Part shown: piece by piece, positions 1-33,029 of the stretch
How positions within the stretch are numbered: the stretch's first letter is position 1
Layout of the letters: the number at the start of each line of letters is the position of its first letter
Assembly: GCF_021531475.1 (NCBI RefSeq)
Contig: NZ_JADYTX010000025.1
Location: 1-33,029 of the forward strand
Reading direction: 5' to 3'
Length of the DNA stretch: 33,029 nt
Source of the DNA: Fusobacterium perfoetens
GTDB lineage: Bacteria > Fusobacteriota > Fusobacteriia > Fusobacteriales > Fusobacteriaceae
Program-made: the position numbers and the translations under genes
Notes under the pieces: model-generated
Seen by the model: only the letters and a program-made list of their open reading frames with translations
The model's database searches: none
What the model was told of the DNA's origin: nothing

Positions 1-437
1 TTAGACATACATTACCAACTTTCTTATATTTTTTAATTTGTTGATAATATATATGTGTCCTTTATGGGTATCATATCATTGATAAGAAGAATATTTTCTC
101 TTTCTTTTACGCGTAATACTTTGTAAATTTAATTTCTTCATAAGTCTTGATACTTTTTTATGATTAATATTTATTCCTTGATTTTTAAGTTCTAATGTTA
201 TTCTTCTATATCCATATCTTTTCTTATTCGCATAAAATATTTCTTTGATTTTGTCAATAATATCTTGATTTTTTAAATCTTTATCTTTTTTATTTATGTA
301 AAAATAGTATGTTGCTCTTGCTATACCAGATATTTTAAGTAATAGTTTTAAAGGATACTTAGCTCTAAGTTCAGTTATTATTCTGACTCTTTGTTCTTTG
401 CTAATTCTTCTTCCTGAACTAGAGCATTCAACTTTTT
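1..437 (-). pseudogene. IS150-type orfB (transposase catalytic subunit), interrupted and cut by window edge
   Basis: My own minus-strand translation in the -1 frame relative to orfA is open from the slippery run and gives an IS3 OrfB N-terminus. It reads EQRVRIITELRAKYPL, then an HTH_21-like stretch with KKRYGYRRITLEL and KVSRLMKKLNLQS, then RKRKYSSYQ. A TGA at 78-76 then stops the frame, about where family members continue toward the DDE integrase (rve) core. The 75 nt beyond the stop show no clear continuation in any frame, so there is probably a small indel as well as the stop. The DDE domain is not visible in the window. Without it the element could not transpose on its own. Confidence 0.7.
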
Positions 438-893
438 TAAATATTCATTTTCAGCTTTTAAATACAAAATTTCTCTTTCCAAATCTTTAATTTTATCTTC
501 TTTAGTTAATATTTTTTTAGATTTCTTTAATTTAGTCATAGTTTTAGATTTTCTCCCTCTTTTGTTTTCTATGACATTATAGCAGTTTTCTTTAAATTTT
601 TTAATCCAATTATCTAAAATTCCACTGGAACTTAATCCGATATCAACAGCTACTGAATTTATACTTTCTTTTCTCATTAGAACTCTATTAATAGCAGTTT
701 CCTTAAATTCTTTAGAATAATATCTATTTTTATTATTTCGCAAAATATTATATCCGTGTTTATTAATTAAAGCTATTAAATATTTAATTTTACTTTCATT
801 TAAATTAAATTTTAGACTTAAATTTTTTAAAGTTTCACCTTTTAACCTTTGTTCAAACATTTCAATTTTTTGTTCTTTTGTTAGTTTAGCCAT
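378..893 (-). CDS. IS150-type OrfA, transposase DNA-binding subunit
   Basis: This 171-residue protein has the size and layout of IS150 OrfA/InsJ. An N-terminal helix-turn-helix region (about residues 5-45) is followed by a second one (about 60-105, with SINSVAVDIGLSSSGILDNW). A basic linker (RGRKSKTMTKLKKSKK) and a C-terminal leucine-zipper-like coiled coil (about 130-165) complete it. In this family OrfA binds the inverted repeats, and an OrfAB fusion made by -1 frameshifting is the transposase. The frameshift run TTAAAAAAG sits near the 3' end (A6G at 438-432), as in IS150. OrfA is intact, so it could still be made and act as a repressor or binding protein even though orfB is broken. Confidence 0.85.
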   Translation of the reverse strand: MAKLTKEQKIEMFEQRLKGETLKNLSLKFNLNESKIKYLIALINKHGYNILRNNKNRYYSKEFKETAINRVLMRKESINSVAVDIGLSSSGILDNWIKKFKENCYNVIENKRGRKSKTMTKLKKSKKILTKEDKIKDLEREILYLKAENEYLKKLNALVQEEELAKNKESE

Positions 894-900
894 AAAAAAA

Positions 901-940
901 CTGCACCCTCCATCTTAGTTGTCTAAGATTTTGGGTGCAG
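901..940. repeat. Nested hairpin at the IS left end
   Basis: CTGCACCC (901-908) pairs with GGGTGCAG (933-940). Inside it ATCTTAG (912-918) pairs with CTAAGAT (923-929) around a four-base loop. The outer arm coincides with the terminal inverted repeat, and the structure lies directly upstream of the orfA start. End hairpins like this can block translation of transposase from transcripts entering from outside. Confidence 0.7.
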
Positions 941-983
941 TACAATTTTTAATCATTAATTTATCAGCTCCTCTTTATATCTA

Positions 984-1322
984 TTATTTAGTAGTAGGTA
1001 AAGATTTTCTATACTCAAAGCATCTCTTCATATTATTAGTTCTAAACTCTGCTTTTTTAAGAGCAATCTCCTCATTTAACTTTTGTACCTTTGCCCAGTC
1101 TGGACTGTCTTTCAAAAGTTCCTTTCTAATCTCAAGTCTTTTTTCAGCAAACTCTATCCTTGTCTTTTCAACCTCTGGATTTACTCTAAACTCTCTTTTT
1201 TCATTTGTTCTATAATATTCACATTGTTGGTGGTGTCTTCCAAAATCTCTATGATGATATCCTTTTCCAAAAGCTGTAATTCCCACAACTACCATTAAAC
1301 TACCTATTAAAAATTTTTTCAT
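984..1322 (-). CDS. Small exported Spy/CpxP-like protein
   Basis: This is a 112-residue protein with a signal peptide (MKKFLIGSLMVVVGITAFG, cleavage near 19-20) and a strong ribosome site (AAGGAGG). The mature part starts with a His-rich patch (HHRDFGRHH, residues 23-31) and is then mostly charged helix. The stretch ELLKDSPDWAKVQKLNEEIALKKAEF (about 68-93) resembles the helical hairpins of the Spy/CpxP/periplasmic metal-sensor group. It has two cysteines (C34 and C101). It lies 47 bp downstream of the histidine kinase on the same strand, so it may be a periplasmic accessory or feedback inhibitor of that kinase, as CpxP is for CpxA. That role is inferred from position. The family call rests on overall pattern, and the LTxxQ signature of Spy is not evident. 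Confidence 0.6.
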   Translation of the reverse strand: MKKFLIGSLMVVVGITAFGKGYHHRDFGRHHQQCEYYRTNEKREFRVNPEVEKTRIEFAEKRLEIRKELLKDSPDWAKVQKLNEEIALKKAEFRTNNMKRCFEYRKSLPTTK

Positions 1323-1369
1323 ATAATCCTCCTTTTTGCTTTTCTTACAGAGATTATATATTTTGATTG

Positions 1370-2689
1370 TTACCTCAATATGTCAAAAGAAAAAATAAAT
1401 CTGTCATTTTCTATAACTATATTATAATCTGACTTATGCAAATCCAAAATCTTTTTTATAAGAGAAAGTCCCAAGCCACTACCCTCGATATTTAGCTCTG
1501 TGGCATTTTTCCCTCTAAAGAAAGGCTCAAAAAGTTTTTCCCTGTCCACTTCCTCAATATAGATAGGATTTTCAAAAAATATCTTACCCTCCTTAGAATA
1601 AACCTTTATCAAAGAGTTTTCAGGGGAATATTTAAGGGCATTTTGCACCAGATTATCAAGTACAATCCTAAATAATTTTTTATTGACTTTCATAGACATA
1701 TCTTTTAAATCGATTTCCCAAGTCAAATCTTTTTTTAGTTCCAAAAATTCAAACTTTTCCATACTCTCTTTTAATAAATCTTTAAGGTTAAACTCCTCCT
1801 TTTCAAGATTAAAGTTGGAAGAAAGTTTAGAAAGTAAAAGCAAATCCTTAACAAGAGTGTCCATATACTTGCTTTCTTTCAAGATAACCTTATGATAATT
1901 TCTCTCGCTCCCCCTGTCTAACCTATCACTCATAAGAAGTTGAGCGTGGGTATTAATAACAGCAATAGGGGTTTTAAGTTCGTGGGAGGCATTGGACACA
2001 AAAGTATTTAGATTTTCCATAGAACTTTTTATATTATCTGCCATTGTATTTATATTTTGGCTAAGTTCCATAAGCTCATCACTGGTTTTTATAGAAGATT
2101 TTTCAGAGAAATCAAGCCTAGATATTTTTTGTGCCACCCTATTAAGAGATTTGATATTATCTGTTATTCTTTTAGTAAAAATCCTTGATATAACAATACT
2201 TACAACCATTGCTATAATAAAAGTTATAAGGTTTAGAAGATAGACCTCGTGTCTATGGCTACTCATAACCGATAGAGAAGTGGTGATTACAAGGAGATTT
2301 TTTCCTCCAATCACCTCTTTATATGCCAAAAGAGTTATATTATTATTCTGTAGAAAGATAATATGAAACCCTTCATCAAGATTTTCATAACGATTTTTAT
2401 ACCTTTTATGGTGGAGAGCCTTTTGTGGCTGTAAATTCCCAAGATAGATATTTATCCCCTTGCTATCCCTTATATTATCAATATATTCCTCAAGTAAAGT
2501 AGAATTATTGGGATTTTTCATAAGGTTTTTGGTCTGGATAGAAGTTGCGAGTATCTCCCTTTTTATCCTTTTTATATAGAAAGAATCAGCAAAAAATATA
2601 CTTAGGACATAGCTTACAAGAACTGTAAATATAATTAAAAATATGGAAAAAATCGAAATTTTTCTAAAAAGATTAATTTTTATTTTCAT
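1370..2689 (-). CDS. Membrane sensor histidine kinase (HAMP, HisKA, HATPase)
   Basis: This 439-residue class I sensor kinase has two membrane segments (about 13-33 and 151-170) flanking a periplasmic sensor region of roughly 115 residues. A HAMP linker (about 170-222) follows, then the HisKA dimerisation helix with SNASHELKTP, where H236 is the likely phosphorylated residue. The ATPase domain has an N box (DNLVQNALKYS, about 345-355), an F box (LFEPFFRG, 386-393) and a G2 box (GSGLGLSL, 403-410). I see no canonical DxGxG (G1) motif: the matching stretch reads FFENPIYIEE, so ATP binding may be atypical. Its start overlaps the 3' end of the regulator gene by 17 bp, implying translational coupling. 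The input signal is unknown. Confidence 0.9.
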   Translation of the reverse strand: MKIKINLFRKISIFSIFLIIFTVLVSYVLSIFFADSFYIKRIKREILATSIQTKNLMKNPNNSTLLEEYIDNIRDSKGINIYLGNLQPQKALHHKRYKNRYENLDEGFHIIFLQNNNITLLAYKEVIGGKNLLVITTSLSVMSSHRHEVYLLNLITFIIAMVVSIVISRIFTKRITDNIKSLNRVAQKISRLDFSEKSSIKTSDELMELSQNINTMADNIKSSMENLNTFVSNASHELKTPIAVINTHAQLLMSDRLDRGSERNYHKVILKESKYMDTLVKDLLLLSKLSSNFNLEKEEFNLKDLLKESMEKFEFLELKKDLTWEIDLKDMSMKVNKKLFRIVLDNLVQNALKYSPENSLIKVYSKEGKIFFENPIYIEEVDREKLFEPFFRGKNATELNIEGSGLGLSLIKKILDLHKSDYNIVIENDRFIFSFDILR

Positions 2690-3335
2690 CTAATTGATAC
2701 CCCATTCCTCTCACAGTCTTCAAAAGATAACTATAATCCCCAAGTTTTTTACGTATTCTTCTGACCAAAGTGTCCACCACCCTGTCGTCTCCCTCAAAGT
2801 CAAAGCCCCATACCTCGTTAAGAAGTTTTTCACGAGAGAAGATAAGTCCTTTATTTTTAAACATAAACTCAAGAAACTGTATCTCACGTCTAGTAAGCTC
2901 CGCTATCTCACCATTGATGTTAAGCTCCCCTTTTTTACAGTCAAATAAAAGATTTTCAAATCTATAACTATTGTTCCCCTCCATTTTTAAGAGCTTTTTT
3001 ATCTTTAAAGTCAGAATTTTTAAGTTAAAGGGTTTTGTAATATAGTCATCTGCCCCAAGCTTTAAACCTTTGTATTCGTCAATATCTGAGTCCCTAGCTG
3101 TCATAATTATTATGGGTATCTCAGATATTTTTCTAATCTCACTACATATATCCCAACCTATGATTTTAGGAAGATTTATATCTAGTAAAACTATATCAGG
3201 AGAAGTCTCGTAAAACTTTCTAAGCCCCTCTTCTCCATCAAATGCTTTCACTACACTAAACTCATCACAAAGAGTGTCATAAAGTACACTTGCTAGATTT
3301 TTTTCATCTTCTATGATTAAAACTTTCTTTAACAT
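2673..3335 (-). CDS. OmpR/PhoB-family response regulator
   Basis: This 220-residue protein has a receiver domain (1-120) with the acidic pair E9/D10, phosphoacceptor D52 (VLLDINLP), T79 (IIIMTA) and K101 (DYITKPF). A winged-helix DNA-binding domain follows (about 125-217, with LTRREIQFLEFM and VVDTLVRRIRKKLG, ending KTVRGMGYQL). Length and motif order are standard for the family. It is the first gene of the regulator, kinase and Spy-like block, so the operon probably controls itself. An extended -10 (TGC-TATAAT) and a palindrome lie immediately upstream. The order and a small exported third gene resemble CpxRA-CpxP envelope-stress modules, but the regulon cannot be read from this window. Confidence 0.92.
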   Translation of the reverse strand: MLKKVLIIEDEKNLASVLYDTLCDEFSVVKAFDGEEGLRKFYETSPDIVLLDINLPKIIGWDICSEIRKISEIPIIIMTARDSDIDEYKGLKLGADDYITKPFNLKILTLKIKKLLKMEGNNSYRFENLLFDCKKGELNINGEIAELTRREIQFLEFMFKNKGLIFSREKLLNEVWGFDFEGDDRVVDTLVRRIRKKLGDYSYLLKTVRGMGYQLDENKN

Positions 3336-3351
3336 TTTTCACCTCAAATAA

Positions 3352-3400
3352 ATTATAGCATATTATTTAGATAAAAAATTAGTCTACATTGTCTAAATAA
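3352..3400 (-). promoter_or_regulatory. Promoter and candidate operator for the two-component operon
   Basis: On the minus strand a TATAAT with an upstream TG (extended -10) occupies 3357-3352. A perfect 9-bp inverted repeat, TTATTTAGA (3363-3371) and TCTAAATAA (3392-3400), flanks the -35 position, where there is no good -35 hexamer. GTCTA is also directly repeated at 3382 and 3391. A weak -35 overlapped by a symmetric site fits an activator-dependent, possibly autoregulated promoter. This is inference. Confidence 0.45.
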
Positions 3401-3403
3401 AAG

Positions 3404-3526
3404 TTTGTCTTTTATAGGTAGCAAAACTTTTAAAAATTGAGTAGTTTGTCTTTTATAAGTTGCAAAACTTTTAAAAATTAAGTAATTTGTCTTTTATAAG
3501 TTGCAAAACTTTTAAAAAAATGATAA
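3404..3526. repeat. Three tandem copies of a 41-bp repeat
   Basis: Units start at 3404, 3445 and 3486, each beginning TTTGTCTTTTATA and continuing through GCAAAACTTTTAAAAA. Copies 1 and 2 differ at only a few positions; copy 3 diverges near its end. In copy 3, TTGCAA (3501-3506) and TAAGAT (3524-3529) are 17 bp apart and could be the -35 and -10 of the downstream ATPase. Copy 2 carries a similar TTGCAA-17-TAATTT arrangement. There are no spacers between units, so this is not a CRISPR array. Confidence 0.85.
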
Positions 3527-3551
3527 GATTATTACATAGAGAGGTGGTTTT

Positions 3552-4772
3552 ATGATAAAAAGAGAGTTATATTTAAAACAGATTAGAAATTTTATAGATA
3601 AACCTATTATAAAAGTTATCACAGGAATGAGAAGAAGTGGAAAATCAATGATATTAAAATTAATATCGGAGAAGCTTTTAGAAAAGGGAGTAAATCCTCA
3701 AAATATTATATATATAAACTTTGAATCTTTGATGTTTGACGATTTAACAGAATTTAAGGCTTTATATAGATATATAATAGAAAAATCTCAGAACTTAAAA
3801 GGAAAAATATATATTCTTTTAGATGAGATTCAAGAGGTACAACACTGGGAAAAAGCTATAAACTCATTTATGGTAGATTTAGACTGTGATATTTATATTA
3901 CAGGTTCAAATGCCAATCTTTTGTCTTCGGAGTTAGCCACATATATTGCTGGAAGATATATAGAGATAAAAATCTATCCTCTTTCTTTTGCTGAGTATAT
4001 AGATTTTGCTAAAAAACAAAATCCTCAGAAAATTTTAACAAAAGAAGAATATTTTGAGGAGTATCTTCAATTTGGAGGATTGCCGGGAATACATAATTTT
4101 AACTATGATAAGAATAATATTTATCAATATTTAGCTGATATTTACAACTCTATTCTTTTAAAAGATGTAATTGCTAAAAATAATATAAGAGATGTTGACC
4201 TTTTAGAAAGAATTGTTTTATACGCTTTTGACAATATAGGAAATACTTTTTCGGCTAAAAATGTTTCTGATTTCTTAAAAAGTCAAGGAAGAAAATTGAG
4301 TAGAGAAACAGTGTATAATTATTTAAAAGCTTTAGAAAATGCCTATATACTTTCAAGAGTACAAAGATATGATATAAAAGGAAAGTCTATTCTTGAAACA
4401 ATGGAGAAATTTTATCTAATGGATTTAGGATTTCGTCATACAAAACTTGGTTATAGGTCAAATGATATAGCAGGATATTTGGAAAATATTATTTATTTGG
4501 AACTTCTTAGAAGAAAATATACAGTAAATATAGGAAAATTACAAACAAAAGAGATTGACTTTATAGGTAGTTTCCAAGAAAAAAAATTATATGTTCAAGT
4601 AACTTATCTATTATCATCTCCAGAGACTATCGAAAGGGAGTTTTCTCCTTTAAAAAATATAGAGGATAACTATCCAAAATATGTACTGTCTATGGATAAT
4701 TTAAAAGAGGATAATATAGAGGGAATAATAAGAAAAAAAATAATAGATTTTTTATTAGAGGAAAATTTATAA
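3552..4772 (+). CDS. AAA_14/DUF4143-family ATPase
   Basis: This 406-residue protein is a lone P-loop ATPase of the AAA_14-DUF4143 type. Walker A is GMRRSGKS (25-32), Walker B is YILLDEIQ (about 87-94), and ITGSNANLLSSELA follows in the sensor-1 area. The C-terminal DUF4143 part has a winged-helix-like section (about 215-275) and ends in a nuclease-fold-like segment, KEIDFIGSF followed by KLYVQVTYLL. That segment keeps an E-x-D pair but has QV where active nucleases often have E/QxK. The family is widespread in anaerobes and its biochemical role is poorly defined. The ribosome site is GAGAGGTGG just before the ATG. It stands alone between converging der and the two-component operon, with the 41-bp repeats upstream. 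Confidence 0.85.
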   Translation: MIKRELYLKQIRNFIDKPIIKVITGMRRSGKSMILKLISEKLLEKGVNPQNIIYINFESLMFDDLTEFKALYRYIIEKSQNLKGKIYILLDEIQEVQHWEKAINSFMVDLDCDIYITGSNANLLSSELATYIAGRYIEIKIYPLSFAEYIDFAKKQNPQKILTKEEYFEEYLQFGGLPGIHNFNYDKNNIYQYLADIYNSILLKDVIAKNNIRDVDLLERIVLYAFDNIGNTFSAKNVSDFLKSQGRKLSRETVYNYLKALENAYILSRVQRYDIKGKSILETMEKFYLMDLGFRHTKLGYRSNDIAGYLENIIYLELLRRKYTVNIGKLQTKEIDFIGSFQEKKLYVQVTYLLSSPETIEREFSPLKNIEDNYPKYVLSMDNLKEDNIEGIIRKKIIDFLLEENL

Positions 4773-4777
4773 AAAAG

Positions 4778-4806
4778 AGGCTATTGCAAATAAAACGCAA
4801 TAGCCT
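4778..4806. terminator. Bidirectional terminator between the ATPase gene and der
   Basis: AGGCTATTGC (4778-4787) and GCAATAGCCT (4797-4806) form a perfect 10-bp stem with a 9-nt loop. On the minus strand it is followed by TCTTTTTTAT, a good U tract that ends the der operon. On the plus strand the tail is short (TTAG), so it is weaker for the ATPase gene. Confidence 0.85.
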
Positions 4807-4812
4807 TTAGTA

Positions 4813-6126
4813 TTAGTTTTTCTTTTCAAAAACAATCTCTATAGGAGAACCCTCAAATCCAAAAGATTCTCTTAATTTATTCTCTATATATCTAGCATAA
4901 GAGAAGTGCATAAGTTCTGGATAGTTACAGAATAAAACAAATCTTGGTGGTGCAGTACCGATTTGTGTAGCGTAGTTGATTTTTGTAACTCTTCCTTTTC
5001 TTGTTGGTGGTGGGTTCATAATAACTGCCTCATTGATAACAGTATTAAGAAGTCCAGTAGAAATAGTTCTTATATATTCTCCGTAGATTTGGTCAGCTAT
5101 GCCGAAAAGATTTATAGTTCTTTGTCCAGTAAGAGCAGATATAAACTCAATAGGAGCATAAGAAAGGAATGGAAGTTCCGCAAGTAGAGCCTCTCTCATC
5201 TCTTTCATAGTATCTTTTGATTTTTCCACTAAGTCCCATTTATTTACAACTATAACTATAGGTTTTTTCTCTTCGTGAGCAATACCAGCTATTCTCTTAT
5301 CTTGTTCAGTTAGCCCCTCTTTACCGTCAAATAATAGGAAACATACATCAGCTCTTTTTATAGCTTTTAAAGCTTTAAGAACAGAGTAATATTCTAGTGA
5401 TTCTTCAACTTTAGATTTTCTTCTTATTCCAGCAGTGTCGATAAGTACATATTTATTATCTTGGAACATAACAGGAGTGTCGATAGCATCTCTAGTAGTT
5501 CCAGCTATATTACTTACGATAGCTCTATTTTTTCCACAAAGTTTATTTACTAAAGAAGATTTTCCAGCATTTGGTTTTCCAATGATAGCGATTTTTAAAC
5601 CGTCTTCTTCCTCTTCTGGAAGTTCCACAGAGTTTATTTTTTCAACTACAAGGTCTAGCATATCCCCAAGGTTTATCTTATGTTCTCCAGATATTCCGAT
5701 AAGGTCTTCAAATCCTAAAGCCCAGAAGTCTATAAGGTCATCTTGTTGTTCCATAAAGTTATCGATTTTGTTTACACAAAGGATAACAGGTTTTGTTTTC
5801 TTTCTAAGGTAGTAAGCTACTTCCTCATCAAGAGCTGTAAGTCCAGCTTTTCCGTCAACAACAAAGATTATAACGTCAGCCTCAGTTACAGCAACCTCAG
5901 CTTGTTCTTTTATCTTTGTCATCATAAAATCATTATTTCTAGGTTCTAGTCCACCTGTGTCAACTAAAACAAATTCTCTTCCGTTCCATTCAGTATCTCT
6001 GTAAAGTCTATCTCTTGTAACACCAGGTTGGTCATCAACGATAGCCACTCTATCTCCAACAAGTTTATTGAAAAGAGTTGATTTTCCAACGTTAGGTCTT
6101 CCAATAATAGCAACGATTGGTTTCAT
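4813..6126 (-). CDS. der: Ribosome-assembly GTPase Der (EngA)
   Basis: This is a 437-residue essential GTPase with two tandem G domains. The first has GRPNVGKST (9-17), DTGG (about 56-59) and NKID (119-122). The second has GKPNAGKSS (183-191), DTAG and NKWD. The C-terminal KH-like domain follows (about 350-437, including NPPPTRKGRVTKINYATQ). Der binds the 50S subunit late in its maturation. The length is normal for the family and the start is well supported (TAGGAGGAAATA before the ATG). It is the last gene of an eight-gene minus-strand block, 9 bp after the YgiQ-family gene, and runs into the strong terminator at 4806-4778. The same block also holds YqeH, a second ribosome-assembly GTPase. 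Confidence 0.97.
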   Translation of the reverse strand: MKPIVAIIGRPNVGKSTLFNKLVGDRVAIVDDQPGVTRDRLYRDTEWNGREFVLVDTGGLEPRNNDFMMTKIKEQAEVAVTEADVIIFVVDGKAGLTALDEEVAYYLRKKTKPVILCVNKIDNFMEQQDDLIDFWALGFEDLIGISGEHKINLGDMLDLVVEKINSVELPEEEEDGLKIAIIGKPNAGKSSLVNKLCGKNRAIVSNIAGTTRDAIDTPVMFQDNKYVLIDTAGIRRKSKVEESLEYYSVLKALKAIKRADVCFLLFDGKEGLTEQDKRIAGIAHEEKKPIVIVVNKWDLVEKSKDTMKEMREALLAELPFLSYAPIEFISALTGQRTINLFGIADQIYGEYIRTISTGLLNTVINEAVIMNPPPTRKGRVTKINYATQIGTAPPRFVLFCNYPELMHFSYARYIENKLRESFGFEGSPIEIVFEKKN

Positions 6127-6135
6127 TATTTCCTC

Positions 6136-7965
6136 CTATTTCTTTTTAAAATTACCTTTATTATTCTTACTATTTTTATTAGATTTTTTATCTACAAAAC
6201 TATTTTTATTTTGGTTAGATTTACCTTTATCCCCACTTCTGTTAAAGCTAGCTTTATGAGAAAAGCCTTTCGGATTCTCACGAGGGATAATAATATTTTT
6301 TTGTTTTTCCTTTTTACCATTGTCCTTTTCTACAAAGATTTTCTTACCTGTAAAAGGATTAATCTCTGTATAATACATAAGTGTTGCATATGTAGATGGA
6401 GTTGGTGTAAAGATTTGCACCTGTTCAGGGCTTATCTTAAGCTCCTCTGATGCAAAAATCTTAAGGTCTAACATATCTTTTTCGTTACAACCTGGGTGGG
6501 CTGCTATTAAATAATAAGTCAAAAATTGTTTTTTATCAAGCTTTTTATTTAGTTCATAGAACTTTCTTTTAAATTTGATAAGTTCCTCTTTTCCCGGTTT
6601 CCCCATCAAATCCAAAATCTTATCCTCAGTATGTTCTGGAGCGATTTTCATCTGACCAGATACGTGATGAGCCACTATCTCTTCAAGATATTTGTCCCCA
6701 TAAGTTTTATCCCCAAGTATCAAATCATATCTTATACCAGAGGCTATAAAGACTTTTTTTATCTTTTCTATATTTCTCACTTTTTCAAGTAGAGAGATTT
6801 GTTTTTTATGGTTAGGTTTTAGGGCTGGGCAAACATTTGGATAAAGACATCTTTTATCGCTACAAGCCCCAAGCTTTAATTTTTTGCTACACTCCATCTG
6901 ATACATATTGGCAGTTGGACCACCTACGTCAGATATATTTCCCTTAAATTTTTTATCCTTTGTAATCTCTTTTATCTCTTTAAGGATAGAATCCTCACTT
7001 CTAGAAGTTACAGTTCTACCTTGATGGATAGCAATAGCACAGAAATTACACTCTCCATAACAACCTCTATGGGTAGTAAGAGAATATTTTATAGTGTCCA
7101 TAGCTCTGACTTCTCCCTGAGCTTTATAATAAGGGTGTACATCTCTTTCATATGGAAGTTCGTAGATTTCGTCCAAAAGTTCTTCTGAAAAAAGTTCAGA
7201 TGGTGGATTTTGTATAAGCCATCTATCTCCGTGCTTTTGGTTAAGCCCCTTTGCAGTTATAGGGTCGCAATTTTTATAGAAAGTATTAAACATCTCTATA
7301 AATTTATATTTATCTTCTACACACTCTTCATAAGATGGAACAGTTAGATATTTTTTATTTTCTTCTTTGGAAATATAAGCAAGTCCACGGATATTTCTCC
7401 ATTCTCTATTTCCTTTTAGAGCATTGGCAAGTTCAAGCATAGATTTTTCCCCCATTCCATAAGAGAGAATATCAGCTTTAGCGTCAAAAATTAGAGAACG
7501 TCTAAGATTATTTGACCAATAATCATAGTGGGTAATTCTTCTAAGGCTTGCCTCAATCCCACCAAGAACAATAGGGATTTTACTATTTTTAAAAAATCTT
7601 CTGATTAAACCTGTGTAAACTATTGATGCTCTATCTGGACGACGATTATTTTCTCCCCCAGGAGTAAAGTCATCTTTGTGTCTTTTTTTCTTAGTGGCAG
7701 TGTAGTTCGCCACCATAGAGTCAACACAACCAGCAGATATAGCCCAATAAATATTTGGTTCTCCAAGACGAGTGATATCATCAGGAGAATTTATATCAGG
7801 CTGGGCAATAACTCCCACCTTGTAGCCATTTTTTACAAGCCATTTTCCAATAAGAGCTGTACCATTGTATGAAGAATCTATATAGGTATCTCCAGATATT
7901 AAGATAACATCTAGAGAATCCCAACCTAATTTTTTTACTTCTTCTAAAGTAGTAGGTAAAAACAT
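6136..7965 (-). CDS. YgiQ-family radical SAM protein (UPF0313)
   Basis: This 609-residue protein starts in the way typical for the family (FLPTTLEEVKKLGWD). It has a B12-binding-like N-terminal region, then a radical SAM core with THRGCYGECNFCA, where C302, C306 and C309 form the CxxxCxxC ligand set for the 4Fe-4S cluster that cleaves SAM. Further cysteines near 365-385 (CSKKLKLGACSDKRC...NVCPALKP) may bind a second metal centre. The C-terminal 60 or so residues are a low-complexity Lys/Asn/Ser-rich tail, probably disordered and possibly nucleic-acid binding. No substrate is established for this family. It sits 9 bp upstream of der and 15 bp downstream of the flavoprotein gene. Confidence 0.92.
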   Translation of the reverse strand: MFLPTTLEEVKKLGWDSLDVILISGDTYIDSSYNGTALIGKWLVKNGYKVGVIAQPDINSPDDITRLGEPNIYWAISAGCVDSMVANYTATKKKRHKDDFTPGGENNRRPDRASIVYTGLIRRFFKNSKIPIVLGGIEASLRRITHYDYWSNNLRRSLIFDAKADILSYGMGEKSMLELANALKGNREWRNIRGLAYISKEENKKYLTVPSYEECVEDKYKFIEMFNTFYKNCDPITAKGLNQKHGDRWLIQNPPSELFSEELLDEIYELPYERDVHPYYKAQGEVRAMDTIKYSLTTHRGCYGECNFCAIAIHQGRTVTSRSEDSILKEIKEITKDKKFKGNISDVGGPTANMYQMECSKKLKLGACSDKRCLYPNVCPALKPNHKKQISLLEKVRNIEKIKKVFIASGIRYDLILGDKTYGDKYLEEIVAHHVSGQMKIAPEHTEDKILDLMGKPGKEELIKFKRKFYELNKKLDKKQFLTYYLIAAHPGCNEKDMLDLKIFASEELKISPEQVQIFTPTPSTYATLMYYTEINPFTGKKIFVEKDNGKKEKQKNIIIPRENPKGFSHKASFNRSGDKGKSNQNKNSFVDKKSNKNSKNNKGNFKKK

Positions 7966-7980
7966 AATTTTACTTCCTTT

Positions 7981-9378
7981 TTATATTCTAGTTAGCATAT
8001 GTCTAACAGCAAGTATCCCCATTACAGCAGCGATATTTAATCCACTACCATAACCAGACCCATCTCCAGCAGCGTAAAGTCCGTCGATATTTGTCATCAT
8101 ATTTTTATCAATATCCATTCTTGTACTTCTAAATTTTATTTCTGGGAAGTAAAGAAGTAAGTCAGCTGAGGCAAATCCTGGAGTGATTTTGTCGTGTGCC
8201 TCAATAAATTCTATAATATTATCTAAAATTCTCTTTGGACAAGCAAGAGAGATATCTCCAGCTACATAATCAGATGTAGTAGGAACGATATTAAGTCTTT
8301 CTAACTTCTCATCAGTAGAACGTTTTCCCTCTTTTAAGTCAGCATAAGATTGAACTAAAAGTTTTCCACCAGTAAGCATTGATGACATTTTAGCAATAGC
8401 TGTTGCATACTCAAATGGTTTATCAAATGGCTCTGTAAAAGTTTTTGTACAAAGTAGTGCCAAGTTTGTATTTTGAGATTTTTTATGTTTATAGGCGTGT
8501 CCATTTGCTAAAACTACATCGTCAGCATGTTTTTCCATAGCTATAAATCCACTAGGGTTACTACAGAAAGTTCTCATCTTATCTTTGTAAGTTTTAGAAT
8601 AATATATCATCTTTGCCTCATAGAAGTTTTCGTTTATCTCTTTCATAATAATATCTGGAATCTCTACCCTAACACCAACGTCAATAGCTCCGTTAGAACA
8701 TCTTACACCAGATTTATGGCACATCTCCATTACCTTTTGAGCTCCACTTCTACCCATAGCAAGTAGGACATTATCAGAATAATATTCTTCCTCTTGACCT
8801 TTATAAGTAACTTTAGCTCCTTTTATTTTTCCATCTTCTATGATTAAATCTTCTATATCTCTTTCAACTTTAAACTCTACACCTTTTTCTAAAAGAAAAT
8901 CTACAAGTTTTGTGTAAAGTTTTCTAGAACCATCAGTTCCAAGGTGCATAGTAGGAGTGTCAATAAGTTGCACTCTATTTTCTATACATTTTCTTTTTAT
9001 TTCAATCATAGCTTGGTTGTATTTAAGACCAGCAGGTTCTTCAGTAAATCCAAAATCTCTATATATTTGTACAACATCTTTTATAGTTTCGTTAACAACC
9101 TCTTTACCAGTTACTTTGTGTACATCTCCTCCAACTTTATAATCCATATTAAATTTAGAATCAGAGAAAGCTCCAGCACCGCTTACACCATAGATTATAG
9201 CACAAGTAGGGCAGTTAGCACATTTACCAGTAAGTTCTTTAGGGCAAACTCTATTTTTTAACATCTTTCCTTTGTCGATTACTAAAACTTTTAAATCAGG
9301 ATTTTTTGTTATAGCCTCATAAGCTCCAAAAACTCCAGCTTGTCCACCACCAAGAAAAATAATATCGTATTTATTCAT
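7981..9378 (-). CDS. NAD(P)/FAD-dependent dehydrogenase-like flavoprotein (COG2509 type)
   Basis: This is a 465-residue flavoprotein. The N-terminal Rossmann fingerprint is DIIFLGGGQAGVFGAYEA (5-22), and the C-terminal FAD motif is NIDGLYAAGDGSGYGSGLNIAAVMG, which closes the fold as in related uncharacterised FAD-dependent dehydrogenases. A cysteine cluster, C45, C53, C56 and C59 (VCP...GKCANCPTC), follows the first motif and could bind a metal or Fe-S centre. The substrate is unknown. Its position between a pseudopilin-like gene and the YgiQ radical-SAM gene, with gaps of 12 and 15 bp, shows co-transcription but not function. Confidence 0.85.
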   Translation of the reverse strand: MNKYDIIFLGGGQAGVFGAYEAITKNPDLKVLVIDKGKMLKNRVCPKELTGKCANCPTCAIIYGVSGAGAFSDSKFNMDYKVGGDVHKVTGKEVVNETIKDVVQIYRDFGFTEEPAGLKYNQAMIEIKRKCIENRVQLIDTPTMHLGTDGSRKLYTKLVDFLLEKGVEFKVERDIEDLIIEDGKIKGAKVTYKGQEEEYYSDNVLLAMGRSGAQKVMEMCHKSGVRCSNGAIDVGVRVEIPDIIMKEINENFYEAKMIYYSKTYKDKMRTFCSNPSGFIAMEKHADDVVLANGHAYKHKKSQNTNLALLCTKTFTEPFDKPFEYATAIAKMSSMLTGGKLLVQSYADLKEGKRSTDEKLERLNIVPTTSDYVAGDISLACPKRILDNIIEFIEAHDKITPGFASADLLLYFPEIKFRSTRMDIDKNMMTNIDGLYAAGDGSGYGSGLNIAAVMGILAVRHMLTRI

Positions 9379-9390
9379 TAATCCTCCTAT

Positions 9391-9879
9391 TTATTGTTTA
9401 CTCCAATTAATATTTTGAAAATATACATTAGTTGGTAGATTTGGGTGAATCTCTCCACTTTGATTAGAGAAATCATATATCCAACCACCACTTCCATCTA
9501 TCTTGTTAAAATCATTCGAATCTATCACTTTGTTAGACTCAGCCAGAGAATCAGTTTTCTCTGTAAAATCTAAAATATTTTTTCCATAAATCTCAGCAAA
9601 AGATATTTTTTTGCCATCTCTATCTGTGTAGTCCAAAAGAGCAAGGTCATTTGCCACTCCCTCTTTATTAAGTTCTGGGTAACTACCTGTCAGTTGATAG
9701 TATTTTTCAAGGGCAATCCTAATCTCCACAAGACTTGCCTCCACTCTCTCAGCTTTATTAAAATATGTAAGCTCTAGAAAAAATGGTTTAATAGATCTAA
9801 AACCAACAAATCCCAAAACTGAAAGAATGATAATTATCTCAAAAAAATAATCTATACGTCTACGTTTATATTTAACCAT
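9391..9879 (-). CDS. GspG-like pseudopilin-type protein with non-canonical N-terminus
   Basis: This 162-residue protein has a short basic leader (MVKYKRRRIDY), one hydrophobic helix (about 12-30, FFEIIIILSVLGFVG) and a soluble domain. The domain has the GspG-like features EIRIALEKYYQLTGSYP (about 52-68) and GGWIYDFSNQSGEIHPN near the end. The helix keeps the conserved glutamate (E14) expected at +5 of a type IV pilin-like protein. The Gly at -1 needed for prepilin peptidase is missing: the aligned residues are I9 and D10. It may therefore stay as a membrane-anchored protein, or be processed differently. It is a single gene inside a housekeeping operon, with no secretion or pilus genes beside it. 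Confidence 0.7.
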   Translation of the reverse strand: MVKYKRRRIDYFFEIIIILSVLGFVGFRSIKPFFLELTYFNKAERVEASLVEIRIALEKYYQLTGSYPELNKEGVANDLALLDYTDRDGKKISFAEIYGKNILDFTEKTDSLAESNKVIDSNDFNKIDGSGGWIYDFSNQSGEIHPNLPTNVYFQNINWSKQ

Positions 9880-9888
9880 CTATTTCAC

Positions 9889-11013
9889 CTATCTTTTTGG
9901 TTTTATAAAGGCTTTTCTTATTATAATCTCCCCTTTTTTAGGATATGTAATCTCAAGATGAAGAGGACCTCTCTTTACAGATACCCAAGAAAGTCCTTTA
10001 AATACAAGTTCTTCTCCACTTTCTACAACAAATTCTTCTGTAACCAAATCTTTTAAATCAGGAGAATCCCAACAATCATCACAAGGTGGATAGAACAGAT
10101 CTCTTCTATTAGAAGTTTCAAGCTCTTTTGCTTTTTCTAAGTTTGTATCGTGATAACTTATATTTTTTGACGCATAAACAGAGAATATAGGGTCAAACTC
10201 GTTTTCACTAAGAACTCTCATCTTAACAAGTCCACCGATAAATATCACTCTATCTTTACCAGTTTTATAAGTTTTTCTAGAAATCTCCATTGATGGAACT
10301 ATATCAAGGTTACATTTTTCACATACTAAATCTGAAAATCTTCCCTCAGGTATTAGCCCCGGAGTATCAATAAGAGTTATATTTCCATTTGTAATTTTTT
10401 TCTTAGAACTTTTTAGAGTAGTTCCAGGATATTTTGATTCAGTGGCGATATTTTTACCGATAATTCTATTTATTATACTTGATTTACCTACGTTTGTAAC
10501 CCCAAGAACAATAGCTCTTACACCGTCAGGGAAGAAATGATTTAATTTTTTATAAATTCCACTTATTCCATAACCTTTTTTGCTACTTACAATAGCCACA
10601 TCAAGAGGAGCTATCCCCTCTTCTCCAAGACGATATTTTATCCAATCAGCCACTTCTGATGGGTGTTTATCATCTGGTATCAAATCTATTTTATTAAGAA
10701 CAACTATAGAATCCATCTCTCTTAAAATATCAAGGATTTCATAGTCAAAAGACCCCTCAAAATCTATGGCGTCAAATATTGCCACAGCCACATCAGCGTC
10801 TTTTAAAGCCTCGTGTACCTCTTTTCTATAATCAAGTCTTGATAAAGTTATAGGAAGATACTCCCCATAGTTTTTTATTTTAAAACATCTTTGACAGTAC
10901 AGATCTTTTCCTTGATTTTCATCTTTTTCCAAAACTGAAAGAGGAAGAAACCCCTCTTTATTTTTATCTGTTCCTTGTAGCTCTATACCACAACCAACAC
11001 AAAATTTACTCAT
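9889..11013 (-). CDS. yqeH: Circularly permuted ribosome-assembly GTPase YqeH
   Basis: This 374-residue protein has an N-terminal zinc finger (C5-x2-C8 and C40-x2-C43) followed by G motifs in permuted order: NKID (G4, 107-110), VSSKKG (G5), GVTNVGKSS (G1, 171-179), PGTT (G2) and DTPGL (G3, 216-220). That order defines the YqeH/YlqF/RsgA group, and the zinc finger identifies YqeH, which acts in 30S subunit assembly. The C-terminal half, with another Cys pair (CEKC) and CDDCWDSPD, is typical. It lies 12 bp after hslV, in the place where hslU is found in the Bacillus codV-clpQ-clpY arrangement. Confidence 0.93.
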   Translation of the reverse strand: MSKFCVGCGIELQGTDKNKEGFLPLSVLEKDENQGKDLYCQRCFKIKNYGEYLPITLSRLDYRKEVHEALKDADVAVAIFDAIDFEGSFDYEILDILREMDSIVVLNKIDLIPDDKHPSEVADWIKYRLGEEGIAPLDVAIVSSKKGYGISGIYKKLNHFFPDGVRAIVLGVTNVGKSSIINRIIGKNIATESKYPGTTLKSSKKKITNGNITLIDTPGLIPEGRFSDLVCEKCNLDIVPSMEISRKTYKTGKDRVIFIGGLVKMRVLSENEFDPIFSVYASKNISYHDTNLEKAKELETSNRRDLFYPPCDDCWDSPDLKDLVTEEFVVESGEELVFKGLSWVSVKRGPLHLEITYPKKGEIIIRKAFIKPKR

Positions 11014-11025
11014 TTAACCTCCAAA

Positions 11026-11559
11026 TTATATTTTTTCTACAATAATATTAGAACTTGTATAAATACAGATAGAACTTGCTATTAAAAGTGCCTCACGAGC
11101 AATATCTTCGGCACTCATATCAGTGTGTTTTAAAAGAGCAAGCCCAGCGGAATAGGCGTAATTTCCACCACTTCCTATTGCTAGCAAATCTTCTTCAGGC
11201 TCCAAAACATCTCCATTTCCAGAGATTGAGAAAAGTCCATCTTTTCCTCCAACAACGATAGATGCCTCCATCTCCTTTTGAAATTTATCGTTTCTTATAT
11301 CTTTTGCAAGTTCAACAGCAGATTTTTTTAAGTTTCCTCTATACTCATCTAAGTATTGTTCAAATTTTTCTTCCAAGACAAAAGCGTCAGCAGCTATCCC
11401 TGCAAATCCCAAAACTACATCATAATCTTTTATTTTACGGATTTTTCTTGCTTTTGATTTTACTATTGTATCTCCCAAAGTTACTTGCCCATCACCAGCA
11501 ATAGCAACCTCGTCACCTTTTTTTACAATTAGTATTGTAGTTGCTTTCATTTTTTCCAC
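11026..11559 (-). CDS. hslV: ATP-dependent protease peptidase subunit HslV (ClpQ)
   Basis: This 177-residue N-terminal-nucleophile peptidase reads MEKMKATTILIV at its start, so six residues precede the catalytic Thr (T7), as in B. subtilis ClpQ which also carries a short leader. Counting from T7 as 1, the expected D17 (D23), K33 (K39) and S124 (S130, in AIGSGGNYA) are all in place, so the active site appears complete. The start is GTG at 11559, 9 nt after GGAGG; the internal ATG at 11550 is too far from it. HslV normally needs the unfoldase HslU. That gene is not next to it here, so the partner must be elsewhere or absent. Confidence 0.95.
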   Translation of the reverse strand: MEKMKATTILIVKKGDEVAIAGDGQVTLGDTIVKSKARKIRKIKDYDVVLGFAGIAADAFVLEEKFEQYLDEYRGNLKKSAVELAKDIRNDKFQKEMEASIVVGGKDGLFSISGNGDVLEPEEDLLAIGSGGNYAYSAGLALLKHTDMSAEDIAREALLIASSICIYTSSNIIVEKI

Positions 11560-11577
11560 GAAAACGTACCTCCATTT

Positions 11578-12462
11578 CTACAAATTGCTATTTATATTCA
11601 AACTTTTTAAAATCACAGGTTTTTTTATAAGTTCTTGATAGATTTTAGTAGTCTCTACACTTAGATGTCCCATAAGTTTTTTTAAGTAGTATATGTTCAT
11701 TCCGTGAGAAAGCATATAAGCTCCAAAGGTATGCCTAAATATAAAAGGATTTACCTCCTTAGAAATTTCGGCTCTCTTTCCATATTTTACCAAAAGCCGT
11801 CTCAAAGAACGGTCACTCAATCTATCAGCAGAACTATTTACAAAAATAATATTTTCATTATATTTATCTTTAAATTTTATTTTTTTAGCCTCTAAATACA
11901 TTTTTAGATATTTTCTAGCAGTTTCACTGAAGAAAACTCTTCTTATCTCTTTACCATTTGCAATGATAATCTCTCTTTCATTAAGATTTATCGCCATTTC
12001 ACTTAGCATAATAAGTTCGTTAGGTGTCATTCCTGATGAAAACAGAAGTTCAACAATAAGCCTATCACGAATACCATTACATTTGCTTGTATCAATAATA
12101 TCTCTTAACTTTTCAATTTCCTCCATAGATAAAATCTCAGGGATTTCAACTATAAAATTAGGAGTTTTTATATGTAACATTGGATTTCTCTCTATCTTCT
12201 TATTTTCCAAAAGATATTTAAAGAAAACTCTAAGAGAGGATAACTTTCTTCCAAGACTTCTTTTAGAGATATTTTCCTTTTGAAGTTTTATAGAAAAATC
12301 TCTAAGGTCAGTAGAGGATATTTTTTTAATATCTTGGATACTATTTTCATCACAATAAGTTTTCAGTTGCTCCAAATCTTTTTTTAAAGATTTTATACTG
12401 CTTGCTTTTTTTCTCTTTGTAAACTCAGAATAAAAAAGAAAATCTTTGATAAGTTTCTCCAA
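11578..12462 (-). CDS. XerC/CodV-like tyrosine recombinase, catalytic residues altered
   Basis: A tyrosine-recombinase-like protein of 294 residues from a TTG start at 12462. The TTG is 6 nt after a GAGAGGGGGG site; the upstream GTG at 12480 has no such site. The SAM-like N-terminal core-binding domain and the catalytic domain are both present. In numbering from 12480 the end has R249, H250, H272 and Y281 (FRHTF, LMGHLSVETTKIYQ). Two key residues differ. The first catalytic Arg, within the family's GLRxSEL motif, is T152 (SGMTPNEL), and the His of HxLRH is F246 (PFIFRH). DNA binding could remain, but normal strand cleavage is doubtful. The position trmFO-recombinase-hslV matches Bacillus codV, so it is an old resident gene and not a recent integrase. 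Confidence 0.8.
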   Translation of the reverse strand: MEKLIKDFLFYSEFTKRKKASSIKSLKKDLEQLKTYCDENSIQDIKKISSTDLRDFSIKLQKENISKRSLGRKLSSLRVFFKYLLENKKIERNPMLHIKTPNFIVEIPEILSMEEIEKLRDIIDTSKCNGIRDRLIVELLFSSGMTPNELIMLSEMAINLNEREIIIANGKEIRRVFFSETARKYLKMYLEAKKIKFKDKYNENIIFVNSSADRLSDRSLRRLLVKYGKRAEISKEVNPFIFRHTFGAYMLSHGMNIYYLKKLMGHLSVETTKIYQELIKKPVILKSLNINSNL

Positions 12463-12501
12463 AATAATCCCCCCTCTCACTTAGATATATTTTATCACAA
12501 A

Positions 12502-13815
12502 TTACCCTATATATTCAGAAAAATTTTCTTTTAAATAAGTTATAGCTCTTTCAGAGATTTTGTTATATCTCTCTTTTTTATCTCTTATTCTTTTTCCCTC
12601 AAGGTCTCTTATCATTCCAAAGTTTGGTCCCATAGGTTGGAAATCTTTTTTCTCCTCAGTGATATATTTTATAATAGCACCGATAGATGATAAGTCTTCA
12701 AGAACTAAAGGTTCTTTTCCGATTATTTTATTATAAATATTTATTCCTGCCATAAGCCCTGTTGCCATAGCACATACATATCCCTCACTACCAGTTATTT
12801 GACCAGCAAAGAATATATTTTCATACTCTTTTAAATTAAGAGATGTTGTTAAAACCTTTGGAGAATTTATAAAAGTATTTCTGTGCATAACTCCGTATCT
12901 TACAAAATCCGCATTTTCAAGCCCCGGAATCATAGAGAAAACTCTTTTTTGCTCTCCCCATCTTAGATTTGTTTGGAATCCTACAAGGTTATATAATTTT
13001 CCCTCTTTATCGTCTTGTCTAAGTTGCACAACTGCGAAGTCTCTTGCATTAGTTCTAGGATTTGTAAGTCCTTTTGGTTTTAGTGGTCCAAAAAGTAAAG
13101 TTTTTATTCCACGAGAGGCGATTCTTTCAACAGGCATACAAGCCTCAAAAAGTTTTTCCTCTTCAAATTTCTTTAAAGGGATTCTTTCGGCGTTTATTAG
13201 ATTTTCATAAAATTTGTTATACTCTTCCTCAGTCATAGGGCAGTTTATATACTCTCCGTCCCCTTTGTCATAACGAGATTGGAAATATACTTTGTCTTTA
13301 TCAATAGACTCAAAAGTTACAATAGGAGCAGCAGCATCATAGAAATATAGATACTCATCCTTTGTAAGTTTTTTTATATTTTCAGATAAAACAGGTGATG
13401 TCAAAGGTCCACTTGCAATCAAAACTATTTTATCCATTGGAATCTCTTTTAACTCTTCATTTATAAATTCAATATTAGGGTGATTTTTCAAAATATTTGT
13501 AATTTTTTCAGAAAAAAGATTTCTATCAACAGCTAAGGCTTGTCCAGCAGGTACTCTAAATTCGTCAGCTACTTTCATAAGTAAAGAACCAAAAAGTCTA
13601 AGCTCCTCTTTCATAAGTCCACTGGCATTTCCAAGATGGTCTCCACCAAGTGAGTTACTACACACAAGTTCTGCAAAATTTTCTGTCTTGTGAGCCTCAG
13701 TAGATAATTTTGGTCTCATTTCATAAAGTTTTACTTTTATACCTCTCTCGGCTAATTGGTAAGCAGCCTCACTTCCAGCAAGTCCAGCACCAATAACAAT
13801 TACTTCTTTATTCAT
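12502..13815 (-). CDS. trmFO: Folate/FAD-dependent tRNA (uracil-54) methyltransferase TrmFO
   Basis: TrmFO makes m5U54 in the T-loop of tRNA using methylenetetrahydrofolate and FAD. From the ATG at 13815 it is 437 residues long, as expected. It begins with a dinucleotide-binding motif ([14 protein letters not shown], 5-18) and has the conserved [18 protein letters not shown] region. The two functional cysteines known from B. subtilis TrmFO appear as C52 (ELVCSNS) and C226 (EACMPVER). An in-frame ATG at 13851 exists, but TAGGAGAATAT directly before 13815 decides the start. It is the first gene of the eight-gene minus-strand block, with a likely promoter at about 13860. Confidence 0.96.
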
Positions 13816-13854
13816 ATATTCTCCTATAAAATTATTATCAAATTCGTACACAAT

Positions 13855-13883
13855 ATTATACTATATTTTACAAAATATTTCCA
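13855..13883 (-). promoter_or_regulatory. Likely promoter of the trmFO-der operon
   Basis: On the minus strand TATAAT lies at 13860-13855, and a weak -35 (TGGAAA, 13883-13878) lies 17 bp upstream. The start of transcription would be near 13848, about 33 nt before the trmFO ATG. No other good minus-strand promoter is visible in the block's short gaps. Confidence 0.5.
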
Positions 13884-13935
13884 TAGTAGAGATAATTTTT
13901 TAGTAAATATTTATAGAATTTTTTTAATTTATGTG

Positions 13936-13944
13936 ATATAATTA
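13936..13944 (+). promoter_or_regulatory. Extended -10 promoter of the small basic protein gene
   Basis: TGATATAAT is an extended -10 (TGn plus TATAAT at 13939-13944) with no convincing -35. Transcription would start near 13951, about 34 nt before the chosen GTG. The same nonamer precedes the synthetase-fusion gene and obgE. Confidence 0.5.
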
Positions 13945-13984
13945 ATCGTTATGCCAAAATTTTCTATTGTGTGAGGTGAATAAA

Positions 13985-14398
13985 GTGGAAGTTATAAGTA
14001 AAGATAAACCAAAAGGAAAAGACTATTCAATTATAAAAGCTAAAAGAAAACAAAAAAGAATATTAGAAGAAAAAGCGATAAAACAAAGAACTGAAAATAA
14101 AAGACAAAATGCTGAAAAAAGAAAGGCTCAAAATTTAGAGAGTGCTTATCAAGACAAATGTAGAGAAGTAGAGATAGTAGGACTTAGAAAAAATATGCTA
14201 CTTCTTAACATAGAGGGAGAGGTTGAAAAGAGAGCTCCTCTATATGATAAGAGAAAAGTAAATTCTGGAAATATCGAAAAAGAGATACTAAATGTATTTG
14301 TAAAACTTTATGGAAGTGATTTTCCAGTAAGAAAACTTAAAAACTTTAAAGAAAAAAGAGACGAACTAGTTTTTGCCTTTAAAGAACTATTAGATTAA
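13985..14398 (+). CDS. Small basic protein of unknown function
   Basis: I do not recognise this gene. From GTG at 13985 it has 137 residues. GAGGTG lies 6 nt upstream, and a TTG at 13967 is the only longer alternative. The first 55 or so residues are highly basic and helical (AKRKQKRILEEKAIKQRTENKRQNAEKRKAQN) and could bind RNA or DNA. Residues about 60-85 look like a small beta segment (REVEIVGLRKNMLLLNIEGEVEKRAPLYDKR). The end is again helical and charged. There is no signal peptide or membrane segment, so it is probably cytoplasmic. It is divergent from trmFO and followed closely by the candidate small-RNA promoter. Regular codon use and a good promoter support it as a real gene. Confidence 0.65.
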   Translation: MEVISKDKPKGKDYSIIKAKRKQKRILEEKAIKQRTENKRQNAEKRKAQNLESAYQDKCREVEIVGLRKNMLLLNIEGEVEKRAPLYDKRKVNSGNIEKEILNVFVKLYGSDFPVRKLKNFKEKRDELVFAFKELLD

Positions 14399-14405
14399 AA
14401 TCATA

Positions 14406-14434
14406 TTTACTTTTATAATCAAAAAAGGTATAAT
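14406..14434 (+). promoter_or_regulatory. Promoter of the candidate small RNA
   Basis: TTTACT (14406-14411) and TATAAT (14429-14434) are separated by 17 bp, placing the transcript start near 14441. It begins only 8 bp after the stop of the preceding gene, and no open frame with a ribosome site follows before the terminator at 14511-14538. Confidence 0.6.
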
Positions 14435-14440
14435 GTATAT

Positions 14441-14538
14441 ATACAAACTTAGGTGTTTCACCACCTTGGTTTTTCAATAAACTGAAAGTGAAGGGGTTCT
14501 AAATACAAAAAGTTGTCTTAAATATGACAGCTTTTTTT
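14441..14538 (+). ncRNA. Candidate small RNA or attenuated leader, about 95 nt
   Basis: A promoter-to-terminator unit with no coding potential that I can support. After the predicted start come a hairpin AGGTG/CACCT (14451-14466), a second possible stem TTTCA/TGAAA around 14472-14487, and a terminator at the end. The CCTT at 14464-14467 could also pair with AAGG at 14491-14494. I could not match it to TPP, preQ1, fluoride, THF, ZTP, guanidine, c-di-GMP, 4.5S or 6S patterns. A separate promoter for thiC lies downstream, so this looks independent of thiC. Alternatively it is just the 3' end of the preceding gene's mRNA. Confidence 0.45.
14511..14538 (+). terminator. Intrinsic terminator of the candidate small RNA
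   Basis: AGTTGTC (14511-14517) pairs with GACAGCT (14526-14532), with one G-T pair and an 8-nt loop, followed by a run of seven T (14532-14538). Confidence 0.8.
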
Positions 14539-14551
14539 CTAGAGAAAATTA

Positions 14552-14580
14552 TTGACAGACAGGTCTATATAATATATAAT
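14552..14580 (+). promoter_or_regulatory. thiC promoter, consensus sigma-70 type
   Basis: TTGACA (14552-14557) and TATAAT (14575-14580) are exactly 17 bp apart, a perfect consensus. The transcript would start near 14587, just before the TPP aptamer. A promoter this strong is usual where control is left to a riboswitch. Confidence 0.85.
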
Positions 14581-14604
14581 AAAAACACAATTTAATAAAA
14601 AAGA

Positions 14605-14686
14605 TTGCTAGGGGAGCCGAAAGGCTGAGAAAGATGTATCTTGACCCTTGGAACCTGATATGGTTAATACCAGCGTAGGGAAGCAA
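14605..14686 (+). ncRNA. TPP riboswitch aptamer (thi box)
   Basis: The conserved core is clear: GGGGAGC...GGCTGAGA followed by GACCCTTGGAACCTGAT, then GGTTAATACCAGCGTAGGGAAGC. TTGCT (14605-14609) and AGCAA (14682-14686) close the P1 stem. It lies in the 5' leader of thiC, which is the commonest target of this riboswitch class. Binding of thiamin pyrophosphate should favour the terminator at 14741-14770 and shut thiC off. Confidence 0.97.
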
Positions 14687-14740
14687 AAGTTTTAATTCTT
14701 ATTTAATAAAAAAGATAACTAAGATAAGAAAAAAATATTT

Positions 14741-14770
14741 AGCTCTGTACTTTGGTACAGGGCTTTTTTT
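14741..14770 (+). terminator. Riboswitch expression-platform terminator before thiC
   Basis: AGCTCTGTAC (14741-14750) and GTACAGGGCT (14755-14764) form a stem with a TTTG loop, followed by TTTTTTT. It lies between the TPP aptamer and the thiC ribosome site, AAGGAGGA (14783-14790), so control is by transcription termination. Confidence 0.9.
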
Positions 14771-14793
14771 ATTACAGATTTTAAGGAGGAAGT

Positions 14794-16074
14794 ATGTATT
14801 CAACACAAATGGAAGCTGCAAAAAAAGGGATTTTCACAAAGGAAATGGAAATTGTAGCAAGAGATGAGCAAATGACAAAAGAGGAACTTATGGAAAAATT
14901 AGCTAAAGGGTCAATAGTAATCCCAGCTAATAAAAATCATAAAAACATCTACCCAAGAGCAGTAGGAGAAGGAACAAGAACAAAAGTAAACGTAAATCTT
15001 GGAGTTTCAGAAGACTGCTGTGACTACTGTGGAGAAATGGTAAAAGTTCAAAAAGCTATAGAATATGGAACAGACGCTATAATGGATCTGAGTACATTTG
15101 GAGATACTAAAAAATTTAGAAGAGAATTAGTAGAAAAATCTTCAGTTATGTTAGGTACAGTACCAATGTATGACGCTGTTGCAAAACTTGGAAAAAATAT
15201 AAAAGATATGACTGTTGAAGATCTATTCAAAGTTGTTGAAGAACATTGTGAAGATGGAATAGACTTTTTAACAATCCACGCTGGACTTAATAGAGCTTGT
15301 GTAGATAGACTTAGAAATACAAAAAGACTTACAAAAATAGTTAGCCGTGGAGGATCAATTCTTTTCCAATGGATGATATTAAACGACAGAGAAAATCCTT
15401 TCTATGAACACTACGACAGACTTTTAGAAATTTGTAGAAAATATGATGTAACTTTAAGTTTAGGAGACGGATTAAGACCTGGAAGTATAAAAGATTCAAC
15501 AGATGGTCCACAAATCCAAGAATTAATAATTTTAGGAGAACTTACAAAAAGAGCTTGGGAAAAAGATGTACAAGTTATGATTGAAGGACCTGGACACGTT
15601 CCAATGCACGAGATTGTTACAAACATGCAATTAGAAAAAAAATTATGTCACAACGCTCCTTTCTATGTATTAGGACCATTAGTAACTGATATAGCTCCAG
15701 GATATGACCACATTACAGCAGCAATCGGAGGAGCTATCGCAGCCTCATCTGGAGCAGACTTCCTTTGTTATGTAACTCCAGCAGAACACTTAAGACTTCC
15801 AACTTTACAAGATATGAAAGATGGAATAATGGCATCAAGAATAGCTGGACACGCAGCTGATATAGCTAAAGGTCTAAAAGGTGCTAGAGATTGGGACAAT
15901 AGAATGAGTAAATATAGAGGAGAACTTGATTGGGAAGGACAATTTAAAGAATGTATCGATCCAGAAAAAGCAAAAGAGTACAGAGCATCTTCAATGCCAC
16001 TTGTAGAAGAAAAAGTTTGTACAATGTGTGGAGATTTATGCCCAATGAAGAGATGTAACGACATCTTAGATTAA
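14794..16074 (+). CDS. thiC: Phosphomethylpyrimidine synthase ThiC
   Basis: ThiC converts aminoimidazole ribotide to hydroxymethylpyrimidine phosphate, the pyrimidine half of thiamin, using SAM radical chemistry. The 426-residue protein is the short form found in clostridia and archaea, lacking the long N-terminal domain of E. coli ThiC. Recognisable parts include [27 protein letters not shown], the GDGLRPGS region and [14 protein letters not shown]. The C-terminal cluster motif reads [13 protein letters not shown] (C409, C412, C416, C421). The first three give CxxCxxxC, the spacing of this short clade as I recall it. No other thiamin gene lies in the window, so the rest of the pathway must be elsewhere. 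It is controlled by the TPP riboswitch. Confidence 0.97.
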
Positions 16075-16090
16075 ATTTAGGAAATAAAAA

Positions 16091-16138
16091 AGCTGTTGCA
16101 ATTTATATAAATTATTTTTTTATAGATTTGCAACAGCT
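16091..16138. terminator. Bidirectional terminator between thiC and the YhcH-family gene
   Basis: AGCTGTTGCAA (16091-16101) pairs perfectly with TTGCAACAGCT (16128-16138) around a 26-nt AT-rich loop. On the minus strand it is followed by TTTTTTATTT, a good U tract for the YhcH-family transcript. The T tract on the thiC side is poor. Confidence 0.75.
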
Positions 16139-16153
16139 ATATTAATTTTTAAA

Positions 16154-16615
16154 TTATTTTGCTATTTTATAAACAGCTTTTCTTAAAGATTTTTTCTCTC
16201 CAACTTTTAAACAAGGCATATGTGGTTCATCAGTGAAGAATATTATAAAATCCTCTGGAGTAAGAGTAAATACAGTTTCTGGATATTTTTTGAAAAGTCC
16301 AAAATCTCCCTCTTCATTAAATGGCTCAGCCACTTCTAACCCTTCATCAGAAAGTAAAACTCCATAGTTTTCAACACCTTCAACGATAACTTGAATGTCT
16401 ATATATTTTTTGTGAGTTTCAAATAAAGCCTCTTCAAAATCTTTAGTAGATTCTAATTCTTGGAAATTAAAGAATACTTTATCTCCGTCTACTTCATTTC
16501 TTCCAAGAGTACCATTTTTGTAATCTCCTCTTTTGATACTATCGATTGCAGTATCTAAATTTTTAGAAAGTCCTTTGTACATTTCTATATCTTTTATTTT
16601 ACCAACTATCATCAA
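16154..16615 (-). CDS. YhcH/YjgK/YiaL (NanQ-like) cupin protein
   Basis: This 153-residue protein matches the YhcH/YjgK/YiaL beta-barrel family. It contains LGRNEVDGDKVFFNFQELES, ETHKKYIDIQVIVEGVE (H and E/Q ligands near 88-98), FTLTPEDFIIFFTDEPHMPCLKVG (second metal-ligand area near 128-138) and a C-terminal KAVYKI. In E. coli the member NanQ (YhcH) helps sialic acid change anomer. The window's sialic-acid operon begins 10 kb away, so a role in the same pathway is possible but unproven, because other members act on other sugars. GGAGGGG precedes the ATG, and a TATAAT lies upstream at 16649-16644 on the minus strand. It appears to be a single-gene unit. Confidence 0.9.
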   Translation of the reverse strand: MMIVGKIKDIEMYKGLSKNLDTAIDSIKRGDYKNGTLGRNEVDGDKVFFNFQELESTKDFEEALFETHKKYIDIQVIVEGVENYGVLLSDEGLEVAEPFNEEGDFGLFKKYPETVFTLTPEDFIIFFTDEPHMPCLKVGEKKSLRKAVYKIAK

Positions 16616-16706
16616 AACCCCTCCATAATATTATGATACCTTAATTATACCTTGAAAATCTAAAAAATAAAAATTTTTCTTAGAAAATAATTCCGTATAT
16701 GAAAAA

Positions 16707-18008
16707 TTATTCATATATCTTTTCTATTTTTGATTTTAAATTAGCCGAAATTTTAAATTCTGGCTCAGATATATATTTTAAAGCTGTAAAAGGTTTATTT
16801 TTATAAGAACCTCTATCTCTGTGTGATTCATAGATTTCCTCTTCGATATCGTTTTCAAAAGGAAGAGCAAAACCTAAATCCTCTTTTATAAGAGAGTTTA
16901 TCTGTTTATTTTTCTTGTTAGAGTTAAAAATCTCCTCTTCAGTTCTCCAAGAGTGGTTATCTCTGTCATAAACAGCCACATATGGAATACTAAAATTGTT
17001 TAAAAGAGTGATAAATTGTGGGATTGTACTTTTGCTACCACACTCAATAATAGAATAATCATATTTAAAGACGTTTAAAAGCTTTCCAAGGAAAGAGATA
17101 ACGATTTTATCAGTTTGTCCCTCTACTAATATAACTTTTTTTGCGAAAAATAGCTCTGCACGGTCTGGATTTATCCAGTAGTTCATATTAAAGGCTTTTA
17201 TAGCATCATCTTCAAATATATTTTTATTTGTTTGGAATAGATAGATTTTTTCATCTTTTTGTTTTGTTATACAGATAGATTTATATTGTTTTAGCCCTAC
17301 AAAGCAACTAGAGAAAGTTTTTAAATATATATTGACCCCTCTATTTGAAAGTTTTATAAAATAGTTATAAAGCTCTCTTTGTTTCTGTGGATTAAGATAA
17401 AGCTCTGGTTCTTCAAATAAAATAGTGGCATCTCCCAGTAAAGTTCTATTTTTATCTAAAGAATCTAAAGCTATTTTTTTGATAAACTCAAAGAAAAGAT
17501 AACGGTAAATTTCACTATTAGTGTGACCAAGATTTATTTCGTGATAAAGATTAGCGAGGTCTTCTTCAATCTCTTTGGATTTTTCAGGATTTTTTATAAG
17601 GAGCTTGTAGAAGAAAGATGCCACATCTTTAAAATCTCCCTCTCTTCTTCCGTGGATATGTACAAAAGGTACTTCTTCTATAAAGTTTATATAATCTCTG
17701 TGGGTTATTTCTTCCCACTCGTTTTTAGTTTTCAAAAGATATTTTACATTCATATCATTATAGATTAAGATTTTTAATTTATATGAAAGTTTATTTTTTA
17801 TAAAAATTAGTTTTAGCTGAGCATAATCTGAGCCTTTAGCTATATCAGATATATCCAATGGACTTTTATTAAAAGCAAAGGATAGAGCAGAAGTAACATT
17901 ATTAGTTCCCTCGATACTTTGACCTAAAAAAAGCATAAGTTCATTAAAATGGATATCCATTTTTTTTATTTTTCTCCAATTTCTTATAGAAATCAATTTT
18001 AGTTTCAT
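16707..18008 (-). CDS. OLD-family ATPase/TOPRIM protein with degenerate Walker A
   Basis: This 433-residue protein has the OLD-nuclease layout: an N-terminal SMC/ABC-like ATPase (1-about 285) and a C-terminal TOPRIM domain (about 288-390). Walker B is ILFEEPELYLNP (196-207). The TOPRIM acidic residues are present: E296 (LVEGQTD), D348 and D350 (VYDRDNH). The P-loop is abnormal. Where the family has GxxxxGKS/T, this reads GQSIEGTNN (29-37), so Lys is T35 and Ser/Thr is N36. ATP hydrolysis is therefore doubtful while the nuclease site looks whole. The bases around 17900-17925 give no sign of a frameshift. No UvrD-like helicase (the usual Gabija partner) or reverse transcriptase is adjacent, so any phage-defence role is speculative. 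Confidence 0.8.
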   Translation of the reverse strand: MKLKLISIRNWRKIKKMDIHFNELMLFLGQSIEGTNNVTSALSFAFNKSPLDISDIAKGSDYAQLKLIFIKNKLSYKLKILIYNDMNVKYLLKTKNEWEEITHRDYINFIEEVPFVHIHGRREGDFKDVASFFYKLLIKNPEKSKEIEEDLANLYHEINLGHTNSEIYRYLFFEFIKKIALDSLDKNRTLLGDATILFEEPELYLNPQKQRELYNYFIKLSNRGVNIYLKTFSSCFVGLKQYKSICITKQKDEKIYLFQTNKNIFEDDAIKAFNMNYWINPDRAELFFAKKVILVEGQTDKIVISFLGKLLNVFKYDYSIIECGSKSTIPQFITLLNNFSIPYVAVYDRDNHSWRTEEEIFNSNKKNKQINSLIKEDLGFALPFENDIEEEIYESHRDRGSYKNKPFTALKYISEPEFKISANLKSKIEKIYE

Positions 18009-18033
18009 ATGCCCCTCCGTTTTATAATAAATT

Positions 18034-18062
18034 TTGATTTATTTTTCACTATATGTTAATAT
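18034..18062 (+). promoter_or_regulatory. Likely promoter of the L,D-transpeptidase-like gene
   Basis: TTGATT (18034-18039) and TAATAT (18057-18062) are 17 bp apart, with TG one base before the -10. The transcript would start near 18069, about 44 nt before the ATG at 18113. Confidence 0.5.
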
Positions 18063-18112
18063 TACAATATAAATAGAAAAAATTCAAAATAATTTTTTGA
18101 AAGGATAATATA

Positions 18113-18814
18113 ATGAAAAAATTAATCATAGCAATGCTTTTTATAAGTCTTGGAATTATAGCTAATGGAGAGGGTAAAAAAAATATAAAGAGGGTAGATA
18201 CAGAGAAAATAAAAATAGAAAAAACTTCTCTTAAGGAGCTTGGAGAGGATAAATTTTACAAAAGATTAAATGAAAAAGATTTAGATTACAATGTTTTTAA
18301 AATGGCTATAAAAGGTTATAGAAAAATAAAAGTTAAAAATGATGATAACATTATTATAATAGATTTTTCAAAGGATTCAATAGAAAAAAGATTTTATTTT
18401 ATAGATTTAGAAAATGGAAAAATAAGATATAAAACCTATGTTACCCACGGAAAAAACAGTGGAGCTGAAAAAGCTATAAGTTTTTCTAACCACCCAAACT
18501 CATATAAAAGTTCAATAGGATTTTTTTTAACGAGAAGTCATTATAATGGAGCATATGGATATTCCATAAGACTTAAAGGTTTAGAAGAGGAGTTTAATTC
18601 AAACGCTATTATAAGGGGAATTGTAATTCACGGGTCAAAGGAGGCAGAGGAAAAATATATTGAAAGATATGGATTTTTGGGAAGAACCGAGGGGTGTCCA
18701 GCTCTCCCACTTGGGATTTCAAGGGAGATAATGGAAAAAATTCCAGACAATACAGTGCTTTTTATCTACGGAGAAGAGGAAAAATATTTTAAAAAAAGTA
18801 AATTTTTAAAATAG
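18113..18814 (+). CDS. Exported YkuD_2-type L,D-transpeptidase-like protein
   Basis: This 233-residue protein has a signal peptide (MKKLIIAMLFISLGIIANGEG) and a catalytic domain of the YkuD_2 'murein L,D-transpeptidase' type. The domain runs from about 78 to 220, with IDLENGKIRYKTYVTHGKN, SSIGFFLT, YGYSIRL, IVIHGS (H173) and GRTEGCPALP (C195). The Cys and upstream His form the expected catalytic pair. Such enzymes form 3-3 peptidoglycan crosslinks or attach proteins to the wall. Relatives that I recall usually read GRSWGCPA, so T-E at the two positions before GC is slightly unusual. It has its own promoter and is divergent from the OLD-type gene. Confidence 0.85.
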   Translation: MKKLIIAMLFISLGIIANGEGKKNIKRVDTEKIKIEKTSLKELGEDKFYKRLNEKDLDYNVFKMAIKGYRKIKVKNDDNIIIIDFSKDSIEKRFYFIDLENGKIRYKTYVTHGKNSGAEKAISFSNHPNSYKSSIGFFLTRSHYNGAYGYSIRLKGLEEEFNSNAIIRGIVIHGSKEAEEKYIERYGFLGRTEGCPALPLGISREIMEKIPDNTVLFIYGEEEKYFKKSKFLK

Positions 18815-18818
18815 ATTA

Positions 18819-18847
18819 TTGATAAAATAAAACTACTGTGATATAAT
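18819..18847 (+). promoter_or_regulatory. Promoter of the acyl-activating fusion gene
   Basis: TTGATA (18819-18824), a 17-bp spacer and TATAAT (18842-18847) with TG before the -10. The start would be near 18854, and AAAAAGGAGA lies ahead of the GTG at 18889. Confidence 0.8.
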
Positions 18848-18888
18848 GAATCATTAATAACGACTGTTATATAAAAAGGAGAAATATT

Positions 18889-21363
18889 GTGATTTTTTTA
18901 AAGGAAAGCGAAAAAACAGCTATAATATATGACGATAAAAAAATAACTTATACAGAACTTACTAGAGGAGCAAAAAGTTTTGCCGAGAGATTAAATATAC
19001 AAAGAGATGACAAAGTTGTAGTCTTTATGGAAAATAGACCTGAGATTTTATATGGTTTATTAGCTATATTTGATAAAAGAGGAATCTCTGTAAACTTAGA
19101 CGGAAGTTTTACAAGTGAAGAGCTTGTATATTATCTTACAGACTGTACACCAAAATATATTATTACATCAAGAAAAAATTATGAAACAGCTAAAAAAGGT
19201 GTAGAACTTGCTGGAATTAATGTAGAAATATTAGTTGGAGAAGATATTCCACTTGACTATAACGGAGAAAATATGGTTGTGGAATTAGATGAGAAAACAG
19301 AAAAAGATAAAGTTATGTTTATCCTTTATACTTCTGGAACAACAGGAAATCCAAAAGGGGTAATGCTTACTTTTGACAACCTTTTAGTAAACTTAGAAGG
19401 TCTTATGAAGTATAAAATGTTTAATTCAGAAGATAGAGTTTTAGGAATACTTCCAATGCACCATATCCTACCTCTTTTAGGGTCAGGATTACTTCCAATA
19501 GTTCATGGTTGTACTTTGGTATTTTTAAAAGAACTTTCATCACAAGCTCTTGTTGATGCTCTAAAAAAATATAAGATTACAATCATTATAGGAGTTCCAA
19601 AACTTTGGGAAATGCTTCACAAAAAAATAATGGAAAAAATAAATGGAAGTGGTTTAACAAGAGGAATCTTTAAACTTGCTGAGAAAATAAATAGCAAATC
19701 ATTTAGTAAAATTGTATTTAAAAAAGTTCACGAAGGTTTTGGAGGAGCAGTTCGTTTCTTCGTTGCTGGAGGTTCAAAACTAGACTCTGTTGTTTCAAGA
19801 GATTTTTTAACTTTAGGTATAGATGTCTGTGAAGGATATGGACTTACAGAAACAGCACCAATGGTAAGTTTTACCCCTATAAATAGAGTTATCCCTGGTT
19901 GTGCTGGAGAGATAATTAACGACGTAGAAGTTAAAATAGGTGAAGACGGAGAGATTTTAGTAAAAGGTAGAAACGTAATGAAAGGTTACTACAATAAACC
20001 TGAGGCAACAGCAGAGGTAATAAAAGACGGTTGGTTCCATACTGGAGATTTGGGACGTGTTGAAGGAAAAAATCTTTATGTTACTGGAAGAAAAAAAGAG
20101 ATGATAGTTTTATCTAATGGAAAAAATATCAACCCTGTTGAGATAGAACAATGGATAAGTGCGAAAACTGACCTTATGAAAGAGATAGCTATAATAGATT
20201 ATGAAAATAAACTTACAGCTTTAATCTACCCAGATTTTTATAAACTTCATGAAAAAGGTGTAACAAATATTTTAGAAACATTTAAAATGGGAGTTATAGA
20301 CGAATACAACAGACAAGCTCCAAGTTATAAAAAAGTTTTAGATGTTAAGATAGTAAAAGAGGAGTTTCCAAAAACAAAAATTGGTAAAATCAGAAGATTT
20401 ATGCTTAAGGATTTACTAGAAAATAAAAAAGAAGAAGTACAACAAAAAATAGACGAGCCTACAACAGAGGAATATAAAGAGATTGCAAAATATATAAAAA
20501 CTCTAAAAAATAAACCAGTTCTTCCAACAGCTCATTTAGAGCTTGACTTAGGACTTGATTCACTAGAAGTTGTAGAGCTTTTAACATTTATCGAAAGTAC
20601 ATTTGGTGTAAAAATAGATGAAAAAACTTTAGTAGAACACGCTACAATAAAAGATTTAGCTGAGTATGTGGCAAATGGGTCAAAAGAGGTTACTCACTCA
20701 AATGTAAAATGGAAAGATTTATTAACAGCTGATGTAGATACAACAGGTTTCCCAAAATCTAATACAATTGGAAAAATAGTAAAAGCAGTTTTAAAACTTG
20801 TATTTACATTCTATATAAGAATGGATAAAAAAGGTCTAAAAAATATAGAAAACAAAGAGCCAGTTATTTTTGTTGGAAACCATCAAAGTTTCTTAGATGG
20901 ATTTATTGTAAACCAAAGTTTACCAAATAGAGTTTTAGATAGAACTTGTTTCTTTGCAAAATCTAAACATTTCCAAAAAGGTTATATGAAATTTATGGGA
21001 GAAAACTCAAATATTATCCTTGTTGATATAAATAAAAATCTTGTAAACTCTATGCAACTTTTAGGAAAAGCTTTCAAAATGGGATATAACATAGTTATCT
21101 TCCCAGAGGGTACAAGAACAAGAGATGGAAAAATGGGAACATTTAAAAAATTCTTTGCTATATTATCAAAAGAATTAAATATCCCTGTTGTACCTTTTGT
21201 AATAGATGGAGCTTATGATTTATATCCACCTAGTGCAAAATATCCTCACTCAGGAAAATTAAGTGTTAAATTCCTAGAAAAAGTTTATCCAGACGAAAAT
21301 CTTTCTTATGAAGAATTTGCTGAAAAAATAAAAGGAATTATTGCAAAAGAATTAGAAAAATAA
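18889..21363 (+). CDS. Acyl-activating enzyme / acyl carrier / PlsC acyltransferase fusion
   Basis: This 824-residue protein carries three modules. Residues 1-512 are an AMP-forming acyl-CoA/acyl-ACP synthetase, with YTSGTTGNPKG (147-157), GYGLTETAP (316-324), HTGDLG (384-389) and the catalytic Lys near K500 (TKIGKIRR). Residues about 525-598 are an acyl carrier domain with the phosphopantetheine Ser S558 (LGLDSLEVVE). Residues about 630-824 are a PlsC-type acyltransferase, with NHQSFLD (H665, D670) and FPEGTRTR (738-745). All key residues are present. The order suggests a fatty acid is adenylated, loaded on the built-in carrier and passed to a lysophospholipid, as E. coli Aas does with free ACP in a different domain order. 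The start is GTG, set by AAGGAG. Confidence 0.92.
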   Translation: MIFLKESEKTAIIYDDKKITYTELTRGAKSFAERLNIQRDDKVVVFMENRPEILYGLLAIFDKRGISVNLDGSFTSEELVYYLTDCTPKYIITSRKNYETAKKGVELAGINVEILVGEDIPLDYNGENMVVELDEKTEKDKVMFILYTSGTTGNPKGVMLTFDNLLVNLEGLMKYKMFNSEDRVLGILPMHHILPLLGSGLLPIVHGCTLVFLKELSSQALVDALKKYKITIIIGVPKLWEMLHKKIMEKINGSGLTRGIFKLAEKINSKSFSKIVFKKVHEGFGGAVRFFVAGGSKLDSVVSRDFLTLGIDVCEGYGLTETAPMVSFTPINRVIPGCAGEIINDVEVKIGEDGEILVKGRNVMKGYYNKPEATAEVIKDGWFHTGDLGRVEGKNLYVTGRKKEMIVLSNGKNINPVEIEQWISAKTDLMKEIAIIDYENKLTALIYPDFYKLHEKGVTNILETFKMGVIDEYNRQAPSYKKVLDVKIVKEEFPKTKIGKIRRFMLKDLLENKKEEVQQKIDEPTTEEYKEIAKYIKTLKNKPVLPTAHLELDLGLDSLEVVELLTFIESTFGVKIDEKTLVEHATIKDLAEYVANGSKEVTHSNVKWKDLLTADVDTTGFPKSNTIGKIVKAVLKLVFTFYIRMDKKGLKNIENKEPVIFVGNHQSFLDGFIVNQSLPNRVLDRTCFFAKSKHFQKGYMKFMGENSNIILVDINKNLVNSMQLLGKAFKMGYNIVIFPEGTRTRDGKMGTFKKFFAILSKELNIPVVPFVIDGAYDLYPPSAKYPHSGKLSVKFLEKVYPDENLSYEEFAEKIKGIIAKELEK

Positions 21364-21370
21364 TAAATAA

Positions 21371-21398
21371 AAAAAGTCCGTTAATGGACTTTTTTTTT
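21371..21398 (+). terminator. Terminator after the acyl-activating fusion gene
   Basis: AAAAAGTCC (21371-21379) pairs with GGACTTTTT (21386-21394) around a 6-nt loop, and the T run extends to about 21398. It separates this gene from obgE. Confidence 0.88.
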
Positions 21399-21409
21399 AT
21401 TTCAAAAGA

Positions 21410-21418
21410 TGATATAAT
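21410..21418 (+). promoter_or_regulatory. Extended -10 promoter of obgE
   Basis: TGATATAAT (TATAAT at 21413-21418) follows the terminator of the preceding gene. There is only a T-rich stretch where a -35 would be. The transcript would start near 21425, about 46 nt before the obgE ATG. Confidence 0.5.
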
Positions 21419-21470
21419 AAAATAGATAAAATCTGTAAAAAATTAAAGAAAGTTGAGGTAGATAAAATAG

Positions 21471-22757
<1,287 letters not shown>

Positions 22758-22771
22758 GAATAGGAGTTTTT

Positions 22772-23683
22772 ATGAAAGGGATAGTTATTGCAGGTCCAAC
22801 TGGAGTTGGAAAAACAGATTTGTCTTTAAAATTAGCTGAAGCTTTAGATTGTGAGATAATTTCTGCTGACTCAGCTCAAGTATATAAAGGAATGGATATT
22901 GGAACTGCTAAAATATCTGAGTCTGAAATGATGGGAATAAAACACCATATGCTTGATGTACTAGAGCCGACAAAAAAATATAGTGTTGGAGATTATCAAA
23001 AAGATGTTGATGAAATCCTAAAAACTTTAGAAAAAGAGAATAAAAATGTGATTCTTACAGGTGGAACAGGGTTGTACATCAACTCAATAACAGATGGTTT
23101 ATCAGATTTACCATCAGCAGATGAAATTTTAAGAAATAAATTAAGTGAAATGCCAATAGAGGAGCTTTTTGAAAAATTAAAAGAGCTTGACCCAGAGAGT
23201 GCAGAAACTATCCATATAAATAATAGAAAAAGAGTTGAGAGAGCTTTGGAAGTATGTCTTATTACAAATCAAAAATTTTCAGAGCTTTCTAAGAAAAATA
23301 TAAAAAATAATAACTATTCTTTTTTGAAAGTTTGTCTTATGAGAGATAGAGAACATCTTTATGAAAGAATAAATAAAAGAGTGGATATTATGATGGAGGC
23401 AGGACTTCTTAAAGAGGCAGAGGCGCTTTTCAAAAAATATGGTGGTGAAACTCTAAAAAAAATAAATATAATAGGTTATTCAGAGCTTATTGATTATTTC
23501 GAGGGAAGAATAAGCTTAGAAAAGGCAATAGACGATATAAAGAAAAATTCAAGACACTATGCTAAAAGACAACTTACTTGGTTTAGAAATCAAAAGGATT
23601 ATATCTGGTTTGATTTAGATAAAGATAGTGAAAATGAAATATTGGAATCTATAAAAAATTTATACTTAAAAGAATTAAAATAA
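22772..23683 (+). CDS. miaA: tRNA dimethylallyltransferase MiaA
   Basis: MiaA transfers the dimethylallyl group to A37 of tRNAs that read codons starting with U. The 303-residue protein has the P-loop GPTGVGKT (8-15), SADSAQVYKGMDIGTAK, HHMLDVLEP, LTGGTGLYI and the C-terminal SRHYAKRQLTWFRN motif. All are standard, and the length is normal. ATAGGAG lies just before the ATG. It follows obgE closely and ends before the promoter of the lipoprotein/partner-switch block. No miaB is present in this window. Confidence 0.97.
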   Translation: MKGIVIAGPTGVGKTDLSLKLAEALDCEIISADSAQVYKGMDIGTAKISESEMMGIKHHMLDVLEPTKKYSVGDYQKDVDEILKTLEKENKNVILTGGTGLYINSITDGLSDLPSADEILRNKLSEMPIEELFEKLKELDPESAETIHINNRKRVERALEVCLITNQKFSELSKKNIKNNNYSFLKVCLMRDREHLYERINKRVDIMMEAGLLKEAEALFKKYGGETLKKINIIGYSELIDYFEGRISLEKAIDDIKKNSRHYAKRQLTWFRNQKDYIWFDLDKDSENEILESIKNLYLKELK

Positions 23684-23691
23684 TAATTAAC

Positions 23692-23720
23692 TTGATAAAA
23701 CCAGCGAGTTATGGTATATT
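23692..23720 (+). promoter_or_regulatory. Promoter of the lipoprotein, RsbW-like, RsbV-like block
   Basis: TTGATA (23692-23697), a 17-bp spacer and TATATT (23715-23720). The start would be near 23727, about 20 nt before the lipoprotein ATG. It shows that these genes need not depend on the obgE-miaA promoter. Confidence 0.7.
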
Positions 23721-23746
23721 ATAGAATGAGATTTTGGGAGGAAAAT

Positions 23747-24259
23747 ATGAAGAAATTACTATTTTTAGTTGTAGTTTTGATTTTTATGGGGTGTTCTAAT
23801 ACACAAATAGATAAAAATCAGAAAAATGATATTGCGATTTGTAAACAATACCTAGATAACTGGAAATTAAGTGATTTGGAATATAAAATCCAAGAAATCC
23901 ACACGTATAACAAAGAATTAGCAGATGAATTAAATAAAGATCTACTAGCTAAAAATCAAGCTAAAAAAGATTTAGAAACTTTGCTTAATAAAATAGAGGT
24001 TTCTATTAAAACACATAGAATCGACAGGATTGAAAAAGATTTTGCAAATACAATAAAAAATAGAGAACTTATAAAAATTTTGAAAGAAAATGATTTTTCT
24101 TATCACAAAATTATTATTGGAAAGCCGAAATTTTATAAAAATACTGCGTCTAATGTGATAGGGCTAGTGTATTTAGATCAAGTAATGTATTTATCAGTTG
24201 AGTACAAACTAAAAGAGAGTAAATGGAGGATTGAAGGGTGGAGAGTAAAGAATTTTTAA
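23747..24259 (+). CDS. Predicted lipoprotein of unknown function
   Basis: I do not recognise a family. From the ATG at 23747 (GGGAGGAAAAT before it) it has 170 residues. An upstream in-frame start at 23711 would bury the signal peptide. The leader MKKLLFLVVVLIFMGC ends in a lipobox-like IFMGC with C16 as the lipidated residue; Phe at -3 is unusual. The mature part is helical and Lys-rich (about 25-100) and then has a small beta region (about 110-168, with KPKFYKNTASNVIGLVYLDQ and SKWRIEGWRVKNF), like small NTF2-like or DUF domains. Its end overlaps the start of the RsbW-like gene by 22 bp, so the two are translationally coupled. It could be an envelope input to the partner-switch proteins, but that is inference. 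Confidence 0.75.
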   Translation: MKKLLFLVVVLIFMGCSNTQIDKNQKNDIAICKQYLDNWKLSDLEYKIQEIHTYNKELADELNKDLLAKNQAKKDLETLLNKIEVSIKTHRIDRIEKDFANTIKNRELIKILKENDFSYHKIIIGKPKFYKNTASNVIGLVYLDQVMYLSVEYKLKESKWRIEGWRVKNF

Positions 24260-24651
24260 AAAATGAAATAAAAATTCTAGTTCCATCTACCTTAGAAAAT
24301 TTATCTGTTGTTAGGTCATTAATAAGGGCATACTTAACAAGTTACAAGATAGATGACCGTAGTATAATGGAGATTTTAACTATAACAGATGAGCTGGCTA
24401 CCAACGTAGTAGAACATGGGTATCAATATAAACCAGGGGAGCTTATTATCACAGTTGAAAAAGATGAAAATCTTATAAAACTTGTAGTAGAGGATAATGG
24501 AGTTGGTTTTGACGATACTAAAGTTAGTAAAGAAGAAGGTGGAATGGGGTTAAGAATTGCCAAAAAAATGTCAGATAATTTTAAAATTGAAAAAAAAGTA
24601 AATGGAACAAAATTCAAAGTTGAAAAGAGAGTGAAGGAGGAAAATAAATAA
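24238..24651 (+). CDS. RsbW/SpoIIAB-like anti-sigma serine kinase (HATPase_c_2)
   Basis: This 137-residue protein is a GHKL ATPase of the anti-sigma-factor kinase type. The N box is TDELATNVVEHG (E52, N56), G1 is DNGVGF (86-91), and G2 is GGMGLRI (101-107). Such kinases bind either a target protein, classically a sigma factor, or the unphosphorylated RsbV-type antagonist, which they phosphorylate on Ser. It starts at GTG 24238, 7 nt after GGAGGA inside the preceding gene. Its stop codon overlaps the ATG of the STAS gene, so all three proteins are coupled. No sigma factor or phosphatase is adjacent. Gene order is W then V, the reverse of the Bacillus arrangement. Confidence 0.9.
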   Translation: MESKEFLKNEIKILVPSTLENLSVVRSLIRAYLTSYKIDDRSIMEILTITDELATNVVEHGYQYKPGELIITVEKDENLIKLVVEDNGVGFDDTKVSKEEGGMGLRIAKKMSDNFKIEKKVNGTKFKVEKRVKEENK

Positions 24652-25001
24652 TGAATACAGAATTTAGTTTAGTTGAAAAAAGAGAAGACGGAGTAGTAAT
24701 AATCAATGTAAGTGGAGAATTAGACGCTTTAGTTGCTCCTCAATTAAAAGATAAAATATCTCAAGACATGGAAGATGGAGAAAATAAATTTATCATAAAC
24801 TTTGAAGAGGTAGTACATATCAACAGTTTAGCTTTAGGAATCCTTAGAGGAAAATTAAAATCTGCAAGAGAAGCAGGAGGAGATATCAAATTAGTTAAAC
24901 TAAGTGAACATATAAAATCTATTTTTGAAATGATAGGATTAGATGAGTTATTTGAAATATATGATGAAGAAAATGGAGCGTTAGAAAGCTATAAAAAATA
25001 A
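24651..25001 (+). CDS. RsbV/SpoIIAA-like STAS antagonist protein
   Basis: This 116-residue protein is a stand-alone STAS domain of the anti-anti-sigma type (VVIINVSGELDALVAPQLK; IINFEEVVHINSLALGILRGKLK; VKLSEHIKSIFEMIGLDELFEIYD). Aligned with SpoIIAA, the phosphorylated Ser corresponds to S59; the preceding Asp is Asn (N58) and the following S-G is L-A. The Ser needed for switching is therefore kept in an altered neighbourhood. It is presumably the substrate of the kinase encoded just before it, with which it overlaps by one base. It is followed after 24 bp by rny. Confidence 0.9.
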   Translation: MNTEFSLVEKREDGVVIINVSGELDALVAPQLKDKISQDMEDGENKFIINFEEVVHINSLALGILRGKLKSAREAGGDIKLVKLSEHIKSIFEMIGLDELFEIYDEENGALESYKK

Positions 25002-25025
25002 AAGGGAGTTTAAGAAAGGATAGAT

Positions 25026-26591
25026 ATGGATTATATATTAGGAGTAGGATTAGGAATAATCGGACTTAGTATAGTATTTGCAATGCTTTATAAAAAGTCT
25101 GTTATAGATAAAAAAATAGAAGAATTAAAAAATATGGAAGACGAGCAATTAAAAGGAAAAGTAAAAGCAAAAGAAATAATTAAAAATGCTGAAGCTGAGT
25201 CTTTAATTATAAAAAAAGATATAGAATTAAAAGCTAAAGAGATAGCATATCAAATAAAAGAGGAAGCTGAAAAAGAGATAAAAGCTTCTAAAAATGAAAT
25301 ATTACAAAAAGAGTTAAGAATCACTAGAAAAGAAGAAAATATTGATAATAAATTAGAAAAATTAGAACAAAAAACTTTAGAACTTGATAAAAAAGAAGAG
25401 TTATTAGAAGAAAAAATTCAAGAAGCTGAAGCTTTAAAATTAAAAGAAGAGGAAGAGCTTGAAAAAATATCAGGTCTTTCTAAAAATGAAGCTAAAGAAC
25501 TTCTTATTTCAAAATTAAAAGATAGCTTAACTCACGAAACAGCTGTAGCTATAAAAGAATATGAAACAAGATTACAAGAAACAAAAGAGGATATGGCAAA
25601 GAGAATAATTTCTACTGCTATTGGAAAAGCTGCATCAGAATATGTTGTTGACTCAACAGTTTCTGTTGTAAATCTTCCTAATGATGAGATGAAAGGAAGA
25701 ATCATCGGAAGAGAGGGAAGAAATATAAGAACTATAGAATCACTTACTGGTGTTGACGTAATAATTGACGATACTCCAGAAGCAGTGGTACTTTCAAGTT
25801 ATGATGGTGTAAAAAGAGAAATTGCAAAAAGAGCAATTGATAAATTAATATCTGATGGAAGAATCCACCCAGGTAAAATAGAAGAGCTTGTAAATAAAGC
25901 TAGAAAAGAAATCGAAAAAGATATAATAGATGCTGGAGAACAAGCATTATTAGAAGTTGGAATCCAAGGACTTCACCCAGAAATTGTTAAAACTTTAGGA
26001 AAATTAAAATATAGAACAAGTTATGGACAAAACGTGTTAGTTCACTCAATAGAAGTTGCTAAACTTTGTGGAACATTAGCAGCTGAGCTTGGTTGCAATG
26101 TAAAACTTGCAAAAAGAGGAGGACTATTACACGATATAGGAAAAGTATTAGACCACGAAACAGAATCTTCTCACGCTATAATTGGTGGAGAATTTTTAAG
26201 AAAATTTGGAGAAAAAGAAGATGTTATCAATGCTGTTATGGGACATCATAACGAAGTTGAAAAGAAAACAGTTGAGGCTGTTCTTGTTCAAGCTGCTGAC
26301 GCTGTATCAGCTTCAAGACCAGGTTCAAGAAGAGAAACATTATCTGCTTACTTAAAGAGACTTGCTTCTCTTGAAGAGATAGCAAACTCATTTAAAGGAG
26401 TAGAATCTTCTTATGCTATCCAAGCTGGTAGAGAGATGAGAATTGTTGTAAATCCTGAAACAATCTCTGATGATGAAGCTATAATAATGGCTAGAGATAT
26501 GGCTAAAAAAATCGAAGATACAATGCAATATCCTGGACAAATAAAAGTAACTATCTTAAGAGAAACAAGAGCTACAGAATACGCAAGATAG
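25026..26591 (+). CDS. rny: Ribonuclease Y
   Basis: RNase Y is a membrane-anchored endoribonuclease that starts mRNA decay. The 521-residue protein has an N-terminal membrane helix (about 4-22), a long charged coiled coil (about 25-190), a KH domain with IIGREGRNIRTIE (226-238), and an HD domain with LLHDIGK (H369, D370). It ends TILRETRATEYAR, as in the family. Length and order are standard. It is downstream of the partner-switch genes with a 24-bp gap and no terminator between, so it is probably co-transcribed with them. A terminator follows at 26621. Confidence 0.97.
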   Translation: MDYILGVGLGIIGLSIVFAMLYKKSVIDKKIEELKNMEDEQLKGKVKAKEIIKNAEAESLIIKKDIELKAKEIAYQIKEEAEKEIKASKNEILQKELRITRKEENIDNKLEKLEQKTLELDKKEELLEEKIQEAEALKLKEEEELEKISGLSKNEAKELLISKLKDSLTHETAVAIKEYETRLQETKEDMAKRIISTAIGKAASEYVVDSTVSVVNLPNDEMKGRIIGREGRNIRTIESLTGVDVIIDDTPEAVVLSSYDGVKREIAKRAIDKLISDGRIHPGKIEELVNKARKEIEKDIIDAGEQALLEVGIQGLHPEIVKTLGKLKYRTSYGQNVLVHSIEVAKLCGTLAAELGCNVKLAKRGGLLHDIGKVLDHETESSHAIIGGEFLRKFGEKEDVINAVMGHHNEVEKKTVEAVLVQAADAVSASRPGSRRETLSAYLKRLASLEEIANSFKGVESSYAIQAGREMRIVVNPETISDDEAIIMARDMAKKIEDTMQYPGQIKVTILRETRATEYAR

Positions 26592-26620
26592 AAAATAAAA
26601 TAAAAAATAATTATAAAATT

Positions 26621-26653
26621 AAACCTGATATAGAAAATATGTCAGGTTTTTTT
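26621..26653 (+). terminator. Terminator after rny
   Basis: AAACCTGA (26621-26628) pairs with TCAGGTTT (26642-26649), followed by TTTTTTTAT. It closes the rny transcript before the sialic-acid operon. Confidence 0.88.
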
Positions 26654-26780
26654 ATACAAAAAAATAATAAAATAATAATTTCGGAAACAGAAAAAATCAA
26701 AGAAATGTTAAAAACAGTGTTCTGAAATAAGAAAAAATATTTTTTTTTAAAATAAAATGTGAAAAAATTTAAAAAAACTA

Positions 26781-26809
26781 TTGACAATTTGTAAAAAAAA
26801 GGGTATATT
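26781..26809 (+). promoter_or_regulatory. Promoter of the sialic-acid operon
   Basis: TTGACA (26781-26786), a 17-bp spacer and TATATT (26804-26809), with the start near 26816. The stretch 26654-26780 before it is A/T-rich and shows no gene or clear structure. Confidence 0.8.
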
Positions 26810-26818
26810 TTAAGTAGA

Positions 26819-26843
26819 TGAACACGAGAACAATTTTGTGTCA
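26819..26843 (+). promoter_or_regulatory. Possible operator just downstream of the operon start
   Basis: TGAACAC (26819-26825) and GTGTCA (26838-26843) form an imperfect inverted repeat, with one extra base in the left arm, just after the predicted transcript start. That is a common place for a repressor site. The LacI-type protein encoded in the operon is the obvious candidate to bind it. The symmetry is weak, and the arms are wider apart than in typical LacI operators. Confidence 0.25.
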
Positions 26844-26873
26844 AAAAACATATATAAATATTGGAGGGATTGT

Positions 26874-28004
26874 ATGAAAAAATTTGCTTTAGTATCAATT
26901 ATATCTATTTTAGCTTTAACTGGATGTACAAATGTTAAAGCTCCTAACGTAGAGAAAAAAATCACTTGGGAACACGCAGGAAACTTACCAGCTCAAAAAG
27001 GATTTGAGAAAAACTATGGAGTAGCAGGAGTAATGTGTGGAGTAGTAAGCGATAAATATATAATCGTTGGTGGAGGAGCAAACTTCCCATTTGTACCAAA
27101 TGAAAAGGGTGGAGCTAAAAAAACTTACTCTGATATTTACTTATTAGAAGCAAATGGAACTAAATTAACAACAGTAGACCATATCAACTGGGAAAACGAA
27201 ATCGGTTACGGAGCATCTGTAACAACTAAAGACGGAGTTTATTACTTTGGAGGATCAACAAATCCTGAAGCAGATAACGACGTATTATTAGCAAAAGTAG
27301 TAGATGGAAAATTAAGCGTTGAAAAAGTAGGAGATTTACCATTCACATTACAAAACGGTGGAGCTGTAGAAAAAGACGGAAAAGTTTACATCTATGCTGG
27401 AAAACAAAACGGAAAAGGAAGCAACAAATTCTGGGAATATGACTTAGCTACAAAAGAAGCTAAAGAATTAGCACCAGTTCCAGGAGCAGAACAAAGAACA
27501 CAAGTTGTAGGACAAATATTAAACGGAGAATTATATGTATTCAGTGGAGGTTCTTCAGTAGCTTACACAGACGGATACAAATATAACTTCGATACAAAAG
27601 AATGGACAAGAGTTGCTGATGTAGAATTAGACGGAGAAGGAATCTGTTTATTAGGTGCTGGATCAGTAAAATTAAACGAATCTGAAATGTTAGTAATCGG
27701 AGGATTCAACAGACAATTATGGAACGACGCTAACCACTTCTTAGGAACATTAAAAGGAAAAGAATTAGCAGAGTACAAAGCTGAATATTTTGGAGCAGAA
27801 CCTCATCAATACAACTGGAACAGAAATATCTTAGTTTACAACTCAGTTAAAAACGAATGGAGAACTTTAGGTGAAATACCATTTGACGCTCCATGTGGAG
27901 AAGGATTAGCAATAATCGGAGATAAAGTTTACTCAATAAATGGAGAAATCAAACCAGGTGTAAGAACAGACAGAATGTTTACTGGAACAATCATAAGAAA
28001 ATAA
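26874..28004 (+). CDS. nanM: N-acetylneuraminate epimerase (mutarotase) NanM, lipoprotein form
   Basis: NanM speeds the alpha to beta conversion of sialic acid outside the inner membrane. From ATG 26874 (GGAGGGATTGT before it) the protein has 376 residues. An earlier in-frame start at 26838 has no ribosome site and would mask the signal. The signal peptide ends with the lipobox ALTGC (C18), so this is predicted to be a lipoprotein, whereas E. coli NanM is a soluble periplasmic protein. Kelch-type repeats follow (YIIVGGGANFPF, VYYFGGSTNPE, KVYIYAGKQN, LYVFSGGSS, MLVIGGFNRQLWND), forming the beta propeller. It is the first gene of the sialic-acid operon. Its codons are enriched in AAC, TTC, TAC and GAC, suggesting high expression. 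Confidence 0.93.
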   Translation: MKKFALVSIISILALTGCTNVKAPNVEKKITWEHAGNLPAQKGFEKNYGVAGVMCGVVSDKYIIVGGGANFPFVPNEKGGAKKTYSDIYLLEANGTKLTTVDHINWENEIGYGASVTTKDGVYYFGGSTNPEADNDVLLAKVVDGKLSVEKVGDLPFTLQNGGAVEKDGKVYIYAGKQNGKGSNKFWEYDLATKEAKELAPVPGAEQRTQVVGQILNGELYVFSGGSSVAYTDGYKYNFDTKEWTRVADVELDGEGICLLGAGSVKLNESEMLVIGGFNRQLWNDANHFLGTLKGKELAEYKAEYFGAEPHQYNWNRNILVYNSVKNEWRTLGEIPFDAPCGEGLAIIGDKVYSINGEIKPGVRTDRMFTGTIIRK

Positions 28005-28032
28005 TTGCATAACACAATAGAAGGAGACGGGT

Positions 28033-30055
<2,023 letters not shown>

Positions 30056-30090
30056 TAAAAGAAACATAAAATTTTATACTTAAATTTATA

Positions 30091-30122
30091 TTTCTAGTGG
30101 CTTCTTAGGGGGTCACTAGAAA
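30091..30122 (+). promoter_or_regulatory. Intercistronic hairpin between siaP and siaQM
   Basis: TTTCTAGTG (30091-30099) and CACTAGAAA (30114-30122) form a perfect 9-bp stem with a 14-nt loop and no T run after it. It lies in the only long gap (105 bp) of the operon. A hairpin here can shield the siaP mRNA from 3' decay and so raise binding protein over permease. It is not a standard terminator. Confidence 0.65.
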
Positions 30123-30160
30123 TTTACTATTAGATAAAAAATAAAAAGGTGGGAAAGTTA

Positions 30161-32014
30161 ATGAAAAAATTTGATAAACTTGAGGAATATATAGGAGGAA
30201 GTCTTTTCGTAGTTATATTTGCGATTCTTGTATTGCAAGTATTTTTTAGACAAGTTATAAGAACTCCGTTAGTGTGGAGTGAGGAATTAGCTAGACTAAT
30301 ATTCGTTTATGTAGCGATGTTAGGAATTAGTATTGGAATTAGAAAACAACAACATATTTTTATAGATTTTTTATTTACTCGTTTTTCTCCAGTAGTACAA
30401 AAAGTAATATTTACTATTAGCCAAATAATAATATTTGCTTGTATTATTTGTATGGGTTGGTTCGGAAAATATCTGGTTGCTAAAAAATGGATATTTGAAA
30501 TAGTAACTCTTAATGTTTCTTCTGGATGGATGTATTTAGCAATGTACGCAATCTCTTTCTTAATGATGATTCGTTTCTTCCAAGCTTATGCAGACAACTA
30601 TAAAGAAGGAAAAGTATTTATCCCAACAAAAGTATTTATTGGTTTATTTGTATTAATACTTGTAGGACTTGCTGTAAATCCTGGTATGTTTAGAGCATTA
30701 AGCCCAGCAAACTACTTTGATTTAGGAGACAATGCTGGTGTTATAGCAATAATAGCTTGGTTAGTAATAATGTTTGTAGGAGTTCCAGTTGGTTGGTCTC
30801 TAATGATAGCAACTATCTTATACTTCAGTATGAGTAGATGGAATGTAGCGATGTTTGCTTCAGCAAAACTTGTTGACAGTTTAAACAGTTTCAGTTTAAT
30901 CTCAGTTCCATTCTTTATTTTAACAGGAATATTAATGAATGGTGCTGGAATAACAGAAAAAATATTTAACTTTGCAAAAGCAATATTAGGACACTATACA
31001 GGTGGTATGGCACATGTTAACGTTGCAGCTTCTCTTATTTTCTCAGGAATGTCAGGATCAGCTATAGCAGATGCTGGAGGACTTGGACAACTTGAAATAA
31101 AAGCAATGAGAGATGAAGGATATGGTGATGACCTTTGTGGAGGTATCACAGCAGCATCTTGTATCATCGGACCATTAGTTCCACCAAGCATTTCAATGAT
31201 TATATATGGAGTTATTGCAAACCAATCTATTGCTAAATTATTCTTGGCAGGATTTGTTCCAGGGGTTTTAACAACTTTAGCTCTTATGGTAATGTGTTAT
31301 GCTATTTGTAAAAAAAGAGGATACAAAAAAGCTAAAAAAGCAACTTTTAAAGAACAAGTAAAAGCTTTTAAAGAATCTTTCTGGTCATTACTTACTCCAA
31401 TTATTATAATCGGAGGAATATTTACAGGTAAGTTTACTCCAACAGAAGCAGCTATAATCGCAGCAGCTTACTCAGTATTCTTAGGAGCATTTATTTATAA
31501 AGAATTAACTTTAAAATCTTTCTTCGCTCACTGTGTTGAAGCAATGTCAGTTAGTGGAGTTACTTGTTTAATGATCATATCAGTTACATTCTTTGGAGAT
31601 ATGATAGCTAGAGAACAAACAGCAATGAAAATAGCTGAAATCTTTATGCAATATGCACATTCTCCATTAACAGTATTAGTAATGATTAACTTATTACTTC
31701 TATTCTTAGGAATGTTTATTGATGCTTTAGCATTACAATTCTTAGTATTGCCAATGTTAATACCAGTAGCAGCAGAAGTTGGAATAGATTTAATATTCTT
31801 TGGAGTTATGACAACTCTTAACATGATGATAGGAATTTTAACTCCTCCAATGGGAATGGCTTTATTCGTTGTTGCTCAAGTTGGAAAAATGTCAGTTTCA
31901 ACAGTTACAAAAGGTGTTCTACCATTCTTGGTACCAATATTCTTAACACTTGTATTTATAACGGTATTCCCAGAAATAGTTACATTCTTACCATATTTAA
32001 TATTAGGTAAATAG
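30161..32014 (+). CDS. siaT: Fused sialic-acid TRAP permease SiaQM (SiaT)
   Basis: This is a sodium-driven TRAP permease with the small (Q) and large (M) subunits in one chain. From ATG 30161 (AAGGTGGG upstream; GTG at 30149 overlaps that site) it has 617 residues, as in the fused Haemophilus protein. The Q part (1 to about 155) has four membrane helices, with [19 protein letters not shown] linking helix (about 157-180) leads to the M part (about 185-617), which is full of membrane helices and contains [21 protein letters not shown] and [21 protein letters not shown]. It acts in the inner membrane with SiaP. NanK follows after 11 bp. Confidence 0.96.
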
Positions 32015-32025
32015 TGAGGTCTGAA

Positions 32026-32934
32026 ATGAAAAAAATAGTAGGAATAGATATTGGTGGAACAATGATAAAATACGCTTTACTTTCTTTAGAGGGAGATATC
32101 CTTAAAAAAGGTGAAATTCCTACTGAAGCATCTAAAGGTGTAGAAAATCTGTTTATAAATATTTCTAAAGTCATAGAGGATTATTTAGATGAGGAGATTT
32201 TAGGAATAGCAGTTTCTGGAACAGGTCAAATAGATGGAAGCATTGGGAAAGTTATAGGAGGAAATCCTATAATTCCTGGTTGGATAGGAACAAATTTAGT
32301 AGAAAGATTAGAAGAAAAATTTAATCTGCCAGCAGTTCTTGAAAATGACGTAAACTGTGCCGCTCTTGGAGAAAAATGGATAGGGGCTGCCAAAGGAAAA
32401 AGAGATTTCTTATGTCTTACAATAGGAACTGGAATTGGTGGAGGAATTGTTTTAAATGATGAACTTTTAAGAGGAGATACTTGTGTAGCAGGAGAGTTCG
32501 GACATATTCAAATAGAAAAAAATGGTAGACAATGTCTATGTGGTAAAAAAGGTTGCTATGAAAGATATGCTTCGGCTACGGCTTTAGTTACAATGGTAAA
32601 AGAAAAATATGGTAAAGAGTTAAATGGAAAACAAATCTTTGACCTATATCATTCTGGAAACCAAATTATAATTGATGTTGTAGAGGAATGGATAGATTAT
32701 TTAACAGATGGTTTAAGCACTCTATCTTATATATTTAATCCATCTCTTATAGTTATTGGTGGTGGGGTAACAAAACAAGGTGATTATCTTCTTGATAAAA
32801 TAAATAAAAGTCTAGATGGAAAAATTGGCGAAAATTATAAGAAAAACCTTCAAATAAAATTTGCTGAATTAGGAAATGATGCTGGACTTATCGGAGCCAC
32901 ATATTTATTATTAAAAAAATTAAACAGAATATAA
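32026..32934 (+). CDS. nanK: ROK-family kinase, likely N-acetylmannosamine kinase NanK
   Basis: NanK phosphorylates ManNAc released from Neu5Ac. From ATG 32026 (GAGG, 6 nt spacing) it has 302 residues; a GTG at 32014 overlaps the permease stop and is less likely. ROK features are complete: the phosphate loop GIDIGGTMIK (6-15), catalytic D108 (LENDVNCAA), the second glycine loop TIGTGIGGG, and zinc ligands H160, C170, C172 and C177 (CLCGKKGC). The ROK family also holds glucokinases and regulators. The substrate call rests on its place between siaQM and nanE, and there is no N-terminal helix-turn-helix. Confidence 0.9.
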   Translation: MKKIVGIDIGGTMIKYALLSLEGDILKKGEIPTEASKGVENLFINISKVIEDYLDEEILGIAVSGTGQIDGSIGKVIGGNPIIPGWIGTNLVERLEEKFNLPAVLENDVNCAALGEKWIGAAKGKRDFLCLTIGTGIGGGIVLNDELLRGDTCVAGEFGHIQIEKNGRQCLCGKKGCYERYASATALVTMVKEKYGKELNGKQIFDLYHSGNQIIIDVVEEWIDYLTDGLSTLSYIFNPSLIVIGGGVTKQGDYLLDKINKSLDGKIGENYKKNLQIKFAELGNDAGLIGATYLLLKKLNRI

Positions 32935-32952
32935 TATATAGGAGGCAATCCA

Positions 32953-33029
32953 ATGAATAGATTAGAAGAAGTTAAAGGAAAATTAATAGTTTCTTGTCAA
33001 GCACTTCCAGATGAACCATTACACAGTTC
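32953..33029 (+). CDS. nanE: N-acetylmannosamine-6-phosphate 2-epimerase NanE (5' part)
   Basis: Only the first 25 codons are in the window; the frame is open to the edge. The start of the protein, with the LIVSCQALPDEPLHS signature at residues 11-25, is characteristic of NanE. NanE turns ManNAc-6-phosphate into GlcNAc-6-phosphate. GGAGG lies 7 nt before the ATG, and the gene follows nanK by 18 bp. nanA, nagA and nagB may lie beyond the edge. Confidence 0.92.
   Translation, partial: MNRLEEVKGKLIVSCQALPDEPLHS

What the first reader, a model, noticed from the sequence alone, without database searches (positions are those of the whole stretch)
11578..12462. CodV/XerC-position recombinase lacking two catalytic residues
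The first catalytic Arg is Thr (SGMTPNEL, T152 in numbering from 12480) and the HxLRH His is Phe (PFIFRH, F246). The later Arg, His and nucleophile Tyr remain. The gene is full length and set in a conserved housekeeping context. It may have become a DNA-binding or structural partner, leaving dif recombination to another Xer protein.
Basis: partly seen in the sequence, partly recalled or inferred. Interest (0 to 1): 0.55.

Follow-up and report, generated by a model that had tools for sequence, protein, structure and literature searches.

The report
Fusobacterium's dead XerC and its replacement
In the Fusobacterium family the usual machinery that separates joined chromosome copies appears to have lost its catalytic parts (this XerC-like protein is one of them) but kept the proteins, while a third recombinase with its own symmetrical target site near the replication terminus has probably taken over.

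Summary
In detail: the recombinase between trmFO and hslV has Thr for catalytic Arg I and Phe for His II, but keeps Lys, Arg II, His III and Tyr. It is not a private error. In the window's family (f1; Fusobacteriaceae by named matches) Arg I is gone in 26 of 37 genomes (Thr 23, Lys 3), lost once on the species tree. His II is Phe in 6, Tyr in 16, Ile in 1; 11 basal genomes keep R-H-R-H-Y. The gene stays under purifying selection.
The larger finding is that the whole FtsK/XerCD/dif pathway is dismantled in f1. XerD lacks Arg I in 36 of 36 genomes. FtsK's motor is missing in f1 and present in 24 of 24 outgroup genomes; a motor-less stub sits at the ftsK locus. A third, intact Xer ("X3") occurs in 36 of 37, near the GC-skew switch in three complete genomes, usually followed by a new, symmetrical 28-bp dif (ACTGCATATAA-TTAACA-TTATATGCAGT in Fusobacterium vincentii).
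So X3/dif very probably resolves chromosome dimers without FtsK. XerC survives as a non-catalytic, probably DNA-binding protein. No activity was tested.

The parts
11578..12462 (-). XerC-position tyrosine-recombinase fold protein (294 aa from TTG 12462; 300 aa from GTG 12480), catalytically degenerate
   Evidence: model m59da63398f15, mean pLDDT 90.3, matches XerA, XerH, XerD, Cre
12025..12027 (-). codon for Thr at the Arg I position (SGMTPNEL)
11743..11745 (-). codon for Phe at the His II position (PFIFRH)
11734..11736 (-). retained Arg II (R243); invariant in 26 of 26 Arg I-less f1 orthologues
11638..11640 (-). retained nucleophile Tyr (Y275); invariant in 26 of 26 Arg I-less f1 orthologues
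12502..13851 (-). trmFO, upstream neighbour that fixes the orthologous position
   Evidence: named trmFO in F. animalis
11026..11559 (-). hslV, downstream neighbour (not found at this place in several f1 genera)
9889..11013 (-). YqeH-type GTPase, next neighbour downstream
   Evidence: named yqeH in F. animalis

Best explanation
This is the XerC (CodV) orthologue of a Fusobacterium-family bacterium that has turned from a recombinase into a non-catalytic protein. Shown by computation: (1) the window's XerC lacks Arg I and His II; (2) its former partner XerD lacks Arg I in every f1 genome in which it was found, and most copies have lost the His III-Tyr segment; (3) the FtsK motor that activates XerCD is missing from f1, with a motor-less membrane protein at the ftsK locus; (4) an intact third Xer (X3) is nearly universal in f1, lies near the skew switch in three complete genomes, and often has a 28-bp inverted repeat (11-6-11, up to perfectly symmetrical) just downstream. 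Inferred: X3 alone binds both like arms of this dif and resolves chromosome dimers without FtsK, much as archaeal XerA does. XerC, and XerD with its specificity helix and C-terminal tail, persist because they still bind DNA and probably each other, perhaps as a terminus-binding complex that helps synapsis or unloads SMC. The order of decay read from the tree is: FtsK motor and XerD catalysis lost with X3 present at the base of the family, then XerC Arg I once, then His II (His to Tyr, to Phe in this genus), then His III twice.
For: Residues across 61 genomes. Orthology by place: trmFO-xerC, recN-xerD-era, rluB-X3. X3 in 36 of 37 f1 genomes; in the 24 outgroup genomes only remote hits of at most 34% identity. 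R-H-R-H-Y complete in 34 of 36 X3, the other two cut by a contig end or a broken frame. FtsK gamma in 24 of 24 outgroup and 1 of 37 f1 genomes; FtsK motor in 24 of 24 outgroup genomes and no orthologue in 37 f1 (the one strong f1 hit, G015, lies in a 1639-aa frame). Stub at the ftsK-maf-mreB locus. GC-skew switch near X3 in G011, G023 and G025. New dif: 19 f1 genomes of 7 genera with core ATATAATTAACATTATAT at no more than 1 mismatch; in 15 of 19 within 1 kb of X3; perfect arms in 8 of 19, in F. vincentii and in G026. Outer boxes AATAATNATTATT at -32 and +40: at least 11 of 12 letters in 12 of 19 (left) and 13 of 19 (right), against 1.8% and 2.1% of shuffles. The outgroups have a different, asymmetric dif, AGTCCGATAA-N6-TTATGTNA, at the skew switch in G058. 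Purifying selection (Ka/Ks): XerC 0.05-0.15, XerD 0.05-0.35, X3 0.04-0.10. Specificity helix DRSLRR kept with or without Arg I. XerD tail ...IGD in 36 of 36.
Against: No recombination, DNA binding or protein contact was measured. XerC keeps Lys, Arg II and Tyr throughout, so residual cleavage cannot be ruled out. In the window's own genome X3 (C39) and dif (C56, 173 bp from the contig end) lie on different contigs, so linkage is not seen there. Eighteen of 37 f1 genomes gave no site of this core; of these G016, G026 and G028 have the arms with another spacer and the rest (all of g5, g7, g9, g14, most of g8 and g12) gave no clear site. In AT-rich genomes both dif patterns also give chance hits near the control level. 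X3 falls below every curated Xer cut-off, so its function rests on context.
Confidence: 0.72

Rival explanations
1. The retained XerC (and XerD) serve at the terminus without recombination, chiefly as sequence-specific SMC unloaders, as reported for Bacillus subtilis XerD; X3 and its dif are independent of them.
For: A 2025 paper cites XerD as a sequence-specific SMC unloader at the terminus (PMC12322038, passages seen). ScpA is present in 60 of 61 genomes. XerC keeps its DNA-contact residues. XerD keeps its RQN helix in 17 of 36.
Against: No XerD-type binding sites were mapped in f1. XerD is the faster-evolving of the two (Ka/Ks up to 0.35) and in some genera has lost much of its C-domain.
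Confidence: 0.3
2. XerC is still an active recombinase that uses Thr and Phe/Tyr in a non-canonical active site, with or without X3.
For: Lys, Arg II and Tyr are invariant in the 26 Arg I-less f1 orthologues. Eleven f1 genomes keep a full R-H-R-H-Y XerC although FtsK and XerD catalysis are already gone.
Against: Arg I is lost once on the tree, and His II and then His III follow in the same clade. No dif with the old XerC and XerD arms was found in G000. In MrpR, which also lost most catalytic residues, the Tyr matters for DNA binding and no recombination was seen (PMC10516654, passages), so a conserved Tyr does not imply cleavage.
Confidence: 0.08
3. XerC and XerD are non-functional relics on the way out.
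For: Step-by-step loss of catalytic residues; XerD loses whole segments.
Against: Open frames at the ancestral place in 37 of 37 (XerC) and 36 of 37 (XerD; the missing genome G003 is 86% complete), and Ka/Ks well under 1.
Confidence: 0.07
4. XerC has become a transcription regulator like the SP-beta repressor MrpR/YopR, unrelated to chromosome dimers.
For: MrpR has the tyrosine-recombinase fold, lacks catalytic residues and binds DNA (PMC10516654, passages). The dead-XerD model matches YopR/MrpR structures among others.
Against: XerC keeps the specificity helix of intact XerC and the ancestral gene order. The matches to MrpR rank below many recombinases.
Confidence: 0.12

Closest known systems
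XerC/CodV of XerCD-dif-FtsK
   Same: Locus trmFO-xerC-hslV, fold, N- and C-domains, DRSLRR-type specificity helix, Lys, Arg II, His III, Tyr
   Different: Arg I and His II lost; XerD partner dead; FtsK motor absent; old dif not found in this genome
XerA/dif of archaea (PMC2958812, passages seen)
   Same: Single recombinase, no FtsK, 28-bp 11-6-11 dif at the terminus, dif flanked by inverted repeats suggested as partner sites; X3's best NCBIfam model is XerA_Arch and its best PDB hit is 4a8e
   Different: X3 scores 126 bits against a cut-off of 220; it coexists with two retained dead Xer paralogues; dif sits next to X3
XerS/difSL (streptococci) and XerH/difH (epsilon-proteobacteria) (PMC5357621, PMC2731167, passages seen)
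   Same: One recombinase linked to its own dif at the terminus
   Different: Both are described as FtsK-dependent; f1 has no FtsK motor. X3 has 71 bits to XerS against a cut-off of 267. A streptococcal 'XerD-like' relic is recalled and was not examined here
XerL system of Legionellales (PMC9765430, passages seen)
   Same: Another recently reported unconventional dif/Xer system
   Different: Found through a mobile element; the passages mention an FtsK homologue in Legionella; the term Fusobacteri does not occur in the paper's main text
MrpR/YopR, SP-beta master repressor (PMC10516654, passages seen)
   Same: Tyrosine-recombinase fold that lost catalytic residues, kept Tyr and binds DNA
   Different: Prophage transcription repressor, far in sequence, not at a Xer locus
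Bacillus subtilis XerD as SMC unloader (cited in PMC12322038; original paper not held)
   Same: A role of a Xer protein at the terminus other than recombination
   Different: That XerD is also a recombinase (recalled); nothing of the kind is shown in f1

Membership tests
XerC (TIGR02224 / CodV), window protein | Ancestral gene position next to trmFO and hslV | tested here: met
XerC (TIGR02224 / CodV), window protein | Curated score 335 bits | tested here: not met
   195 bits; but intact outgroup XerC also miss it (302.9 and 293.8 bits), so this is weak
XerC (TIGR02224 / CodV), window protein | Catalytic set R-K-H-R-H/W-Y | tested here: not met
   T-K-F-R-H-Y
XerC (TIGR02224 / CodV), window protein | Works with a catalytic XerD and FtsK gamma | tested here: not met
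   XerD without Arg I in 36 of 36 f1; no FtsK gamma or motor in G000
XerC (TIGR02224 / CodV), window protein | Strand cleavage at dif | not testable with these tools
   needs enzymology
Single-recombinase Xer/dif system, X3 | Complete catalytic set | tested here: met
   34 of 36; the other two (G014, G033) are cut or broken in the assembly
Single-recombinase Xer/dif system, X3 | 28-bp inverted-repeat site near the terminus | tested here: met
   19 of 37 f1 genomes with this core, extra chance hits in G006 and G009; terminus position seen only in G011 by this core
Single-recombinase Xer/dif system, X3 | Site linked to the recombinase gene | tested here: met
   15 of 19 within 1 kb, G015 4.3 kb, G011 22 kb, G000 and G021 on other contigs
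Single-recombinase Xer/dif system, X3 | Recombination activity | not testable with these tools
   needs enzymology
XerA_Arch (NF040815), X3 | Curated score 220 bits | tested here: not met
   126 bits
XerS (NF003462), X3 | Curated score 267 bits | tested here: not met
   71 bits
XerH, X3 | Close sequence match to the solved XerH | tested here: not met
   E = 1.2e-5, well behind XerA and XerD
Non-catalytic tyrosine-recombinase-fold DNA-binding proteins (MrpR-like), window XerC and XerD | Fold kept, catalytic residues lost | tested here: met
Non-catalytic tyrosine-recombinase-fold DNA-binding proteins (MrpR-like), window XerC and XerD | Specific DNA binding | not testable with these tools
   conserved DNA-contact motifs only

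The most novel reading that the evidence does not exclude
The dead XerC and XerD form a complex that binds beside the new dif (the boxes at -32/+40, or the relic XerC-arm boxes AGTCCKATW found around dif in this genus and in F. vincentii) and replaces FtsK as the device that lets X3 recombine only at the right place and time: a recombinase pair converted into the regulator of its own successor.
Probability: 0.22. Interest if true: 0.88.

Novelty: new variant of a known kind. Interest (0 to 1): 0.74.

Why it matters
FtsK-XerCD-dif is treated as near-universal in bacteria, and the single-recombinase systems XerS and XerH are described as FtsK-dependent. A whole bacterial family, including Fusobacterium species of the mouth and of colorectal tumours, appears to have lost the FtsK motor and both catalytic Xers, yet kept Xer proteins at their ancestral places in non-catalytic form while a new Xer/dif took over. 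That gives intermediate stages of a replacement (outgroup, basal genera, derived genera), a dif sequence and a recombinase gene to test, and a way to ask what XerC and XerD do apart from recombination. My searches of the held library found no paper on Xer, dif or chromosome dimers in Fusobacterium (Kono 2011 has no Fusobacteria in its main text; supplements not read).

Tried and rejected
Canonical bacterial dif pattern in 61 genomes: hits at control level, no use. The search for related loci in genome contigs with the window protein: only four remote hits, no Fusobacteria. Guess that the terminus lies half-way round the deposited contigs of G011 and G023: wrong, skew stayed mostly positive; more stretches located the switch near X3. 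dif core in viral contigs, to look for elements that use it: 0 for the 20-mer, 3 for the shorter pattern, judged chance from their flanks and at least one at 49% GC. dif-core hits in f2-f4 and second or odd hits in G006, G009 and G028: rejected as chance because the outer boxes are missing. XerC-arm boxes AGTCCKATW around the new dif: 12 in 18.1 kb against 0.032 per kb background, but carried mostly by one genus, and one of six control motifs (GCTCKATW) was also raised (7 in 18.1 kb), so a lead only. Likeness of the outer boxes to Fur/PerR-type boxes is recalled, untested. X3 in plasmids and phages: no close mobile relative; the one close plasmid hit is a chromosome-sized record filed as a plasmid. 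XerD of the window's genome as query did not find XerD in F. vincentii; not followed. The stub script stopped with an error after six of eight loci; six are reported. Rows dropped before counts: L129 and L135 (mobile integrases); L131 moved from XerD to XerC by its trmFO neighbour; G016 and G034 are not in the species tree because no trmFO was found at their loci.

Full report
OBSERVATION. The ORF at 11578-12480 (-), most likely started at TTG 12462, encodes a full-length tyrosine-recombinase fold protein (AlphaFold model from 28 family sequences, pLDDT 90.3; Foldseek matches XerA, XerH, XerD, Cre). In an alignment of 155 Xer proteins Arg I is Thr and His II is Phe, while the beta-hairpin Lys, Arg II, His III and Tyr are present.

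NOT A PRIVATE CHANGE. In 61 genomes (own, 36 others of the same family f1, 24 of families f2-f4) XerC was found by similarity and checked by place: next to trmFO, hslV or the YqeH-type GTPase in all 37 f1 genomes (counting L131 as the XerC of G011). Arg I is absent in 26 of 37 f1 genomes (Thr 23, Lys 3); His II is Tyr in 16, Phe in 6, Ile in 1 and His in 3 of those 26; His III is gone in 6. Eleven f1 genomes (genera g3, g5, g7, g9, g12, g14) and 23 of 23 outgroup XerC (G057 has none) keep R-H-R-H-Y. On a tree of TrmFO, Era and HslV (35 f1 genomes and two outgroups) Arg I loss is one change, at the base of a clade of 24 genomes (SH-aLRT 100); His II loss takes two changes and His III loss two. 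In two named organisms, Fusobacterium vincentii SB055 and F. animalis SB029, the protein found with the window's XerC (beside trmFO in the annotated F. animalis record) has Thr, Tyr and Leu at Arg I, His II and His III.

STILL SELECTED. Over 14 genome pairs (Nei-Gojobori) Ka/Ks is 0.05-0.15 for f1 XerC, 0.05-0.35 for f1 XerD and 0.04-0.10 for X3, against 0.01-0.14 for trmFO, era and hslV. Many pairs have high Ks, so the close pairs weigh most (G002/G005: 0.064, 0.096, 0.062). In the 26 Arg I-less XerC the residues kept unchanged include R72, K171, R221 of the DRSLRR helix, R243 and Y275.

THE PARTNER IS DEAD TOO. At recN-xerD-era every f1 genome but G003 (86% complete) has a XerD-like protein. 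Arg I is absent in 36 of 36, and a Tyr in the His III-Tyr segment survives in the 11 genomes whose XerC is still intact (a chance Tyr is aligned there in two g8 proteins that lack the segment). All 36 keep the C-terminal tail with IGD that intact outgroup XerD also have (IGD, LGD or IGE). From recalled structures of XerCD and Cre, this tail docks into the neighbouring recombinase. The model of the window genome's XerD (pLDDT 87.3) matches XerA and XerD and, lower, the non-catalytic repressor YopR/MrpR.

FtsK IS GONE. The FtsK gamma domain is found in 24 of 24 f2-f4 genomes and in 1 of 37 f1 genomes (G014, 31 bits). The FtsK/SpoIIIE motor scores over 180 bits in 24 of 24 f2-f4. In f1 the only strong hit is G015 (138.6 bits, 1639-aa frame, taken as a different protein), the rest are scraps. 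In the f2-f4 loci examined ftsK stands just before maf-mreB or mreB. In f1 the protein at that place is a short one without the motor: G014 (375 aa, with a gamma-like end), G010, G017, G024, G026, G028, G035, and by position G008, G015, G022, G025, G029, G031 (six of eight loci read before the script stopped; G008 is cut at its N-end, G031 is a fragment). The window's own genome has no MreB by this search, so its stub could not be looked for. FtsK loss thus looks like deletion of the motor.

THE SUCCESSOR. A third Xer, X3 (G000:C39:8569-9540, 324 aa, intact), is in 36 of 37 f1 genomes, mostly behind an rluB-like gene, and has no orthologue in f2-f4 (the missing G034 is 92% complete). Its best curated model is archaeal-type XerA, below cut-off, and its best solved relative is the XerA-like 4a8e. 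In the three complete f1 chromosomes sampled it lies within about 45 kb of the GC-skew switch (G011, G023, G025).

ITS SITE. Downstream of X3 lies an AT-rich stretch with an 11-6-11 inverted repeat. A search for its core (at most 1 mismatch) gives sites judged true in 19 f1 genomes of 7 genera: in 15 within 1 kb of X3, in G015 4.3 kb and in G011 22 kb away (at the skew switch), in G000 (C56:173-190) and G021 on another contig. The arms match 7-11 of 11, perfectly in 8 of 19. G016, G026 and G028 have the same arms with another spacer. F. vincentii has ACTGCATATAA-TTAACA-TTATATGCAGT about 370 bp behind X3. Most sites carry AATAATNATTATT-like boxes centred near -32 and +40 (12 and 13 of 19 at 11 or 12 of 12 letters; shuffles about 2%). 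In the f4 genome G058 the old dif, AAGTCCGATAA-TGTATC-TTATGTAATTT, sits at the skew switch, and like sites occur in many f2-f4 genomes. Symmetry of the arms fits one recombinase on both halves; the old, unequal arms fit two.

HOW IT LIKELY WORKS. Most likely X3 pairs two copies of its dif on a dimeric chromosome and resolves it without FtsK, as archaeal XerA recombines its site in vitro without a partner (PMC2958812, passages). XerC and XerD no longer cut. Since they are kept under selection with DNA-contact motifs and the XerD tail, they probably act as DNA binders, either next to dif or in SMC release at the terminus, as reported for Bacillus XerD (cited in PMC12322038). The choice between these is open. 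Precedent that a tyrosine-recombinase fold can lose catalysis, keep Tyr and bind DNA is MrpR (PMC10516654, passages).

LIMITS. No activity, binding or expression was measured. Catalytic loss is inferred from residues. The species tree uses the quick method. Which dif hits are true and which are chance was decided by X3 linkage and the outer boxes. The XerC-arm boxes near dif are a lead carried mainly by one genus. Papers: only passages found by term searches were read; the statement that Fusobacterium Xer/dif is not in print rests in an open-licence library.

Noticed in passing
f4 genus g17: L153, L157, L159 and genomes G039, G050, G053: A second, independent decay of XerD: G042, G045 and G047 have lost catalytic residues, and G039, G050 and G053 give only N-terminal matches in 166-180-aa frames, while XerC and FtsK look intact. 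Those six lack the canonical dif that six relatives with intact XerD keep; G048 has intact XerD but no such dif.
   Followed up: partly
L352:2023-3147 (G014) and upstream of maf-mreB in other f1 genomes: Motor-less membrane protein at the ftsK locus; in G014 it ends in a gamma-like domain, in G008 possibly a degraded one.
   Followed up: partly
G000 and G002: No MreB found in the window's own genome or in G002 (best hits are about 610-aa frames of 35% identity), although the other eight f1 genomes searched have it.
   Followed up: no
NZ_CP084075.1 and NZ_CP077186.1: Fusobacterium 'plasmids' in PLSDB: one is a 2.1-Mb record with chromosomal genes, the other a 219-kb record with topA, trmFO and ftsY; both look like chromosome sequence filed as plasmid.
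   Followed up: no
PDB 9i5v chain 14: A chain labelled 'Ribosome-associated translation inhibitor RaiA' matches tyrosine recombinases in sequence, so the label or the chain assignment looks wrong.
   Followed up: no
XerC locus of genera g2 (part), g4, g6, g8: hslV was not found behind xerC in these f1 genera, while trmFO and the YqeH-type GTPase remain.
   Followed up: no
dif flanks in g1 and F. vincentii (L273-L277, L296): Boxes AGTCCKATW, like the XerC arm of the outgroup dif, within 500 bp of the new dif.
   Followed up: partly

What the first reader, a model, noticed from the sequence alone, without database searches (positions are those of the whole stretch)
23747..25001. Lipoprotein, kinase and STAS trio without a sigma factor, coupled to rny
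Three overlapping genes (22-bp and 1-bp overlaps) with their own promoter encode a predicted lipoprotein, an RsbW-like kinase and an RsbV-like protein with its Ser. Nearby there is no sigma factor or PP2C phosphatase. RNase Y follows 24 bp later. The system may switch a non-sigma target, perhaps at the membrane or in RNA decay.
Basis: partly seen in the sequence, partly recalled or inferred. Interest (0 to 1): 0.5.

Follow-up and report, generated by a model that had tools for sequence, protein, structure and literature searches.

The report
Lipoprotein-RNase Y operon with inserted switch
In nearly all genomes of the Fusobacterium phylum that were examined, a gene for a small lipid-anchored protein lies ahead of the gene for a main RNA-cutting enzyme, and in one branch an ordinary kinase-and-antagonist switch, whose phosphatase is encoded far away, lies between the two.

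Summary
The genes and overlaps are as described, but the trio is not one unit. (1) The lipoprotein (predicted NTF2-like fold) goes with rny. Both were found in 93 of 98 Fusobacteriota genomes, and in 93 of 93 the lipoprotein gene lies upstream on the same strand. That includes 33 of 33 genomes of family f4, where the two are neighbours and no RsbW or RsbU orthologue was found. A conserved promoter precedes the lipoprotein gene. (2) RsbW and STAS lie between them in families f1-f3 (RsbW follows the lipoprotein in 60 of 60) and look like an ordinary partner-switch pair. A SpoIIE-type phosphatase is encoded elsewhere in this genome, with an orthologue in 57 of 60 RsbW genomes and a rate that covaries with RsbW. 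(3) The target is open. Besides RpoD the genome has four sigma-type proteins. One, beside rpoD, shares RsbW's distribution (49 of 50 read), but its rate does not covary positively and it is missing from one RsbW-positive genome. A non-sigma target is neither needed nor excluded.

The parts
23692..23720 (+). promoter of the lipoprotein-(rsbW-rsbV)-rny unit: TTGATA, 17, TATATT with TG before the second hexamer
   Evidence: conserved in 7 of 7 genomes of the genus; TTGAww-N14-19-TGnTAnnnT in 37 of 41 f1-f3 and 9 of 11 f4/f6 upstream regions, shuffle means 0.19 and 0.10, 0 of 90 control regions (pattern written after seeing the regions)
23747..24259 (+). lipoprotein gene, 170 aa, lipobox Cys16, predicted NTF2-like domain 66-170; companion of rny across the phylum
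24238..24651 (+). rsbW-like GHKL kinase / anti-sigma family protein, 137 aa, GTG start, 22-bp overlap with the lipoprotein gene
   Evidence: only HATPase_c_2 match of the genome
24651..25001 (+). rsbV-like STAS protein, 116 aa, Ser59 in HINSL
   Evidence: only STAS match of the genome
25026..26591 (+). rny, RNase Y, 521 aa
22772..23683 (+). miaA, upstream neighbour in the f1-f3 loci read (obg 21471-22757 before it), not in the 10 f4 loci read
26621..26649 (+). terminator-like hairpin after rny; the only other terminator-like place in 21300-27000 is 21369-21396, before obg
   Evidence: 3 sites at 2 places found, 1.2 expected

Best explanation
Two things share one transcription unit. The old part, found in 93 of the 98 genomes of the phylum that were searched, is a promoter, an NTF2-like lipoprotein gene and rny (the promoter was looked at in 52 loci only); the lipoprotein is made together with RNase Y, plausibly for a task at the membrane to which RNase Y is anchored. 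The younger part, in families f1-f3, is an rsbW-rsbV pair lying between them. It works as a normal partner switch: RsbW phosphorylates RsbV on Ser59 and, when RsbV is phosphorylated, holds its target; a GAF-SpoIIE phosphatase (RsbU, with a hydrophobic N-terminus that should anchor it in the membrane), encoded elsewhere, dephosphorylates RsbV, which then takes RsbW off the target. SHOWN (by sequence and comparison): gene order, family membership, conserved residues, the remote phosphatase and its co-distribution, and that the lipoprotein-rny pair exists without RsbW and RsbU. INFERRED: the phosphorylation cycle, and that the target is a sigma factor encoded elsewhere. Best single target candidate: the diverged sigma between rpoD and nif3 (about 0.3), then RpoD itself (0.2), another sigma (0.15); a non-sigma target 0.35.
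For: Lipoprotein with rny: 93 of 93 genomes with both, same strand, upstream (the matches in G025 and G083 are partial, at contig ends); f4 33 of 33 with a 25-146 bp gap to the rny match; f1 and f4 lipoproteins homologous, 99.6%, E 2e-23, the f6 one 99.3%, E 2e-20. RsbW directly after the lipoprotein in 60 of 60. Switch: E52, N56, D86, G88, G90, G101, G102, G104 and R26 invariant in 27 of 27; R26 aligns on the Arg of SpoIIAB recalled as R20; S59 invariant; best solved relatives SpoIIAB 2e-14 and RsbW 2e-12, SpoIIAA 1e-16. One match each for HATPase_c_2, STAS and SpoIIE in this genome. RsbU orthologue in 57 of 60 RsbW genomes, 0 of 33 f4. Rate covariation RsbW-RsbU rho +0.48 (p 3e-4; 45 pairs tested), RsbW-STAS +0.35; RsbW-lipoprotein +0.08. 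RNase Y tree of 30 sequences rooted on f6: f1-f3 together (support 73), f4 outside; RsbW was found only in f1-f3, so one insertion is the shortest history.
Against: No biochemistry. Lipoprotein-rny rate covariation is nil (+0.01), so that test gives no support to a physical partnership; conserved adjacency can reflect shared expression only, and a gpsA-like gene is also kept next to its sigma gene in an f4 locus (L097). The f1-f3 grouping has 73% support. RsbU was not found in three RsbW genomes (G013, G015, G060; 94, 82, 76% complete), nor RsbW in two RsbU genomes (G008, G061; 67, 81%). RsbW-rny rate covariation is +0.34 (p 0.01, uncorrected); rny also covaries with rpoD (+0.60), which looks like a slow-gene effect. 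RsbW-nif3 is -0.41 (p 2e-3) without any known reason, so the test is noisy. The STAS motif has Asn where the aligned RsbV and SpoIIAA have Asp before the Ser. STAS proteins were not searched in f4.
Confidence: 0.72

Rival explanations
1. One reading: lipoprotein, kinase and STAS are one signalling unit, the lipoprotein being the sensor, and the output is not a sigma factor.
For: Gene overlaps; RsbW follows the lipoprotein in 60 of 60 RsbW genomes; no sigma gene in the window.
Against: Lipoprotein kept beside rny in 33 of 33 f4 genomes without RsbW or RsbU orthologues; lipoprotein-RsbW rate covariation +0.08; a GAF-SpoIIE protein with a hydrophobic N-terminus is the natural sensor. A lipoprotein would face away from the cytoplasmic kinase (established topology).
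Confidence: 0.1
2. RsbW's target is the diverged sigma-like protein encoded between rpoD and nif3 (258 aa in this genome).
For: Present in 49 of 50 RsbW genomes whose locus was read, with a contig-edge fragment in a 51st, G013; not found beside rpoD in 6 f4, 1 f5 and 1 f6 loci, and the 6 f4 genomes have only two sigma region-2 matches each; regions 2, 3 and 4 detected in the f2, g7 and g8 copies, region 3 only weakly in f3.
Against: Missing, with a short rpoD-nif3 junction, from G018, which keeps RsbW and RsbU; regions 3 and 4 not detected in the copies of this genome, G012, G016 and G055, region 3 being where SpoIIAB holds sigma-F (recalled); rate covariation with RsbW -0.35; the co-distribution rests on about one gain. 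f6 has a weak third sigma match, below cut-off, not followed up.
Confidence: 0.3
3. RsbW throttles the housekeeping sigma RpoD, as in Chlamydia.
For: Precedent: RsbW binds sigma-66 (PMC4552016, abstract). No alternative sigma class was found in every RsbW genome examined: gpsA-linked sigma absent from G016-G018, SigH-like from G037 and G050, ECF from G040 (sorted by length only), rpoD-linked one from G018.
Against: RpoD is universal, so its presence says nothing; rate covariation +0.27, p 0.05 uncorrected; absences rest on one profile search.
Confidence: 0.2
4. The switch acts on RNase Y or on RNA decay through its operon neighbour.
For: In the 59 RsbW genomes where rny was found, RsbW lies between lipoprotein and rny; RsbW-rny rate covariation +0.34.
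Against: RNase Y is kept without RsbW in f4 and f6; one or two further genes separate STAS from rny in f2, f3, G039, G040 and G046; rny covaries more with rpoD.
Confidence: 0.1
5. The lipoprotein-rny adjacency is only shared expression from one promoter, with no functional link.
For: Rate covariation +0.01; in f1-f3 two to four genes between them are tolerated.
Against: 93 of 93 with order kept although the upstream neighbours differ in the 10 f4 loci read; rny is missing where the lipoprotein is missing (G001 and three incomplete genomes), and every other genome at least 90% complete has a strong lipoprotein match except G083, where it is partial at a contig end.
Confidence: 0.45

Closest known systems
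SpoIIAA-SpoIIAB-SpoIIE and RsbV-RsbW-RsbU partner switches of Bacillus
   Same: Kinase, STAS antagonist with phospho-Ser and SpoIIE-type phosphatase of the same families; kinase gene next to antagonist gene
   Different: Order kinase-antagonist; no sigma gene in the operon; phosphatase gene remote; Asn instead of Asp before the Ser; embedded between a lipoprotein gene and rny
Chlamydia Rsb network on sigma-66 (PMC4552016, abstract read)
   Same: Kinase, antagonist and phosphatase of the same families; there the target is the primary sigma factor
   Different: Target here untested; Chlamydia has two RsbV proteins (PMC8256260, passage)
Bordetella BtrU/V/W and other non-canonical STAS-only systems (PMC8256260, passages read)
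   Same: Partner-switch proteins whose sigma target, if any, is not established
   Different: Those are tied to secretion, motility or other traits; nothing here links to them
rny-ymdB of Firmicutes (recalled)
   Same: rny in a conserved neighbourhood; a gene I read as ymdB-like follows rny in several f4 loci and in f6 (name recalled)
   Different: No lipoprotein companion of RNase Y is known to me there; here it is upstream in 93 of 93
NTF2-like proteins of unknown function (3blz, 3fka)
   Same: Fold of residues 66-170: Z 11.6 over 104 residues, rmsd 2.6 (3blz); Foldseek E 7e-4 (3fka)
   Different: Lipid-anchored, with an extra N-terminal helical part; no function transferable

Membership tests
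RsbW/SpoIIAB switch kinase | GHKL ATP-binding boxes with catalytic Glu and Mg-binding Asn (roles recalled) | tested here: met
   E52, N56, D86/G88/G90, G101/G102/G104 invariant in 27 of 27; profile aligns to SpoIIAB over 127 positions, E 2e-14
RsbW/SpoIIAB switch kinase | NCBIfam equivalog score for SpoIIAB or RsbW | tested here: not met
   59.8 of 135 bits (SpoIIAB), 37 of 145 and 29.3 of 155 (RsbW): related, not an equivalog of either
RsbV/SpoIIAA antagonist | STAS domain with the phosphorylatable Ser | tested here: met
   TIGR00377 73.4 bits, cut-off 53.45; S59 invariant 27 of 27, aligned on the Ser of SpoIIAA recalled as S58
RsbV/SpoIIAA antagonist | NCBIfam equivalog score for SpoIIAA | tested here: not met
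   64.2 of 114.75 bits
Partner-switch module | SpoIIE/PP2C-type phosphatase in the same genome | tested here: met
   one, with GAF and SpoIIE domains; orthologue in 57 of 60 RsbW genomes
Partner-switch module | Kinase and phosphatase activity on the antagonist | not testable with these tools
   needs biochemistry
Partner-switch module controlling a sigma factor | A sigma factor bound by the kinase | tested here: inconclusive
   four sigma-type proteins besides RpoD in the genome; none shown to be the target; co-distribution and rate tests conflict
Bacterial lipoprotein | Signal peptide ending in a lipobox Cys | tested here: met
   Cys16 invariant in 26 of 26 (A3) and 29 of 29 (A6), at least 90% but not all of 24 in A5; Lys-led hydrophobic stretch read directly; no signal-peptide program was run
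NTF2-like fold | Curved sheet packed on helices as in solved NTF2-like proteins | tested here: met
   model pLDDT 92.7; Z 11.6 with 3blz, 10.7 with 3duk; Foldseek E 7e-4, prob 1.00 with 3fka; a predicted model, not a solved structure
RNase Y | RNase_Y_N, KH and HD domains, equivalog score | tested here: met
   TIGR03319 668.9 bits, cut-off 454.35; PF12072, PF00013, PF01966

The most novel reading that the evidence does not exclude
The NTF2-like lipoprotein is a dedicated partner of RNase Y in nearly the whole phylum Fusobacteriota, for instance a membrane-side anchor or sensor that sets where or how strongly RNase Y works, and in families f1-f3 the inserted RsbW-RsbV switch ties the same unit to a phosphatase-sensed signal, so that transcription control and RNA decay are set together.
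Probability: 0.2. Interest if true: 0.75.

Novelty: new variant of a known kind. Interest (0 to 1): 0.48.

Why it matters
RNase Y starts mRNA decay in many bacteria (listing, start of the abstract of PMC7029143). No lipoprotein partner of it in Fusobacteriota turned up (one paper each, off topic by title); one search was broader and listed only 12 of 134 papers. A lipoprotein gene that goes with rny through nearly a whole phylum is a direct, testable candidate. The same locus holds the only RsbW-type and only STAS match of this genome, with the only SpoIIE-type phosphatase encoded elsewhere, so one kinase, one antagonist and one phosphatase can be studied cleanly against a short list of sigma factors. 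Searches for Fusobacterium with partner-switching (3 papers), RsbW (7) and anti-sigma (10 of 20 listed) showed no paper on this system by title, abstract start or the passages opened.

Tried and rejected
gpsA-linked 277-aa sigma as the target: present in 33 of 33 f4 genomes, where RsbW was not found, and absent from the three g4 genomes that keep RsbW and RsbU (also from G013, G015, G047 and G056, which are fragmented or incomplete); rejected as a general target. SigH-like and ECF sigmas, told apart by length only: SigH-like absent from G037 and G050, ECF from G040, all RsbW-positive, among the 23 genomes (G015 and G063 were also unclear); the ECF gene is followed by a small gene that looks like a membrane anti-sigma (no Pfam match).

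The rpoD-linked sigma was my favoured target; others (missing in G018; rho -0.35) weakened it. It is kept as a rival and as the leading of several weak candidates.

Rate covariation used the 38 of 51 RsbW genomes with all ten proteins and 52 of 70 branches; 45 pairs were compared. The fixed tree came from six of the ten proteins, RsbU and rny among them. Unexplained clusters (lipoprotein-miaA-nif3, rny-rpoD, and a negative RsbW-nif3) show that speed classes disturb it.

Weak profile matches not believed: DUF2100 (22.6 of 23 bits), LPP20 and FlgM sequence matches to the lipoprotein. The consensus promoter scan alone was no better than chance. The pattern was written after looking at the same regions, so its shuffles overstate the case; the zero counts before miaA (28), rsbW (33) and rny (29) are the fairer control. 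The looser TGnTAnnnT alone occurs in 41 of 41 and 11 of 11, shuffle means 8.7 and 2.1, and in 8, 3 and 7 of those controls. One search used 41 of the 50 loci (eight close relatives of kept rows and one without the lipoprotein left out), parts of the loci for the controls too, and some start positions were estimated.

Papers: one search listed one paper on topic (PMC11005410); passages: it maps F. nucleatum transcripts, and RsbW and RNase Y do not occur in its main text. PMC2887360, passages: lists F. nucleatum, nothing on this system.

Full report
What is there. A 170-aa lipoprotein gene (23747-24259), a GTG-start RsbW/SpoIIAB-family kinase gene (24238-24651) and a STAS gene (24651-25001) overlap by 22 and 1 bp, and rny starts 24 bp later. 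Upstream lie obg and miaA. In 21300-27000 terminator-like hairpins occur only before obg and after rny.

The switch is complete in the genome. The genome (2.02 Mb, 99.99% complete) has one HATPase_c_2, one STAS and one SpoIIE match. The first two are in this window. The phosphatase is encoded on another contig between the end of uvrC and a DUF1385-like gene (names by reading the translations and recall), and has a hydrophobic N-terminus (read directly), a GAF domain and the SpoIIE domain. Other PP2C families were not searched. Across 98 genomes of the phylum, RsbW (E below 1e-15) is in 60: 58 of 61 in f1 and the single f2 and f3 genomes; it was found in 0 of 33 in f4 and in neither f5 nor f6. 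A full-length RsbU orthologue is in 59, together with RsbW in 57; f4 has none, though 13 of 33 hold a distant SpoIIE protein. The kinase boxes, the Arg aligned on the SpoIIAB residue recalled as R20, and Ser59 of the STAS protein are invariant in 27 of 27 aligned. On a fixed tree of 38 genomes the rates of RsbW and RsbU, and of RsbW and STAS, rise and fall together (rho +0.48 and +0.35). This fits an ordinary partner switch with a remote phosphatase.

The lipoprotein goes with rny. In 10 of 10 f4 genomes first examined, a lipoprotein gene of about 130 aa stands directly before rny, with other upstream neighbours and no rsbW. It is the same family as the one in the window: profile comparison 99.6%, E 2e-23 over 130 columns; the f6 copy 99.3%, E 2e-20. 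A joint profile and an RNase Y query over the same 98 genomes found both in 93. In 93 of 93 the lipoprotein is upstream on the same strand: f4 33 of 33 with 25-146 bp to the rny match; f1 57 of 57 with 770-1941 bp; f2 and f3 about 3 kb; f6 adjacent by reading frames; in G025 and G083 the lipoprotein match is partial, at a contig end. Of the other five, G008, G056 and G061 are 62-81% complete genomes where neither was found, G045 has the lipoprotein but its contig ends before rny, and G001 (f5, 0.8 Mb) lacks both. RsbW follows the lipoprotein directly in 60 of 60. In f2, f3, G039, G040 and G046 one or two further genes lie between STAS and rny; the two in f2 are TPR proteins, the others were not tested.

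Promoter. TTGAww, 14-19 bases, TGnTAnnnT precedes the lipoprotein gene in 37 of 41 f1-f3 loci and 9 of 11 f4/f6 loci, against means of 0.19 and 0.10 in shuffles and none before miaA (0 of 28), rsbW (0 of 33) or rny (0 of 29). The pattern was written after seeing the regions.

History. In an RNase Y tree of 30 sequences rooted on f6, f1-f3 group together (support 73) with f4 outside. RsbW was found only in f1-f3, so one insertion of rsbW-rsbV into an existing lipoprotein-rny unit is the shortest account; two losses would also do.

Lipoprotein. Cys16 is invariant in two alignments (26 and 29 rows) and at least 90% in a third (24 rows). The predicted model (mean pLDDT 92.7) has an NTF2-like domain in residues 66-170: Z 11.6 with 3blz and 10.7 with 3duk, Foldseek E 7e-4 with 3fka. 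The fold names no function. A task with RNase Y is a proposal; rate covariation of the two is nil (+0.01).

Target. The genome has RpoD and four other sigma-type proteins. SigH-like: missing in G037 and G050; ECF: missing in G040 (sorted by length). The protein between rpoD and nif3 is in 49 of 50 RsbW genomes whose locus was read, with a contig-edge fragment in G013, and not beside rpoD in six f4 loci. Regions 2, 3 and 4 are detected in the f2, g7 and g8 copies (region 3 weakly in f3), but only region 2, at most, in this genome, G012, G016 and G055. It is missing from G018, and its rate runs against that of RsbW (-0.35). RpoD has the Chlamydia precedent (abstract of PMC4552016) and a weak +0.27. 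I rank rpoD-linked sigma 0.3, RpoD 0.2, another sigma 0.15, non-sigma 0.35.

Novelty. The switch is a new member of a known kind in an unusual place. The lipoprotein-rny pair did not turn up in the papers searched (one search listed 12 of 134). Family f4 is probably Leptotrichiaceae, but no call names it.

Noticed in passing
L119:1498-2274 (G000:C4, between rpoD and nif3): A sigma-70 paralogue beside rpoD with regions 2-4 in f2, g7 and g8 copies but only part of region 2 detectable in this genome, missing in G018; its rate covaries with the gpsA-linked sigma (rho +0.54).
   Followed up: partly
G016-G018 (genus of F. gastrosuis): The gpsA-linked sigma factor, found in most genomes of f1 and in 33 of 33 of f4, is missing here; G016 is a single contig.
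   Followed up: partly
L005:1023-2258 (G000:C13): A small lipoprotein-like gene, an ECF sigma gene and a 108-aa gene with a hydrophobic stretch follow one another; the last may be an anti-sigma factor (no Pfam match).
   Followed up: no
family f4, e.g. G090:C1:1888554-1889291, G088:C26:29925-30746: 13 of 33 f4 genomes hold a distant SpoIIE phosphatase although no RsbW was found there.
   Followed up: no
L114:672-2778, L109:3628-4776, L115:165-2175: Extra genes between the STAS gene and rny in f2, G046 and f3; the f2 pair are TPR proteins, the others were not tested.
   Followed up: partly
26838-28004: Kelch/NANM-like protein with a lipobox-like stretch after rny, with a promoter-like site TTGACA-17-TATATT at 26781-26809 (11 of 12).
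   Followed up: no
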